A stretch of DNA of 64,000 nt, taken from the NCBI RefSeq assembly GCF_028609845.1, contig NZ_CP063191.1, forward strand, positions 124,001 to 188,000, read 5' to 3'. The notes beneath the pieces were generated by a model. That model was not told the origin of the DNA and did not search any database. It worked only from the letters and a program-made list of their open reading frames with translations. Of this stretch, positions 1 through 64,000 are shown one piece after another (the stretch's first letter is position 1; each line of letters begins with the position of its first letter). Position numbers and translations under genes: made by a program. Source of the stretch: Corynebacterium heidelbergense. GTDB lineage: Bacteria; Actinomycetota; Actinomycetes; Mycobacteriales; Mycobacteriaceae.

Positions 1-4155
<4,155 letters not shown>

Positions 4156-4419
4156 AACATGCACCACCCCGGGGTGATACCGGGGGTTGGTGTGCCGCGC
4201 ATCCCCGTGTGGTGGTGCGTGGTGAGTACTGAAGACGAACAAGAGGATGATGGTGTGCTGTGTGCTGCCGTGACCGCTGTGGTGGTGGTGTGGTGGTGTG
4301 TGGTGGGTTGCTCGCGTTGACTGTGCAGTGTCTGGCATGCCACAGCAGCCCTTGTGGTGCCCCGCCTTTTTGTGTGGGGTGCGTGTGGGGGTTGGCATGT
4401 TAACAAAAGAAAATTGAGT
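4156..4419 (+). other. 23S-5S spacer
   Basis: This 264-base spacer between 23S and 5S has no tRNA and no credible gene. It contains runs of GTGGTGGTGTGGTGG on the transcribed strand (about 4270-4310), so it shares the G/T-rich character of the 16S-23S spacer. The inverted segment CACCCCGGGGTG at 4163-4174 is a small perfect palindrome that may take part in precursor processing. Confidence 0.75.
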
Positions 4420-4541
4420 GTGTCGGTGGTTGTTAGCGGCGGGGGTCACGCCCGGTCCCGTTCCGAACCCGGAAGCTAAGCCTGCCAGCGCCGATGGTAC
4501 TGCACCTGGGAGGGTGTGGGAGAGTAGGTCACTGCCGGCCA
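4420..4541 (+). rRNA. rrf: 5S ribosomal RNA
   Basis: This is an actinobacterial 5S rRNA of about 120 bases. It has the conserved core CCCGGTCCCGTTCCGAACCC and the following GAAGCTAAGCCTGCCAGCGC, ending in the ACTGCCGGCC strand that pairs with TGTCGGTGGT at the 5' end. It follows the 23S gene in the normal 16S-23S-5S order. The ends are estimated from the terminal helix. Confidence 0.95.
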
Positions 4542-4556
4542 TAAACACAGAAAAGT

Positions 4557-4626
4557 AAGCAGGGAAGACAAATCCCCACATGGACGCGGATACAACCGCG
4601 TCCCGGGGGGATTGTCTTCCCTGCTT
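4557..4626 (+). terminator. rRNA operon terminator
   Basis: A 15-base perfect inverted repeat, AAGCAGGGAAGACAA at 4557-4571 and TTGTCTTCCCTGCTT at 4612-4626, encloses a second G/C-rich stem (GACGCGG / CCGCGTC with CCCC / GGGG). It sits directly after the 5S gene and before a convergent gene, so it is the likely transcription stop for the rRNA operon. It may act in both directions. Confidence 0.85.
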
Positions 4627-4782
4627 TCCTCATGCCCACACAACGGGGATACGCCACAGCCCGGAACGCACGTGCTCTATGTTGCGCTGGCGGTGACGAG
4701 AATAATCGCTGCGCTTGCTGAATCATTCCGGGCGGGTTCCTTACCCGCCTGTTTCTACGGGGGGTCTTCGCACTGGTGTTTT

Positions 4783-5829
4783 TTACCGTTGTGGGGCGTC
4801 TTCTCCGCTGCGGCGGGAAGTGAAGACCCGTGTGCGCCCGGTGATGGGGTCGGTAAACCGGAGTTGACTGGCGCATAATTGCAGCGGGCGGGAGAAGTCC
4901 TCGTCCTCTACCGTCGGGGGAGACGGCAGGGCGGCCTGCGGGTCGTATAACGCGGTGTGCGTTAGGTGTTCGTACAGGACGTCGTTGAAAATTGGCAGGC
5001 CGAGGGTGCGTAGCGCCAGTCGCAGTTGGTGGGTCTTCCCGGTCAGCGGCCGCAGCACCCACTCGAGTGCGGCCTGGCCCGCGTATTGCGTTTCCCGTAC
5101 TCCGAGTACTTGCGTGTCGGCGTTTGGTGGGCCGTCTACCTCGAGGTGGGCGGCGAGTCGGCCCCGGATCTTGATCATGCGGTGGCTGAGAGTCCACGGG
5201 GTCTCCGGGGTGGGGTCGGGCCATGTTTGCCAGTCGGCGAATTGCGCAATGGGGTGGTGATGGGACGCTGGGGGAATTGGCGTCCTCGCCTGATAAATCT
5301 TTTCCGGAATCCGCCGCTCAAACATCGCCTGATACAGGCCCCGGACCTGCCGACGAGCCGTGAACATCAGCACCCCGCTGGTCAGCCGGTCCAGGCGGTG
5401 GGCGGGGGATAATTCCGGATTGCCTAATTGGTTGCGCAGCTTCACGGTAGCTGTCTGCGCGATGTGCTGCCCCCGCGGCATCGTCGCCAAAAAAGGCGGC
5501 TTATCCACCACGACTAAATGATCGTCCTGGTGAAGGACGGGGATCACACCGGGGACCTCTCGCTCAATGGCCGGGCGTCGGTAGAAATTAACAAACTGCC
5601 CCGGACGCAGAAGGTCGCTGGGAGCGAAGGGGCGGCCGTGATCGTCTCGCACAAGCCCATCGGCGAAGCGCTGCTCTATAGCGGCATCATCGTCGTCGGG
5701 GTGCCGATGGCGCTGCTCGTGAATCAATCGCGAGACAAACTGCAGTGCGCTCACGGGCTCTGCGGAATCGGCATGCAGGCACGCGCGCGTTGGATTCAAG
5801 CCCGCACGGATTGGTAACGGTTTGATCAA
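4783..5829 (-). CDS. RluA-family RNA pseudouridine synthase
   Basis: This 348-residue protein should convert uridine to pseudouridine in rRNA or tRNA. The RluA signature HRLDRLTSGVL is seen around residues 144-154, with Asp147 as the expected catalytic aspartate, after the typical segment HLVVVDKPP near 104-112. The C-terminal part has the family's KTHQLRLAL motif. The N-terminal 85 residues look like a degenerate S4-type region. The target position cannot be told from sequence. The longest frame starts at a TTG codon at 5829, only 17 bases from the divergent micro-gene, so the true start may be internal, for example the GTG codon for Val26. It converges on the rRNA operon and stands alone. 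Confidence 0.88.
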   Translation of the reverse strand: MIKPLPIRAGLNPTRACLHADSAEPVSALQFVSRLIHEQRHRHPDDDDAAIEQRFADGLVRDDHGRPFAPSDLLRPGQFVNFYRRPAIEREVPGVIPVLHQDDHLVVVDKPPFLATMPRGQHIAQTATVKLRNQLGNPELSPAHRLDRLTSGVLMFTARRQVRGLYQAMFERRIPEKIYQARTPIPPASHHHPIAQFADWQTWPDPTPETPWTLSHRMIKIRGRLAAHLEVDGPPNADTQVLGVRETQYAGQAALEWVLRPLTGKTHQLRLALRTLGLPIFNDVLYEHLTHTALYDPQAALPSPPTVEDEDFSRPLQLCASQLRFTDPITGRTRVFTSRRSGEDAPQR

Positions 5830-5840
5830 CGCCTTATACT
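5811..5840 (+). promoter_or_regulatory. Promoter for leaderless micro-gene
   Basis: A TTGGTA -35-like hexamer at 5811-5816 and a near-consensus TATACT -10 hexamer at 5835-5840 are separated by 18 bases. The ATG of the 54-residue gene lies at 5847, six bases after the -10 box, where transcription would be expected to begin. There is no Shine-Dalgarno sequence. This arrangement predicts a leaderless mRNA, a common form in actinobacteria. The promoter lies inside the 5' end of the opposing pseudouridine synthase frame. Confidence 0.6.
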
Positions 5841-5846
5841 TTCCCC

Positions 5847-6011
5847 ATGGATATCAACGGAATTGTGCATGCAGCGGCCGATTTCTTCGCCACGGATTTC
5901 GGACGAATCGTCTACCAAGCCCTCAACGCAATCTACACGTTCCTCTTCCCGTCCAATGTCCCCGGTGCGCAAGACGTGTCGCTGCCCTCGCCCAAGCCCC
6001 CGGCAGCCTAG
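5847..6011 (+). CDS. Small hypothetical protein (54 aa), leaderless
   Basis: The frame ATG 5847 to TAG 6009-6011 encodes 54 residues beginning MDINGIVHAAADFF and ending in a Pro-rich tail (SLPSPKPPAA). The first 35 residues can form an amphipathic or membrane-seeking helix rich in Ala, Phe, Ile and Tyr, with no classical signal peptide. The size and style recall the small helical envelope peptides of corynebacteria (PorA/PorH type), but I cannot show homology. Support for it being a gene comes from the well-formed promoter ending right at the ATG and the lack of any other gene between the pseudouridine synthase and the stress protein. The function is unknown. Confidence 0.55.
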   Translation: MDINGIVHAAADFFATDFGRIVYQALNAIYTFLFPSNVPGAQDVSLPSPKPPAA

Positions 6012-6124
6012 GGGCAGCGCGCGTCCCCTCCCAGTGAGCCCCTCACTCGGGTGTTCCCTTCGCGACATTTTTGATAGGTAGCTGACACCGCCCCCGACAG
6101 GTTGCCATAATTAAAAGAGAGCAA

Positions 6125-6149
6125 GAACACGCTACGAACACGCTATAAA
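6125..6149 (+). promoter_or_regulatory. Direct repeats and -10-like box before usp gene
   Basis: The decamer GAACACGCTA occurs twice with an 11-base period (6125-6134 and 6136-6145). The second copy runs into a TATAAA hexamer at 6144-6149 that could be the -10 box for the stress-protein gene starting at 6177. Direct repeats spaced one helical turn apart over a promoter suggest a regulator site. No specific regulator can be named. Confidence 0.35.
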
Positions 6150-6176
6150 CGCGAAGGAAATGAAAGGGACGCCACC

Positions 6177-7112
6177 ATGGCACAGCCTGGAGGACAGTCG
6201 AACACCACCGCCGTCGGCGATGCCCACCCCAAGTGCATCGTCGTCGCGGTAGACGGTTCGGAAGCTAGCAACATCGCCGTCGAATGGGCCGCCAACGCCG
6301 CCGTGAAACGAGGCCAGCCATTGAAGCTGGCCTCTGCCTATTCGATGCCCCAGTTCATGTACGCCGACGGCATGGTCCCCCCGCAAGAGCTCTACGACGA
6401 GCTAGAGGGGGAGGCCAACGACAAGATCGACAACGCCCGCGCGATCGCCCAAGGCTTCAGCGCGGACCTGCAGATTTCTCACGAGGTCAGGGAATCGTCG
6501 CCGATCGACTTCCTGCTGGAGCTCTCCAGCGGTGCTGAGATGATCGTCATGGGCTCCCGTGGCCTCGGCGGCCTGTCCGGGCTGGTCATGGGATCGGTAT
6601 CCGCTGCCGTCGTCTCCCACGCGGACTGCCCCGTCGTCGTCGTGCGGAAAGACACGCAGGTCACCGAGGAGAACAAATACGGCCCGGTCGTCGTGGGCGT
6701 GGACGGATCCACCGTCTCCCGCCAGGCGATGGACATGGCGTTCCGGGAGGCGCAGGCCCGCAAAGCCGTCCTCCGCGCCGTCTTTGCCTGGAGCGATATG
6801 CACGTCCACGCGAGCTACGCCGGCCTGGCCGAAAGCCAGGAGCAGTTCGATTCCCTCGTCGAGGGCTACCAGGACCTTCTGGCGGAGGAGCTCAAGCCGC
6901 TGGTGGACAGGTACCCGGACGTGGAGGTCGTGGAGATCGTCGAGCGCGATCGCCCCATCCACGCGCTGAAGGACGCCGCCCGCGACGCGCAGCTACTCGT
7001 CCTCGGATCCCATGGCCGCGGCGGGTTCAAGGGCATGCTGCTGGGATCCACCTCCCGCGCCCTGCTGCAGTACGCACCATGCCCGATGATGGTGGTGCGG
7101 CCGCGCGATTAG
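6177..7112 (+). CDS. Universal stress protein, two UspA domains
   Basis: This 311-residue protein has two tandem UspA domains, roughly residues 20-155 and 165-310. Each ends in the ATP-binding signature G-2x-G-9x-G-S/T: GSRGLGGLSGLVMGS in the first and GSHGRGGFKGMLLGST in the second. Each also starts with the typical strand and loop (VVAVDGS and VVVGVDGS). ATP-binding proteins of this class in actinobacteria act in dormancy, hypoxia and stress responses, probably as regulators in the cytoplasm. The ATG at 6177 is preceded by AAAGGGA. The gene appears monocistronic. Confidence 0.93.
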   Translation: MAQPGGQSNTTAVGDAHPKCIVVAVDGSEASNIAVEWAANAAVKRGQPLKLASAYSMPQFMYADGMVPPQELYDELEGEANDKIDNARAIAQGFSADLQISHEVRESSPIDFLLELSSGAEMIVMGSRGLGGLSGLVMGSVSAAVVSHADCPVVVVRKDTQVTEENKYGPVVVGVDGSTVSRQAMDMAFREAQARKAVLRAVFAWSDMHVHASYAGLAESQEQFDSLVEGYQDLLAEELKPLVDRYPDVEVVEIVERDRPIHALKDAARDAQLLVLGSHGRGGFKGMLLGSTSRALLQYAPCPMMVVRPRD

Positions 7113-7218
7113 GTGGGGCCCCCGGGTAAAGTAGTGGGGAAAAGCGCGGCGCGAGGCCCGCTTTCGCGCCCTTCCCCCGATTCCCCCTCGCACCTATTCG
7201 CACAAACGTGGAGATTTG

Positions 7219-7932
7219 ATGGCGACCGAACGTGGTACCGGCGCCGCTTCCGGCCGTGGCACCGGCACGGGTAGCGGCAAAGCGGAGAGCAGATCCGTCG
7301 GCAAGCCCAGTCGCAGCACGAAGGTCGCCTCCGCCTCTCGCCGTCGCAACCGCCCGGGCCCGCGGCAGCGCCTCCTGGCCGGCGCCACCCACCTGTTCAC
7401 CACGGAAGGCATCCGCGTCATCGGCATCGATCGGATACTGCGCGAGGCGGATGTGGCCAAGGCCTCCCTCTATTCCCTTTTCGGCTCCAAAGACAATCTC
7501 GTGGTCGCCTATCTTCAGGAGTTGGACGCCAATTGGCGGCGCGACTGGCATGAACTTGCCGATCCCAGGCCCAACCCGGAAGACCGCATCATTGCGTTTT
7601 TTGACCTCTGCATCAAGGAGGAGCCGAAGAACAACTTCCGCGGGTCCCACTTTCAAAATGCCGCCGGGGAATACCCGCGCCCAGAGACGGAGAGCGAGGA
7701 GCGGATTCGCACCGCCGCGATGGAACATCGGCGGTGGTGTAGGGATACGATGGCTTGCCTGCTCACGGAGCGTTTCGGTTACGCCTCCCGGACACTCGCG
7801 GATCAGCTCATGGTGTTCATCGACGGCGGCCTGGCCGGGACGAAGATGTGCCGAACCACGGTTCCGCTGGAAACGGCCCGGGATATGGCCCGCCAGCTTT
7901 TGCTTACCGCACCCATGAGCTACAGCATCTAG
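7219..7932 (+). CDS. TetR/AcrR-family transcriptional regulator
   Basis: This 237-residue DNA-binding repressor has the helix-turn-helix near residues 50-97, with the family pattern ATHLFTTEGIRVIGIDRIL followed by VAKASLYSLFGSKDNLV. The rest is an all-helical ligand-binding domain whose effector is unknown. A Ser/Thr/Arg/Gly-rich tail of about 45 residues precedes the HTH and is longer than usual. A TTG lies directly before the ATG at 7219; the ATG is preferred, with GGAG eight bases upstream. It follows the stress protein on the same strand after a 106-base gap and converges on the yidC-like gene. Its target is not obvious from the neighbours. Confidence 0.88.
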   Translation: MATERGTGAASGRGTGTGSGKAESRSVGKPSRSTKVASASRRRNRPGPRQRLLAGATHLFTTEGIRVIGIDRILREADVAKASLYSLFGSKDNLVVAYLQELDANWRRDWHELADPRPNPEDRIIAFFDLCIKEEPKNNFRGSHFQNAAGEYPRPETESEERIRTAAMEHRRWCRDTMACLLTERFGYASRTLADQLMVFIDGGLAGTKMCRTTVPLETARDMARQLLLTAPMSYSI

Positions 7933-7964
7933 CGCGCTGCCCCGGCCTAGCGCGCTGCCCTAGC
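7929..7964 (+). repeat. 18-base tandem repeat at a convergent gene junction
   Basis: Two nearly identical 18-base units lie side by side, CTAGCGCGCTGCCCCGGC at 7929-7946 and CTAGCGCGCTGCCCTAGC at 7947-7964. The first overlaps the stop codon of the TetR gene. Each unit contains the palindrome AGCGCGCT. No terminator with a T-run is evident here. Confidence 0.7.
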
Positions 7965-8010
7965 CTATGGCACCGCCTCGGCCGACGGCGCTGCATCACC
8001 CCACCGGTAT

Positions 8011-8931
8011 CTACTTTCGGTGTTTCCCCTGCTTCTTATGCTTCTTCTGCTTCAACTCAGCTTTCTGCTGCGCGGTGAACTCCCAGAACTCTTGGGAGTA
8101 GGGGGTGGTGCGGTTGAGGTAGGCCTGGATGGCCTGCGATGAAGTTAGCGTCCACAAGTTATTGACCACCCAGTACATGAGGATGGCCACCGGCGCGGCC
8201 CCAACGAGCGCAAACGAGATGGGGAAAATCAGTACGAACGGACCAAACAGGAACATGGAGCGGGTAATCACGCGGGAGGGGGCGGAGCCATAATCCATCG
8301 TCTTCACGCTGCGCCGCATGGACAACACGAAGTTGAGCGTGGTGAAAAGGGACGCGCAAATCGCCAGGGGAAGGGCCAGATGGAGGACGTCCGGGCGAAC
8401 CGTCCCCAAGTAGGCCAACTTATCCGCGGTCATGGACACATAGGCGGGCACTGGCACGCCGAAGATGTGGGCGTTGAGGAATGTGGAAACATCGTCGCCG
8501 GAAAGGGGGCCCACGGCGGAATGCTGGGTGGCTTCCAAGCCTTCCGGGGGACGGGCCACGCGCAATAACAGGCGGTACAGGCCGATAATGACGGGTATTT
8601 GGATCAACGCGGGTAGACAGCCATCCGCTGCGCTGTATTCCCCCTCGCGGCGTATCTCTTTGGATTTCTGCCGCATCAGCGCGCGGGACTCTGCGTCCTT
8701 CTTATCAGCGAATTCCCGCTCCAGGGCCCGCAATTGGGGGCGGAGATTAGCCAGGTGCCGGCTAGAGCGCATTTGCCGGATATAGAGGGGAATCAGCAGG
8801 CCGCGGAGGGTAAAGACCAGGAAGACGATGGAAATAACCCACGCGGAGGAAGTATCCATGCCCAGCGCGTGGCTAAACAGCCAGTGCCAGCCCTTGAGGA
8901 CCAGTGCCACTGGGTATTCCAAAAACATCAT
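8011..8931 (-). CDS. YidC/Oxa1-family membrane insertase
   Basis: This 306-residue integral membrane protein should help insert and fold proteins in the cytoplasmic membrane, with or without SecYEG. Oxa1-type features include a first membrane segment near residues 30-50, the charged cytoplasmic hairpin (RQMRSSRHLANLRPQLRALE), the core segment CLPALIQIPVIIGLYRLL near 105-122, three further hydrophobic segments and a Lys-rich C-terminal tail (KQKKHKKQGKHRK). It is not in the rpmH-rnpA-yidC locus, so it is probably a second paralogue. Two adjacent ATG codons (8931 and 8928) are possible starts. It may be cotranscribed with lsr2 upstream, although a terminator lies between them. Confidence 0.9.
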   Translation of the reverse strand: MMFLEYPVALVLKGWHWLFSHALGMDTSSAWVISIVFLVFTLRGLLIPLYIRQMRSSRHLANLRPQLRALEREFADKKDAESRALMRQKSKEIRREGEYSAADGCLPALIQIPVIIGLYRLLLRVARPPEGLEATQHSAVGPLSGDDVSTFLNAHIFGVPVPAYVSMTADKLAYLGTVRPDVLHLALPLAICASLFTTLNFVLSMRRSVKTMDYGSAPSRVITRSMFLFGPFVLIFPISFALVGAAPVAILMYWVVNNLWTLTSSQAIQAYLNRTTPYSQEFWEFTAQQKAELKQKKHKKQGKHRK

Positions 8932-8990
8932 GGTTGCAGCGTACCGCCCACTGCTCCCCGGGGCTCACCGTGGTGCGCGGTGGAATGGCA

Positions 8991-9023
8991 AAAACCCCCG
9001 GGGAAGTGACACCCGGGGGTTTT
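8991..9023 (-). terminator. Rho-independent terminator after lsr2
   Basis: A 12-base perfect inverted repeat (AAAACCCCCGGG at 8991-9002, CCCGGGGGTTTT at 9012-9023) has a 9-base loop. Read on the minus strand downstream of the lsr2 stop at 9034, it gives a G/C-rich hairpin followed by U residues, the classical form. The A/T flanks on both sides allow weaker action in the other direction. Confidence 0.85.
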
Positions 9024-9033
9024 CGGCTGGCTG

Positions 9034-9378
9034 TTAGCCCTGGGCCTTGCGGTAGGCCTCAACCACATCAGCGGAGATGCGGCCGCGGGAGGAAACCTCT
9101 ACGCCATTCTTGCGAGCCCACTCGCGGATCTTGCGGTTGCGCTCAGCGGAGTTGGTGTCCCGCTGCGTGGTGGAGCGGCGGTTGCCGCCACGGCCCTTGC
9201 GCCGGGCCACGTTGACGAAGGGGCCGACCGCGTCCTGGAACTTCTGCTGGTTTTCGGTGGACAGGTCCATGGTGTAGTCCACACCATTGACGGAGAAGTC
9301 CACGACGTTGACTTCGTTTTCGTTCAGGGGCGAGTTGTCCATATCGTCGTAGTACTGCGTTACTTCGCGACGTGCCAT
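9034..9378 (-). CDS. lsr2: Lsr2-family nucleoid-associated protein
   Basis: This 114-residue Lsr2 protein bridges DNA and silences A+T-rich, often horizontally acquired genes, the actinobacterial counterpart of H-NS. The N-terminal dimerisation half (residues 1-60, with VDFSVNGVDYTMDLS) is followed by a basic linker and the C-terminal DNA-binding domain IREWARKNGVEVSSRGRIS, where the SRGRI loop is the minor-groove AT-hook-like motif. The start has a strong AAGGAG nine bases upstream. It is probably monocistronic, with its own terminator. It matters here because the window holds a few lower-G+C segments that could be its targets. Confidence 0.95.
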   Translation of the reverse strand: MARREVTQYYDDMDNSPLNENEVNVVDFSVNGVDYTMDLSTENQQKFQDAVGPFVNVARRKGRGGNRRSTTQRDTNSAERNRKIREWARKNGVEVSSRGRISADVVEAYRKAQG

Positions 9379-9601
9379 AGATGTATCTCCTTTTGCTGTT
9401 GATCGGTTAAGTGCAACTAAGTGGAGTATATCGCAAGGTGACGCGTGTGGGTTAAAGCCTTAGGTCACAAAGGTGGTTAAACCGTTTTTGCGGTTTGTGG
9501 GTGCTGCCTCATCGTAAGTTCTCCCGGCGCGTGATGGGCGAGGAGGAAGGGGAAACGGCGAGCACCCCTTCTTCTCCTGGCACCACAGTGCGCGGGACTT
9601 T

Positions 9602-11425
9602 CTATCTTCCTGAGTGGGTGGTGGGATCCACCTGGCTATTCAGCATTTGGATGCCGGGTTTGCCGTGGTAACTCCGGGCCGACGTGGCGTAATACATGCT
9701 CGAATTGGGGCTGAGTTTCCCGTCGGGGGCGATGTAAATCCAGTCGGTGTGCACAAAATCGGGCGTTACCTGCACCACGTTGTATCCGTGGGAGTCGTAT
9801 TCCAAGTAACGCACGTGGTGGTTGAGGTTGGTAAATGCGGCCTCGGCTGTCAGCGTCAGGCCGTTGTTTTCCGGCAGCTTGAGAATGTCGTCCAGGTTGG
9901 AGGAGGTCACGGAGGTGCACACGAACTCCACTGCCGCCACGCCGTCTTGCGGGTAGGCTGCGGGCTCCACGGGCACGTCGCAGGCCCATCCGGAGTGGAT
10001 GTCCCCGGTGAGCCACACGGTGTTGTCGATGCCTTTCTCCCGGAGGAAACGCACGAGGCGACGGCGTTCTGCCGCGTAGCCGTCCCACTGGTCGAAGTTG
10101 TACGGCATGCCCTGCTCTGGCAGTCCCAGAAGCTGGGTGACGGCGGAGCTGGTCTGGGGATCCAGCGGCGGGATGAGCACGGGGGTGAACATCACGGAGT
10201 TGCCGATGAAGTTCCACCGAGCGGTGGAGGATTGCAGCTTGCCGGTGAGCCAGGTGAACTGCTCGGATCCCATCATGGTCCGGTTCTCGTCGTCCACCTC
10301 ACGGGCGGTGGTGAAGCTCGGCTGCTTGTTGCGGTAGGTCCGCAGGTCCAGCATGTTCAATTCCACGAGCGAGCCGAAGGCCAGGTTGCGGTAGAGATGC
10401 CCACCCTGGGAAAACGGCGTGGCCCGCACGGGCAACCACTCCAGGTAAGCCTGGATGGCGGCGTCTCGGCGGGCAACCCAATCGCCCTCATTGGGCTGGT
10501 GATTTTCGGCGCCGCCGCTCCATGCGTCGTTGGCCGTCTCGTGGTCGTCCCACGTCACGATCCAGGGGCAGGCGGCATGGGCGGCCTGCAGGTTCACGTC
10601 GGTGTGGTACTGGCCGTAGCGCTCGCGGTAGTCGGCGAGGGTGAGGATTTCGTTGGCGGGATCGTGGTCTCGCACGGGGCCGCTCTTACCGGTGTAGTTG
10701 CCGCGCTCGTACTCGTAGATGTAATCGCCGACGTGGAGGGCGTAGTCGATATCCCCGCGGTGGGCCATGTCCCCGTAGGCGTGAAAGAAGCCGGCTTCCC
10801 AGTTGGAGCAGCTAAAGAGGGCGAACCGCAGTTCCTGGACGTCCGCACCGGCCGCCGGGGCCGTGCGGGTGCGGCCGACGGGGGAGACGTGGCCGGTGTA
10901 GTCGCCGTCCGTGATGGTGAAGCGGTAGTAGTAGTCGGTGCCGGGGTTCAGGCCCGCGGCCTCTGGCTTCACGGTCATGTCCGTGTCTGGTGTGGCGGTG
11001 ATGTTTCCGGACGCCACGACGGCGCGAAACTGCGGGTCCTGCGCCACTTCCCACTTGACCTTGGTGGGGGTGCCTCGATTCTTGCCGGGCAGGTCCCCGG
11101 GGTGGGAAGTGATGCGGGTCCACAGCAGGACGCTGCCGGGCAGGGGATCACCGGATGCAACGCCGTGCACAAAGGCAGGGCTGGGGCCGCCGGGCTTTTG
11201 GCCCTGTGGTGCCGGGGGTGCGGAAGGGGCGTGGGCGGCGGCGGTGCCGGGCAGGGCGCTGGCAACGGCCACGCCGGCGGTGGCGACTGCGGAGCCTTGT
11301 AGAACTCGTCGGCGAGTGATGCCGCGGTCGGGGGTAGTGCCGCCCGCACAGGTGTTGGCGTGGGGCTGACCGTTGGGCGAGTCACCCGTTTTCGGGCGCG
11401 CGGAATTGGCGGGGTTCGAAGTCAT
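9602..11425 (-). CDS. phoD: PhoD-family alkaline phosphatase/phosphodiesterase, Tat-exported
   Basis: This 607-residue secreted metallophosphatase hydrolyses phosphomono- or diesters, usually with Ca and Fe. A twin-arginine signal is seen at residues 38-45 (TRRRVLQG), followed by a hydrophobic Ala/Val stretch and an AxA cleavage region near 60-66. An N-terminal PhoD domain (FVHGVASGDPLPGSVLLWTR) precedes the metallophosphatase core with ALHVGDYIYEY, WDDHE and WLTGDIHSGW, which supply the metal ligands. The length suits the family. It stands alone. A pho-box is not obvious upstream, so phosphate control is only an expectation from other corynebacteria. Confidence 0.95.
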   Translation of the reverse strand: MTSNPANSARPKTGDSPNGQPHANTCAGGTTPDRGITRRRVLQGSAVATAGVAVASALPGTAAAHAPSAPPAPQGQKPGGPSPAFVHGVASGDPLPGSVLLWTRITSHPGDLPGKNRGTPTKVKWEVAQDPQFRAVVASGNITATPDTDMTVKPEAAGLNPGTDYYYRFTITDGDYTGHVSPVGRTRTAPAAGADVQELRFALFSCSNWEAGFFHAYGDMAHRGDIDYALHVGDYIYEYERGNYTGKSGPVRDHDPANEILTLADYRERYGQYHTDVNLQAAHAACPWIVTWDDHETANDAWSGGAENHQPNEGDWVARRDAAIQAYLEWLPVRATPFSQGGHLYRNLAFGSLVELNMLDLRTYRNKQPSFTTAREVDDENRTMMGSEQFTWLTGKLQSSTARWNFIGNSVMFTPVLIPPLDPQTSSAVTQLLGLPEQGMPYNFDQWDGYAAERRRLVRFLREKGIDNTVWLTGDIHSGWACDVPVEPAAYPQDGVAAVEFVCTSVTSSNLDDILKLPENNGLTLTAEAAFTNLNHHVRYLEYDSHGYNVVQVTPDFVHTDWIYIAPDGKLSPNSSMYYATSARSYHGKPGIQMLNSQVDPTTHSGR

Positions 11426-11537
11426 ACAGAGATTCGATCATAAGCGAACCGCTTTTTCCTGTCGGCCGGGAGGATTTCACCTCCCGTTTGCCTTGGGCTC
11501 GGCGCGGTTACCTATCGGGAGGTTGCCACTCGCGCGG

Positions 11538-12167
11538 TTAGGTGCGCTTTGCCGCGATCTGCCGCTCGACGAGGCCCAGTTCCTTCTCGATGGACTTCAA
11601 AACCCGCTTGGTTTGATCCTCGTTCATGGTGGAGGTGTTATCGATGGCGTCGTCCAACACGTCCATCCGGTCCTTGACGTCCTTAGCAAAACCGCTAGGC
11701 ACCCCGTGATCGTCCAGGGACTTGCGGACCTTCTTGATGCGGGCCTTGTGGGCTGCGCCGTCCTGGCTGTACTCCACCATGTCCTCGCGGTCCACCCCGG
11801 CGCGGTAGGCCATAGAGCCCTCCGAGGCAGAGCGGGCCTGGTTGAGCGCCCGGTACAGCAGCGGCAGGGCAACGGGGGCGGCGACGCGGGTGGCGGTGGC
11901 GTAGCGCATGATCGTCTTGGAGTTCAGGCTGCCCTGCTTGATTTGCTCCACGGCGGCCTTGGCCATCTTCTCTTCGTGCTTCCGGCGCTGCTTGAGCTCC
12001 TTGGCCTCGTACTTGCGCACCTGCTTGGCGGTCTTGCGCAGGTAGGCTTCCTTGCGCTGTTCCAGCTTGGTGGATGCTTTGGCCTCCGCCTTGGCCCTGA
12101 CCTTCGCGGCTCGGTACGCGGCCTTGCGCTCCTGGCGGCGCTTGCGCATCTTCTTGAGAAGTCCCAT
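11538..12167 (-). CDS. Conserved charged coiled-coil protein, DUF6474-like
   Basis: This 209-residue protein starts MGLLKKMRKRRQERKAAYRA. Its first 95 residues are very rich in Lys, Arg, Ala and Glu and should form a long basic helix or coiled coil. The C-terminal half contains a small mixed segment (VPSGFAKDVKDRMDVLDDAI) and another predicted coiled coil. There is no signal peptide or membrane segment. It resembles corynebacterial proteins named DUF6474 by recall of the N-terminal pattern, not by a search. The function is unknown; the charge suggests nucleic-acid or membrane-surface contact. Confidence 0.7.
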   Translation of the reverse strand: MGLLKKMRKRRQERKAAYRAAKVRAKAEAKASTKLEQRKEAYLRKTAKQVRKYEAKELKQRRKHEEKMAKAAVEQIKQGSLNSKTIMRYATATRVAAPVALPLLYRALNQARSASEGSMAYRAGVDREDMVEYSQDGAAHKARIKKVRKSLDDHGVPSGFAKDVKDRMDVLDDAIDNTSTMNEDQTKRVLKSIEKELGLVERQIAAKRT

Positions 12168-12270
12168 GTGTGTCTCTCGCGTCTTTCCTCGAACGATCGT
12201 TGCCCCCGGCGGGTGTACGTTGGTCTACTTTAGCTAATGGCCGCCACCCTCGGGGGCCACTAGCCGCTAG

Positions 12271-14379
12271 TTGCCGCTGAACCGGGGGTCTGCGGGCGGG
12301 CTGGGGGCCGATAGACTTGCGACTATTGTGCCTGCTTTACATACGCCGCTGGGCCCGCCCCCGCTGGGCCAGCTTTCTACCAACCCGCTCCCCGGCGCAG
12401 CGCCGTTGCTCGCCCCGGGGTGGGACTCCCCTGTCAGCGGCCCCGGGTTGGTGCCGCCCATCACGCCTTTCGACCTCTACGGTTGCCGCCACCGCGCGGT
12501 GCTGCGCCGGGCCCAGGCTGCGGCGGAACGGGGGCACCGGGCCCAGGCTGACGAGCAACGGGAGCGACGGAATCGTGGAGCCGGCAATAGTGGGGAAACC
12601 CCCGGACCGGGCAGGTCCGGTGGCACCACCCCGGGCATGTCGACACCCCCGGCAATGTTCACACCGGCGGATGTGGATCGAGACATGGAGGCGTGGTCCC
12701 GGAGCATCACCGCGGTCAGTCGAAAGGGCGCGGTGTGGGCCCAGTTGCCGACGCGGCGGCGGATAGGGGAGAAACTCGTCCCCACCCGCGTGGATATCGC
12801 CGCTGGGCCCACCGCCGTGGAGGACACGCTGGAGGCCATTGCATCCGGGGCGCGGTTGATCACCAATGCGCATTTGGCGGCGGGGCCCTTCGCGGCCGTG
12901 GCCGACATTTTGGTCCGTGCGGATTCGGGTGTGGGATTTGATGCGAATACCGCCTACTTTCCGGTCGTTATTAGCGGGCATTCCGTGGCAAAGTCCCTCG
13001 CGGCGCGGGGTGGAAAAACGTCCAGCGGTAACATGTCCAGTAACGAGGCACAGCGCGGCAAGGCAGTGGCAGCCGGAAGCAGCTCGGTGAAGGGGTGCCG
13101 GGCGGTGGACATTGGGGCGCTTTCTCTGGGGCGCCCCGTGGAGGTGCCGTGGCGGGTCAAGACCGTCGGCGCCGATTCCCAACGCGCGGCCATCGCCCAC
13201 CTCATTGTGGAGCAATGGGGTTGTGCCAGCGGTTCGGTGGGTTTTATTGGTCTGGCCGCCGGGGGGCCGCGGTGGTGCTTTCTTGTGGACGCCTCCACCC
13301 TCCTGCCCGGGTTATCCGCCGCGCTTTCCGAACCCATCCCGGCAATACCCTCCAGGGTGAAGGAGTGCCGCAGTTGCGAATTCCATAACCACTGCCGGGC
13401 TCAGTTGGTTCAACGGGAGGACATTTCCCTCCTGCTGCCCGGTGATCGCAACCGGCAACTGCGCGATGACGGGATCAGGACCCTTGGCCAGTTAGAGGCC
13501 GCGGGCCGGGGCGAGCTCTCCGAGCTGGCTGGTGCGTGGCTGCATGGGGAGGTGGCCTTGCGCCGACCCCATCGCCGCTGGTGGGGGGATCCAAAGTTGT
13601 GGGCCGGGGCGGAGCGCGACCAGAGCCGCGAACCCCTGCCGGGCGTGGTGGAGGTGGACGTGGACATGGAAGCCCACCCGGAACGGGGGACTTTCCTGTG
13701 GGGAGCGTTCGACGGGCAGCGCTACCTGGCTTTCGCCGATTTCAGCCCGCAGGGCGACGAGGGGCAGCACGTCGCGGAGTTCTGGTACTGGCTGCAGCAG
13801 CAGCGCAAGCGGGCCGACCAGGCGGGTAAGACCTTTGTGGCCTGGGTGTATGCCGCGCAGGGGGAGAACTACTGGCTGCGGTTCTACGCCCGGCGTTACG
13901 GCGGCAAGGCTTATCGGGTCCCCCGCGTTACCGAGGCCGAGCGAGACGAGGCGCCAGAAACTATTGCTGAGGCACAGGACCGGGGGTCCGCCGTGGGGCA
14001 GCGGCAAAGGCCCGCTGAGGTAGAGGTGCGCATGCCCACCGTGGAGGAGGTGGAGGCATTCATCGCCTCCGATCGATGGGCGGACGTGTTCGCCCAGGTC
14101 CGCCGGGCTTTGGTGGGGACGGAATCCCTAGGGCTCAAGGCGGTCGCGCCGTTGGCCGGGTTCACCTTCAGCCAGCAGGATGTGGACGGGCGCGCGGCCA
14201 TCGGCCTGTTCGAGCAGGCGGTCCGCTCCGCCGAATCGGAGCCCCAGGCCGCTGTGCGCAGCATCGCGCGGAAGAAATTGGAGCGCTACAACGCTGATGA
14301 CTGTGTCGCTTCGCGCCGGGTGCGCGAATGGTTACGCCGCGGGGCCCCGGGAATCCGGGGGCTGCAGGGTGCAGATTGA
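12271..14379 (+). CDS. RecB/Cas4-like Fe-S nuclease with YprB-type RNase H domain (TM0106 family)
   Basis: This 702-residue predicted nuclease has two parts. The N-terminal half has a RecB-like layout with a Cys at about residue 72 (LYGCRHR) and a distant C-x2-C-x5-C cluster at 366, 369 and 375, the spacing used by Cas4 and AddB for a 4Fe-4S cluster. The C-terminal half carries an RNase H-like domain: EVDVDMEAHP near 453, then YNADDC near 674 as the last acidic motif. Family members are annotated as TM0106-type putative nucleases, and their role in DNA processing is not settled. A Gly/Pro/Arg-rich insertion lies near 90-130. The start is uncertain: TTG 12271 or GTG 12328. Confidence 0.8.
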   Translation: MPLNRGSAGGLGADRLATIVPALHTPLGPPPLGQLSTNPLPGAAPLLAPGWDSPVSGPGLVPPITPFDLYGCRHRAVLRRAQAAAERGHRAQADEQRERRNRGAGNSGETPGPGRSGGTTPGMSTPPAMFTPADVDRDMEAWSRSITAVSRKGAVWAQLPTRRRIGEKLVPTRVDIAAGPTAVEDTLEAIASGARLITNAHLAAGPFAAVADILVRADSGVGFDANTAYFPVVISGHSVAKSLAARGGKTSSGNMSSNEAQRGKAVAAGSSSVKGCRAVDIGALSLGRPVEVPWRVKTVGADSQRAAIAHLIVEQWGCASGSVGFIGLAAGGPRWCFLVDASTLLPGLSAALSEPIPAIPSRVKECRSCEFHNHCRAQLVQREDISLLLPGDRNRQLRDDGIRTLGQLEAAGRGELSELAGAWLHGEVALRRPHRRWWGDPKLWAGAERDQSREPLPGVVEVDVDMEAHPERGTFLWGAFDGQRYLAFADFSPQGDEGQHVAEFWYWLQQQRKRADQAGKTFVAWVYAAQGENYWLRFYARRYGGKAYRVPRVTEAERDEAPETIAEAQDRGSAVGQRQRPAEVEVRMPTVEEVEAFIASDRWADVFAQVRRALVGTESLGLKAVAPLAGFTFSQQDVDGRAAIGLFEQAVRSAESEPQAAVRSIARKKLERYNADDCVASRRVREWLRRGAPGIRGLQGAD

Positions 14380-14475
14380 CCTGCGGCTCACCCGGACACC
14401 ACCGCGACCACGATCACAACACCGCGACTATGTACACAGCACCGTCCACAACACCGCGAAGGAGAACAATTTCCT

Positions 14476-15171
14476 ATGAGTAGCTTCTTGGAACGCATCA
14501 AGGCCCTCAACACCCCCGGACCCCATCGGGGCCATCGGGTTACTCGGGAGGAGGCCCTGTCCGGCGGGCGCCACCCAGTGTTGCCCAATCCGCAACCGAA
14601 CGCCGTGCTCGGCACGCCGCTGACCGGCCCGTGGGAGGACGGCCAGCAGGCCATCATCTTCGGCTTGGGCTGCTTCTGGGGGGCGGAGAAGCTCTTCTGG
14701 GGGGTCCGCGGAGTGCTGGGCACGTCCGTGGGTTATGCCGGGGGCTTCACCCCGAACCCCACTTACCGGGAGGTGTGCACCGGGCGGACCGGGCACGCCG
14801 AGGTCACCCGCATCGTGTTCGACCCGAGCGTGGTGACGGTGGAAGAGCTGCTAAGCATCGCTTTCGAAAATCACAACCCCACGCAGGGGGACCGGCAGGG
14901 CAATGATGTCGGAACCCAGTACCGCTCGGCGGTGTATGCCACGGATACTGAGCAGCTAGGGAAGGTGGAGGAGGCGCTAGGTCGTTGGCGTCCTAAATTT
15001 GAGGACGCCGGGTACGGCGCGTTGACCACCGAGGTGGCGCTATTGGAGGAGATGGGGGACGGGCAGTACTACTTGGCCGAGGAGGAGCACCAGCAGTACT
15101 TACACGAAAACCCCGGGGGCTACTGCAATCACGGCCCAAATGGGGTGACGTGCCAGACCGGGGTGCTGTGA
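14476..15171 (+). CDS. msrA: Peptide methionine-(S)-S-oxide reductase MsrA
   Basis: This 231-residue cytoplasmic repair enzyme reduces methionine S-sulfoxide in proteins, using thioredoxin or mycothiol-linked reductants. The catalytic motif GCFWGAEKLFW has the nucleophilic Cys66, and the family motifs SVGYAGGFTPNPTYREVCTG, TGHAEV and GDRQGNDVGTQYRSAVY follow. The C-terminal tail with YCNHGPNGVTC supplies likely resolving cysteines. The first 55 residues are a leader common in actinobacterial MsrA. GAAGGAGA lies nine bases upstream of the ATG. It converges on sodA with a 21-base gap, placing two oxidative-stress genes end to end. Confidence 0.97.
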   Translation: MSSFLERIKALNTPGPHRGHRVTREEALSGGRHPVLPNPQPNAVLGTPLTGPWEDGQQAIIFGLGCFWGAEKLFWGVRGVLGTSVGYAGGFTPNPTYREVCTGRTGHAEVTRIVFDPSVVTVEELLSIAFENHNPTQGDRQGNDVGTQYRSAVYATDTEQLGKVEEALGRWRPKFEDAGYGALTTEVALLEEMGDGQYYLAEEEHQQYLHENPGGYCNHGPNGVTCQTGVL

Positions 15172-15192
15172 GGGGAGGTACCGCAGGTTGCG

Positions 15193-15795
15193 TTACTTGG
15201 CGGCGTAGGCGTAGCGCTGGGCGACGTCCTCCCAGTTGAAGACGTTCCACACGGCCTTAACGTAATCCGGCTTCACGTTCTTGTACTGCAGGTAGAAGGC
15301 GTGCTCCCACATGTCCAGCATGAGCAGCGGGGTGAAGTTCACGGACATGTTGCCCTGCTGGTCAGTCATCTGCTGGATGACGAGGCACTCGCCGATGTGG
15401 TCGTAACCCAGGACGGCCCACCCGGAACCCTGCAGGCCGAGGGCTGCGGAGGAGAAGTGATCCTTGAACTTCTCGAAGGAACCGAAGTCCCGGTTGATGG
15501 CCTCCGCCAGCTCGCCGGTGGGCTCCCCGCCGCCGTTGGGGGAGAGGTTCTTCCAGAAGATGGAGTGGTTGGTGTGACCACCGAGGTTGAAGGCGAGGTT
15601 TTTGGACAGGGCGCGGATCTGATCCGGGTTGGTGCCCTCCTCGCGGGCCTTCTCCAAGGCCTCCAGTGCGGAGTTGGCGCCAGCGACGTACGTGGCGTGG
15701 TGCTTGGTGTGGTGCAGCTCCATGATCTCGGCGGAGATGTGGGGCTCCAGTGCGTCGTAGGCGTAATCCAGTTCCGGCAGTTCGTACTTAGCCAT
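15193..15795 (-). CDS. sodA: Superoxide dismutase, Mn-type
   Basis: This 200-residue enzyme converts superoxide to hydrogen peroxide and oxygen. The metal ligands lie in the Fe/Mn-SOD motifs: the His in [11 protein letters not shown], the His in GHTNHSIFW and [13 protein letters not shown]. The segment TDQQGN has Gln where M. tuberculosis Fe-SOD has His, which favours manganese. The frame stays open far upstream to 16143, but [18 protein letters not shown] at 15795 is the conserved N-terminus and has AGGAG upstream. No signal peptide is seen. It is divergent from ldh; a CRP/GlxR-like site lies between them. Confidence 0.97.
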
Positions 15796-15947
15796 AGCGG
15801 TGAAAAAGCTCCTGTCTCGATTTTCGTTGAGCGGCGCGTGCGGAGGAGCGTTGCATCCGTCTGCTGGGCGCAGCCCCCGTCTACTGGGCGCGCCGCCTTT
15901 TGCTAACTCCAGTGTGGTGAAAATCGGGAGTGGCTGCAAGGAAAAGT

Positions 15948-15963
15948 TGTGCAGAAGGTCACA
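15948..15963. promoter_or_regulatory. CRP/GlxR-like operator between sodA and ldh
   Basis: The 16-mer TGTGCAGAAGGTCACA matches the GlxR/CRP consensus TGTGANNTANNTCACA at both half-sites except for one base on the left (C for A). It lies 153 bases upstream of the sodA start and 168 bases upstream of the ldh start. GlxR, the cAMP-responsive regulator of corynebacteria, controls many carbon-metabolism genes. Binding here is an inference from the motif. Confidence 0.45.
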
Positions 15964-16130
15964 GTACCGCGGGCTTGCGGGCCGGTTGTGTGCGCGATAA
16001 TGGGCGCTAGCTGGGGAGTGTGCATGCAAAAAGAATAAATTTCGGAACGTTGAATTTTGCAGCACGGTGGAGCATCCCCGGTGCGTCGCTCGCCGAGCGG
16101 TCGCTCCAGCACCGTCGTAGGATGGCGCAC

Positions 16131-17081
16131 ATGGCGCCCACAACAGGAAACAAGATCGTTCTTATCGGGGCCGGGGACGTTGGCGTGGCCTACGCGTACG
16201 CGCTGGTGAACCAAGGCCTGTGTGACCATCTGGCCATCATTGACATCGACGAACGCAAGACCTGGGGCCACGTTCAGGACCTCAACCACGCCATTCCCTG
16301 GGCCGGACACTCCACCCGCATCACCGTGGGCAGCTTTGCGGACTGCGCGGATGCGGCGATGGTGGTGATCTGCGCCGGTGTGGCCCAGAAACCAGGGGAG
16401 ACCCGCCTGGACCTCGTGGCCCGCAACGTAGAAATCTTCCGCGGGATCGTGGGCAAGGTGATGGAGGCCAACTTCGCTGGAATCTTCCTGGTTGCTACGA
16501 ACCCCGTGGATATTCTGAGCTACGCCACCTGGAAGCTATCCGGACTCCCCAGCGCCCAGGTGATCGGCTCCGGCACAGTGCTGGATACCGCCCGATTCCG
16601 CTACTCCCTGGGGCAGTACTTCGGGGTGTCCTCCACCTCCGTCCACGCGTACGTCATCGGGGAACACGGCGATACTGAATTGCCCGTGCTGTCCGCAGGA
16701 TCGGTGGCCGGGGTGCCGCTGGCCAAGCGGCTGCGAGAAAAGGCCGAGGTTGCCGAGGACGTGAGCAAGATCTTCCGGGAGACCCGGGACGCGGCCTACG
16801 AGATCATTCAGGCCAAGGGTTCCACCAGCTATGGCATCGGCATGGGGCTGGCCCGGATCACCCGCGGTGTCCTCCACAACGCCGACGTGGCCCTGCCGGT
16901 CTCCGCGCTCCTGCAGGGGGAGTACGGGTTTGAGGACATCTACATCGGCACCCCGGCCGTGCTCAACCGGTCCGGGATCCGGCAGGTCATCGAGCTGGAT
17001 CTGGACGAAACCGAGGCAGGGCAGTTCCGCCACTCCGCCAGCGTGCTCACGGACGTCATGGCAAAGGCCGGGTTGAAGTAG
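16131..17081 (+). CDS. ldh: L-lactate dehydrogenase (NAD)
   Basis: This 316-residue cytoplasmic enzyme interconverts pyruvate and L-lactate. The NAD site is [16 protein letters not shown]. The substrate-side motifs follow the C. glutamicum Ldh closely: [16 protein letters not shown] with the active-site loop Arg, [21 protein letters not shown], and [12 protein letters not shown] with the catalytic His. The frame is open from 16020, but alignment with the C. glutamicum N-terminus (start, four residues, then GNKIVLIG) picks the ATG at 16131, with GTAGGA eight bases upstream; ATG 16122 is an alternative. It ends 8 bases before the convergent patatin gene. Confidence 0.96.
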
Positions 17082-17089
17082 CCGCCCGT

Positions 17090-17971
17090 TTAGAGGACGT
17101 GCGGTTCCAGTCCCAAAAAAGCCCGAATTCGGGGCATCTCCCGGCGGGCCTGGGCCAGGCCCGCCTCGTACGCCCGCATAAGGGGGCGGGTTCGGCGGTT
17201 GCCGTTGGTGATGCTGATGCGCTCCGGGGCCCACACGTAGGCGGAGCCCTCCCGTTCCATTTGAAAGATGCGCTCGCGGGTCTCGTTGTAGCGGGTGTGG
17301 CGGGTAATGAAGGATTCCACCAGCGCCGGGTATTTCGACAAAGCCCGGCGTAGATACCACCCCGAGCGCGCAGAGCCCTTGCGGTAGCCCCGGGTGCGGG
17401 TCATGACGAACACGAAGCGGTCGAAGCCCTCTTGCTCGGCGGAATCAAGGGGGATACCACCGGTGGGGCCGAAGGCCCCATCGAACCACGTCTGGCCATC
17501 GATGTGGACCGGGGACATAATGACGGGCAGCGTGGAACTGGCCCGGGCCCGCAGCAAATAATCCTGGGCGGAGTGGATGTGCTCCCGGCCCCAATGCACC
17601 GTCTCCCCAGTCACCCCCTCGAATGCGGAGATGCGGTAGTTCACCGGGGAGGCGGCAAACGTCTCCCAATCCATCGCCAGGGGGTGATCTGGCAAATGGG
17701 CCTGGTCGTAGATGTAATCCGCGTTGAAGAAGCCCTGCCCCCGCAGGTAGGTGCCCCAGCCGCCGAACTCCGGATGGGAGGGGAATTCCGTGAATGCGTG
17801 GCGCATCCGGCGGATATCGCGCGAAACATAGTTGGCCACGTGAGCAGTGGACGCAGAATTGCCACACACGAAGCTGAAGTTCACATTCGCTTCGATAAGG
17901 GCTTCGACCATTGCAGCGGAATAGACCGCCCGCATGGCGCCGCCCTCGAACACCAGGGCTGTGCGGGTCAC
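17090..17971 (-). CDS. Patatin-like phospholipase family protein
   Basis: This predicted serine acyl hydrolase has about 293 residues. The oxyanion segment is FEGGAMRAVYSAAM, the nucleophile region is CGNSAS and the catalytic Asp lies in FDGAFGPTGGIPL. The normal elbow is GxSxG; here the last Gly is Ser, which could weaken or alter activity. The downstream part (FVFVMTRTRGYRKG and the C-terminal Arg-rich helices) is as in YjjU-type patatins. The frame extends to 18295. The GTG at 17971 (MTRTALVFEGG) places the start just before the conserved strand; GTG 17998 or 18001 are alternatives. The upstream extension looks non-coding. Confidence 0.8.
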   Translation of the reverse strand: MTRTALVFEGGAMRAVYSAAMVEALIEANVNFSFVCGNSASTAHVANYVSRDIRRMRHAFTEFPSHPEFGGWGTYLRGQGFFNADYIYDQAHLPDHPLAMDWETFAASPVNYRISAFEGVTGETVHWGREHIHSAQDYLLRARASSTLPVIMSPVHIDGQTWFDGAFGPTGGIPLDSAEQEGFDRFVFVMTRTRGYRKGSARSGWYLRRALSKYPALVESFITRHTRYNETRERIFQMEREGSAYVWAPERISITNGNRRTRPLMRAYEAGLAQARREMPRIRAFLGLEPHVL

Positions 17972-18234
17972 ATTGGGTTCCGGACTGCTGGTCTGCACCA
18001 CAACAGCATATATTGCTTGCCTGGGTCCCAGGGCCAGCCCCAAAAGCCCGCCGGGGCGAGGCGCTGAGCGGGGGTTGCGGCGCGGCCGGCCCGGACGGCG
18101 GGTTAAGCCCGGGTGGCGCGCGATTAGCGCCGAGTTAACGTGGCGGAAAACTGCAGAAGAAAGGTTGATAACTGTGGGCGTGAGGGCCGGTTTGGGGATG
18201 CCGAACCCCATGTCGCCAACTACTACTGGGCGGT

Positions 18235-19068
18235 ATGAAAATTGTCGCGCACCGGGGAGCTTCCGGGGAACGTCCGGAGCACACCTTGGCCGCATTCGAG
18301 CTGGCGGCCGAACGGGGTGCCGATGGCTACGAGTGTGATATCCGCCTGACCCGCGACGGCGAACTGGTTTGCATGCACGACCGCACGGTGGACCGGGTGA
18401 GCGATCGCAGCGGGGTAGTCAGCGAGATGACGCTCGCCGAAATGGGTGAGTTGAACATTGGCACGCCCGAAGAACCGGCGCGGGTGCTCACCCTCCGTGA
18501 ACTTCTGGAGTTCTTCCAAGATGTGCGCCACTCGGCGCGCGTGGCGCTCACGGCGTCCGGAAATGCCCCCGAGATTTTCATCGAGACCAAGCACCCCAAT
18601 CGCTTCGGACCGCGGGTGGAATACGCCCTGGACCAGGAGCTTCGGCGGGCCCACCTGGAGTCCAGCGCGGCGGTGCACCTCATCTCCTTCTCTCCGCAAT
18701 CTCTTGTGCGCTTCCGCATGATTAACCCCGCCATCCACCGCATTCTGCTGCGTCGGGAGTACCAGCGGATGCTCAACCCCACCCTGCAGGCGCTGCAGGT
18801 GATCGATGCCCACGGACTGTCCGTCACCCGCGCTAAGGTGCGCCCGGACATCATCGGGCGCTACGGGGACGGCACCTACCTGTGGACGGCGGACCGCGAG
18901 GAGGATGTGCGCTGGGCCGCCCGCCGGGGCGTGACCTGGCTGGCCACCAACTACCCCGGACGCGCCCGGATGTGGCGCGATGACGAGCTGGGGCTCACCG
19001 GCCAGGGAGATGCCGCAGCAGCAGACAGTGGGCGCCAACTGGCCACTACACTGTCCAACCGTGGCTAA
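18235..19068 (+). CDS. Glycerophosphodiester phosphodiesterase
   Basis: This 277-residue enzyme hydrolyses glycerophosphodiesters to glycerol-3-phosphate and an alcohol. The GDPD core motifs are HRGASGERPEHTLAAF (catalytic His and the metal-binding Glu), YECDIRLTRDGELVCMHD (metal ligands and the second His) and FIETKHP. A C-terminal WTADREEDVRWAARRGVTWLATNYP completes the TIM barrel. There is no signal peptide, so it should act in the cytoplasm. Its stop codon overlaps the GTG start of the next gene by 8 bases, which indicates translational coupling. The homologue in C. glutamicum lies in a similar neighbourhood. Confidence 0.93.
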   Translation: MKIVAHRGASGERPEHTLAAFELAAERGADGYECDIRLTRDGELVCMHDRTVDRVSDRSGVVSEMTLAEMGELNIGTPEEPARVLTLRELLEFFQDVRHSARVALTASGNAPEIFIETKHPNRFGPRVEYALDQELRRAHLESSAAVHLISFSPQSLVRFRMINPAIHRILLRREYQRMLNPTLQALQVIDAHGLSVTRAKVRPDIIGRYGDGTYLWTADREEDVRWAARRGVTWLATNYPGRARMWRDDELGLTGQGDAAAADSGRQLATTLSNRG

Positions 19069-19975
19069 AAAGAAGAAGAACCAAGACAACCTGCCGGAAG
19101 GCATGAGCCGCCGCCAGGCCAAGCTCGCCGCCCGCGCCGCCGAACGGGCCAAGTTGGAAAAGGACCCCCGCCCCTATGGGGGTTACGCCATGGAGGCCGA
19201 CCTGGTGGCGCTGCAGGAGTTCGTTCCCTCCGCGCACTTCGCGGCTTCCGTGGAGGGCATAGCGGCGCCGGTGCACATCGTCACCGTGCTCCCCGGGGCC
19301 GTAGCCGGACTGCGCCGCAGCGCGGAAGACGGCGGGGAATGCTTCGCTGCCCTGCAAACGAACAATCGGGGCAACAACCCCAACCGCGACCTGGCCTTCA
19401 CCCTGAACTGGTTGCGCTCGGCAGAACCCGGGCAATCCCTGGACGTGGGTGTGGCGGACGGCAGCGAGCCGCAACTGCGGGACCTTCTACCGCCCGAGAC
19501 CTCCGCAGAGATCGCCGTGGCCCAGGACTTCAACTGGTGGCTCACCGAAGCTCACCGCGAAAACCCACAGGTCCTGGCGACGCTCAACCAAGCCAACGAG
19601 TCCGTCTTGCCCTCGGAGCGCGTGGGCGCCCAGATCACCGGGGCCGCGTGGTGGATCGACCCGGGGGAGCGAGGGCACATCCGCTGGGTCCACACCGCAG
19701 AGGAGGGCGCGCTGCTGGACGCCCTGGCCCGCGTCCACGCCGCAGGCAAGCTGCACCTGGGGGAGGGGTCCAAGTTCGCCGGTGCCTTCCGTACCCATGG
19801 AATCCTCGTGCCCGTGTGGGATGTGGACAACACCCAGCCCGCGCAGCACTGGAAGGCCGGGCTGGAGACGGTGGAGGGCCTGCTGGCCGCCGCCCTCGAA
19901 GAGGAGGGGCAGCTCACCGGGGAGGAGCACAAGGCCAAGCAGACGATCATCTCCCGCGAGGTGACCATCCGCTAG
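19061..19975 (+). CDS. DUF5926-family conserved protein
   Basis: This conserved actinobacterial protein of 304 residues has unknown function. It opens with a Lys-rich tail (AKKKKNQDNLPEGMSRRQAKLAARAAERAKLEKDP, residues 2-36), followed by a compact globular domain with few charged clusters. No catalytic motif or membrane segment is visible. The frame opens earlier at 18980; GTG 19061 is chosen because it gives the expected Lys-rich N-terminus and the tight overlap with the glycerophosphodiesterase gene, suggesting a two-gene operon. The family name is from memory of the N-terminal pattern. Confidence 0.78.
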   Translation: MAKKKKNQDNLPEGMSRRQAKLAARAAERAKLEKDPRPYGGYAMEADLVALQEFVPSAHFAASVEGIAAPVHIVTVLPGAVAGLRRSAEDGGECFAALQTNNRGNNPNRDLAFTLNWLRSAEPGQSLDVGVADGSEPQLRDLLPPETSAEIAVAQDFNWWLTEAHRENPQVLATLNQANESVLPSERVGAQITGAAWWIDPGERGHIRWVHTAEEGALLDALARVHAAGKLHLGEGSKFAGAFRTHGILVPVWDVDNTQPAQHWKAGLETVEGLLAAALEEEGQLTGEEHKAKQTIISREVTIR

Positions 19976-19976
19976 C

Positions 19977-20012
19977 CCCCGGCCCCGACCGAAACCCCGG
20001 CCCCGACCGAAG
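19977..20012 (+). repeat. 18-base tandem repeat at a convergent gene junction
   Basis: Two adjacent 18-base units, CCCCGGCCCCGACCGAAA (19977-19994) and CCCCGGCCCCGACCGAAG (19995-20012), are followed by a partial third (CCCCAGGCCCC). They fill the 47-base gap between two convergent genes. No hairpin terminator is apparent. Confidence 0.75.
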
Positions 20013-20022
20013 CCCCAGGCCC

Positions 20023-21549
20023 CTACCGCATGCTGTCGAACAACTGCTTAGCCCCCGCCTCATCCCACAGCACGGCGTTGCCGGCGAAGGTGTCCTCGAA
20101 TCCCGCGACGGGCACGGTCACCTGATCTGCCCCGCGGGTCATGGCCAGCGCCAGCCACCCAAGGCTCCACACATGGTCGTGCTTGTCCACGGTGAGGGAC
20201 TTGGACAGGGCGTTGGTCACCGGCAGCGCCCGGAAGGGGTTAAGCAGGGTCCCCGGCGAACTGATCTTGTCGCTCAGGGCGCTTAAGAACTTGCGCTGGC
20301 GCTCGACGCGGTCCAGGTCGCCGTTGTCGGAGGTGTAGCGGGTGCGCACGTAGCCCAGGGCCGTGGGGCCGTTCATCTTCTGGCAGCCCTGGGGGAGGTT
20401 GATCCCGGCCATGGGGTCGTTGATGGGCTGGTCCAGGCAGAGGTCGATGCCGCCAACGGAGTCCACCACATTGGCGAAGCCTCCGAATCCGATCTCGGCG
20501 TAGTGGTCCACCCGCAGGCCCGTGTTCTGCTCGATGGTCTTCTGCAGAAGCTGGGGTCCACCGATGGCGAAGGCCTGGTTGATTTTGTTCTTGCCCTCCC
20601 CGGGGATGTCCACGAAACTGTCGCGGGGGAAGGAGACCATCTTGGGTTTCCCGCCGCCGGTGGGGATGTGCACGAGCATGATGGTGTCCGTGCGGCCGGT
20701 GGAATCGTTGAGTTCCCCCGCGGTCAGGCGGCTGCCGTCGGCATCGCTGAGGCCCGCGCGGGAATCCGAGCCGACGAGCAGCCAGTTCGTGCCCGAGGAG
20801 CTGGGGCGCTCCGGGTATTGCGCCAGCGCATCGGTGCGCTGCAGGTTGCTGTCCACCCACAGCCCCATGCCCACGATCAGCGCGAGAACTGCCGCCAGCA
20901 GCAAGCCGAGAATCTTCAACGGTCCGAAGCGACGGGCCCGGCGACCAGCGGCTAGGGTGCCCGCAGCCACAGCCCGGCCGAAGCTGCGGGAGCGGCTGCG
21001 CCCTGCCTCCGGGCCGGCGGTGTTCCGGCGAGAAGCACCCGGCCGGGGGCTGTCCGGGCGGGAGGGAGCCATGACGCTGGCGTTGCGCAGGTCGCGGCGA
21101 GGAGCGGGCCGCCCGGCGGGATCCCGGTAGCGGTCCGGGCCGCTACGCCGGTCGGCCGCGGGGGGAGGGTTGGGGGCCCCGCGCTGGGTGGAGTTGGCGT
21201 CCGGAAGCGGGGAACGGACGTACCGCGGCGGGCGGGGACGGGGCTGGGCGGCGTTCGGCGCGGGCCGACCGGACCGGCGTGTGCGGGTGGGGGGAATGTC
21301 ACCCCGCCGCTGCGCTCGGTCGGGCCGGTAACCGGGTGCGGGCCTGGGCGTGAGATCGGGCCTGGGGCGGGAGGTATCGGGGGTGCGGCCGCGCTGTGTT
21401 CCCCGGCGATCGGGCGGGGTTCCTTCGTTGCGATGACGCCCCGAACCGGCAGGCGGCGGCACGGGTGAGCGCCGGTGAACGGGCCGCCCGTAGCGGTCCG
21501 TGAGGGGTCTGCCGTGGCGGTCGCGGGCGAAATCGTCGCGAGAATCCAT
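20023..21549 (-). CDS. lcpB: LytR-CpsA-Psr family cell-wall ligase
   Basis: This 508-residue type II membrane protein is predicted to transfer arabinogalactan (or another glycopolymer) from its lipid carrier to peptidoglycan outside the membrane. The order is: residues 1-205 a cytoplasmic Pro/Arg-rich disordered tail, one membrane helix near 211-232, then the LCP domain from about 252, with LLVGSDSRAG, GRTDTIMLVHIP, VSFPRDSFVDIPG, YVRTRYTSDNGDLDRVERQ and conserved Arg/Asp residues for the polyprenyl phosphate. The symbol follows synteny with the pheA-linked LCP gene of C. glutamicum. It lies 21 bases downstream of the CPBP protease gene on the same strand. Confidence 0.9.
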   Translation of the reverse strand: MDSRDDFARDRHGRPLTDRYGRPVHRRSPVPPPAGSGRHRNEGTPPDRRGTQRGRTPDTSRPRPDLTPRPAPGYRPDRAQRRGDIPPTRTRRSGRPAPNAAQPRPRPPRYVRSPLPDANSTQRGAPNPPPAADRRSGPDRYRDPAGRPAPRRDLRNASVMAPSRPDSPRPGASRRNTAGPEAGRSRSRSFGRAVAAGTLAAGRRARRFGPLKILGLLLAAVLALIVGMGLWVDSNLQRTDALAQYPERPSSSGTNWLLVGSDSRAGLSDADGSRLTAGELNDSTGRTDTIMLVHIPTGGGKPKMVSFPRDSFVDIPGEGKNKINQAFAIGGPQLLQKTIEQNTGLRVDHYAEIGFGGFANVVDSVGGIDLCLDQPINDPMAGINLPQGCQKMNGPTALGYVRTRYTSDNGDLDRVERQRKFLSALSDKISSPGTLLNPFRALPVTNALSKSLTVDKHDHVWSLGWLALAMTRGADQVTVPVAGFEDTFAGNAVLWDEAGAKQLFDSMR

Positions 21550-21570
21550 GGGCTTATACTAACGGCCTGC

Positions 21571-22389
21571 CTACCCCCCAACCGGCCCCAGCAGGCCGGA
21601 CCCAGCGAATGCCACCGTATCTATCAGCCCATGCGCAACGATGAGCGGCCACACCCTCCCGGTGCGCCGATACCACCAGACAAACACCAGCCCCATCACA
21701 ACGTTGCCCACCCCCGCAGAGGGCCCCTGATACAGGTGATAGCTGCCGCGCAGCACCGCGGAGGCGGCGAAGACCCATCCCCAGGGGACCCGCAGTTGGC
21801 GCATCCGGGTGCATAGCCACGCGACTACCACGAGTTCCTCGGCGAAACCGTTGGCCCAGGCGTTGAGGATCACGAGCGGCAGGGTGTACCAGTGCCCGCC
21901 GGGGCCGGATCCGAGGGCTGCGCTGATGCCGGCGGCGTCCACGTGCTTGCTGAGCCCCAGGTGGAGGGAGGCGAGGTAGAAGGCCAGGCCGGGAAGCCCG
22001 ATGGCGGCGGCGAGGAGGATGCCGGGGAGGATGTCGGCGCGCCGGGGCCGCAGGGGGTGGCGACGGATTGGGGTTCCGGCGGGCGACGGCCGCAGGGGAG
22101 CAACGGCGGCGGGCACGTGCCGGAGCAGCAGGAACATGGCCAGGCCACCCCAGGCGCAGAGGACCCCGGTGGAGATGAGTTGGAAGGCGGGGTCGAGCCA
22201 CCAGAGGGCGCTCTGCGCACCGTTGAGGGTGGTGGTTTGGCGGTCCAACCGTTCCGGGCGGGCCAGCGCCTCGATCAGCCGTAGTGCGGCCCGCGCTCCG
22301 GAGGCGCCAAAGGTGATGGCTAGGACAAGCAGGATTTCCCACCGCAGGGCTCGGCGTTCGGCGGCGGTGGTGGCCGGGCTGGCGGGCAT
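21571..22389 (-). CDS. CPBP-family intramembrane metalloprotease
   Basis: This 272-residue polytopic protein has about seven hydrophobic segments. The Abi/CaaX-protease signature is present: GFAEELVVVAWLCTRMR (motif 1, EExxxxxxxxxR type), GSYHLYQGPSAG (motif 2 His) and the C-terminal helix LIVAHGLIDTVAF with the third His. Such proteins cleave prenylated or membrane substrates, or act in bacteriocin immunity; the substrate here is unknown. The ATG at 22389 is clear. It is followed 21 bases later by the LCP ligase gene, so the two may form an envelope-related operon. Confidence 0.88.
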   Translation of the reverse strand: MPASPATTAAERRALRWEILLVLAITFGASGARAALRLIEALARPERLDRQTTTLNGAQSALWWLDPAFQLISTGVLCAWGGLAMFLLLRHVPAAVAPLRPSPAGTPIRRHPLRPRRADILPGILLAAAIGLPGLAFYLASLHLGLSKHVDAAGISAALGSGPGGHWYTLPLVILNAWANGFAEELVVVAWLCTRMRQLRVPWGWVFAASAVLRGSYHLYQGPSAGVGNVVMGLVFVWWYRRTGRVWPLIVAHGLIDTVAFAGSGLLGPVGG

Positions 22390-22471
22390 GGGGTTAGCTT
22401 ACCGCCGCGGTAGGCGGGCGCTTTTGCCGTCGTCGCGTCGGCTGCTCTTGTGCGGCGGTAGGGTGACAATT

Positions 22472-23449
22472 ATGCATGTTGAACCGGCGACCACGGTTGC
22501 GTATCTCGGCCCCCGGGGCACTTTCACGGAGCAGGCCCTGCAGGAGTTTGTGGCGGCTGGGCAGGTGCCGGCGGATGCGCGGTTGGTTCCGGTGGATAGC
22601 CCGGGGGCGGCGCTGCAGGCGGTGCGGCGGGGGGAGGCGCAGTTGGCGTGCGTGGCGCTGGAGAACAGCGTGGACGGGCCGGTTTCGCAAACCTTCGATG
22701 CGCTGGCGCAGGCGATGTGGGAGCCGGAGGCCGGGGGTTTGCGGATTATCCGGGAACGGGACGTGCCGGTGGAGTTTTCCATCGTGGTGCGCCCAGGCAC
22801 GCGCCGGGAGGATGTTCGCACCTTTGTTACCCACCCCGTGGCGATGGCGCAGGTGCGCTCGTGGTTGTCGGCGGAGTTGCCGGGGGTGCCGTTCGTGGCG
22901 GCGACGTCTAATGGTGCGGCTGCTGCGGCGGTGGCGGCGGGGGAGGTGGATGCGGCGGCCGCTCCGGCGCGGGCGGGGGAGATTCACGGTTTGGAGCCAC
23001 TGGCCACGGGGGTTGCAGATGTGAAGGGGGCCAATACACGCTTTGTATTGGTAGGCAATGCGCAGGCGAGTAGCGAGCGGACGGGCCAGGATCGCACCGC
23101 CATCGTGTTCACCTTGCCCAATCGTCCGGCAGCGTTGTGGACGGCGTTGAGCGAGCTGGCGGTCCGCTCCGTGGATATGTCCCGGATTGAATCCCGTCCG
23201 ACGCGCACGGGGATGGGGGCGTATGTGTTCCATATGGAGCTAATCGGGCACATTGAGGACGAGGCCGTGGCGGAGGCGCTGGCCGGCCTTCACCGCCGGA
23301 CGGAGCGGTTGACCTTTTTGGGGTCCTGGCCGCAGGAAACTCCGGTGGGCAATCCGCCGCCGCCGTATTCGGATTCTCGGGGTTGGGTGCGGGGGTTGAT
23401 GCCCGGATCATTTGAGGACGCCAACAACCACGCGCGGGAGCAACGATGA
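22472..23449 (+). CDS. pheA: Prephenate dehydratase
   Basis: This 325-residue enzyme makes phenylpyruvate from prephenate in phenylalanine synthesis. The periplasmic-binding-like catalytic domain starts VAYLGPRGTFTEQALQEF and includes ENSVDGPV and the catalytic GANTRFVLVG motif. A C-terminal ACT domain from about residue 210 has the Phe-binding ESRP motif (IESRPTRTGMGAYVF), so feedback inhibition by phenylalanine is expected. The frame opens at 22001; ATG 22472 gives the canonical N-terminus with GTAGGG upstream. Its stop overlaps the start of the next gene by 4 bases, so the two are cotranscribed. Confidence 0.96.
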   Translation: MHVEPATTVAYLGPRGTFTEQALQEFVAAGQVPADARLVPVDSPGAALQAVRRGEAQLACVALENSVDGPVSQTFDALAQAMWEPEAGGLRIIRERDVPVEFSIVVRPGTRREDVRTFVTHPVAMAQVRSWLSAELPGVPFVAATSNGAAAAAVAAGEVDAAAAPARAGEIHGLEPLATGVADVKGANTRFVLVGNAQASSERTGQDRTAIVFTLPNRPAALWTALSELAVRSVDMSRIESRPTRTGMGAYVFHMELIGHIEDEAVAEALAGLHRRTERLTFLGSWPQETPVGNPPPPYSDSRGWVRGLMPGSFEDANNHAREQR

Positions 23450-24435
23450 CTCAGGGGGATACAGCAGCGGCCGACGGGAGATTGTTCCTCGTTCGGCACG
23501 GGCAGACGACGTCCAATACGATTCATGCCCTGGACACGGCGCTGCCGGGGGCGGATCTTACGGAGCTGGGGCGCGAGCAGGCGGTGGCCTGCGGAAGGGG
23601 CCTGGCGGAGCTGCTGGGGCAGGGGGCCGGGGTAGAGGAGAGACCGCGGCTGCTGGTGGTCTCCTCATTGGCGGCGCGAGCCCAACAGACCGCGGCGCTG
23701 CTGGCCTGTGGGTTTGAGCAGTCCGGAGGGGAGCTGGTGAGCTCGGCCCCAGGCTCCGCGTTTGCGCAGGTCTATGGCGCAAGCCGCGAGGATGTGGCGG
23801 GGACGAGTGGGCTTGGCGGCGAGCCGAGATGCGCGGTACCGCCTATGGAGGCACCCACTGACCGGATAGCGCGGCGGGATGGTGCCGCCTATCCGTTGGG
23901 GGCGCTGCCCGGCCTGTCGGAGATCGCGGCAGGCGACATGGAGATGCGCAACGACGAGGATTCGCACGCCATCTATCACGGGTTCCTGGGCCAGTGGATG
24001 CACGGGGATCTGGACACGGCGGTACCGGGAGGTTTCAGCGGACGGGAGATTCTGGAGCGGTATGTGCCGACGCTCGTCCGGTTGTGGGCGGCTACGCAGG
24101 CAATGGGGGCGCAGGACGCGCTGGGGGAGGATCATGGGGCAGCAGCTAGCAGAGGGGCGCAGAATTCATCGGTGTTATCGGCCCCGCATGTGGCGATCGT
24201 GAGCCACGGGGCAGTAATCCGTTTGGTGGCGCAATGGTTGGGCGCGGTGGATCCGGAGTTCGCCTTCGCTAGTTACCTTGCCAATACGCAGTTCGTGGAG
24301 CTGGTGCCGCGCGGAGGCGCGCTAGCCGGGGTTGGGCAAGGCCCTGTGGGCGAATTCCGTGCGCAGCGGTGGCATGGGGCTTTCGATATCGTCAGTTGGG
24401 GTCAGGCAAAGTTTTTCGAAGGGTTGGGTCAATGA
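23446..24435 (+). CDS. Histidine phosphatase (phosphoglycerate mutase-like)
   Basis: This 329-residue member of the histidine phosphatase superfamily has the phospho-acceptor motif LFLVRHGQTTSN near residues 15-26 and the second catalytic His in VAIVSHGAVIRLVAQWLG near 251-268. It is longer than cofactor-dependent mutases because of a variable insertion (about residues 75-150), so it is probably a broad phosphatase and not a glycolytic mutase. It is translationally coupled to pheA by an ATGA overlap, as in C. glutamicum. The substrate is unknown. Its 3' end overlaps the convergent small gene by 7 bases. Confidence 0.9.
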   Translation: MTQGDTAAADGRLFLVRHGQTTSNTIHALDTALPGADLTELGREQAVACGRGLAELLGQGAGVEERPRLLVVSSLAARAQQTAALLACGFEQSGGELVSSAPGSAFAQVYGASREDVAGTSGLGGEPRCAVPPMEAPTDRIARRDGAAYPLGALPGLSEIAAGDMEMRNDEDSHAIYHGFLGQWMHGDLDTAVPGGFSGREILERYVPTLVRLWAATQAMGAQDALGEDHGAAASRGAQNSSVLSAPHVAIVSHGAVIRLVAQWLGAVDPEFAFASYLANTQFVELVPRGGALAGVGQGPVGEFRAQRWHGAFDIVSWGQAKFFEGLGQ

Positions 24436-24818
24436 CGGACGTTAATGGTCGCGCGGAATACGCATTCGGCTTTGATAACGAGGTCATCCCCCTCGGTATC
24501 TTCGCTCGCCCGGTCCATACGTTCAGCTTCCCGCTTATGAACGTCAACCGCGGCCAGCTCTTCTGCCAGTTGGGCAACCTCCTGCGGACTGAACACAAAA
24601 ACCTGCTCGTCCTCATCCAGTGGGTCGACCCCAAACGCTCGGGTCACTGCCGGTTCATCGGCGAAGATCTCCTTCGCGTCCATCCATTGTTTGTCAAAAT
24701 CTGTTGTCTCTTCATCGCCCTCTTCCGCGACCTCCCACGCAAGGTCAGCCGGGTCCTCGGAGGACCTCAACTGTTCCACCGTGGCCTCGTCGATTTCGTA
24801 GAGATTCAGCACCAACAT
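24429..24818 (-). CDS. Hypothetical acidic protein, DUF1877-like
   Basis: This 129-residue acidic cytoplasmic protein starts MLVLNLYEIDEATVEQL. The segment FSPQEVAQLAEELAAVD and the preceding DFDKQWMDAKEIF resemble the DUF1877 (YfbM) pattern of an Asp-x-Asp-Lys-x-Trp helix and a peeV-like helix, but the family is normally longer and the match is by eye. The function is unknown. It overlaps the end of the histidine phosphatase gene by 7 bases and is 77 bases from the next gene on its own strand. Confidence 0.65.
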   Translation of the reverse strand: MLVLNLYEIDEATVEQLRSSEDPADLAWEVAEEGDEETTDFDKQWMDAKEIFADEPAVTRAFGVDPLDEDEQVFVFSPQEVAQLAEELAAVDVHKREAERMDRASEDTEGDDLVIKAECVFRATINVRH

Positions 24819-24895
24819 GCTGGCTGTCTTCCTTCCCTCAATCGTGCGTCAAGTCCGCGTCCAGTTTGCGTCCACGGCCCCTGCCGGGATTCGCC

Positions 24896-25246
24896 TCAAG
24901 CCCAGCCCAGCTCGTGTAACCGGGCATCGCTGATGCCGAAGTGGTGCGCCAATTCGTGAATCACCGTCACCGCGACCTGCTCCACCAGATCCTCTTCGCT
25001 ATCCACGTAACCTGCTAGCGCTTCGCGGTAAATAGTGATCTTGTCCGGCAGCACGCCAGTGTACTCACTTGTCCGCTCCGTTAGAGCCACGCCTTCGTAA
25101 AGCCCCAGAATGAACGGCGAATCAGGGTTGTAATCCTCGATCACCAGCGCCACGTTGTTAACGTGCTGCAATAAGTCCCGGGGAATGCGCCGGAGGGCGG
25201 CGTCCACAAGATCTTCAAAATCCTCCGGACTTACAGAGATCGGCAT
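24896..25246 (-). CDS. Minimal zincin-type metallopeptidase
   Basis: This 116-residue predicted metallopeptidase carries the zinc motif HELAHHFGISDARLHELGW near its C-terminus: HExxH plus the downstream Gly and the LGW end typical of the short DUF1025-like zincins. The start MPISVSPEDFEDLVDAAL is the usual N-terminus. Its substrate is unknown. It has no signal peptide, so it should act in the cytoplasm. It is followed by the DUF1877-like gene and preceded 32 bases away by the septum-formation gene on the same strand. Confidence 0.88.
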   Translation of the reverse strand: MPISVSPEDFEDLVDAALRRIPRDLLQHVNNVALVIEDYNPDSPFILGLYEGVALTERTSEYTGVLPDKITIYREALAGYVDSEEDLVEQVAVTVIHELAHHFGISDARLHELGWA

Positions 25247-25278
25247 TGCAACCTACCCCAACAGCATCCGCGGCTCTT

Positions 25279-26298
25279 CTAGCGCCCCGGCTGGCGGACC
25301 GGATTGCGCGGCGGCATCGGCGCAGGTGGCTGACCATCGATGGTGAACTTCTGCCGTACATCCCCATTCAACGCCGCAAAACCACCCCCGTTATGCCCAA
25401 AGGTCAAAGCGCAATTCACCGTGCGGGAGCCCGCATCCCAGGAGACCTGGCTAAGGGTTGTCCAGAACGGAGTAAGCGTGGAGTAATACAACTGGTCATC
25501 CCCACCCAGGTAATTACGGGCCGCGTCCGTGCACACCTTATCTAGGAACTCATTCTGCGCCTGGATTGGTGGCCACCCATTCGGGAAATTTTCCCCTAGA
25601 TTCACCGTGGAGACCACCTGCCAGGAATGGTTTTGATCGCACGGCACCTGCCGACTGCTGCCCTCCTCCACAGCCACGCACGTGTCCGGGGCGAAAGCCC
25701 GTGCCTGATCCTGCTGAGAGGCTAAACCAGTCACCTCCACACTTCGACCGGTATCGTCCTGCACCATCACACCGCACAACATCGTGCGGTCCCCCTTCTC
25801 CCATGCGGACGCCGGGGGCAGAATCGGGGATATACGGTAGCGGCCCTGCGGATCCAATTTCCCGTTGAGGTATTGCATCGTGGGCCCCACGCACAATTCA
25901 TCCGTCAACTGCTGCTGGCGGGCCAAATCCGGTTGCGCCGCCTTGGGGCCAAACTCGCTGGTCGGATAGGTCGACAAATCCTGCCGTGCGGAGACCTCGA
26001 ATCGGTGCGGTTGGGCGCAATCCACCGTCTCAAAATCAGTGTTCACGCCATTTTGACCCGGCCTCCACGTCACGCAATTCCCCCGGTCTGCCTCCGAAAA
26101 AGCGGCCGCCTTAACCGCGGGCTGAGCCGCCGGCCCCGAACGAGGAGTCGGCGTAACGGGGGTTGAACCTTCCGGGGCAGCATAAGTAAAGGCGCCGGCG
26201 CCCACGCCGCCGCACAAAGCGGCAACAATTGCCACCATCGTGCTGCGTCGTCGCCGACGCATGGCCTGAGGACTCGGGGGGGAAGGGTGTCGGTTCAT
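25279..26298 (-). CDS. Septum-formation family membrane-anchored protein
   Basis: This 339-residue protein has an N-terminal membrane anchor or uncleaved signal (residues 14-40, MRRRRRSTMVAIVAALCGG), a short Pro/Thr-rich linker and an extracellular region with two Cys-containing repeats: GNCVTWRPG, VDCAQPHRFEVSA, then DTCVAVEEG, VPCDQNHSWQVVS. This CxxW...CxxxHxxEV layout is typical of the Septum_form family in actinobacteria, whose role in division is poorly defined. The frame runs on to 26781, but ATG 26298 gives a sensible signal. It is divergent from serS. Confidence 0.85.
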   Translation of the reverse strand: MNRHPSPPSPQAMRRRRRSTMVAIVAALCGGVGAGAFTYAAPEGSTPVTPTPRSGPAAQPAVKAAAFSEADRGNCVTWRPGQNGVNTDFETVDCAQPHRFEVSARQDLSTYPTSEFGPKAAQPDLARQQQLTDELCVGPTMQYLNGKLDPQGRYRISPILPPASAWEKGDRTMLCGVMVQDDTGRSVEVTGLASQQDQARAFAPDTCVAVEEGSSRQVPCDQNHSWQVVSTVNLGENFPNGWPPIQAQNEFLDKVCTDAARNYLGGDDQLYYSTLTPFWTTLSQVSWDAGSRTVNCALTFGHNGGGFAALNGDVRQKFTIDGQPPAPMPPRNPVRQPGR

Positions 26299-26458
26299 AG
26301 CGGCTTTCCGGCGCATTCGAAGATCAAGGAGGGCTGACAGGTCAAACAAGTGCGAACACGGGATGACAAACAGATGGGTGTAAGGGTACTGCAAACGGCA
26401 CTTCCAGTTACCCCGCGCACCCACCCAGCAGGTCGACGCGACCGCTAAAGTGATGGGC

Positions 26459-27733
26459 ATGATCGATCTGAAGTTCCTGCGCGAACAGCCCGAGGTGGTA
26501 CGAGACTCCCAGCGCACCCGCGGGGAAGACCCGGACCTGGTGGACCAGCTCCTCCGCGCCGACCAACGCCGACGCGACACCATCGTCGCCGCAGACGCCG
26601 CCCGGGCCGAGCAGAAGAACTTCAGCAAAAGCATGGGCCGGGCCATGGCCACCGCCACGGATGCCGAAAAGACCGCATTGCGCGAACAGGGACGCGAAAA
26701 GGCCGCCGCCGTCAAGCGCTTGGAAGAGGAGCAAACTGCGACCGCGGCCGACGTAGAAGCTCTCCAAATGAAGCTTTCCAACGTGGTGGAAGAAGGAGCA
26801 CCGGCCGGTGGGGAAGAGGACTACGTTGTCCTCGATCACGTCGGCACCCCCCGCGAATTCGACTTCGAACCCAAGGACCACCTGGAGCTCGGCGAATCCC
26901 TGGGCCTCATCGACATGAAGCGCGGCACCAAAGTTTCCGGGGCCCGCTTCTACTTCCTCACCGGCGACGGTGCGTTGCTACAGCTAGCCATGCTGCAGCT
27001 CGCCGCCCGCACCGCGGTGCAGCACGGCTTCACGATGATGATCCCGCCCGTGCTGGTCAGGCCCGAGATCATGAAGGGCACCGGATTCCTCGGCGCCCAC
27101 GCCGATGAGGTTTATCGGTTGGAGGCCGATGACCTCTACCTCGTCGGCACCTCCGAGGTGGCCCTGGCCGGTTACCACGCCGAGGAAATTATCGACCTGT
27201 CTGGCGGGCCGCTGCGCTACGCCGGGTGGTCTTCCTGCTTCCGCCGCGAAGCCGGCAGCTACGGGAAGGACACCCGGGGGATCATCCGAGTCCACCAGTT
27301 CGACAAGGTGGAGATGTTCGTCTACTGCGCACCCGAGGATGCCCGCGAACAACATCAAAAGCTGCTGGAGATGGAGCGCGAGATGCTCGCCGCCATCGAC
27401 GTCCCCTACCGCGTCATCGACATCGCCGGCGGGGACCTGGGCTCCAGTGCGGCCCGGAAGTTCGATACGGAGGGGTGGATCCCAACGCAAAACTGCTATC
27501 GAGAGCTGACCAGCACCTCCAACTGCACCACGTTTCAGGCACGTCGGTTGAAAACCCGCTACCGGGATGTCGCAGGTAAAACGCATATCGCAGCCACCCT
27601 TAACGGCACGCTAGCGACAACCCGGTGGCTCAGCGCCATTCTGGAAAATCACCAACAAGCAGATGGATCCGTAGTGGTGCCCCAGGCGCTCCAACCTTTC
27701 ATCGGCAAGGACGTCCTCAAACCCCTGACCTAA
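26459..27733 (+). CDS. serS: Seryl-tRNA synthetase
   Basis: This 424-residue class II enzyme charges tRNA-Ser. The N-terminal coiled-coil arm that grips the tRNA spans about residues 30-105. The catalytic core contains motif 2, [20 protein letters not shown], and motif 3 in the segment ending [16 protein letters not shown], as well as [13 protein letters not shown]. The N-terminus [14 protein letters not shown] matches the family; of the GTG/ATG/ATG triple at 26450, 26453 and 26459 the last is preferred. It is the essential housekeeping gene of this segment. The downstream gap holds an 8-bp stem-loop. Confidence 0.97.
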
Positions 27734-27805
27734 CATGGCGTCCGAACCGCCCGTCCCCGGGAACCTACTTCGGCCACACGTTGACCTCTCCCACAACATG
27801 ACCAC

Positions 27806-27832
27806 CTCGCGCCAATCGCTGTAAGGCGCGAG
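27806..27832 (+). other. Stem-loop between serS and acyltransferase gene
   Basis: CTCGCGCC at 27806-27813 pairs perfectly with GGCGCGAG at 27825-27832 around an 11-base loop. No T-run follows, so it is a poor intrinsic terminator. It may instead mark an mRNA processing or attenuation point between serS and the acyltransferase gene 25 bases later. Confidence 0.4.
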
Positions 27833-27857
27833 TGACATAGAGAAAGAGCCCACCCGC

Positions 27858-28817
27858 GTGTTTGACAAGCACTTCCACGTTCCTGATTCCTTCGAAGAAC
27901 CGGCTAAGCACCCCGAATCCCGCGAGCTGTTCTACGGCCGCATCATTATCCCCTCAGCTAAGGCCTGGATGGCCCTCGTGCAGCGCTTGCAGGTGCACGT
28001 CTATCACCCCGAACGGATCCCCGTAAACGGCGGCGGTGTAATCGCCGTGAACCACACGGGCTACTGGGACTTCGTGTACGGGGGGATTCCTGCCTTTGCT
28101 CAGGGAGGCCGGCTTGTGAGGTTCATGGCAAAGAAAGAAATTTTCGACGTCCGCGGTGTAGGTGCCGTGATGCGGGCAATGAAACATATCCCCGTGGACC
28201 GGGCTGCGGGGGCCGAAAGTATGGCGGAGGCCATTCGCAGGGTGCGCAAAGGACAGCTAGTCGGTATCTTCCCGGAAGCCACCATCTCCCGTTCCTTTGA
28301 AATCAAGGAAGTTAAACAAGGCGCGGCGAAGATCGCGTACGAGGGCAGTGTTCCGCTGATCCCCCTGGCCATCTGGGGCTCCCAGCGGGTCTGGACCAAG
28401 GGACGCAAGCCCGTGTGGCGCCCCCGGGGAGTAAACCTGGTCATGGCCGTGGGGGAGCCGGTAGAGGTTAGCGCCAACTCCGCTGAGACCACCGAACGCC
28501 TGCACGCCGCCATGCAGAAAACGCTCAAAGAGGTGCAGGAACGGTTTGTAGGCCTCTACGGAGAAATGCCCAAAGGGGAATTCTGGGTTCCCGCCAGCAT
28601 GGGGGGCTCCGCTCCGACGCTGGAGGCCGCAACAGTGGAGGACCGCGAAGCCCAGGAAAAGCGAAAGCGAGATCGTGCCGAAGCTGCCCGCCGCGCAGCT
28701 GAACTGCAAGTTCAAAGGGACGCTGCCGACCGTGCGGAGCGTGAGAACGCCAAGGGGCCAATAGCTCGGTTGACGCTTCCCCTGCGACAGTGGTTCCGGG
28801 CCCGGCGCGCACGATAG
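27858..28817 (+). CDS. PlsC-like 1-acylglycerol-3-phosphate acyltransferase
   Basis: This 319-residue protein of the glycerolipid acyltransferase family should acylate lysophosphatidic acid or a related acceptor at the membrane. Motif 1 is NHTGYWD (HxxxxD), motif 3 is FPEATISRS and the segment VPLIPLAIWG is motif 4. The last 90 residues are a charged helical tail (RKRDRAEAARRAAELQ) not found in short PlsC proteins. It starts at GTG 27858. It is followed 6 bases later by the HAD phosphatase gene; the two probably share a transcript, as the homologous pair does downstream of serS in C. glutamicum. Confidence 0.9.
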   Translation: MFDKHFHVPDSFEEPAKHPESRELFYGRIIIPSAKAWMALVQRLQVHVYHPERIPVNGGGVIAVNHTGYWDFVYGGIPAFAQGGRLVRFMAKKEIFDVRGVGAVMRAMKHIPVDRAAGAESMAEAIRRVRKGQLVGIFPEATISRSFEIKEVKQGAAKIAYEGSVPLIPLAIWGSQRVWTKGRKPVWRPRGVNLVMAVGEPVEVSANSAETTERLHAAMQKTLKEVQERFVGLYGEMPKGEFWVPASMGGSAPTLEAATVEDREAQEKRKRDRAEAARRAAELQVQRDAADRAERENAKGPIARLTLPLRQWFRARRAR

Positions 28818-28823
28818 CGGACC

Positions 28824-29672
28824 ATGAACTCCGGCAACCCACTGGATCGCCCGGCACCCCTTCTCGTCGTCAGCGATGTGGACGGCACCCTGCTCAACAG
28901 CCATGACCGTGTGACCCCGCGCATCCGCGCGGCCGTAGCGAATATGCGCCACGCGGGTACGGTCTTCACCATGGCGACGGGGCGCCCGGCCCGTTGGGTT
29001 CTACCCGTGCTAGACCAACTGTCCGTGCGCCCCTTGTGCGTCTGCGCAAACGGGGCGGTGGTCTATGACTCGGCTGCCGATAAGGTTGTCCGCGCGGCAG
29101 CCCTGGAACCGTTGGTGCTAGATCGTGTTGTTGAACAGGTCACCCGGGTTGGTAGAAGAATTGGGGGAGTGGGCTTCGCGGTCGAGCGGGTCGGACGCAG
29201 CGCATTCGACCGCGCCGATGAACTTTTCGCCGTCGAGCAGAACTACGATCACGCCTGGCTCAGCGAAGAGCACAACGTCCAGCCGCTCGACGAGCTTATC
29301 GGTGAGCCAGCGGTGAAACTCCTCGTCCGTGGGGGCGGATTGAGTTCGAGCGAGCTGTTCGACCTCATCAATCCGTGCATCGACCCAGGCATCGCCCATG
29401 TCACCTACTCCTGGGATGGAGGGCTGGTGGAAATCGCTGCCCCAGGTGTGAGCAAACGCTCGGCCCTGGAATGGGTTGCCGAACAGATCGGCGTGGATGG
29501 GGAAGAGACGGTCGCTTTTGGGGACATGCCGAACGACCTTGAAATGCTTACCTGGGCTGGCCTGGGGGTAGCCATGGGAAACGCGGCGGAAAAGGTCAAA
29601 CGAGCCGCAGACTTCATCACCGCCGACAACGATAGCGACGGGGTGGCTCAGGTCCTGGAGCAGTGGTTCTAG
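28824..29672 (+). CDS. HAD-superfamily phosphatase, Cof type
   Basis: This 282-residue phosphatase of the Cof/sugar-phosphatase subfamily acts in the cytoplasm on an unknown phosphorylated metabolite. HAD motif I is VVSDVDGTLL with two Asp residues, motif II is TMATGRPARW, and motifs III/IV are KRSALEWVAEQIGV and VAFGDMPNDLEML, which bind magnesium. A C2-type cap domain lies between motifs II and III. It follows the acyltransferase gene closely. It converges on the Cys-rich paralogue pair. Confidence 0.93.
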   Translation: MNSGNPLDRPAPLLVVSDVDGTLLNSHDRVTPRIRAAVANMRHAGTVFTMATGRPARWVLPVLDQLSVRPLCVCANGAVVYDSAADKVVRAAALEPLVLDRVVEQVTRVGRRIGGVGFAVERVGRSAFDRADELFAVEQNYDHAWLSEEHNVQPLDELIGEPAVKLLVRGGGLSSSELFDLINPCIDPGIAHVTYSWDGGLVEIAAPGVSKRSALEWVAEQIGVDGEETVAFGDMPNDLEMLTWAGLGVAMGNAAEKVKRAADFITADNDSDGVAQVLEQWF

Positions 29673-29749
29673 CCAGTGGAGGGGAGAGAAGGGCCGGGAC
29701 CAGGGCAGGGGAGCCAGCCGCCTCACGCCGTCACCTCCACCCGGCCGAC

Positions 29750-30829
29750 TCAGCAGGGATCCGTGAAGTCCCCGGCGGTGTTGAGCGTTCGGCCGTTGCC
29801 GCCGGAGCTGGCCTTCATCTGACACATCGCTTGGCGGTCCGAGCCGAAGTCGTAGTAGACGGGGTAGATGTCCTCACCATTAATCTGCGCACGCAATGAT
29901 GGGCACTGCCCAGGGTAGGTGAATTGGGTGCCATGGACCTGGTTGAGCGCCATCCCCAGCTTGGATTGAATAGCGCCCCGGTTGTTTCCCGCAGCGTGCA
30001 CCGAGCGCATGATGAGAATGTTGCGCCCGTCGCAGGCGGGGCTTGCGATCTCGAAGGGCCGTTGCTCCCCCAACCCGGCGGTGGTGACGTATCGACCGCC
30101 CCGGTCCCCACTTGTGCCCGCGCCACCATCACCCGCACCATCACCCGCACCGCCACTGCCCCCGCCACTGTTGTCTTCGGACCCGCGCGCCGATGCCGCG
30201 TTCGCCGCCACCGTCTTCTCGCAGATGCCGAGCTTGGCCCGCACCTGTTCGGGTACCCCCATCTGGTCGATGGTCTGCTGCCGGTAGCAGGTGTTTCCCG
30301 TCTGCGCGTAGGTCCCGTCGCGGCGCACGGTTTCCCATTGCTGCCCGCTCCAGCGGTAGAGCGAGACCACGTCCGAGCCCATCATCCCCGCGTACATGAA
30401 GTTGCCCTCGCAAGCGACGATGGCGTTGGCTTCAGCGTGCTGCCCGTTCGTGTGCAGCGACTCCAAGGTGCATTCCGGTGTGGCCCCGCCTTGAGCTCCC
30501 GACCCGCCGTGTGCTCCGGAGGCGGCACCGGCACCGCTATTGCCGTCGCTGCCATTGCCGGCCGATGGAGCTGCCCCCGCCGTTCCAGCTGCCGAGGAGC
30601 TGCTGGTCGCCTCCGCCTGGAAGTTCGCGGCGCGTTGGTCCGCCTTTCCGGACTGGTCCCACCAGTACCATCCCCCGCCTGCGGCGATCCCCAATGCGGC
30701 GATCATCCCCACCGCCAGCAGGATCGGCCCCCGACCCTGCGCTTTCATCCGACCCTGCGCCGTCACCTGCCCGTGGGCCTGCCCCTCGCCCTCCGAGTTG
30801 GGTACGGGCTGTTCTCCCCATTGCTGCAT
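29750..30829 (-). CDS. Membrane-anchored Cys-rich protein, paralogue A (function unknown)
   Basis: This 359-residue protein has no assignable family. It has a cytoplasmic N-terminus, one membrane helix near residues 35-55 (LLAVGMIAALGIAAGGG), a Gly/Ser/Ala-rich linker and an extracellular part with about eight conserved cysteines. Shared landmarks with the next gene are CEGNFMYAG, GLGEQ, SPACDGRNILI, YPGQCPSLRAQINGEDIYP, VYYDFGSDRQAMC and the identical C-terminus NTAGDFTDPC. The segment with DIYPVYYDFGSDRQA recalls SPOR-like envelope domains, but that is a guess. A Gly-rich insert near 225-245 is absent from its partner. It is the downstream member of a tandem duplication. Confidence 0.75.
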   Translation of the reverse strand: MQQWGEQPVPNSEGEGQAHGQVTAQGRMKAQGRGPILLAVGMIAALGIAAGGGWYWWDQSGKADQRAANFQAEATSSSSAAGTAGAAPSAGNGSDGNSGAGAASGAHGGSGAQGGATPECTLESLHTNGQHAEANAIVACEGNFMYAGMMGSDVVSLYRWSGQQWETVRRDGTYAQTGNTCYRQQTIDQMGVPEQVRAKLGICEKTVAANAASARGSEDNSGGGSGGAGDGAGDGGAGTSGDRGGRYVTTAGLGEQRPFEIASPACDGRNILIMRSVHAAGNNRGAIQSKLGMALNQVHGTQFTYPGQCPSLRAQINGEDIYPVYYDFGSDRQAMCQMKASSGGNGRTLNTAGDFTDPC

Positions 30830-31055
30830 GATCCCCGGTGGTCCTCTCCGCGCCGCTGTGTTCCTGGTCCCTTACTTCTTCCGGACGCCATCTCTACCTA
30901 GCGCCCGGAAAACAGGTTCCCAGCTGGGAGGAGGACAGCACCACGGTTGTGGGGACTGGTCCCCACGCTGCTCGCACGTGCTGCCACGCCTTCGGCTGTC
31001 ACACCCCTCGACCGGCCGCCCCGGAAGGAGGCGAGGGAGGCAATTGGGCACAGTG

Positions 31056-31967
31056 CTAGCAGGGATCCGTGAAGTCTCCAGCGGTGTTGAGGGTGCGGGC
31101 GTTCCCGCCTTGGCGGCCCTTGGCTTCACACATGGCCTGCCGGTCGGAGCCAAAATCGTAGTAGACGGGGTAAATGTCCTGCCCATCAATCTGTGCCCGC
31201 AGGGAGGGGCACTGGCCCGGGTAGGTGAACTGGCTGCCATGATATCTGTTCAGGGCGATCCCCAGTTGGGTCATGATGCCCCCGCGATCGTTGCCGGGGA
31301 CATGCACGGATTCCACGATGAGGATGTTGCGCCCGTCGCAGGCGGGGCTGGAGACATTCCACGGGCTTTGCTCGCCCAGCCCTGCCTGGGTGACGTACCT
31401 GCTGTTGGCGTTGCTGCTGTCGGCGCCATCAGCTGCTGCGGAGCTGCGGCAGACCGTGATGCCCTCCCGGACATTCTGGGGGACACCGGCGTTGTCCAAT
31501 TGGCTCTGGGTATGACACGGGAAGCCCGAGTCGGACGTTCGGCTATCGGTGGGTAAAGTCTCCCACTGGCTTCCGGTCCACCGCAGGATCCGGGAATCAT
31601 CGCTACCCCGCTTCCCCGCGTGCATGAAGTTGCCCTCGCAAACTGTGATGACGTTCAAGGAAGACAGCGCTGCATTCTGGTGGACAGCCTCCAAGGTGCA
31701 CGGTGCGCCACCACCTTGGGGGTTCTGGGTGTTGGCCGAGGGGGAGGGCAGCGCGCTACCGGAGGCGCTGGTCTGCGGGGTCTGCGACGTCGCCTGAAAT
31801 TGCGGGTCGGCCTGTGGCGTGTCCTCGCTGCGGGTGAACCAGACAACACCGCCGATGACGGCGACGAGGATGGCGACACCGGCGATGGCGATCGGCAAGA
31901 CCAGGCGATTGTTCTTCTTCGCGGGGTCGCCCCAGCCCTGCTCGTTATGCGTGCCCCACTGGTCCAT
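31056..31967 (-). CDS. Membrane-anchored Cys-rich protein, paralogue B (function unknown)
   Basis: This 303-residue paralogue of the preceding gene has the same order: a short cytoplasmic start (MDQWGTHNEQGWGD), one membrane helix near residues 22-44 (LVLPIAIAGVAILVAVIGGVV), a Gln/Ser/Thr linker and the Cys-rich extracellular region with CEGNFMHAG, SPACDGRNILI and YPGQCPSLRAQIDGQDIYP. The frame runs upstream to 32648, but the ATG at 31967 has GAAGGGAACAGG before it and matches the partner's N-terminus (MxQWG). The two genes are 226 bases apart, same strand. No catalytic motif is visible; the paired Cys suggest disulfides in the envelope. Confidence 0.78.
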   Translation of the reverse strand: MDQWGTHNEQGWGDPAKKNNRLVLPIAIAGVAILVAVIGGVVWFTRSEDTPQADPQFQATSQTPQTSASGSALPSPSANTQNPQGGGAPCTLEAVHQNAALSSLNVITVCEGNFMHAGKRGSDDSRILRWTGSQWETLPTDSRTSDSGFPCHTQSQLDNAGVPQNVREGITVCRSSAAADGADSSNANSRYVTQAGLGEQSPWNVSSPACDGRNILIVESVHVPGNDRGGIMTQLGIALNRYHGSQFTYPGQCPSLRAQIDGQDIYPVYYDFGSDRQAMCEAKGRQGGNARTLNTAGDFTDPC

Positions 31968-32180
31968 CCTGTTCCCTTCGCGTCGAGGTCTCGGTGCGCG
32001 CCGTTCCTGGCGTCCGGAACGAAATTCTAGAACATCAACACCGCAGCGGTGACGATGACGACCTGGCCTTATCCGAAAAGGTGTGCTCAGTGTGATGACG
32101 TAGAAGGTGGATTTGGCGGCACCGGAGGTGGGCACCGCCTGGGCGGCCAGACGGGGCAGATCCTTAGGATGAGAGGCACT

Positions 32181-32654
32181 ATGCCCACCACCCCAGACGC
32201 CGCCGACCGCGGAGACATGAGCATGCGGGACAGGGTCTTCGAAAAAGTGGAGGCCCTCCGCCGCCACCACGAGGGGCTGAAGGACAGGAAGCACGGTTAC
32301 CTCGTCCGCCCCCTGACCCTCCTCCTCGGCTGGCTCATCGTCATCGTGGGGCTTATCACCATCCCCTTTCCAGGGCCCGGGTGGTTCACCGTCTTCATCG
32401 GCTTCGGTGTGCTGTCGCTGGAACTCCACTGGTCGCACCGCCTGCTGACCTGGGCAGTGCAGCAATACGACAAGCTGGAAGGCTGGTACAAGTCGGCGTC
32501 CACCCCCGTGCGCGCGGCAATGGCGGCCGCCACGCTCGTGCTGATCTGGATCGTTTTCGCCCTCATCGCCTACATCATGTGGCGCTTCGAACTGGCCGGC
32601 TGGGCAATGCCGCTCTTGGACCGCCTCGCGAGTTGGACCGGACTGCACAAATAA
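32181..32654 (+). CDS. PGPGW-motif small membrane protein (TIGR02611 type)
   Basis: This 157-residue membrane protein has a cytoplasmic charged start, a hydrophobic pair flanking IPFPGPGWFTVFIGFGVL (the PGPGW motif of the TIGR02611-type family) and two more membrane stretches near 110-150. Its role is unknown. The ATG at 32181 has GAGAGG seven bases upstream; ATG 32169 is an alternative. It ends 21 bases before glf on the same strand, suggesting cotranscription with the galactan gene. It is divergent from the Cys-rich gene pair. Confidence 0.82.
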   Translation: MPTTPDAADRGDMSMRDRVFEKVEALRRHHEGLKDRKHGYLVRPLTLLLGWLIVIVGLITIPFPGPGWFTVFIGFGVLSLELHWSHRLLTWAVQQYDKLEGWYKSASTPVRAAMAAATLVLIWIVFALIAYIMWRFELAGWAMPLLDRLASWTGLHK

Positions 32655-33845
<1,191 letters not shown>

Positions 33846-34495
33846 CCCCCACGGGCAGCTACACCGCACTCGTCGCAATTATTCGAGATCCCCCATATGG
33901 GGGAGTGGCTTGCCTCCGTGGCTTCCCACACGAAGGTGCAGTCAGACAGCAGCCATTAACCTTTTGGCAATCTCGTCGTTCCTGACTTGTTCCATTTTCG
34001 GCTACGTTCATCGATCTCCAATCCTTAGTCGGACTTGAATCTGCGTCAGACATCCTTCTAGTGGGGACGAGACTGCCAACAGGTCAGTCGGACATGGTTG
34101 AATTGCCTCATCTCGGCTTCGGCCAGGTTGCGAGCGTTCCGAAGGGGTCTCCCGCCAGCGAATTCACCGCGGCGGTTCCGTTCCGGAGGAGTCGCATGTG
34201 GTCGTGGTGCTGGTGTCCGTCGTACTACAGAGATGTTTCGAAAGTGTTTCTGCTACGAGCCCGGCGTCAATTATTGATCTCGCGTGAAGCTAGATGTCTG
34301 CCTTGTGACACTTAGACAAATTTCATCCCAGCTTCACCCCTCCTTGGGTCCGTTTTGCCCCGTAACATACATTTCTCGGTACAAGTATTGCGTGACTAAC
34401 TGACGTCGCTGTAACGTCCGGTTTTACTGACAGTCTTCGTAGCCGGGGTCGAGTTCACTAGCGCCCCGTTCAGTAACGCCTGAGTAGGAATGCGT
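33846..34495 (+). other. 650-base intergenic region before the pilus locus
   Basis: No credible gene is seen in either strand; the two frames of 60-85 codons lack start signals and sensible composition. The G+C is lower than in the flanking genes. It holds the perfect palindrome TCCCCCATATGGGGGA at 33889-33904 soon after glf, a weak terminator candidate without a T-run, and a possible promoter TTGCGT (34388-34393) and TGTAAC (34410-34415) with a 16-base spacer, about 80 bases ahead of the adhesin gene. The region probably carries the regulation of the pilus operon and one edge of the accessory block. Confidence 0.55.
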
Positions 34496-35902
34496 ATGTC
34501 ACGTCAAGGCAGGCTTTCGGGAATCTGGTCTATCCTAGCTTTCGCCACCGTGTGGTTCGTGGCCTCTGCAATGGCGCTCGCCTCTGCGCAACCGAGCACC
34601 GCGCAAACGACGACCTCGGCCCCTGTTACGACAACCACCACGGCGCCGACGACTACCGCCCTAGCACCTAATACCGCGACTGCTACATCTCAGCCATCGA
34701 CAAGCAGTTCGGTACTTGCACCGTCTCAGGCAACCCCAAGCACTACATCCGCACCCGCCCCAACCCCCGGAGCCCAAACTCAAGGAACGAGTACTGGTGC
34801 GGCTGGATCGTTTCAGGATCCTCGCTTCGTCTGTGGAACAAAGGTGGGGTTGCTCTTTGATGCTTCCTACACCACACAAGGGCAAACCGCGCAGATGCAG
34901 GACGCGGCGCGGCAGGTCATCAACGCTCTTAAAAATACGGGGAGCTCTTTCGGTATCCACACCTTTTCTGATAGCTCCCCGAGCACCGCCCTGTATCCGA
35001 ACTTTGGGCCCGTCCTGTTGGACGCCGCCGGAGTAACCCAGGCGACAAATGCTGTGAACAATCTGCCAAATGCGTGGTCCACCACGGCGCGCGCCTCCAA
35101 TCTTGCTGCGGGGTTCAACTCGATGGCGGGCAAGGGATACGACGCCGTCATCGTCATCACCGACGGAAAACCGTACAAGGCCAACAGACGAGGGCCCGGT
35201 TTCCCAACTCAAACCTCGTGGGAGGACCTGACCAAGTCCAGCGCCGCAGCCCAGGATCTCGCATCCAAAGGAACGGGCATATTTTCGCTGGTGGTCGGCA
35301 GTCTGTCCTTCCCTGTTTATAACCACCTTGAGACCACAGGAACTCGGCAACCCTACTTTCTCTACAGTGAGACACCCCCAGCCGGCGTGCAGCGGGACAC
35401 GACGAAGGTGAACTGGAGGTACGACTTCAATGGCCAGCTGACCCCCGTGAAGGCCAGCGACACGATCACAAACGATGCGAATGGGATTCCGTACTACGAC
35501 AGAAGCGGAAGGCTGTACCCTATCCGCACGACGTGGGCGATGACGGACACCTTGGCTTACATGAGTTCATTCTCCGTCAAGGCCGACCGGATGGGGTCCT
35601 ACGCCGATCTTCAGAACTACATCCGCGGCCTTATCACCGGTTGCTTCGGCACGGTCATCGTGAACAAGCAGATCGTGGACGACAGCGGAAAGGTAATCCA
35701 ACAGGGCAACGCCGCGACCTCCGGCTTCACCTTCCAGGCGGACCGGGCCCAGGTCAACGGCCAGACCCAGTCCAACGTCTCCCAGAACACGGACAACGCG
35801 GGCAAAACCAGCTTCAATTACCCGATCACAACCGGTCCCGGCAGCATCCGCATCCAGGAGACCCCCATGCGTTCCGGTTTCGCCCTAGCCCCGCAAAATT
35901 AG
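34496..35902 (+). CDS. vWA tip adhesin (SpaC/F-like), N-terminal part, ends at in-frame amber codon
   Basis: This is the N-terminal 468 residues of a pilus tip adhesin. A signal peptide (residues 1-30, cleavage near ALASA-QP) is followed by a Thr/Ser/Pro-rich stalk to about 105, then a von Willebrand A-like domain with the metal site region GLLFDASYT (DxSxT) and VIVITDGKP, then a CnaB-like segment beginning VIVNKQIVDDSGKV. The frame stops at TAG 35900-35902 but continues in the same frame for 412 codons to an LPKSG anchor. Alone this product would be secreted and not anchored. ATG 34496 is chosen for its spacing to GTAGGA; 34490 is the alternative. A natural suppressor or sequence error would restore one protein of about 880 residues. 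Confidence 0.82.
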   Translation: MSRQGRLSGIWSILAFATVWFVASAMALASAQPSTAQTTTSAPVTTTTTAPTTTALAPNTATATSQPSTSSSVLAPSQATPSTTSAPAPTPGAQTQGTSTGAAGSFQDPRFVCGTKVGLLFDASYTTQGQTAQMQDAARQVINALKNTGSSFGIHTFSDSSPSTALYPNFGPVLLDAAGVTQATNAVNNLPNAWSTTARASNLAAGFNSMAGKGYDAVIVITDGKPYKANRRGPGFPTQTSWEDLTKSSAAAQDLASKGTGIFSLVVGSLSFPVYNHLETTGTRQPYFLYSETPPAGVQRDTTKVNWRYDFNGQLTPVKASDTITNDANGIPYYDRSGRLYPIRTTWAMTDTLAYMSSFSVKADRMGSYADLQNYIRGLITGCFGTVIVNKQIVDDSGKVIQQGNAATSGFTFQADRAQVNGQTQSNVSQNTDNAGKTSFNYPITTGPGSIRIQETPMRSGFALAPQN

Positions 35903-35908
35903 GGGGGA

Positions 35909-37147
35909 ATGCCCGTTGCTGCTACCTGCACCGCGCGGGATGCAGCCGGCCTAAGTCGCCCGATCGGATATGGCAGTGGCTCATCTATCGTGGTCACTTC
36001 AGACTTGCCTAATAATGCGTTCACCCTCACTGGCCTTGGCAAGGATGACCGTGTGGAATGTGTCGTGCAGAACAAAGCCCAGGTCGCTAACTTCGCGTTG
36101 TCCAAGAAACCCTACCCGCCGGCTCAACCCAGGATTGTCGGAAAGCAAAACGGGCAGCGGCTGAACTCCGAGTATCTGGTGGAGGTTACGAACCCCTCCA
36201 CCACCGCTGGCGCCCCCACCGAACTGCGGGAGCTGCCCAGCACGCCACCCGGGTTCACGGTGGACTCCGTCACGGTCGTCCCAGATGGACCAACCCCGCT
36301 GGTGACCTCCGCCCAGGAGATGACGCGCTCGAACAACACGTGGACCCTCGGGGCCCCGGCGTTGCAACCCGTCCCCGCCGGACAAACTTCTCGGGCGAAA
36401 GTGGTGGTGGTCTACCGCGTGACCGATCCCACCGTTGTTAACGACCAAGCCCTCACCTGCTCTGGGTCGGATGCCACCAAGGGCTTCTACAACAACGCGC
36501 AACTGGCTTTCGGTAGCAACAAGACCTCAGACAGCGCTGCCTGCGTCAGCGGTCTTACCGTGGGCTTCTCCGTGACAAAGAAAATCGCCGGTACAGATGC
36601 GAACACAAAGGACCAAGCCGCCGCGATTCTCGAAGGCGCCGGAACTTTCCCCATCACCTACGAGATCAAAAACACCGGCAAGGCCCCCGTGACAAGCGTC
36701 CGGCTTAACGACCAACGCCTCAACATCAGCACCGGGCAGCCCGGAGCAGCGCTCCCCATAACGGGGCTGACGTGCAACGCTGCCAACCGCATGACCGCGA
36801 TCACTGATGGGGTAGAGGTCACCCCGCAGACCCCACTCGCCACCGGCCAGACCCTCATCTGCCAATGGAACGCCCCGGCTAGCCTCATGCCCAACTACGG
36901 CGACTATCACGCGGACCGGATCCAGGTGACCAGCCAATACGCCCCGCCCGCCGGACAAGTCGCGGCAAGCCAAGACCCCCCAATCGCCCTGCAAGCCGTT
37001 GACCCCGCCTGGGCCGTCAGGATTCCCGTTGCCGTGGGGACCCTGCCCAAGTCCGGCGGACGCGGCGCCACCGGCTACCTGCTCCTCGGGCTCGCTGTCG
37101 TCGGTATCGGAGCGATAAGCCTAACCAGAACCCACCGAACCACCTAA
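35909..37147 (+). CDS. Tip adhesin C-terminal part with LPKSG sorting signal, no own signal peptide
   Basis: This 412-residue frame is in the same phase as the preceding gene and separated from it only by TAG and two Gly codons. It begins without any signal peptide (MPVAATCTARDAAG), so it is the continuation of the broken adhesin, not a separate exported protein. It contains repeated Ig-like/DUF11-type segments (VTNPSTTAGAPTELREL; YEIKNTGKAPVTSVRLND) and ends in a sorting signal: LPKSGGRGATG at residues 379-389, a hydrophobic helix and the basic tail RTHRTT. The only purine-rich match before its ATG is the G run directly touching it, too close for normal initiation. It is expected to be made only by readthrough. 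Confidence 0.75.
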   Translation: MPVAATCTARDAAGLSRPIGYGSGSSIVVTSDLPNNAFTLTGLGKDDRVECVVQNKAQVANFALSKKPYPPAQPRIVGKQNGQRLNSEYLVEVTNPSTTAGAPTELRELPSTPPGFTVDSVTVVPDGPTPLVTSAQEMTRSNNTWTLGAPALQPVPAGQTSRAKVVVVYRVTDPTVVNDQALTCSGSDATKGFYNNAQLAFGSNKTSDSAACVSGLTVGFSVTKKIAGTDANTKDQAAAILEGAGTFPITYEIKNTGKAPVTSVRLNDQRLNISTGQPGAALPITGLTCNAANRMTAITDGVEVTPQTPLATGQTLICQWNAPASLMPNYGDYHADRIQVTSQYAPPAGQVAASQDPPIALQAVDPAWAVRIPVAVGTLPKSGGRGATGYLLLGLAVVGIGAISLTRTHRTT

Positions 37148-37414
37148 GGACGAAAGGACCCCTCACCATCCAACGCGCCGCTGAGGGCGTCCTTAAGAAA
37201 AAGAATCCACAACGACACAACCACCGAAAGACAAATGAAAGAGGTCAAGGCCATGAGATCGCACCCCAAGGGTTGTCGAGACGGATGACTGCTTCCAACC
37301 GCCGCAACACCACCACATCGAAAACACCATCCAAGGCACCGCCACCCCGGTATCGCCCGTAGGCACATCCCCGGACCCATAGGCGGAACAACCGTTTGGA
37401 CTGAAAGGACCTAC

Positions 37415-38911
37415 ATGAAATCCCTCAAGCGCACCCTCGCCATCGCGGCGGCCGCAGGAATGCTGTCCACCGCCGGGATGACCGGCATCGCCACGGCCCA
37501 GAGCGCGACTCCTGCGGCCCCGCCGTCAACCATCAGCGCCAACCAGCAAGCCAGCTTGCACATCCACAAGTTCCAGAACGACACCCCCGGTCCCGCCGGG
37601 AACGGCACCCCCATCGGGGACACCTCCGGGCTGGGCAAGCCGCTGGCCGGCGCCGTGTTCAAGGTGGAACAGGTCAACGGTGTGGACCTCACGAAGAACG
37701 AGGGCTGGGTACAGGCCGCAGACATCGCCAAGGGCACGACACAGCCGAGCGGGTTCGGCACAGCAAAGAACGTCACCACCAACGCCCAGGGGCAGGCGGA
37801 TGTCGCGGGACTACCTATCGGCCTCTACCGCGTCACGGAGACCTCGGCGCCGGCAGGCAACCAGATCACCACCGAGCCCTTCTACGTCACGCTGCCGATG
37901 ACCAATCCGCAGGACCGGTCCAGCTGGATGTACGACGTCCACGTCTACCCCAAGAACCAGAAGCAGACCGACGTGATCTCCAAGAAGGTCATCGACGAAA
38001 GTGCGGTGATCGAGGGCCGCAACATCCAGTACGACGTGACGGGCAAGCTGCCTAGCTCCCAGAAGCTGGCCCGGGCCGAGCTCGTGGACGTCTACCCCGC
38101 CGACCGCCTGGGCACCCCACAGGTCACCAAGGTCACCTACGGCGACGGCACGCAAGCCAACCCATCCGACTACACACTCGATACCAGCACCCCCGGCCAA
38201 GCCAAGGTCAAGTTCACCCAATCCGGCCTGGCCAAGCTGGACACCCTCCAAGGGGATAACCGCAAGGCCACCGCGACGTTCAGCTTCCCGGTGACGAAGA
38301 GCCAAGGAACCGGGCCGCTCAACCCGATCGAGAACCGCGCCCTCGTGATCGCCAAGGGTGAAGGGGACAATACCCCGGACCCGGATCCTGACAACCCCGA
38401 TGACCCCAGCGTGATCCCCCCGGGCAAGGGCCCCGAAAGCTACTTCGGCAACGTCAAGGTCTCCAAGACCGACGAGAACAACACCCTGCTCAATGGCGTG
38501 GGCTTCGATCTGTACCGCTGCGCCGACAAGGACAACCTCGGCGAGAAATTGGCGGAGAATTTGACCACCCAGAACGGTTCACTGACCATTAACGGCCTGC
38601 ACGTCAACGACTTCGTCAACGGCGCCGCCGGGCAAACGGATCCGTCCGGTTACTGCCTGGTGGAGGTGAAGGCCGCCGAGGGCCACTCCCTGCTCGCGGA
38701 ACCCGCCTACTTCCAAGTGCTGCGCAGCGGTGAAGGCCCCGTGAACCTGACCAGCGTGGACCTGAAGAACGTCAAGGACAACGCCGGATTCAACCTGCCG
38801 CTGACCGGTGGCAAGGGCGTGACCCTGCTGCTCGTGCTCGGCGGGCTGATCATCGTCATCGGCGCGGGCTACGCCTACATGAGCAGCCGCAAGGACCGCG
38901 GCGAAAGCTAG
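37415..38911 (+). CDS. Major (shaft) pilin, SpaA/SpaD-like
   Basis: This 498-residue backbone pilin polymerises into the covalent pilus shaft. A Sec signal peptide ends near ATAQS (residue 30). The pilin motif WMYDVHVYPK places the polymerising lysine at residue 180. CnaB-type domains follow, with the E-box YCLVEVKAAEGH late in the protein, and intramolecular isopeptide bonds are likely. The sorting signal is LPLTG at 461-465, then a hydrophobic helix and SSRKDRGES. GAAAGGA precedes the ATG. The gene lies between the adhesin and the class C sortase. A 267-base gap upstream holds no gene. Confidence 0.95.
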   Translation: MKSLKRTLAIAAAAGMLSTAGMTGIATAQSATPAAPPSTISANQQASLHIHKFQNDTPGPAGNGTPIGDTSGLGKPLAGAVFKVEQVNGVDLTKNEGWVQAADIAKGTTQPSGFGTAKNVTTNAQGQADVAGLPIGLYRVTETSAPAGNQITTEPFYVTLPMTNPQDRSSWMYDVHVYPKNQKQTDVISKKVIDESAVIEGRNIQYDVTGKLPSSQKLARAELVDVYPADRLGTPQVTKVTYGDGTQANPSDYTLDTSTPGQAKVKFTQSGLAKLDTLQGDNRKATATFSFPVTKSQGTGPLNPIENRALVIAKGEGDNTPDPDPDNPDDPSVIPPGKGPESYFGNVKVSKTDENNTLLNGVGFDLYRCADKDNLGEKLAENLTTQNGSLTINGLHVNDFVNGAAGQTDPSGYCLVEVKAAEGHSLLAEPAYFQVLRSGEGPVNLTSVDLKNVKDNAGFNLPLTGGKGVTLLLVLGGLIIVIGAGYAYMSSRKDRGES

Positions 38912-39038
38912 GCGTCACCGGGGCGCGCGTCGGCAACGCTCCGGCCGATTGCGCCCCTGTCCGGTCCGGGGGGCCCAGGCACCCCGGACAACGCACCTAC
39001 CCCCTACAAAGACACACTCGGTGAAGTGAGGAATTGCG

Positions 39039-40073
39039 GTGACCCAACAACTAGCCACCTCGCCGTCTCCCAATGCCGGGCCGCACGCGGATAAGAAGCG
39101 CCGGCGTGGGGCGAAGCGTGGGTCCAAGCGGGGCGCGAACCGTGTTGTCGCGATCCTCATCATGCTCGCCGGGGTGTGCCTGCTGCTCTACCCCGTCGCC
39201 GCCACCTGGATCCAGAACAAGATGCAGTCCAACGCGGCGCAGTCCTACACCCAGCAGATCCAGGACAACACCACGGCCGAGCAGCGGCGGGAATCGCTCG
39301 AGCGCGCCCACCAGTGGAACACCGACCACGCCCAGGGGCCCATCCTGGACCCCTGGCTGGCCCGCGTAGATAAGAGCAACACCGAGTACGCTCAGTACCT
39401 CAAGCAGTTGGACCTGCAAGACGTCATGGCCCGCGTGAAAATCCCGAGCATCAACTCGGATTTGCCGGTCTATCACGGAACCGACCAGGAGACCCTCAGC
39501 CGAGGCGTAGGCCACCTCTTCGGCAGCTCCCTACCCGTCGGCGGCGACGGCACCCACGCCGTGCTCACGGGACATACCGGCCTGGCCAACGCCACGCTGT
39601 GGGACAACCTCACCAAGGTGAAAAAGGGCGATGCCTTCTACATCAACGTCTCCGGGGAAACCCTGAAGTACCAGGTGGACGATATCCGGGTGGTCCTGCC
39701 CGAACAGACCGACAACCTGCGCCCCGTCCCCGGCCAGGACCTCATCACGCTCATCACCTGCACCCCCTATGGGGTCAATTCCCACCGCCTGCTCGTTACC
39801 GGCAAGCGGGTACCCATGGACCCGAAGGAGGCCGAGGACGTTCTCAATAGCGGATCCGTGCCCCTGCAATGGTGGCAGAAGCTAGCGATCGCCGCTGCGG
39901 CAGTGGTGCTGCTGGTGTTGCTGTGGTGGATGCTGCGGGCGCGTAAGAAGCGCTCCCAGGCTGCCCAGGCGGTCGGGAAGGGTGAGGACGCCACCACCCT
40001 GGAAACCGCCACCACCCCCCGCACCGGCGGCAAGCATCGCCCGGAAAATACCCGAGGTAAGGCGGGTCGATGA
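39039..40073 (+). CDS. Class C (pilus) sortase
   Basis: This 344-residue pilin-polymerising transpeptidase cuts LPxTG pilins and joins them to the lysine of the next subunit. An N-terminal basic tail and membrane helix (ILIMLAGVCLLLYPVAATW) anchor it. The lid motif DPW (ILDPWLARV, about residue 105) identifies class C. Catalytic His179 is in LTGHTGLANATLWDNL, Cys241 in TLITCTPYGVNSHRLLVTG, with the Arg in NSHR. A second membrane helix near 275-300 and a basic tail follow, typical of pilus sortases. It starts at GTG 39039 and overlaps the minor pilin gene by 4 bases. It is the only sortase in the window. Confidence 0.96.
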   Translation: MTQQLATSPSPNAGPHADKKRRRGAKRGSKRGANRVVAILIMLAGVCLLLYPVAATWIQNKMQSNAAQSYTQQIQDNTTAEQRRESLERAHQWNTDHAQGPILDPWLARVDKSNTEYAQYLKQLDLQDVMARVKIPSINSDLPVYHGTDQETLSRGVGHLFGSSLPVGGDGTHAVLTGHTGLANATLWDNLTKVKKGDAFYINVSGETLKYQVDDIRVVLPEQTDNLRPVPGQDLITLITCTPYGVNSHRLLVTGKRVPMDPKEAEDVLNSGSVPLQWWQKLAIAAAAVVLLVLLWWMLRARKKRSQAAQAVGKGEDATTLETATTPRTGGKHRPENTRGKAGR

Positions 40074-41539
40074 CCATGCCCACGAGGCCCCCTCTCGCCC
40101 CTGCCCTCCTGCGTGCCATGGCGCTCGCGCTCGCGGCAGTGCTGGTCCTGGCCGTCGCGCCGGGCCTGCGGCCCGGTTCCCGGGCTGGCCTGCCCGGCGG
40201 CTGGAACCCGCTGGGGACCGCCGCCGCCCAAGGTGGGCAGGCGCCGGCATACCCCTCGACCATCGACGGGGCCCGGACCGGATCCCTCAGCATCCACAAA
40301 TCCGCAGGGGACCCCCTCAAGCAATTCGGGGACCCCACCAACCCGATCGCTGAACGCGGGCTCCGGCCCATGCTGGGGATCGCTTTCACCATCCGCAAGG
40401 TGGACGACGTGGACCTGCGGACGAACTCCGGCTGGGAGAAGCTGGCCAAGACTCGTATCGCCGACTACTACGTCGGGGGTTCGCGGGCGGGCTCCTTGGG
40501 CGCGCCGCTGGTGGCGTCCACAAACGCAGAAGGAACCGCAACCTTCCCCAACCTGCCCGTCGGCGCCTACTACGTGGAAGAAGACCACGCCTCTGCGCAG
40601 AAAGCGGCCGCGAGCGTAGTCACCCCCTTCATCGTCACCATCCCCCAGACTGATCACCGCGACGGTGCGGCCCCGGACTCCTGGATTTACGACGTGGAAG
40701 TGTTCGCCAAGGACCAGCACCTGGATGTCAACAAGTCAGCCTCCCGGACCTGCGCGAACGCCAAAGACAGATTCGACTACGGCGTGAGCGCCGCCCTGTC
40801 GGCCCCGGACGCGGCGGACAGCATCAAGCGCATGGAACTGGCCGACCCCCTGCCCGACCAGGTGCGCCTCGTGGAGGGTAGCTCCAAGGTCTACCTGACT
40901 AGCGGCCGAGACAAGGGCGTGAAGCAGGAACTCGCCGAGGGGACGGACTACACCGTGCGCACCGCACCGGGGAACGTGGCCAGCGTGGTGCTCACCGCCA
41001 GCGGGCTGAAAAAGGCTGCCAAGGAGCGGCGTGGTCGACCCGATGCCGCCATCACCTGGACCTTCACCGTGGAGGTGCTCAGCGGTACTGACAAACAGCC
41101 AGGCGGGCAACAGACCGGGGTCGACTCCGCAGATAACCGCGCCTACCTTTTAGTTGACGGCTACCCGGAGTTCACCACCACCGAGACCCCAGGGGTGCCC
41201 AGCAACAAGGTGCGGGTAAAGATCGGGGGCTGCAGCCCCACCGCGCCCGTCACCCCCATCCCCATTCCGGTGCAGAACCCCGACCTCCCCGGAGGCGGGC
41301 CCGGAAGCCCCGTCGGCGAAAGCGGCGGCCCGGGCGGGGACGGTGGGATTAGCCCGGGCGGGGAGACCGCGGCGAACCCGGATCAGCCCGGGGCGAACGG
41401 AACCCAAACCGATGCCGGGCGCTTCGGCGGGTTGGCCATGACGGGTGCCAACATCCTCATCCTGGTGCTGGTCGGTGCGGGGCTGATCGGGGTTGGGGTG
41501 CTGCTGACTAGGCGGAACAAACGAAACCAGGAGGAGTAG
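40070..41539 (+). CDS. Minor (basal) pilin, SpaB/SpaE-like
   Basis: This 489-residue minor pilin probably sits at the base of the fibre. A long signal peptide or hydrophobic start (ALALAAVLVLAVAP, residues 18-31) is followed by a first CnaB-like domain with the pilin-like motif WIYDVEVFAKDQ, a second domain, and a Gly/Pro-rich spacer. The sorting signal is LAMTG at 455-459. C. diphtheriae SpaB uses a comparable LAxTG, which the housekeeping sortase recognises to anchor the finished pilus to peptidoglycan. Its ATG overlaps the sortase stop (ATGA), with an alternative ATG at 40076. Confidence 0.9.
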   Translation: MTMPTRPPLAPALLRAMALALAAVLVLAVAPGLRPGSRAGLPGGWNPLGTAAAQGGQAPAYPSTIDGARTGSLSIHKSAGDPLKQFGDPTNPIAERGLRPMLGIAFTIRKVDDVDLRTNSGWEKLAKTRIADYYVGGSRAGSLGAPLVASTNAEGTATFPNLPVGAYYVEEDHASAQKAAASVVTPFIVTIPQTDHRDGAAPDSWIYDVEVFAKDQHLDVNKSASRTCANAKDRFDYGVSAALSAPDAADSIKRMELADPLPDQVRLVEGSSKVYLTSGRDKGVKQELAEGTDYTVRTAPGNVASVVLTASGLKKAAKERRGRPDAAITWTFTVEVLSGTDKQPGGQQTGVDSADNRAYLLVDGYPEFTTTETPGVPSNKVRVKIGGCSPTAPVTPIPIPVQNPDLPGGGPGSPVGESGGPGGDGGISPGGETAANPDQPGANGTQTDAGRFGGLAMTGANILILVLVGAGLIGVGVLLTRRNKRNQEE

Positions 41540-41611
41540 CATTTGCCCGCCGGCGCGGTTAGGGGAGGCGCGGGCAGGAGGAGGCGCCGCAGGCAGGGGG
41601 AGGCGGCGGGG

Positions 41612-43097
41612 TTAACCCAAGGACCGCCCGCGGCTCCACGCGCTGGCGCTCGGGGTGGTGAGCGTGAGCAGGATGACCACGGCGGCCAGGAGGTTGATGT
41701 AGCTCACGGCCGGCCATCCGCTCTCCGATAAGCCCGTCCACTGGACGACCTCATCGGTCCCGACGATTAGGGCGGTGACGAACATCAGCCACACCCGGGG
41801 CTTGGACCGGCCCCGGTAGGTCAGCACCGCCAGCAGGACGATGCAGAGGTAGGCCGCGACCAACGTGGCGATGAACACCGTGGACTCCCGGGAGGACCCG
41901 GGGGACAGGGCCGGGTCCACGGCGGCCTCCAGTAGCGCAATGTTGGTCAGCAACTCCACCCACGCATACAGCGACATCGCCGCAGCGCAGATACAGGCAA
42001 CGGTAATGGCGACGGGGCGCTGGCGGCCGAGGAGTCGGTCCAGTTGAGTTCTGGCGTCGGGGAGGTCCGTCGGCGAATCCGGATCCGGTGCAGCTACGCC
42101 CCCTTCATCGGTGGGAATGGGGTAACCCAGTCCGGCCCGAATGACCGGGAGGGGCAACTGCTCGGCCGCCTGCGCGGCTGATTCCGGGGTGCGGGGTGCT
42201 GCCCCGGCGGGGGTAATCGCGGTGAGATCGAGAACGGGCAGATCGCCATCGGTTCGGATGACGTCGCCCCCGCCGTTGCGGTGGTGGTAGCCGGTGGAGA
42301 AGTCCTTGAGCATCCCCAGCCGGACCTCCGGGTTGGCGCCCTGCAGCGAGCTGACGATGTAATCCCGCTCAATATCGATGTTTGCATCGATCTTGTGGGT
42401 GACCTGAAGGGTGAACAGGGAGAGTCCCACGGACTTGTCGTAGGTCCCTGCGCCGAGCCACTGCACCCGCCGACCGCCGGGGAGAAGCCACCCGTCGGGG
42501 CAACGCCAAAAGCGAACGTGGTGGCGTTGGGAGGCGTTGCCGCTGACCTCCTGTTGGTAGGCCAGGCACTGCCGCCGGCCGAAGAGCATCAGCGGGCTTA
42601 CAGGCGCGTGGCTGTAGGAGCGCTTGAACACGGAAGAGACGATGATCGCCCAGGATGAGCGCACAGTGACGTCGTCGGCGAGGATCCATCCCGCCTTGGT
42701 CATCGCCGCGTGGATCTGCCGCGACGTCCCATTCAATGCGAGGTTCACTGGGTCCCCGAGCAGGTCGTCGGAGGTGCGCGTTCGGCCGATGAAATACGGG
42801 GGCACGTAGATCTGGGTGAGCAAGGTGTGGATGCGGGGGCAGGGGGAGGTAGGCGACGACCGCCCAGAAGGCTGCGATGACGAGGACGTGGACCCCGCTG
42901 TAGCGCCAGGCGTCCGAGGCGAAGCGGACCGCGAGCCAGGCAATGGCCACTGTGGTGAACAGGAAGAAGCTCACGTCCGTGATGATCCCGGGGCGGCGCC
43001 GGGCCTCGTCGTCGCGGAGCTTCGTCGGGGCGCTGAATCTTCCAGGGGGTGCCGTGTCCAGCGGTTCGTCCATGGTGCGCGGGGGCCTGCGTTCCAT
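41612..43097 (-). pseudogene. LssY_C-domain membrane protein, frameshifted
   Basis: Two overlapping frames form one protein. The first 85-90 residues (MERRPPRTMDEPLDTAP, then two hydrophobic stretches ending AVVAYLPLP) read in one phase from 43097; from RIHTLLTQIYVPPYF onward the next phase carries the LssY_C domain (GRRQCLAYQQEVSG, RHHVRFWRCPDGW, WLGAGTYDKSVG) and four C-terminal membrane helices to the stop at 41612. The switch falls at a run of five C on the coding strand (42835-42839 as G); one C fewer restores a continuous frame. The LssY C-terminal domain has unknown function in envelope-related proteins. The gene is convergent with the pilus operon. A sequencing error is possible. Confidence 0.75.
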
Positions 43098-43181
43098 TCG
43101 CTTAGGTTAGCGCCTACCCAGGTGAGCCACGGAAAGACAATAAAACCAAACGAAAAGGTTAACAAAAGGTAAACTAGGGGC

Positions 43182-43203
43182 GTCCATAAGAGGTCCATAA
43201 GAG
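43182..43203 (+). repeat. Tandem 11-base repeat in arsC-like promoter region
   Basis: GTCCATAAGAG occurs twice without a gap (43182-43192 and 43193-43203), 25-46 bases before the ATG of the ArsC-like gene and just after an A-rich stretch (GGTTAACAAAAGGTAAAC). An 11-base repeat places identical faces one helical turn apart, as in operators bound by a dimeric regulator. It also lies upstream of the divergent LssY_C gene. Confidence 0.55.
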
Positions 43204-43227
43204 AATGACGAGAAAGAAGGTGCACCG

Positions 43228-43896
43228 ATGACCGGGAAGGACACCGACCACACCACGACCGCGGACAACACCGCCGCCCGCCACGCGCTGGTCTTCGGCA
43301 ACATCCGCCGCGACCTGCATCGACGCTACGGGGCGCAGCTCGATGAGGGCAGCATTGACGATATCCTCGATAAGACCATCGCCGAACAAACCGCCACCGC
43401 CCGAATCACCACCTTCCTGCCGGTCATTGTTGAACGCGAGGCCGCCAACAACATCGAACGCCACATCGAGCAAGCCGGAATCCACGTCGATCCCCGCCAG
43501 GAGATCCTCTACGTCTGCGAGCACAACGCCGGCCGCTCCCAACTGGCCGCGAGCATCACCCACCACCTCGCCCACGATGACGTGGTCGTGCGCTCCGTCG
43601 GGCTGAAAACCGAAGAACAGATCTACCCGCAGGTCATCGAGGTGCTCGACGAAGCTGGGCTGCCCACCGACGTGCTGTACCAAAAGCAGCTCGTGCCCCG
43701 CACCGTGCACCGGGCCAACGTGGTGGTGTTACTCGGCGTTCAGGACGTACCGGGGGTGCCTGCGGACCGCTACGTGCGCTGGGATATCCCGGACCCCAAG
43801 GGCAAGACCGCCGAGCAGGTCCGGGCTATCCGGGACGATCTGGAAAGCAAGATCCGCGCTCTTCTGCAAGGGATGGGGGCGACGGCCCGCGCGTAG
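43228..43896 (+). CDS. ArsC-like low-molecular-weight phosphatase / mycothiol-type arsenate reductase
   Basis: This 222-residue protein has two parts. The N-terminal three-helix bundle (HALVFGNIRRDLHRRYGAQL, residues about 15-85) matches the extra domain of corynebacterial ArsC proteins. The C-terminal half is a low-molecular-weight phosphatase domain with the P-loop CEHNAGRS (nucleophile Cys97), the general-acid region WDIPDPKGKT, and the long helix after it. The mycothiol-dependent arsenate reductases of C. glutamicum have this layout. No arsR or arsenite pump gene is adjacent, so a protein-tyrosine phosphatase role is also possible. Start ATG 43228 has AGAAAGAAGG upstream. Confidence 0.85.
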   Translation: MTGKDTDHTTTADNTAARHALVFGNIRRDLHRRYGAQLDEGSIDDILDKTIAEQTATARITTFLPVIVEREAANNIERHIEQAGIHVDPRQEILYVCEHNAGRSQLAASITHHLAHDDVVVRSVGLKTEEQIYPQVIEVLDEAGLPTDVLYQKQLVPRTVHRANVVVLLGVQDVPGVPADRYVRWDIPDPKGKTAEQVRAIRDDLESKIRALLQGMGATARA

Positions 43897-44021
43897 GCCA
43901 CCACATCTCCCCGCCGCCCAGCCCGCCCGGCGCGCCTGACCCCCGCCGCCCCCCATCGTGGATAATGATGGACGCACAACTGTCCACGAGCGTGTCTACA
44001 CGGAGGTCGGCGCACCCAACC

Positions 44022-46163
44022 ATGTCCGCAACCAGCAGCTTAGATAACCAGTTTGACCCCACCCGTCTAACCCGCATCATCCTGCCGAAGAGCGGCGAAC
44101 CCCGAGATGTGCGCTCCCTCTACATCGTGGAAAACGAGCAAGCTACCCCCGGCCGCGTCACCGCGCTCTCGCGTACCGAGGCAAAGATCCCGGCGGGCAC
44201 GGAGATTAGTTTCGAAACCTACTTCAACGCCTTCCCCGCCTCCTACTGGCGCCGCTGGAGCCAGCTCAGCGAGGTGCAGCTGCGCGTGGACCTCACCGGG
44301 GATGCCCGCATCGACATCTACCGTTCGAAAATCGATGGTTCCCGTATCGCCGTGACCGGGGGCAACGTGGACGTGGACAGCAGCGGCCGGGGGCTTGCGG
44401 AATTCACCGTCTCCCTGGCCCCCTTCGAGGACGGCGGCTGGATCTGGTTCGACATCACCTGCGAATCCGAGACCACCATTCACTCCGCCGGTTGGTACGC
44501 AACCCGACCCGCGCAAGGCCAGGTCCTGTGTTCCGAAGTGCAGATTTGGGACGCCACCACCAACGCGTACGCCACACTGTCCGCCGGGGAGCAGCTTCCT
44601 CCGGCCGAACCGCGCATCACCGTGGGCATCCCGACTTTTAACCGCCCGGCCGATGCCGTCGCCGCCCTGGAAGCCCTGTCTAGCGACCCGGAAGTAGACC
44701 GCGTGATCGATGCCGTGATCATGCCGGACCAGGGCACCAAGCACCCCGCCGACGAGCCCGGTTTCCCCGCCGTCGCCGAACACTACGGGCAGCGGCTGCG
44801 CATCGTGCCGCAGGGCAACCTCGGCGGATCCGGCGGGTACTCCCGCATCATGTACGAGGCCCGGGACCCGCAGCGCGGCACCGACAGCCCCTACATCCTC
44901 TACATGGATGATGACATCGCCATCGAGCCGGACTCCGTCCTGCGCGCCCTCGCCGCCAGCCGGTACGCCCGCAACCCCATGCTCGTCGGCGGGCAGATGC
45001 TCAACCTGCAGGAGCGCAGCCACCTGCACACCATGGGGGAGGTCATCGACCGCAGCCGCTTCATGTGGACCGCGGCTCCTCACACCCACTACGACCACGA
45101 CTTCTACCGCCACCCCCTGCGGGATCGCGGCACCTACGGGCGCAACGCCTCTGGGGAGCACATCGACTCGAAGGACCTGCACCGCCGAATCGACGTGGAC
45201 TACAACGGCTGGTGGATGTGCATGATCCCGCGCGTTGTCGCGGACACCATCGGCCAACCCCTACCGCTGTTCATCAAGTGGGACGACGGCGAGTTCGGGC
45301 TGCGGGCGCGAGACCACGGGTTCCCCACTGCCTCCTGGCCCGGCATTGCGATCTGGCACATGGCATGGTCCGACAAGGACGATGCCATCGACTGGCAGGC
45401 CTACTTCCACCTGCGCAACCGCCTGATCGTCGCCGCGCTGCAGCACGAGGGCTCCCCGAACAGCATCGTCGCATCCATGGCGAAGGCCACCACGAAGCAC
45501 CTGCTGTGCCTGGAGTACTCCACGGTCGCCATCCAGAACCAGGCGATGAAGGACTTCCTGGCCGGGCCGGATCACCTTTTCGACATCCTGGAGACGGCCC
45601 TGCCCCGCATCAACAAGATGCGCAAGAACTACTCCGACGCGGTGGTCGTGCCCTCCGCGGCGGACCTGCCCCCGGCCAGCGGGGGACCCGCCAACCTCAC
45701 CCGCATCCCCCTGAGCGCTGGGGCCAAAGTGAAAACTCTCGCCCGCGCACTCTACAACAACGCCAAGCCGGCGGACGCCCGCCATCACCACGCCCCCCAG
45801 GTGAACCTGCCCCCCATCGAGGCCCGCTGGTTCAGCCTGTCCCGCGTGGATGGAGCCACCGTGACCACGGCGGATGGGCGCGGCGTGGTTTACCGCAAGC
45901 GGGATCGCGGGCAAATGCTCGCGCTGGCCAAGGAGTCCGCCCAGTTGCAGCGGGAAGTGGCCCGCCGCTTCGATGAACTGCGCACCACCTACCGGGCGGC
46001 CCACCCCTACCTGACCAGCCGGGAGGCCTGGGCCCAGGTCTTCGAGCCCGGATCGGATTTGGCCCGGAGCGGCGCCCAGGTGCCCGGGGCCCCTGCGCAG
46101 CGGGAACCTGTGCGTGGTGAGACTGCGCGTGGTGAGACTGCGCGAGGGGAGTCCGCCCAGTGA
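44022..46163 (+). CDS. glfT2: Bifunctional UDP-galactofuranosyl transferase GlfT2
   Basis: This 713-residue cytoplasmic-face glycosyltransferase polymerises galactofuranose into the galactan with alternating beta-1,5 and beta-1,6 links. An N-terminal beta-domain (residues 1-190) precedes the GT-A core: VGIPTFNRPADAVAAL, the metal-binding YMDDDIAIEP (Asp296-298), GWWMCMIPR, FIKWDDGEFGLRARDHG and IAIWHMAWSDKDDAIDW with the catalytic-region Asp and His. A helical C-terminal domain follows. The tail ends in a short repeat, RGETARGETARGESAQ, not expected in the family. The protein is about 70 residues longer than the mycobacterial enzyme. It overlaps the PAP2 gene by 4 bases. Confidence 0.95.
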   Translation: MSATSSLDNQFDPTRLTRIILPKSGEPRDVRSLYIVENEQATPGRVTALSRTEAKIPAGTEISFETYFNAFPASYWRRWSQLSEVQLRVDLTGDARIDIYRSKIDGSRIAVTGGNVDVDSSGRGLAEFTVSLAPFEDGGWIWFDITCESETTIHSAGWYATRPAQGQVLCSEVQIWDATTNAYATLSAGEQLPPAEPRITVGIPTFNRPADAVAALEALSSDPEVDRVIDAVIMPDQGTKHPADEPGFPAVAEHYGQRLRIVPQGNLGGSGGYSRIMYEARDPQRGTDSPYILYMDDDIAIEPDSVLRALAASRYARNPMLVGGQMLNLQERSHLHTMGEVIDRSRFMWTAAPHTHYDHDFYRHPLRDRGTYGRNASGEHIDSKDLHRRIDVDYNGWWMCMIPRVVADTIGQPLPLFIKWDDGEFGLRARDHGFPTASWPGIAIWHMAWSDKDDAIDWQAYFHLRNRLIVAALQHEGSPNSIVASMAKATTKHLLCLEYSTVAIQNQAMKDFLAGPDHLFDILETALPRINKMRKNYSDAVVVPSAADLPPASGGPANLTRIPLSAGAKVKTLARALYNNAKPADARHHHAPQVNLPPIEARWFSLSRVDGATVTTADGRGVVYRKRDRGQMLALAKESAQLQREVARRFDELRTTYRAAHPYLTSREAWAQVFEPGSDLARSGAQVPGAPAQREPVRGETARGETARGESAQ

Positions 46164-46822
46164 CCGGCAGCGCCGCGGCCAAGGACGGCCGCATTGCCGG
46201 GGATCCCCTGGGGGAAACCCGCGTGCTCCTCGGCATCCAACGCGCGCTTGCCGACCGCCCCGGCGTACTGCCCACTGCGCGGCTCATGAGCCACTTCGGG
46301 GAACACGCCCTCGGCTGGATGGGCACCGCAGCCCTCGGCTACACCCTGGACCGCCGAAACCGCGAGCAATGGCTGGCCATGGGGGTTAGCGCGTTTGCCG
46401 CGCACGCCGCCAGCGTGATCCTCAAGCGCATCATCCGCCGCCCCCGGCCACACGACCCCCGCATCAACATCGGCGTGACAACGCCCTCCAAGCTGAGCTT
46501 CCCCTCCTCCCACGCCACCAGCTCCACAGCCGGCCTCGTAGGACTTTCCCGGGCGCTGTCGGCGCGGTGGCCGCTGGTGGGCATCCCCGCCATGGGGCTG
46601 TCCCGCATGGTGCTGGGTGTGCATTACCCCACAGATGTAGCGCTCGGTGCGGGCCTCGGGTTGGTAACTGAGGTGGCGCTAGGTAAAAGTGGCGTCCTGA
46701 AGAAATTCGCTTCCCCGCACCATGCCCGGCGGCCCCACCCGGCCCCAGGCGGCAACACCGGTGGGGCACAACCCCGCCGATGGCTACGGGGAGCATCGCA
46801 CAACAAGGAGGACAGACGGTGA
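46160..46822 (+). CDS. PAP2-family phosphatase (decaprenylphosphoryl-phosphoribose phosphatase)
   Basis: This 220-residue membrane phosphatase has the three PAP2 motifs: KRIIRRPRPHDPR, FPSSHATSSTAG and SRMVLGVHYPTDVALG, with catalytic His and Arg residues. By synteny it matches Rv3807c, which removes the 5-phosphate from decaprenylphosphoryl-phosphoribose on the route to decaprenyl-phospho-arabinose. It starts at GTG 46160 overlapping the glfT2 stop and overlaps ubiA at its own end, so glfT2, this gene and ubiA are translationally coupled. A Pro/Gly/Arg-rich C-terminal tail is present. Confidence 0.92.
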   Translation: MTGSAAAKDGRIAGDPLGETRVLLGIQRALADRPGVLPTARLMSHFGEHALGWMGTAALGYTLDRRNREQWLAMGVSAFAAHAASVILKRIIRRPRPHDPRINIGVTTPSKLSFPSSHATSSTAGLVGLSRALSARWPLVGIPAMGLSRMVLGVHYPTDVALGAGLGLVTEVALGKSGVLKKFASPHHARRPHPAPGGNTGGAQPRRWLRGASHNKEDRR

Positions 46823-47835
46823 CCGAGCGAACCGAGCCGCTACTGGGTTCCGAACCCCACACCTCGGGGTTGGACTCCCGGCGCGGCCGCGAGACCCGCA
46901 CCACCATGGCCACATCCGGCCCCCGGGCTCCCCGCAACCTGCCCGAGGCGATGGTCAAGGCCATGCGACCCAAGCAGTGGGTCAAAAACGTGCTGGTCGT
47001 CGCCGCCCCCGCCGCGGCGGGCGGGCACCTGCTGTTCCAGGGTCGGGTGCTGCTGGATATCCTCATCGCGTTCGTGGTGTTCTGTCTGGCCGCGTCCTCC
47101 ATCTACCTCATCAACGACGCCAGGGACGTGGACGCCGACCGCGCGCACCCGACGAAGCGATTCCGACCCATCGCGGCTGGAGTGCTCCCCGTATCCATGG
47201 CCTACGTCATGGCCGTAGTGCTCATCCTCGCGGCCGTCGGCGGATCCTTCCTGGCAAGCTCTGGGCCGGGACTAGCGATCGTCGTGGCCGTGTACATCGG
47301 GCTGCAACTGGGGTACTGCTTCGGGTGGAAGCACCAGCCGGTGATTGACATCGCCTTGGTGAGCTCCGGGTTTATGCTGCGCGCCATGGCCGGGGGCGTG
47401 GCCGCCGGAGTGGTGCTGAGCCAGTGGTTTTTGCTGGTGGCGGCGTTTGGGTCCCTGTTCATGGCCGCAGGGAAGCGCTACGCGGAGCTGAAGCTCTCGC
47501 TGCGGTCCGGGGCCAAGATCCGCAAGTCCCTGGAAAGCTACACGCCGACGTACCTGCGGTTCGTGTGGACTTTGGCCGCAACCGCCGTGGTGTTGAGCTA
47601 CGCGCTGTGGGGTTTCGATCTTTCCCAGCAAGTCAGCGGGCACGCGGCGGTGTGGTACCAGGTGTCCATGGTGCCTTTCACCGTGGCCATCTTGCGGTAC
47701 GCGGCGGACGTGGACCGGGGGGACGGGGGAGCCCCGGACGAGATCGCGCTGCGGGACCGGACCCTGCAGCTGCTGGCGGTAGCGTGGCTTGTGACGATTG
47801 GTATCGCGGTGTACGTCATTCCCATGATGGGTTGA
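46819..47835 (+). CDS. ubiA: Decaprenyl-phosphate phosphoribosyltransferase UbiA
   Basis: This 338-residue integral membrane transferase joins decaprenyl phosphate to phosphoribose pyrophosphate, the first step of the arabinan donor. The first Asp-rich motif NDARDVDADRAHPTKRFRP (about residues 92-110) and the second motif in the segment GAKIRKSLESYTP, plus MRPKQWVKN before the first helix, identify it. About nine hydrophobic helices follow. GTG 46819 has AAGGAGGA upstream and overlaps the PAP2 stop. In related genomes aftB follows; here it does not. Confidence 0.94.
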   Translation: MTERTEPLLGSEPHTSGLDSRRGRETRTTMATSGPRAPRNLPEAMVKAMRPKQWVKNVLVVAAPAAAGGHLLFQGRVLLDILIAFVVFCLAASSIYLINDARDVDADRAHPTKRFRPIAAGVLPVSMAYVMAVVLILAAVGGSFLASSGPGLAIVVAVYIGLQLGYCFGWKHQPVIDIALVSSGFMLRAMAGGVAAGVVLSQWFLLVAAFGSLFMAAGKRYAELKLSLRSGAKIRKSLESYTPTYLRFVWTLAATAVVLSYALWGFDLSQQVSGHAAVWYQVSMVPFTVAILRYAADVDRGDGGAPDEIALRDRTLQLLAVAWLVTIGIAVYVIPMMG

Positions 47836-47951
47836 GGCCGATGACGAAACTCTCGTAACACCACTGGAGTGGACCTCGTTTGAATGACTTGTTGGCTGAG
47901 TTGCCGCCGCTCGAACTTCGACGCTAAAGGACTGGGGCGTGGTTAGCCTCA

Positions 47952-47975
47952 GCGAGCTATCTATCGTTAGCTCGC
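47952..47975. promoter_or_regulatory. Inverted repeat upstream of mycolyltransferase gene
   Basis: GCGAGCT at 47952-47958 and AGCTCGC at 47969-47975 form a perfect 7-base inverted repeat with a 10-base centre. It lies about 80 bases before the mycolyltransferase start, in the short gap where aftB would be expected. It could be an operator or the ubiA terminator, but no T-run follows. Confidence 0.4.
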
Positions 47976-48011
47976 CGCAGGTTGGGTACTTGGCTGTTTG
48001 AATTACGTTTT

Positions 48012-48038
48012 GGTAACATCTGCCCGCAGACAGTTACC
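48012..48038 (+). promoter_or_regulatory. 5'-leader hairpin before mycolyltransferase start
   Basis: GGTAAC (48012-48017) pairs with GTTACC (48033-48038), and inside it TCTGC (48019-48023) pairs with GCAGA (48026-48030). Together they make a two-tier hairpin with only small internal mismatches. It ends four bases before the Shine-Dalgarno GAGGAG of the mycolyltransferase gene at 48057. It may control mRNA stability or translation, or serve as a DNA operator. Confidence 0.5.
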
Positions 48039-48056
48039 TTTGAGGAGAAAAGTTTC

Positions 48057-49199
48057 ATGCATCTTCGGCACCTAGGCAAGCGACGGAACAGTTCGCACAG
48101 CCCACGAACTGGGTCAGCCCTGAAAAAGAGGGTCGGCGCAGCCGTAGTCGCCGCGGCTTCGGTGCTGGGAGTGGGGACCGCAGTCGCTCCGGTAGCCTCC
48201 GCGCAGGATAACCGGACTATCCTTCGAGCGGGTTGCTCTATCTCCGACTATGAATCTTGGCTCCAGGATTGCAACGTTCGTTCCGAGGCGATGGGTCAAG
48301 ATATTAAGGTCCAGATCAAGCCTGCTGCTCAAGGTGGCGACGCCGGTCTGTACCTCCTCGATGGCATGCGCGCCAATGACGATTGGAGCGGGTGGACGAA
48401 GCTAGGCCACGGTGTCGATTTATTTGCCGACGATAATGTAACGGTAGTAATGCCCGTTGGTGGAGCTGCCCAGTTTTACACGGACTGGCAACAACCCTTC
48501 AGCGGGTCTAACGGTCCCAAGAACCCCAAGTGGGAGACTTTCCTGACACAGGAACTGCCTGCATACCTCAAGCAAAACTTCCAGGTTTCCCCGGCGAACA
48601 ATGCCGTGGCCGGAATCTCGATGGGCGGCACTGCGGCGATGAACCTGGCAGCGTGGCACCGGAACCAATTCAAGCAAGCAACCTCTATCTCCGGTTACCT
48701 CAACCCGACCTGGCCTGGGATGTACACCGGTCTCCAGATCGCCATGAATGACACTTCGCCTGGTGCCCGGGTGGGGGATATGTGGGGGTCCCCGATTGAT
48801 CCGGCTCGATTCCGCAACGACCCGATGTGGCACGCGCCCAATTTCGCCGGGATGCCCCTGTACCTTTCCGCCGCTACCGGAATACCCACCACCCGGGAAG
48901 ACTTCATCCAGGACCCCCTAGGGGTGACTGTAGGCGTGAACCTGGAATGGATGTCCCACAACTCCACAACTCGCTTCGAGGTTGCCAGCCGTCTGGCGGG
49001 CGCCAGTGTTACTACTAGCTATCCGCTGACAGGCGTACACAACTGGCCCTATTGGCGCACTGAACTACAGCGTGCTCGCCCGCAGATACTATCCGCCCTC
49101 GATGCTGGCGGGGCTCCCGCCCCCTTTGGGTGCGCCACCGGCTGCCTGGGCTTCTCCGGCCCCGTGAGCATCGGCGAAGCCTTCGCGCCGCAGTCATAG
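48057..49199 (+). CDS. Trehalose mycolyltransferase, short form (antigen 85 / Cmt-like)
   Basis: This 380-residue secreted esterase transfers corynomycolate between trehalose mycolates and arabinogalactan. The signal peptide ends near VASAQD (about residue 50). The alpha/beta-hydrolase core has LLDGMRANDDWSGW, VVMPVGGAAQFYTDWQQP, the nucleophile Ser188 in GISMGGTAAMNL and the catalytic His in GVHNWPYWRTEL. Two Cys near the start (GCSISDYESWLQDC) probably form a disulfide. The C-terminal 40 residues include GCATGCLGF. The frame opens at 47982, but ATG 48057 has GAGGAG upstream and a clear signal peptide. Confidence 0.93.
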   Translation: MHLRHLGKRRNSSHSPRTGSALKKRVGAAVVAAASVLGVGTAVAPVASAQDNRTILRAGCSISDYESWLQDCNVRSEAMGQDIKVQIKPAAQGGDAGLYLLDGMRANDDWSGWTKLGHGVDLFADDNVTVVMPVGGAAQFYTDWQQPFSGSNGPKNPKWETFLTQELPAYLKQNFQVSPANNAVAGISMGGTAAMNLAAWHRNQFKQATSISGYLNPTWPGMYTGLQIAMNDTSPGARVGDMWGSPIDPARFRNDPMWHAPNFAGMPLYLSAATGIPTTREDFIQDPLGVTVGVNLEWMSHNSTTRFEVASRLAGASVTTSYPLTGVHNWPYWRTELQRARPQILSALDAGGAPAPFGCATGCLGFSGPVSIGEAFAPQS

Positions 49200-49597
49200 C
49201 GCCGGTACTCCAGTCCGATACCGCTCGGAGCGAGTCCTACCGCGAACCGCACCGGAAACCACGCTTGCGTCAAACTCGCGCCAATCCATTACCCCGAACT
49301 CTCAACCAAGCATTGAGCTTTGTGGAGTGTCGGGGTTATTCTCTAGCCAAAACCTGTCATACTTGGTTCTTGTAGCACTGGCCTACTCAAAATAAGGCTG
49401 TGTGGACCAGAAGCGCGAGGGGAACTCGCTTCTGCCGCAAGTGCGCCGACCGACTGCATCGCTAGACTCTCCAGGGCTGTTGCGCCGTTGAGAACGTAAC
49501 GTTCAGGAGGGTGGTGGAGGTTGTAAGGGTCAGTGAAACAACCGCCCAGTCACGGCCAGTTGAACTGTGAAGACGTTGATCGAAGGAAAGTGAACGA
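49200..49597 (+). other. 398-base intergenic region between mycolyltransferase genes
   Basis: No credible gene is seen. Two structured elements stand out. At 49409-49433 AGAAGCGCGAG and CTCGCTTCT can form a bulged hairpin, a possible terminator of the upstream gene. At 49492-49504 there is a perfect palindrome, listed separately. GAAGGAAAG precedes the next ATG. The region should carry the promoter of the larger mycolyltransferase gene. Confidence 0.55.
49492..49504. promoter_or_regulatory. Palindrome GAACGTAACGTTC upstream of cmt gene
   Basis: This is a perfect 6-base inverted repeat around one central base, 94 bases upstream of the start of the larger mycolyltransferase. It has the form of a site for a dimeric transcription factor. 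I cannot assign the factor. Confidence 0.4.
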
Positions 49598-51574
49598 ATG
49601 CGCTTGACCGCCACATACTCCCGCTATTCTCGCCGGGCGCGAGCAGCCGCCGTCGCGCTGCCACTATCTCTCGCGCTGGCTGTTCCAATGGCGCCGAGTG
49701 CCGGAGCGCAGGCGGGTTCCTCCCGTCCTCCGGGATCTGGTACCGACTACCTGATCCCCGGCAACCCGCCGCCGCGCACCCCGATCAACACAACGGACCA
49801 GGATCTACCCGGTTTGCCCCCCGGAGTGGACGTGGAGAAAGTCGAGTGGATCACCGACCGCTGGGCCAACGTCTACATTAAGTCCGTAGCAATGCCCGGT
49901 AGTCCGATCAAGGTTCAAATGCTGTTGGCCCGTGACTGGTATTCCCAGCCGAACAAGAGCTTCCCTACAGTGTGGGCCCTCGATGGCCTCCGGGCCCGCG
50001 ACGATGAATCCGGATGGACGCTGGCAACCAACATCGCCGCCTTCTATGCGGACAAGAACGTCAACGTCGTGCTTCCGGTCGGTGGACAGTCATCCTTCTA
50101 CTCCGACTGGCAGCAACCGGACAACGGCAAGTTTTATAAGTGGGAGACCTTCCTCACCCGCGAACTCCCCCCGATCCTGGCCAAGGGCTGGCGATCCACC
50201 GACCAGCGGGCCATCGTGGGCCTGTCCATGGGTGGTACCGCCGCAGTAAATATTGCCGAGCGGCACCCGGAGATGTTCCAGTTCGTCGGCTCCCTGTCCG
50301 GTTACCTGGACACCACCAGCCCGGGTATGCCCCAGGCCATCGGCTACGCCACCAACGACGGCGGTGGATACGACGCCCAGAAGATGTGGGGCCCCTATGG
50401 TTCCCAGGACTGGGTGGACCACGATCCCAAGCTCGGCATCGAGCAGCTCAAGGGCAAGACGGTCTACATTTCCAGTGGTAACGGCAACGCCGGTGCCTAT
50501 GACGCCCCCGGCGTGCTGCCCGGCGTTCCGGCAAACACCACGGGCATGGGCTTGGAGATCATGTCCCGGTTGACTAGCCAGACCTTCGTCAACCGGGCCC
50601 AGGGCAAGGGGTTGAACCTCGTTACCGCCTTCCGTCCTTCCGGCACGCACAACTGGCCGTACTGGCAGTTCGAGATGACCCAGGCTTGGCCTCACATTGC
50701 GGACTCTTTGAAGCTGGCACCCGAGGACCGGGGCGCGTCATGCGTCGCCGGCGGAGCCATCGGTGCCCGGGCAGGGCAGTTCCGGGATCAGATCGGCGAG
50801 TGCATCTCCCCGGAGTACGACGGTGCTCCGAACAAGACCCGCAACGAGCCCGGCAAGATCCAGGATTTCCGCGGTGGGCGTGCGTACTGGTCCCCCGCAA
50901 CGGATGCGCACTTCTTGTGGGGTCGCATCGGCGCTCGCTACTCAGAGCTGGGTGCCACGACTTCTTGGCTGGGCTACCCCAAGGGCGAGGAGGTGAGCGT
51001 TGCCAACGGACGTGGCCGGTACGTTGAGTTCGAGAATGGCAACATTTACTGGACTCCCGAAACCGGTGCCGTTGATGTGAAGAAAGACATCATGGACAAG
51101 TGGGGTGAAACTGGTTACGAGAATGGACCGCTCGGTTTCCCAACCGGCCCTGAAAAGGCAGTCGAGGGTGGAGCTGTTCAGCAGTTCGAGAATGGTGTGA
51201 TCGTTCGAAAGAACGGTGCCCCGGGGCAACCCGCACAGCTCAACTACGTGCAAGGCCTCATCGCCCAGAAGTACATGGAGATTGGCGGCCCGACCAGCCC
51301 GCTAGGATTCCCAACCACTGGCGAGCTCAACATCAACGGCGGCAAGTTTAGCCGCTTCGAGAAGGGCTCCATTTACTGGTCCGCGCCGACCGGTGCTCAC
51401 TACATCCTCAACGGCCCCATCTACGATGCTTGGGGTAAGGAGCAGTGGGAGAACGGCCGATTCGGCTACCCGACCAATGACCAGGCCGGTGTCCCCGGGG
51501 GTGAAGAAGTACAGTTCCAGCGCGGGAAGATCCGGTTCATCAACGACCAAATCCAGCTCGACCCGCCGCGCTAA
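49598..51574 (+). CDS. cmt1: Mycolyltransferase with C-terminal LGFP repeats (Cop1/PS1-like)
   Basis: This 658-residue secreted enzyme has two parts. After the signal peptide (AGAQAGSS near residue 39) an antigen-85-like domain carries WALDGLRARDDESGW, VVLPVGGQSSFYSDWQQPD, nucleophile Ser210 in GLSMGGTAAVNI and His in GTHNWPYWQFEM. From about residue 430 four LGFP-type repeats follow (WLGYPKGEE, PLGFPTGPE, PLGFPTTGE, RFGYPTNDQ), each about 50 residues; these are thought to tether the protein to the wall, as in C. glutamicum Cop1 (PS1). The enzyme covalently attaches corynomycolates to arabinogalactan and trehalose. The symbol is by analogy. Confidence 0.95.
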   Translation: MRLTATYSRYSRRARAAAVALPLSLALAVPMAPSAGAQAGSSRPPGSGTDYLIPGNPPPRTPINTTDQDLPGLPPGVDVEKVEWITDRWANVYIKSVAMPGSPIKVQMLLARDWYSQPNKSFPTVWALDGLRARDDESGWTLATNIAAFYADKNVNVVLPVGGQSSFYSDWQQPDNGKFYKWETFLTRELPPILAKGWRSTDQRAIVGLSMGGTAAVNIAERHPEMFQFVGSLSGYLDTTSPGMPQAIGYATNDGGGYDAQKMWGPYGSQDWVDHDPKLGIEQLKGKTVYISSGNGNAGAYDAPGVLPGVPANTTGMGLEIMSRLTSQTFVNRAQGKGLNLVTAFRPSGTHNWPYWQFEMTQAWPHIADSLKLAPEDRGASCVAGGAIGARAGQFRDQIGECISPEYDGAPNKTRNEPGKIQDFRGGRAYWSPATDAHFLWGRIGARYSELGATTSWLGYPKGEEVSVANGRGRYVEFENGNIYWTPETGAVDVKKDIMDKWGETGYENGPLGFPTGPEKAVEGGAVQQFENGVIVRKNGAPGQPAQLNYVQGLIAQKYMEIGGPTSPLGFPTTGELNINGGKFSRFEKGSIYWSAPTGAHYILNGPIYDAWGKEQWENGRFGYPTNDQAGVPGGEEVQFQRGKIRFINDQIQLDPPR

Positions 51575-51721
51575 GCCACCCGGGTCCGCAAACGGGGAAG
51601 CGGCCGAGCCGCTTCGCGTGGGGGTGTGCTGCCCCGCCCCGTCGCCTGGGAATCAATGGTGCTTCTGCTCCTCGACCAGCTTTAATTAGCCCGATATCGC
51701 TCTAGGACGTGTGAACCAATC

Positions 51722-52282
51722 GTGACTGCCGCATCCCGCCACGCCGATCGACGTACCGCCGCTAAGGCCCTGACTGCTCTTGCCATGGGTGCTTCGCTGT
51801 TCCTCGCCGGTTGTGGCGATGGCAGCACGGTAGACAACTCCGCAAGTTCTGTCGCGTCCACTTCGGCGGCCAGCTCCGCAGCGTCCTCCGACTCGGGGAG
51901 CGCCAGCGGCTCCCCTGCCGCCCCCGAACAGAACCGTCCCACCGGCGGATCCTCCGACGCGCAGGATGGGTCTGTTTCACAGGTGGAGGCGGCCCCAGGC
52001 TCTGCGCCCCGGTCCCCGGAGGAGCGGGATTTTCTTTCCGATCTCCGCCGTGGTGGGGTGGACCTTGGAAAGGTTGAGGGTGCATCTTCTCCGGGCGGCC
52101 TAGAGGATCAGATCATCGCTTCTGGCCGCGCTGAGTGCCGTGCCAAGCAGGAGGGGTCCCCGACTATCTTCACCGGCATGGCTGCAGGCCAGCTGCAGGC
52201 TCAAGGGGTGATCCCGGATACCGAGTTCGATAAGACCCAAAAGATCCTCATGGATGCCGCGCAAGCGCATCTGTGCCGGTAG
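51722..52282 (+). CDS. DUF732-like lipoprotein
   Basis: This 186-residue predicted lipoprotein has a signal peptide with lipobox FLAGCGDG, so the Cys near residue 31 should be lipidated. A Ser/Ala/Gly-rich linker (to about 95) is followed by a domain with ERDFLSDLRRGGVDL and the final AQAHLCR, matching the DUF732 pattern in which a Cys pair (AECRAK and HLCR) forms a disulfide. The function is unknown. It starts at GTG 51722. It sits between the mycolyltransferases and the cutinase gene, in a place often holding a small envelope protein in corynebacteria. Confidence 0.8.
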   Translation: MTAASRHADRRTAAKALTALAMGASLFLAGCGDGSTVDNSASSVASTSAASSAASSDSGSASGSPAAPEQNRPTGGSSDAQDGSVSQVEAAPGSAPRSPEERDFLSDLRRGGVDLGKVEGASSPGGLEDQIIASGRAECRAKQEGSPTIFTGMAAGQLQAQGVIPDTEFDKTQKILMDAAQAHLCR

Positions 52283-52409
52283 ATCGTTGGCAATAACCCT
52301 GCGCCCGCCGTCCACGGTGGACCGTGATCGCTTACGAATTCGCTGACAAAACCCCCGCACCCTGCCCCGCAGCCCTGAGTTAATCCGGCCAACGGGTAGA
52401 ACGGAATGC

Positions 52410-53345
52410 ATGAAGAAACTCCTCACCGTCCTCGCCGTGGTGTTTGTGGTCCTAGTCATTCTCGCCGGGGCAGTGCACTGGGCCTCCACCCGCAACGAGC
52501 AACCCGCTGCCCCCGGCGGGCAGCCGGCGCCCCCCGGGGAGCAGGCGGCCCCTACCAATCCCCCCGGATGCGTGGATTACGAGGTTGTGGCCATCCCCGG
52601 CACCTGGGAATCCCGCGTAGATGACGATCCCAATGCGCCTAAGGCCAACCCCAACTCCCTCATGCTGGGCATCACTGGCCCACTCCAGGCAGAGGTATCC
52701 GCGGATCGGGTGAAGGTGTGGACCGTGCCATACACCGCCCAATTCCGAAACTTCAACGCTCAGCAGGAGAAGACTTACGACGAGTCCCGCGACGAGGGCA
52801 TGCAGAGGGCTTCCGCGGAACTACAGGCCACGCACCAGGCCTGCCCGGGTACGAAATTCGTGTTGATGGGTTTCAGCCAGGGTGCCGTGATCGCCGGTGA
52901 CCTTTCCAGCAATATTGGCAATGGTCGTGGTCCCGTCCCGGCCGACTCCGTCGCGGGTGTCTCCCTCATCGCCGATGGCCGCCAGGAACTGACAAAGGGC
53001 AAGCTGATCGGAAAGCAGGGTATCACCGGCGTGGGAGCGGAAATCGCCCTTGCCCCGGTCGGTGGGCTCATCCAGGGCATCATCCCTGGGGCCACGATGC
53101 GCGGCCCCCGCCCGGATGGTTTCGGGGAACTTAACGACCGGGTGAACAACTTCTGTGCACCAGCCGACCTTGTGTGCGACGCTCCGAGGGATGTGGGCAA
53201 TGCCCTCCAGCGAGCTCAGGACCTGGTTGGAGCGAATGCTGTCCACGCCCAGTACGCCACCAACGGCACGGTGGTCGACGGCCAGACGGTACCGCAGTAC
53301 GTGCTGGGTTGGGCACGAGATTTGGTCAACCAGCCGCTGCGTTAA
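52410..53345 (+). CDS. Culp6-like cutinase-family lipase/thioesterase
   Basis: This 311-residue membrane-anchored serine hydrolase matches M. tuberculosis Culp6 (Rv3802c) in synteny and layout. An uncleaved hydrophobic start (residues 3-26) is followed by a Pro/Gly/Ala-rich linker, then the cutinase domain: FVLMGFSQGAVIAGDL with nucleophile Ser156, CAPADLVCDAPRDVGN with the catalytic Asp, and VHAQYATN with the likely His. The related enzyme has phospholipase and thioesterase activity and is linked to mycolate metabolism. It lies between the lipoprotein gene and fadD32, 146 bases upstream of fadD32. Confidence 0.92.
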   Translation: MKKLLTVLAVVFVVLVILAGAVHWASTRNEQPAAPGGQPAPPGEQAAPTNPPGCVDYEVVAIPGTWESRVDDDPNAPKANPNSLMLGITGPLQAEVSADRVKVWTVPYTAQFRNFNAQQEKTYDESRDEGMQRASAELQATHQACPGTKFVLMGFSQGAVIAGDLSSNIGNGRGPVPADSVAGVSLIADGRQELTKGKLIGKQGITGVGAEIALAPVGGLIQGIIPGATMRGPRPDGFGELNDRVNNFCAPADLVCDAPRDVGNALQRAQDLVGANAVHAQYATNGTVVDGQTVPQYVLGWARDLVNQPLR

Positions 53346-53491
53346 CGAAACACCGTTAACATTTAGTCGGTTACAACCATAAGTTGACGGTCTTCCCTCA
53401 GCGCTACCGCCTGACCCTCCACCTTCACCATTTTCCCCTTACACAACGTCAGCGCCGTAGCCTGTGGGAGTTTGCTCGAAAGGGAGAATGC

Positions 53492-55348
53492 ATGGATATC
53501 AGTGCCGCAATGGGGCAGTTCTACGACGAAAAGGGCAACATCGCCGTTCCGGATCAGCTAACGCTGTCCGGCATGTGCGAGATGTTGTACACCATGGCCC
53601 AGATGGAGGGCACGGTGGACAGCCCCCTCATGCGGTACTGGGACTACTCCCGATCGCGGGAGGGTGAGCTGCGGGTGTACACCCGCCAGGAAGTTAACAC
53701 CCGCATCAAGGCCGTGTGTGTGCGCCTGCAGCAGGTTGCCGAGCAGGGGGAGCGGGTGGCGATCCTCGCAAACAACTCCCCAGAGTACGTCTTCGCCTTC
53801 CTCGGCGCGATCTACGCCAAGATGGTGCCGGTGCCGCTGTACGACCCGGCGGAGCCGGGCCACGCGGACCACCTGACGGCGGTGCTGGGCTCTGCCCGAC
53901 CCTCCATTGTGCTCACCAATCAGCGGTCCGCCCGGGCCGTGCGCAGCTTCTTCGCCGATCGCCCTGCCGGGCAGCGTCCCCGGGTAATCCTCGTCGACGC
54001 GCTGCCGGATTCGCTCGCGGAGGAGTGGGTGAACCCGATGATGGCGATGCTCGCCGATCCAGAGAGCGCCCCGAAGGCCTCTGACATCGCGTTTTTGCAG
54101 TACACCTCCGGTTCCACGCGCACCCCGGCGGGCGTGATCCTGACTCACCGCAGCATAGTCACCAACGTGCTGCAGATCTTCAGCTGCATCAAGCTTGTTC
54201 CTCCGCTGCGCCTATCTACTTGGCTGCCTCTGCACCACGACATGGGCATTATCATCGCGGCGTTTGTCACCATCTTGGGTATTCCCTTCGACCTCATGAG
54301 CCCGAGAGATTTCATTCAGGACCCGACGCGGTGGGTGCGCCAGCTACGTCGCCTTTACGACGAAGAGCACGTTTACGCCGTTGTGCCAAACTTCGCCCTG
54401 GAACTTGCGAGCCGGTACTCGAACCCCGCGGAGGTGGCGGAGCTGAAGGACCTAGACCTTTCCGGCGTAGAAGGCCTCATCAATGGCTCGGAGCCAGTAA
54501 CCCGTGCCAGCGTGAACCGCTTTCTGGAGGTGTTTGAGCCCTACGGTTTTCGGCGCGATGCCATGCGCCCGTCCTATGGTTTGGCGGAGGCCTCTCTGAT
54601 TGTTACGACGCCGCAGACCGACTCGCGGCCAGTACTGGCGTGGTTGGATCGCGAGGAGCTGGCCCAGGGAACGGCCCGCAAGGTTGAGCCGGAGGCGGAG
54701 GGCGGACTGCCCCTCATCTCGGTGGGCCAGGTGTGCGCCCCGCAGGTGATGGCCATCGTGGACCCAACCACAGGGGAGGAACTGCCGGATGGAACCGTCG
54801 GCGAAGTCTGGGCCCGCGGCGACAACATGGCCGCCGGGTATCTGGACCGTGAGGAAGAGACCCAGGCCACCTTCCACAACACCCTGCCCATGGACAAGCG
54901 CCTCAAGGAGGGCTCCCGCGCCGGGGATGCCCCGGAGGATACGTGGCTGCGTACCGGGGACCTGGCCGTGGTGGTGGACGGGGAGACCTACATCACGGGT
55001 CGGTTGAAGGACCTCATCATCGTGGCCGGGCGCAACCATTACCCGCAGGACCTCGAGGCCACTGCGGAGGCCGCCACCGACCAGGTTGCCCGCGGCGTGA
55101 TCGCAGCCTTCGCCGTGCCGGGCAAGAACGTTGAGGATCTGATCGTCGTCGCCGAACGGGACGAGACCGCCGACCCAGCACGGGACGAGGAAGCCAAGAC
55201 CGCCATCCGCGCTGCCATCTCCAAGACCCACGGCGTGCAGCCAGCAGATGTGCGTATTGTGTCCACTGGCGGCATCCCTAGGTCCAGTGCCCACAAGATC
55301 GCCCGTCGGGTGACCGCGAAGGCCTACACCCAGGGCAAGTTCGACTAG
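53492..55348 (+). CDS. fadD32: Long-chain fatty-acyl-AMP ligase FadD32
   Basis: This 618-residue enzyme activates the meromycolate-type fatty acid as acyl-AMP and loads it on the N-terminal carrier domain of Pks13. The AMP-binding motif is LQYTSGSTRTPAGVILTH. The FAAL-type insertion follows LSTWLPLHHDMGII, and the C-terminal part holds WLRTGDLAVVVDGETYITGR with KDLIIVAGRNHYPQDLE. The frame opens earlier at 53384; ATG 53492 (MDISAAMGQFYDEKGN) has AAAGGGA upstream. It is followed by pks13 and accD, the classical mycolate condensation set. Confidence 0.96.
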   Translation: MDISAAMGQFYDEKGNIAVPDQLTLSGMCEMLYTMAQMEGTVDSPLMRYWDYSRSREGELRVYTRQEVNTRIKAVCVRLQQVAEQGERVAILANNSPEYVFAFLGAIYAKMVPVPLYDPAEPGHADHLTAVLGSARPSIVLTNQRSARAVRSFFADRPAGQRPRVILVDALPDSLAEEWVNPMMAMLADPESAPKASDIAFLQYTSGSTRTPAGVILTHRSIVTNVLQIFSCIKLVPPLRLSTWLPLHHDMGIIIAAFVTILGIPFDLMSPRDFIQDPTRWVRQLRRLYDEEHVYAVVPNFALELASRYSNPAEVAELKDLDLSGVEGLINGSEPVTRASVNRFLEVFEPYGFRRDAMRPSYGLAEASLIVTTPQTDSRPVLAWLDREELAQGTARKVEPEAEGGLPLISVGQVCAPQVMAIVDPTTGEELPDGTVGEVWARGDNMAAGYLDREEETQATFHNTLPMDKRLKEGSRAGDAPEDTWLRTGDLAVVVDGETYITGRLKDLIIVAGRNHYPQDLEATAEAATDQVARGVIAAFAVPGKNVEDLIVVAERDETADPARDEEAKTAIRAAISKTHGVQPADVRIVSTGGIPRSSAHKIARRVTAKAYTQGKFD

Positions 55349-55527
55349 CCACCAATCGTCACGGGTCCACCGGGGAAGGTGGGAACTTCCGCGAGCCCAG
55401 CCCGCGGGAGTCGAGGGCGCCGGGCGCAGAGGTACTAGCATGAACCGGTGGCCGTCAGACCGACGGAAACCCCCTGGGCCACATCCCTCCCCCTAACCCC
55501 CATCGCGAGAGGACACATCGAAGACCC

Positions 55528-58500
55528 ATGGCTGACAAGCAGGCACCGCCCACGACCGTCTCGCAGATGCGCGAGTGGTTGCGAACCTGGGTGGCGAATA
55601 CCACCGGGATCCCCGTCGAAGACGTGGGGGAACACCGCCTGCTTGAGGAATTCGGCCTCTCTTCCCGGGATGTGGTGGTGCTATCCGGCGATTTGGAGCG
55701 GCTCACCGGTAAGCGCCTAGACGCCACCGTGGCCTACGAATACAACACAGTCGCGGCCCTGGCGGACTATCTCATCACAGGGGGACAAGGTGTGGGGCGC
55801 TCGGCCTTGGCGTCCAACCCCATGGGACAGAACTTAGGGGCCCACACACCGCGCGGGGGGTCGGTGGACCCGGATGACCGGGACATCGCCATCGTCGGCA
55901 TGGCTGCGCGCTACCCCGGGGCCGAAGACCTCCAGCAGATGTGGGACATGTTGCTGGGATCCCGCGCAGGAATCGGTGATCTGCCTGAGGGGCGCTGGTC
56001 GGAATACGAGGGCGACGAGGCAATGCGCCGCCGCATGGCCCAGGCCAGGCTGACCGGGGGATACCTGCCGGACCTGGCGGGATTCGACGCTGAATTCTTC
56101 GGCCTCTCCCCAGTGGAGGCCACCAACATGGACCCCCAGCAGCGGATTTTGCTGCAGTTGACGTGGGAGGCACTGGAGCACGCCCACATCCCCGCCAACA
56201 CGCTGCGCGGCCGGAACGTCGGCGTGTTCGTGGGAACCACCAACAATGATTACGCCATGCTCATCGCGGGGGATTCCGAGCAAGCCCACCCCTACGCGCT
56301 GACGGGCAACTCCACGGCGGTTGTAGCCAACCGGCTGTCCTACGTCTTCGACTTCCGCGGGCCCAGTGTGGCGATGGACACTGCCTGTTCCTCCTCGCTG
56401 GTGGCCATCCACCACGCCGTGCGGTCCCTGCGCGATGGGGACTCCGCCGTGGCCGTGGCTGCCGGGGTGAACCTGCTGGCCAGCCCCTTTGCAACCGTGG
56501 CTTTCTCCGAGCTGGGGGTGCTCAGCCCCACGGGCGCGATCCGAGCGTTCTCGGAGGACGCGGACGGCATCGTGCGCTCGGACGGGGCGGGGGTGGTGAT
56601 CCTCAAGCGGCTGGGCGATGCCAAGCGCGATGGGGACGACATCTACGCGGTGATCAAGGGCTCCGCGGTGAACTCCGACGGCCGCTCCAACGGCCTGACC
56701 GCGCCGAATCCGGACGCGCAGGTGGATGTGCTGCGGGCGGCCTACGCGGACGCCGGCGTGGACCCGGGGACCGTGGACTACGTCGAGGCACACGGCACCG
56801 GGACGATCCTGGGGGACCCCATTGAGGCCACCGCTTTGGGTGCGGTGCTCGGGCAGGGTCGGACGGAGCGGGAACCCACCCTGCTGGGCAGCGTGAAGAC
56901 GAACTTCGGTCATACGGAGGCGGCTGCGGGTGTTGCGGGCGTGATGAAAGTGGCCCTGGCTATGCGGGAGGGCCTGGTGCCGCCCTCCCTGAACTACAGC
57001 GGACCCAACCCCTACATCGACTTTGCGGGCCAGCACCTGGAGGTCGTGGAGGATGCCCGGGAATGGCCGGAATATTCGGGTCACCCCGTGGCGGGCGTGT
57101 CCGGGTTTGGTTTCGGGGGGACGAACGCGCACGTCGTGATCGTCGCGCCGGATGCTGCTGCACCGAAGACCTCGGCGGATACTGCCGCGCGGGATAGCGA
57201 GCGGGAGGATGCCGCGCGGCAGGATCGCCGCCCGGCCTTCTCCCCGGACTCGGGTGCCTCTGCCCTCCTACCCGTCTCCGGCATGCTGCCCTCCCGGCGC
57301 CGCGAGGCCGCCGAGAGCGTTCGCGACTGGTTGGCCCAGCACAGCTCTGCGGACTTGGGTGCCGTCGCCCGCACCCTCGCGGGCCGCAATCACGGGCGAT
57401 CCCGGGGAGTTGTCCTGGCCACCGATCACGACGGTGCGGTAGAGGGCCTCACCCGCCTGGCGGAGGGCCGTACTGGTGAGAGCCGCTCCGGTGATGGCAG
57501 CACCGGTGAGGGCCACACCAGTGAGGGCCACCCGGCAACGTTCCCCGCCCTTGCCCTGGCTCAGGACGCCCCCGCCACGATGGGCGCGGTGTGGGTGTTC
57601 TCCGGCTTCGGCTCCCAGCACCCGGCGATGGCCACCGAGCTGCTGGCTGCCTCCCCGGCCTTCGCCGATTCGATCGCGGCCATGGACGCGATCGTCACCC
57701 GCGAATCCGGCTGGTCCATCCTGGAGAAGATCCGCGCGGGCGACCAGCGCTACGACACCGAATCGGCGCAGGTGGGGATCACCTGCATCCAGATGGCTCT
57801 GGTGGATCTGCTGCGCCACATGGGCGTGACCCCGGCCGCCGTTGTGGGCCAGTCCATGGGGGAGATCGCCGCCGCCTACGCCGCGGGCGGGTTGAGCCGC
57901 GAGGACGCGCTGCTCGTCGCCTGCCACCGCTCCCGGCTGATGGGGGAGCTGGAGGCCCAGACCCCGGAGGACAAACAGGGGGCCATGGCCGTTGTGGAGC
58001 TCAGCGCCGAACAGGTGGAGGAGCTCACCTCCCAGCACGGGGAACTGGCCGGCGTGGAGCCCGCGGTGTTCGCCTCCCCCGGCATGACCACGGTGGGCGG
58101 CCCGCGCCCGGCTGTGTCCGCGCTGGTGGAGCGGGTCAGCGAGTCCGGGTCCTTCGCCCGCATGCTCCCGGTCAAGGGGGCCGGGCACACCTCCATGCTG
58201 GATCCCATCCTGGGGGAGCTGTCCTTCGAAATCGAGGGCATCGAAGCCCTTCCCCTGCAGGTCCCGCTGTATTCCACGGTAGATCCCGGCCGCGTGTACC
58301 AGCCGGGGGAGGTCGCCCACGAGGCCGATTACTTCATTCGCTGCACCCGCCAGCCGGTCCACCTGGAGCAGGCCGTGGGTCAGCAGTTCAAGGAGGGCTA
58401 CACCACGTTGGTCGAGTTCTCCCCGCACCCGGTGGCCCTCATGCCGGTGCTGCAGGTGGGTGCTGCTCACGGGGTGGTGGAGCCGACGGCGCTGCACCTG

Positions 58501-60669
58501 CTCAAGCGGGATGAGCCGGACGCCCAGACCGTGTTGCGCGCAGTGGGGCAGCTGTACGTCTGCGGTGCGGACGTGGACTTCACGGCCATCGCCGGGGCAG
58601 GGGAGTATGCTCCCGTGCCCGGGGTGCGGTGGCGCAATCAGCACTTCTGGACCCAAGCCCGCCCCGCGGCGCACCGCGATCGGGGGATGATCGGCAACCG
58701 GGTGGACCTGCCCGACGGGCGGGTGGCTTTCTCCGTTGCAGCGCAGAAGGTGCCCTCCCTGCTGACTCTGGCCAGCTCTGTCGCCGACGTCCTGGCGGGC
58801 GCCGATACCGCCAATGCCGCCGAGACCGCCGGCTCCCCTGTGGTCCGGGAGGCTTCCGGCCTGCCCCCGGCCGGGCAGCTCAGCGTGCTGGCTACCCCCA
58901 CGGTGGGGGGCTGGGCAATCTCCGTGCATGGTGCTGCCGAGGAGGGCGCGTTCACCCTGGCGGGGGAGGCCTTCATCCCCACCTCCGGGGCATCTGCCCA
59001 GTCCGGTGCCGTGGAGTCCGGCGCCGTCGGGGGCGCTGTTTCTTCTTCGATTGGGGACGCCACCTCCCCCAGCGCCTCCACCACCTCCGCTACCAGTCCC
59101 ACCTCCAGCGGGCCGGAGAGTAGCGAACCCACCTCTTTTGCGGCGAGCGCGGCCGCGGCGGAACCCGGCCGGTGGAGCCCGGAGTCCGGGGAGAGCGTAG
59201 GGGATCGCCTGCGGTCCATCATCAGCGAGTCCATGGGATACGACGCCGACGATCTGCCCGGCGAGCTTCCCCTTATCGACCTTGGCCTGGATTCCCTTAT
59301 GGGAATGCGGATCAAAAACCGCGTGGAGCATGCCTTCAACATCCCCCAATTGCAAGTCCAGGCCCTGCGAGACGGGTCGGTGGACGACGTCATTCGGATG
59401 GTGGAGCAGGCCGTCGCGGAGCAGGGTGTTTCGGCGCAGACCGCCGCGGAGCAACCCGCCCCGGCACCGGCCATCACAGATGAGGGCGCAGGTGGACAGG
59501 AGCGCGAGGTCCCGGAGGTGGCGTCCCCAAGGAATAACACCGCAGGCCAGCAGCCAGAGACCACCGCCACCGCCAGGGTGGCCCCCCGGGACGCCTCCGA
59601 GCGCCTGGCCTTCGGAACCTGGGCGAAGATCACCGGATCCGCGCTGCCGGGGGTGACCGCGCCGCTGCCGGAGATCGACGAACCCACCGCCGCGGCCCTG
59701 GCTGAACGCCTGGGGGAGCGCTCCGGGGCGGACATCACCGCCGCCGATGTGCAACGCGCGGGAACACTCGCGGACCTGGCCAGCCTCGTCCGGGACAGCC
59801 TGGAAACGGAGGTGGACGGCAACATCCGCGTCCTCCGGGAACGCCGCGACGGCGGGGAGCAACGCCCCAGCCCTGCGGTGTTCGTGTTCCACCCGGCGGG
59901 CGGATCCTCGGCAGTATTCCAGCCGCTAGCCCGGCGACTACCCGCCCACGTCCCCGTCTACGGGGTGGAGCGGCGCGAGGGTGCCTTCACCGAACGGGCC
60001 GCCAGCTATGTTCCGGACATCCAACGGCTCGCTGCAGGCAAGCCGGTGATCCTCGTGGGCTGGTCCTTCGGCGGTGCGCTGGCGATGGAGGTGGCCCACC
60101 AACTGCGCGCGCTGGACGGGGCGACGCCCGTCGAGATCCAGCGGATCGTGTTGTTGGACACCGTGCAGCCACGCCACCCGGCCCCAGACACGCCGGAGGA
60201 GATGCACGCCCGCTGGGATCGCTACGCCCAGTTCGCCAACCGCACTTACGGGTTGAACCTCGCCGTGCCCCACGACCTGCTGGACCAACAGGGCGAGCAG
60301 GTGATGATGGACATGTTCCAGCAGATGCTCAGCTCCCCGGAACTGGCCGGTGGGCTGGGGCTGCCCGCAGGAGTGCTAGAACACCAGCGAGCCAGCTTCG
60401 TGGACAACCGTATCCTGGAGGGCCTGGACTTCACTAGCTGGGAAGACGTCGCCGCGCCGGTGACCCTGTTCCGAGCCAGCAAGATGCACGACGGGGCCAT
60501 CGAGCTGGAACCGGCCTACCGAGACGTCGCCGAGGACGGCGGGTGGTCCGCCATCGTGGAGGACCTGGAGATCATCCACCTGGATGGGGACCACCTGGCC
60601 ATCGTGGACGAACCGGACATCGGGACCATCGGAGACGTGATCACCCGCCACATCCAGGCGGGCAGCTAG
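55528..60669 (+). CDS. pks13: Polyketide synthase Pks13 (mycolate condensation)
   Basis: This 1713-residue type I synthase joins two fatty chains to the mycolic beta-ketoester. Domains in order are: N-terminal carrier (FGLSSRD, pantetheine Ser46), ketosynthase from about 118 with Cys287 in DTACSSSLVAIHH, EAHGTGT and NFGHTEAAAG; acyltransferase from about 690 with Ser776 in GQSMGEIAAAYA; second carrier (Ser1256 in LGLDSLMGMRI); C-terminal thioesterase with Ser1513 in GWSFGGALAME. There is no ketoreductase or dehydratase. Long Ala/Ser/Thr-rich linkers separate the acyltransferase, second carrier and thioesterase. It needs FadD32 and the acyl-CoA carboxylase encoded next to it. Start ATG 55528 is clear. 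Confidence 0.97.
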   Translation: MADKQAPPTTVSQMREWLRTWVANTTGIPVEDVGEHRLLEEFGLSSRDVVVLSGDLERLTGKRLDATVAYEYNTVAALADYLITGGQGVGRSALASNPMGQNLGAHTPRGGSVDPDDRDIAIVGMAARYPGAEDLQQMWDMLLGSRAGIGDLPEGRWSEYEGDEAMRRRMAQARLTGGYLPDLAGFDAEFFGLSPVEATNMDPQQRILLQLTWEALEHAHIPANTLRGRNVGVFVGTTNNDYAMLIAGDSEQAHPYALTGNSTAVVANRLSYVFDFRGPSVAMDTACSSSLVAIHHAVRSLRDGDSAVAVAAGVNLLASPFATVAFSELGVLSPTGAIRAFSEDADGIVRSDGAGVVILKRLGDAKRDGDDIYAVIKGSAVNSDGRSNGLTAPNPDAQVDVLRAAYADAGVDPGTVDYVEAHGTGTILGDPIEATALGAVLGQGRTEREPTLLGSVKTNFGHTEAAAGVAGVMKVALAMREGLVPPSLNYSGPNPYIDFAGQHLEVVEDAREWPEYSGHPVAGVSGFGFGGTNAHVVIVAPDAAAPKTSADTAARDSEREDAARQDRRPAFSPDSGASALLPVSGMLPSRRREAAESVRDWLAQHSSADLGAVARTLAGRNHGRSRGVVLATDHDGAVEGLTRLAEGRTGESRSGDGSTGEGHTSEGHPATFPALALAQDAPATMGAVWVFSGFGSQHPAMATELLAASPAFADSIAAMDAIVTRESGWSILEKIRAGDQRYDTESAQVGITCIQMALVDLLRHMGVTPAAVVGQSMGEIAAAYAAGGLSREDALLVACHRSRLMGELEAQTPEDKQGAMAVVELSAEQVEELTSQHGELAGVEPAVFASPGMTTVGGPRPAVSALVERVSESGSFARMLPVKGAGHTSMLDPILGELSFEIEGIEALPLQVPLYSTVDPGRVYQPGEVAHEADYFIRCTRQPVHLEQAVGQQFKEGYTTLVEFSPHPVALMPVLQVGAAHGVVEPTALHLLKRDEPDAQTVLRAVGQLYVCGADVDFTAIAGAGEYAPVPGVRWRNQHFWTQARPAAHRDRGMIGNRVDLPDGRVAFSVAAQKVPSLLTLASSVADVLAGADTANAAETAGSPVVREASGLPPAGQLSVLATPTVGGWAISVHGAAEEGAFTLAGEAFIPTSGASAQSGAVESGAVGGAVSSSIGDATSPSASTTSATSPTSSGPESSEPTSFAASAAAAEPGRWSPESGESVGDRLRSIISESMGYDADDLPGELPLIDLGLDSLMGMRIKNRVEHAFNIPQLQVQALRDGSVDDVIRMVEQAVAEQGVSAQTAAEQPAPAPAITDEGAGGQEREVPEVASPRNNTAGQQPETTATARVAPRDASERLAFGTWAKITGSALPGVTAPLPEIDEPTAAALAERLGERSGADITAADVQRAGTLADLASLVRDSLETEVDGNIRVLRERRDGGEQRPSPAVFVFHPAGGSSAVFQPLARRLPAHVPVYGVERREGAFTERAASYVPDIQRLAAGKPVILVGWSFGGALAMEVAHQLRALDGATPVEIQRIVLLDTVQPRHPAPDTPEEMHARWDRYAQFANRTYGLNLAVPHDLLDQQGEQVMMDMFQQMLSSPELAGGLGLPAGVLEHQRASFVDNRILEGLDFTSWEDVAAPVTLFRASKMHDGAIELEPAYRDVAEDGGWSAIVEDLEIIHLDGDHLAIVDEPDIGTIGDVITRHIQAGS

Positions 60670-60683
60670 GGGAGGCCGCGAGG

Positions 60684-62327
60684 GTGAGTAATACAAGCGC
60701 AGATAAGGACAACACGTCCGTGACGGATGAAGGAGCAACTGCCACGTCGGCTGCGGCTGGGGGCGCAGCGCTGGGAGCGGCTGCCGGCTCTACGGCACAG
60801 AAGATCGCCGAGCTCAACCGGCGGCTGGAACAGGCCCAGGATCCCGGCTCGGAGAAGGCCAAGGCTAAGCGGGACGAAGCCGGGCTGAGCACCCCCCGGC
60901 AGCGCATTGACGCCCTGGTGGACGAGGGCAGCTTCATGGAGATCGGCGCCCTCGGGCAGGCCCCCGGGGACCCCACAGCCCCTTATGGCGACGGCGTGGT
61001 CACCGGCTACGGACGAATCAACGGCCGACCCGTCGCGGTGTATGCCCACGACAAATCCGTGTACGGCGGGAGCGTGGGGGAGACCTTTGGCAAAAAGGTG
61101 TGCGAGGTCATGGACATGGCCGCCCGCACCGGGTGCCCCATCATCGGCATTAACGATTCCGGCGGTGCCCGCATCCAGGACGCGGTGACATCCCTGGCGA
61201 TGTACTCGGAGATTGCGAGTCGCCAGATCCCGCTGTCCGGGCAGAGCCCGCAGATCTCCATCCTGTTGGGGCCCTCCGCGGGCGGGGCCGTGTACGCACC
61301 GATCATCACGGACTTCGTCATCGCTGTGGAGGGGCGCACCCAGATGTTCGTCACCGGGCCGGCCGTGATCGAGTCCGTGACCGGGGAGAAGATTTCCATG
61401 GAGGAGCTCGGTGGGGCCCGGCAGCAGGCCCGCAACGGCAACGTCTCTCACGTCGCGGTCAGCGAGGAGGAGGCCTTCAACTACGTGAAGGACCTCGTGG
61501 ACTTCCTGCCATCCTCCGCCTTCGACGATCCCCCGGAGTTCTGGGCCCCCGGCGACGAGATCACCGAGCAGGACCTCGAGCTGAACCACGTCATTCCAGA
61601 TGATCCCAACGCGGGTTACGACATCATGGAGGTGCTCACCCGCATCTTCGATGATGACAACGTGTTGGAGATCCAGGACGATTACGGGCCGAACGTCACC
61701 ACGGCCTTCGCCCGTATCGACGGCAAAACCGTGGGGGTGGTGGCCAACCAGCCCATGGTCTTGGCGGGGTGCCTGGACGCGGACGCTGCGGAGAAGGCCG
61801 CTCGGTTCATTCGCATCTGCGATGCCTACAACATCCCCATCGTCTTCGTCACCGACACCCCCGGTTACATGCCGGGCTCGGAGCAGGAACGCGCGGGCTT
61901 AATCCACCGCGGGGCCAAGCTAGCCTTCGCGCTGGCGGAGGCCAGTGTTCCTAAACTCACGGTGATCGTACGAAAAGCCTTCGGTGGGGGTTACGCCGTT
62001 ATGGGCAGTAAGAACATGGGGGCGGATGTGAACTTCGCCTGGCCCACGGCACAGATCGCCGTCATGGGGGCGGAGGCCGCCGTGCTCATGATGAAGGGCA
62101 AGGAGCTGGCCGCGATGCCCCCGGAGAAGCGGTCGGCGGCGAAGAAGATGTTCCTGGACTTCTACAACGCCAACATGACCAGCCCCTATGTCGCCGCCGA
62201 GCGGGGCTACCTGGACGGGGTGATCGTGCCCGAGGAGACGCGGGTGCGCCTGCGCCAGGCCCTCCGGCAATTGCGTGGTAAGCGGGTGGTGGACTCGACG
62301 AAGAAGCACAACATCCTTCCCATGTAG
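60684..62327 (+). CDS. accD4: Acyl-CoA carboxylase beta subunit (AccD3/AccD4-type)
   Basis: This 547-residue carboxyltransferase subunit carboxylates a long-chain acyl-CoA to the extender unit used by Pks13. An unusual Ala/Gly/Ser/Thr-rich start of about 35 residues precedes KIAELNRRLEQAQD. Core motifs include SVYGGSVGETFGKKV, GINDSGGARIQDAV, GPSAGGAVYAPIITDF and TDTPGYMPGSEQE, typical of biotin-dependent carboxyltransferases. The GTG start at 60684 has GGGGAGG upstream and lies 15 bases after the pks13 stop, so the genes are cotranscribed. The same gene is accD3 in C. glutamicum and accD4 in M. tuberculosis. Confidence 0.94.
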   Translation: MSNTSADKDNTSVTDEGATATSAAAGGAALGAAAGSTAQKIAELNRRLEQAQDPGSEKAKAKRDEAGLSTPRQRIDALVDEGSFMEIGALGQAPGDPTAPYGDGVVTGYGRINGRPVAVYAHDKSVYGGSVGETFGKKVCEVMDMAARTGCPIIGINDSGGARIQDAVTSLAMYSEIASRQIPLSGQSPQISILLGPSAGGAVYAPIITDFVIAVEGRTQMFVTGPAVIESVTGEKISMEELGGARQQARNGNVSHVAVSEEEAFNYVKDLVDFLPSSAFDDPPEFWAPGDEITEQDLELNHVIPDDPNAGYDIMEVLTRIFDDDNVLEIQDDYGPNVTTAFARIDGKTVGVVANQPMVLAGCLDADAAEKAARFIRICDAYNIPIVFVTDTPGYMPGSEQERAGLIHRGAKLAFALAEASVPKLTVIVRKAFGGGYAVMGSKNMGADVNFAWPTAQIAVMGAEAAVLMMKGKELAAMPPEKRSAAKKMFLDFYNANMTSPYVAAERGYLDGVIVPEETRVRLRQALRQLRGKRVVDSTKKHNILPM

Positions 62328-62650
62328 GTAGTGGGGCCTAGGCCGGCGTCGCATCCATCAGCGGGCGCGGATTGTCTGCGGCCCAAGTCCACTAAGGCAC
62401 GGCAACACCTTGGGGGGTAGTTCCAGGCGAATGCCCCCAGTTATCCGTAACAAACCCATGAATCGAACAGTTAGTTTGTGTGAAAAATGTGAAGTCGTCC
62501 ACGCCCAGGGGTCCTGTGCCCTATCGTCAGGCGTTGGAACCACTGATGGTCCGAGCTGAACAACAGCCACAGGTGTACGGTTGCTAGCTCTGAAGTCAAG
62601 ACCGCTCGAGGGATTATGGGCACCAGCTCAAGAAAGGAGAGTTCTCTAGT
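62328..62650 (+). other. 323-base intergenic region after accD
   Basis: No convincing gene is seen. A 33-codon frame near 62459 with a CxxC pattern lacks a ribosome-binding site. No strong terminator is visible after accD. From about 62430 onward base composition falls from the local 62-65% G+C to roughly 50%, and the next gene stays in that range, so this gap marks a composition boundary. AAGGAGAG near 62633-62640 is a ribosome-binding site for the following gene. Confidence 0.6.
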
Positions 62651-64000
62651 ATGCTATCGAAGGTGTTGAAGAAAAAAAGGCTGCAAGACGCGTATTACAC
62701 CCTCGAAGGGCTAGCCGTAGAGGGTTACGCTATACTCACTGGCCTTTGGGGAGTCCTCAATTCGGGCATGGTGGTCCGCACGGGCGGCTTGAAGATGAAA
62801 AAGGAACTTGTCGTCACGGTTTTGCGGTATGGTTTCACTGCTGCTCGACAGGTTCGTTACGCCGCGGAAGCCGCGCCAAACAAAGTGGCGATCATCGACG
62901 ACTTGGGTCAAGTGACATACAAAGAGATGCGCGATGACGTGATGGCTTTGTCTCGATCTCTATGCCAGCAGGGATATGGGAAAGGAACCAATATTGCGGT
63001 CATGCTTCGGAATAGTCGCGTGCCGATCTATATGCTTGGCGCTAAAGGCTTCATCGGGGCGAATATCTTCCTGTTCAATGTCGCCGCATCATCGAGCCAA
63101 CTTGTAAAGTCCATCGAAGAATACGGAATAGACCTCCTTGTACTCGACGAAGAGTTCGTCGAGCTGCTTCCATCGGATTTCGATTACTGCAATGTGATGA
63201 TCGGTCATGCAGATGATCTTTCCAACCCGCGGACTGATCATCGTGACTGGTTGACTTTTCAGCAACTTATCGAACGAGCTCCCGGATCCGGAGAACAGAA
63301 GCTGCCCATCCGGCCGAAAGAAGGGCCAATTACCATCATGAGCTCAGGCACCTCGGGCACTCCGAAGGGAGTTGTCCATCGGGAGCCGATAGCTCCCACA
63401 CCTGTAGCGGATATCGCGAAAAGAATCCCGTGGCGGTCGGAGATAATCATCCAGCAATCAGCCAGCATTTTCCACTCGTGGGGCTGGGCGAATATCAACA
63501 TAGCTATGGCCCACAGGGCTACAGTGATTCTGAGGCGCCACTTTAATCCGGAACAAGCAATGGATGATCTCGCGGAGTTTAGACCGGAAGGAATCGTGAC
63601 CTCCCCGATTTTTATCAAGGAGCAGTTGCGAGTTGCGTTGGATCGCGATAGTGATGTTTCCAGTGTTAAGTTTGTGGTTTCGTCGGGAAACGCGCTACAT
63701 GCAGATTTGGCAAGTAGCTTAATCGCCAAGTTTGGCCCGATTGTGAGCAATCTTTACGGGTCGACTGAAAACTCTGTATGTACCATTGCTACCGCGGACG
63801 ACGTCGCGAATAGGCCGGAGACAGTCGGCAAGCCCTTGAGGTGCGTACGGATGAGGGTTTTGGATGACCAGGGGAGAGTCCTACCCCCGAACGTGCCAGG
63901 GAAGATTCATTGCAGAGGTGCGATGTCAATGCGTCGGTACGCCCTAGAACGCGACCGAGAAAAGATGGTCGTGAGAAGAGGATTGATGGAAATTGGCGAT
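62651..64000 (+). CDS. Acyl-CoA ligase (FadD family), 3' end outside window
   Basis: An open frame from ATG 62651 runs to the window edge, 450 codons. It is an AMP-forming acyl-CoA ligase: the P-loop SSGTSGTPKG lies at residues 231-240, IFHSWGWANINIAM follows, then LYGSTEN and the final GLMEIGD near the catalytic Asp. The N-terminus (MLSKVLKKKRLQDAYYT) is a basic and hydrophobic extension of about 75 residues before the AMP-binding domain, as in mycobacterial FadD2/FadD12-like proteins. Codon use is clearly more A/T-rich than in accD and pks13. The substrate is unknown; a fatty or mycolic acid activated for envelope lipid is plausible. The C-terminal domain is outside the window. Confidence 0.9.
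   Translation, partial: MLSKVLKKKRLQDAYYTLEGLAVEGYAILTGLWGVLNSGMVVRTGGLKMKKELVVTVLRYGFTAARQVRYAAEAAPNKVAIIDDLGQVTYKEMRDDVMALSRSLCQQGYGKGTNIAVMLRNSRVPIYMLGAKGFIGANIFLFNVAASSSQLVKSIEEYGIDLLVLDEEFVELLPSDFDYCNVMIGHADDLSNPRTDHRDWLTFQQLIERAPGSGEQKLPIRPKEGPITIMSSGTSGTPKGVVHREPIAPTPVADIAKRIPWRSEIIIQQSASIFHSWGWANINIAMAHRATVILRRHFNPEQAMDDLAEFRPEGIVTSPIFIKEQLRVALDRDSDVSSVKFVVSSGNALHADLASSLIAKFGPIVSNLYGSTENSVCTIATADDVANRPETVGKPLRCVRMRVLDDQGRVLPPNVPGKIHCRGAMSMRRYALERDREKMVVRRGLMEIGD

What the first reader, a model, noticed from the sequence alone, without database searches (positions are those of the whole stretch)
34496..37147. Pilus tip adhesin split by one in-frame amber codon
The frame from 34496 stops at TAG (35900-35902), then continues in the same phase through GGG GGA ATG for another 412 codons to an LPKSG anchor. 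No base was gained or lost. The first half has the signal peptide and vWA domain; the second has the wall anchor and no signal peptide. This means a recent nonsense mutation, programmed or suppressed readthrough, or a sequence error. If real, the strain would release the vWA part as a soluble protein and build tipless pili. The open downstream frame with normal composition says the change is young or still under selection.
Basis: partly seen in the sequence, partly recalled or inferred. Interest (0 to 1): 0.72.

Follow-up and report, generated by a model that had tools for sequence, protein, structure and literature searches.

The report
Stop codon breaks pilus tip gene
In this Corynebacterium genome a stop codon cuts the pilus-tip gene in two, most likely an ordinary loss-of-function mutation; two related species also seem to have broken this one gene, and relatives carry a tiny conserved gene beside it that looks new.

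Summary
In detail: frame 34496-35899 ends at TAG 35900-35902 and stays open in phase for 414 more codons to an LPKSG anchor. Four relatives have the gene whole in one frame (947-968 codons); two more have it broken elsewhere (G185 frameshift, G125 signal peptide in another frame), but all six are open across this place. Readthrough is unlikely: none of 52 tRNAs reads UAG, release factor 1 is present, TAG ends 24 of 43 coding-like frames in the window, and no stable RNA fold surrounds it. The stop splits a conserved domain, so a deliberate two-piece protein is unlikely. I read it as a natural nonsense allele of the only tip pilin detected, known in kind: Enterococcus faecalis DS5 has a nonsense ebpA, sheds truncated tip and makes very long pili (PMC3708956). 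Sequencing error is not excluded; no sister strain was available. Unexpected: 3 of 8 loci of this pilus subtype have a broken tip gene beside open shaft, sortase and base genes, and 7 of 8 carry a conserved 11-codon ORF ending RPRCNSE at the tip/shaft boundary; the window does not.

The parts
34496..35899 (+). First part of the interrupted tip-pilin gene (468 codons): signal peptide (ASA-QP near residue 31), Thr/Pro-rich linker, vWA domain, start of an isopeptide-type domain
   Evidence: orthologues; hydrophobic signal-like stretch
34817..35668 (+). vWA domain and following segment, DPRFVCG to CFGTVIVNK
   Evidence: profile match E 2.5e-114 (the profile contains this sequence); C. pelargi orthologue VWA E 2.7e-9
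35900..35902 (+). In-frame TAG
   Evidence: 6 of 6 relatives are open across this place
35903..37147 (+). In-phase continuation (414 codons, no signal peptide seen) ending in the LPKSG wall anchor (from 37043) and TAA
35642..36076 (+). Segment split by the stop: conserved Lys and Glu on the first side, Asn on the second (CnaB/SpaA-type pattern; label recalled, no Pfam hit)
   Evidence: alignment; positions; no Pfam match
37253..37288 (+). 11-codon ORF MRSHPKGCRDG where relatives have the conserved ...RPRCNSE ORF; diverged or unrelated
37415..38911 (+). Major (shaft) pilin, SpaH/EbpB family, whole
   Evidence: NF033902, 356 bits
39039..40073 (+). Class C (pilus) sortase, whole
   Evidence: NF033745, 288 bits
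40070..41539 (+). Minor/base pilin, LAMTG anchor (by eye), whole
   Evidence: NF033902, 189 bits

Best explanation
A nonsense codon has inactivated the only pilus tip-adhesin gene detected in this Corynebacterium genome. Shown from sequence: both halves are collinear with a gene that is open across this place in six relatives, the stop stands for one residue without a shift of frame, and the other genes of the cluster are whole. Inferred: ribosomes stop at codon 469; the first fragment is exported and, lacking the wall-sorting signal, released; the second half is made little or not at all and could not be exported. The pilus lacks its tip; depending on whether this species can start a shaft without a tip, and on polarity, it makes tipless, fewer and longer, or no pili.
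For: Whole one-frame orthologues with signal-like stretch and anchor in G007 (C. pelargi), G203, G148 and G242, and the same four-gene order. No length difference at the stop relative to G007, G203 and G148 (G125, G185 and G242 have one residue more, which makes one gap column). None of 52 tRNA genes has a CUA anticodon; RF1 found, 451 bits; TAG ends 24 of 43 coding-like frames of at least 150 codons (includes some antisense shadows and the broken frame). RNA around the stop folds no better than shuffles (z +1.13). One cluster of pilins, one match to the tip profile in the genome. Second half coding-like and without a further break. The same gene is broken differently in two relatives, G185 and apparently G125. 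Precedents: E. faecalis DS5 (PMC3708956, passages); tip pseudogenes or frameshifts in C. silvaticum and C. pseudotuberculosis (PMC7751848, PMC3544762, passages).
Against: One genome only, no sister strain, no expression data. A long intact downstream frame would also fit a leaky stop. The vWA assignment of the window protein is by homology; direct Pfam scans are negative. The structure model was too poor to place the stop in a fold (mean pLDDT 50.9).
Confidence: 0.84

Rival explanations
1. Sequencing or assembly error, or a mutation picked up in culture; the natural isolate has a whole gene.
For: Single genome; one codon beside a run of six G; the other cluster genes are whole.
Against: Assembly of 2 contigs, 98.7% complete; the two halves are in phase, so it is not the length error usual at homopolymers.
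Confidence: 0.09
2. Programmed or suppressed readthrough: a fraction of ribosomes decode UAG and make full-length tip, tuning tip number.
For: Open coding-like continuation; tip dosage affects pilus length in E. faecalis (PMC3708956, passages).
Against: No UAG-reading tRNA among 52; RF1 present; TAG is the commonest stop in the window; no fold; 0 of 6 relatives have a stop there. tRNA-Pyl and its synthetase were not searched by name.
Confidence: 0.04
3. Two functional pieces: secreted vWA part plus a separately translated anchored part.
For: ATG six bases after the stop, a spacing that allows re-initiation; the first part keeps the vWA core.
Against: No signal peptide on the second part; the G-run ends one base before the ATG, too close for a usual ribosome-binding site; conserved Lys/Glu and Asn of one segment fall on different sides.
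Confidence: 0.02
4. Phase-variable switch by slippage in the G6 run next to the stop, as in Bifidobacterium pilus genes.
For: G6 run at 35902-35907; B. breve first pilus genes switch by G-tract slippage (PMC9187656, abstract and sections 15 and 21).
Against: Both halves are already in phase and the TAG begins before the run, so a change of run length would not remove it.
Confidence: 0.01

Closest known systems
Enterococcus faecalis DS5 ebpA nonsense allele (PMC3708956, passages)
   Same: Natural premature stop in a vWA tip-pilin gene with the shaft and base pilin genes intact; truncated product lacks the wall anchor
   Different: There shown by blots and microscopy (product in supernatant, very long pili); other phylum; here sequence only
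Broken tip-pilin genes of Corynebacterium: C. silvaticum spaC and spaF (PMC7751848), C. pseudotuberculosis 267 spaF (PMC3544762), passages
   Same: Broken tip genes in sortase-pilus clusters of the genus
   Different: Reported as pseudogenes or frameshifts; C. silvaticum has all pilus genes but spaB broken, here only the tip
C. diphtheriae Spa-type pili (tip, shaft, base; passages of PMC2830990, PMC5784534, PMC11389406)
   Same: Tip, shaft and base pilins joined by pilus-specific sortases
   Different: This cluster is a four-gene type shared with C. pelargi, tip first, one sortase
B. breve G-tract pilus switch (PMC9187656, abstract and two sections)
   Same: First pilus gene split into a part with signal peptide and a part with anchor
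   Different: Frameshift at a G-tract, reversible; here an in-phase stop
S. gallolyticus Pil1 leader-peptide attenuation (PMC3894217, passages)
   Same: Short ORF ahead of pilin genes, compared with the RPRCNSE ORF of the relatives
   Different: There a repeat-containing leader plus terminator upstream of the operon; here 11 conserved codons between tip and shaft genes, no consistent hairpin

Membership tests
vWA tip pilin of a sortase-assembled pilus | vWA domain | tested here: met
   By homology: orthologue VWA E 2.7e-9, window aligns over it at 28-38% identity to five relatives. Direct Pfam scan of the window piece negative
vWA tip pilin of a sortase-assembled pilus | Signal peptide and wall-sorting signal on one polypeptide | tested here: not met
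   Both are encoded but on opposite sides of the TAG; met in 4 of 6 relatives, G007, G203, G148, G242; not in G125 and G185
vWA tip pilin of a sortase-assembled pilus | Linkage to shaft pilin, class C sortase and base pilin | tested here: met
vWA tip pilin of a sortase-assembled pilus | Location at the pilus tip | not testable with these tools
   needs microscopy
Nonsense pseudogene | Homologues open and collinear across the stop | tested here: met
   6 of 6 relatives
Nonsense pseudogene | No decoding of the stop | tested here: inconclusive
   No CUA tRNA in 52, RF1 present; no protein data
Programmed stop readthrough | Stop conserved among relatives | tested here: not met
   0 of 6 relatives
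G-tract phase switch (Bifidobacterium type) | Halves in different frames joined by slippage at the tract | tested here: not met
Leader peptide / attenuator (RPRCNSE ORF of relatives) | Conserved short ORF with ribosome-binding site ahead of the regulated gene | tested here: met
   7 relatives, last seven codons vary only synonymously; Shine-Dalgarno strong in 6, weaker in G023
Leader peptide / attenuator (RPRCNSE ORF of relatives) | Terminator or alternative hairpin after the ORF | tested here: inconclusive
   z -3.07, -1.47, -2.70, -2.35, 0.23, -1.50, 1.41 in seven relatives; 0.25 in the window
Leader peptide / attenuator (RPRCNSE ORF of relatives) | Effect on downstream expression | not testable with these tools
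   needs reporter or expression data

The most novel reading that the evidence does not exclude
In this pilus subtype the tip is a disposable, separately controlled module. Selection repeatedly removes it (stop in the window, frameshift in G185, apparent frame change in G125: 3 of 8 loci) while shaft, sortase and base genes stay open, and an undescribed 11-codon control ORF (M-x3-RPRCNSE-stop) at the tip/shaft boundary sets the tip-to-shaft ratio; the window lineage has lost both.
Probability: 0.3. Interest if true: 0.55.

Novelty: new member of a known kind. Interest (0 to 1): 0.33.

Why it matters
As a nonsense allele it is one more natural candidate for a pilus without its tip, useful because the rest of the cluster is whole and no second tip of the same kind was found. 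It could test whether a corynebacterial shaft can start without a tip; what I saw in print differs between species (not needed for polymerisation in PMC3544762; fewer and longer pili in E. faecalis; no fimbriae in A. oris without both tips). If tip loss is recurrent in this subtype, it says the tip is costly in some settings. The RPRCNSE ORF, if translated, would be a small clade-specific control element between tip and shaft genes.

Tried and rejected
Pfam and NCBIfam scans of the two halves: no family at E 0.001; at E 5 only weak unrelated hits. Pfam VWA in the own genome: no match even to this gene, so absence of other tips rests on the profile. PDB sequence searches of both halves: nothing. 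AlphaFold model of the C. pelargi orthologue from a three-row alignment: mean pLDDT 50.9, not used for a fold search. Rfam on the locus and on the C. pelargi junction: nothing. Promoter/terminator scan of 33800-39100: no more than shuffles, so polarity could not be judged. G150 was suspected as a broken tip; its sister G149 shows a gene without wall anchor, beside dnaA/dnaN-like genes (by eye), interrupted by an insertion, so it was not counted. A hairpin after the RPRCNSE ORF looked attractive in C. pelargi but is not consistent across seven relatives. An alignment of the junctions had wrong coordinates for G023 and was not used. Genome contigs gave only C. pelargi. On checking I found that G125, which I had first counted as whole, has its signal peptide in another frame; counts were changed, and the novel reading was widened and interest raised slightly for that reason.

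Full report
WHAT IS THERE. The window lies in a genome of Corynebacterium (G000, 2.33 Mb in 2 contigs, 98.7% complete; the genus is inferred because G007, listed as same genus, is C. pelargi by its contig of 582334 bases). Between a UDP-galactopyranose mutase gene (32676-33845) and a galactofuranosyltransferase gene (43965-46163) sits a pilus cluster: the interrupted tip gene, a SpaH/EbpB-family shaft pilin (37415-38911), a class C sortase (39039-40073) and a minor pilin (40070-41539). Two other open frames lie between the cluster and the last gene and were not studied. The tip frame starts at ATG 34496, stops at TAG 35900-35902 and is open again in the same phase to TAA 37145-37147. The second half scores as coding in this frame only (0.21 bits per codon; the other five frames are negative) and 0 of 5000 shuffles keep it open. 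Being in phase across one stop is not in itself rare: 7 pairs in the window.

WHY IT IS ONE GENE. The first half finds matches in 21 of 101 genomes and the second in 6 of 101, own genome included in both. A two-row profile of the second half, searched in 242 genomes of the genus, matches 48 of them; six besides the window match over nearly the whole length: G007, G203, G148, G125, G185, G242. In all six the frame is open across the place of the TAG. In G007, G203, G148 and G242 one frame of 947 to 968 codons holds a signal-like stretch, the vWA part and the anchor. In G185 two overlapping frames share the gene, so a frameshift lies after the vWA part. In G125 the 831-codon frame has no signal-like stretch and no start codon ahead of one; a signal-like peptide resembling that of G185 lies just upstream in another frame, so this gene too looks frameshifted, in its linker. 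The order tip, shaft, sortase, base is the same in C. pelargi and, by length and ends of the open frames, in the other five and G023. Chromosomal neighbours differ (by eye: tgt-like and gluQ-like genes in C. pelargi), so the cassette has moved. Identity to the relatives over aligned columns is 27-35% in the first half and 34-42% in the second (eight stray columns of one G185 frame left out). From the G-aromatic pair before the stop to the CTA after it, window, G007, G203 and G148 have the same number of residues, so the stop stands for one residue in a variable stretch.

THE SPLIT SEGMENT. Lys of 'VNK' and Glu of 'QET' (first half) and Asn of 'VQN' (second half) have counterparts in all six relatives. 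This resembles the Lys-Glu-Asn set of isopeptide-forming CnaB/SpaA domains; that label is recalled and no Pfam model matches. The first fragment keeps the vWA part and the two conserved cysteines around it, so it may fold that part but not the next domain.

NO SIGN OF DECODING. All 52 tRNA genes found with RF00005 were read by ARAGORN, 51 and the last; none has anticodon CUA. RF1 is present (451 bits). TAG ends 24 of 43 coding-like frames of at least 150 codons in the window (the count holds some antisense shadows and this frame), the shaft and base pilins among them, so general suppression would damage many proteins. The RNA around the stop folds no better than its shuffles (z +1.13; 178 of 200 shuffles fold at least as well) and nothing in Rfam matches. 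tRNA-Pyl and its synthetase were not searched by name.

AGE. In the second half 99 of 3726 possible substitutions give a stop. With assumed indel-to-substitution ratios of 0.05, 0.1 and 0.2 the chance of no further break falls to 5% at neutral divergence of 3.2, 1.9 and 1.1%. The break is young on this scale or the sequence is wrong; selection on the second half is not shown.

HOW COMMON. A vWA-segment profile from six of these tips (window included) gives 86 rows in 71 of 242 genomes, which I count by hand as 84 genes. I looked downstream of the vWA part in 57 of them. Forty unrelated ones: all 40 frames run to a sorting-signal-like tail (39 match the loose pattern used; the fortieth, L191, ends LPLVG by eye). 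Seven of this subtype and G023. Nine with short frames: G102 runs off its contig; the third G039 copy, G265 and G237 have no anchor and look like other membrane proteins; G147, G027 and G231 end in an anchor; G043 changes frame and looks broken, beside a sortase-like gene; G150 is not a tip. Upstream I could judge 28 of the 30 loci stored (two, G031 and G049, reach the locus edge): G125 and G041 lack an in-frame signal-like stretch, the other 26 have one. So of the eight loci of this subtype (window, six, G023) three are broken. Of 17 other tips seen at both ends one is (G041); by hand a one-sided Fisher test of 3 of 8 against 1 of 17 gives about 0.08, suggestive only. Errors in draft assemblies could add to it.

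WHAT IT DOES TO THE PILUS. The genome has one cluster of pilins, three sortases, one match to the tip profile and few other sorting signals: besides the shaft pilin only one protein passes the Pfam cut-off, Thr/Ser-rich by eye from its DNA. No substitute tip of this kind was found. Papers, passages only unless stated: in E. faecalis DS5 a natural nonsense change in ebpA gives a truncated product in the supernatant and very long surface pili (PMC3708956). In A. oris loss of one of two tip pilins is tolerated but loss of both abolishes FimA assembly, and the tip's sorting signal is what places it (PMC11389406). In B. breve transcription falls after the stop in the first pilus gene (PMC9187656 section 15). 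For C. pseudotuberculosis the tip is described as not required for polymerisation (PMC3544762). Release of the first fragment is the firmest prediction; tipless, long or absent pili remain open. The G6 run next to the TAG cannot act like the bifidobacterial switch, because both halves are already in phase and the stop begins before the run.

IS IT NEW. Broken tip genes are known in the genus (C. silvaticum, PMC7751848; C. pseudotuberculosis 267, PMC3544762; further pilus-gene changes in buffalo strains, PMC5406005), and a nonsense tip allele has been studied in E. faecalis. This is a new case of a known kind.

A SIDE FINDING. Between tip and shaft genes six relatives carry an 11-codon ORF with an AAGGAG- or AAGGAA-type ribosome-binding site: MIQDRPRCNSE (three), MQIDRPRCNSE, MGIDRPRCNSE, MFKQRPRCNSE. 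A degenerate pattern for RPRCNSE-stop matched 7 of 242 Corynebacterium genomes, one hit each, the seventh being G023 (MNDPRPRCNSE, weaker binding site); the hits lie 67-93 bases past the end of a second-half match. The backwards control gave 0, and 0 of 396 genomes drawn across the phylum match. None of the 40 other tip loci (L186-L225) holds the slightly shorter pattern. All of the last seven codons vary, only synonymously. The window genome has no match; at the corresponding place it has MRSHPKGCRDG (37253-37288), 105 bases after the tip's stop against 49-62 in six relatives, so it is diverged or unrelated. G185 and G125, with broken tips, keep the ORF, which speaks against a simple joint loss. 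Rfam has nothing. No paper in the library holds the string RPRCNSE; a search for leader peptide, pilus, attenuation and Corynebacterium listed 8 papers, of which I saw leader-peptide passages of two (PMC3894217, PMC5784534), none describing it. A control role is inferred from position and conservation only.

Noticed in passing
L089:9274-9309 and the equivalents in L124, L125, L126, L127, L128, L170; window 37253-37288: Conserved 11-codon ORF ending RPRCNSE-stop between tip and shaft pilin genes in 7 of 242 Corynebacterium genomes, synonymous-only change in the last seven codons; absent or diverged in the window.
   Followed up: partly
L127 reversed, frames 2695-3771 and 3723-5417 (G185): The orthologous tip gene of another species is broken by a frameshift after the vWA part.
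   Followed up: partly
L126 reversed, upstream of 2969 (G125): Orthologous tip gene with its signal-like peptide in another frame than the rest, an apparent frameshift in the linker.
   Followed up: partly
L141 (G041) upstream of the match: A large vWA adhesin frame without an in-frame signal-like stretch.
   Followed up: no
L165 (G043), frames 1894-3234, 3203-4543 and onward: vWA adhesin next to a sortase-like gene in consecutive overlapping frames, apparently frameshifted.
   Followed up: partly
L166 (G150) about 3042-4478 against L176 (G149): About 1.4 kb insertion with an opposite-strand open frame interrupts a vWA membrane-protein gene that is whole in its 98%-identical sister.
   Followed up: partly
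window 37145-37200: Inverted repeat right after the tip gene's TAA (TAAGGACG...CGTCCTTA with CCCTCA...TGAGGG inside) without a T-run, seen by eye; not noticed in the relatives' junctions.
   Followed up: no
window 29753-30829 and 31059-32000, minus strand: Two neighbouring paralogues, 45% identical, with a shared C-terminal region; both look membrane-anchored by eye.
   Followed up: partly
L069, L072, L073, L081: Four tRNAs with Leu anticodons (TAA, CAA) of only 75-76 bases, against 83-87 for the TAG, CAG and GAG Leu tRNAs; short for tRNA-Leu, which usually has a long variable arm (recalled).
   Followed up: no
L050 and L076: Two tRNA-Trp(CCA) genes at distant places in the genome.
   Followed up: no
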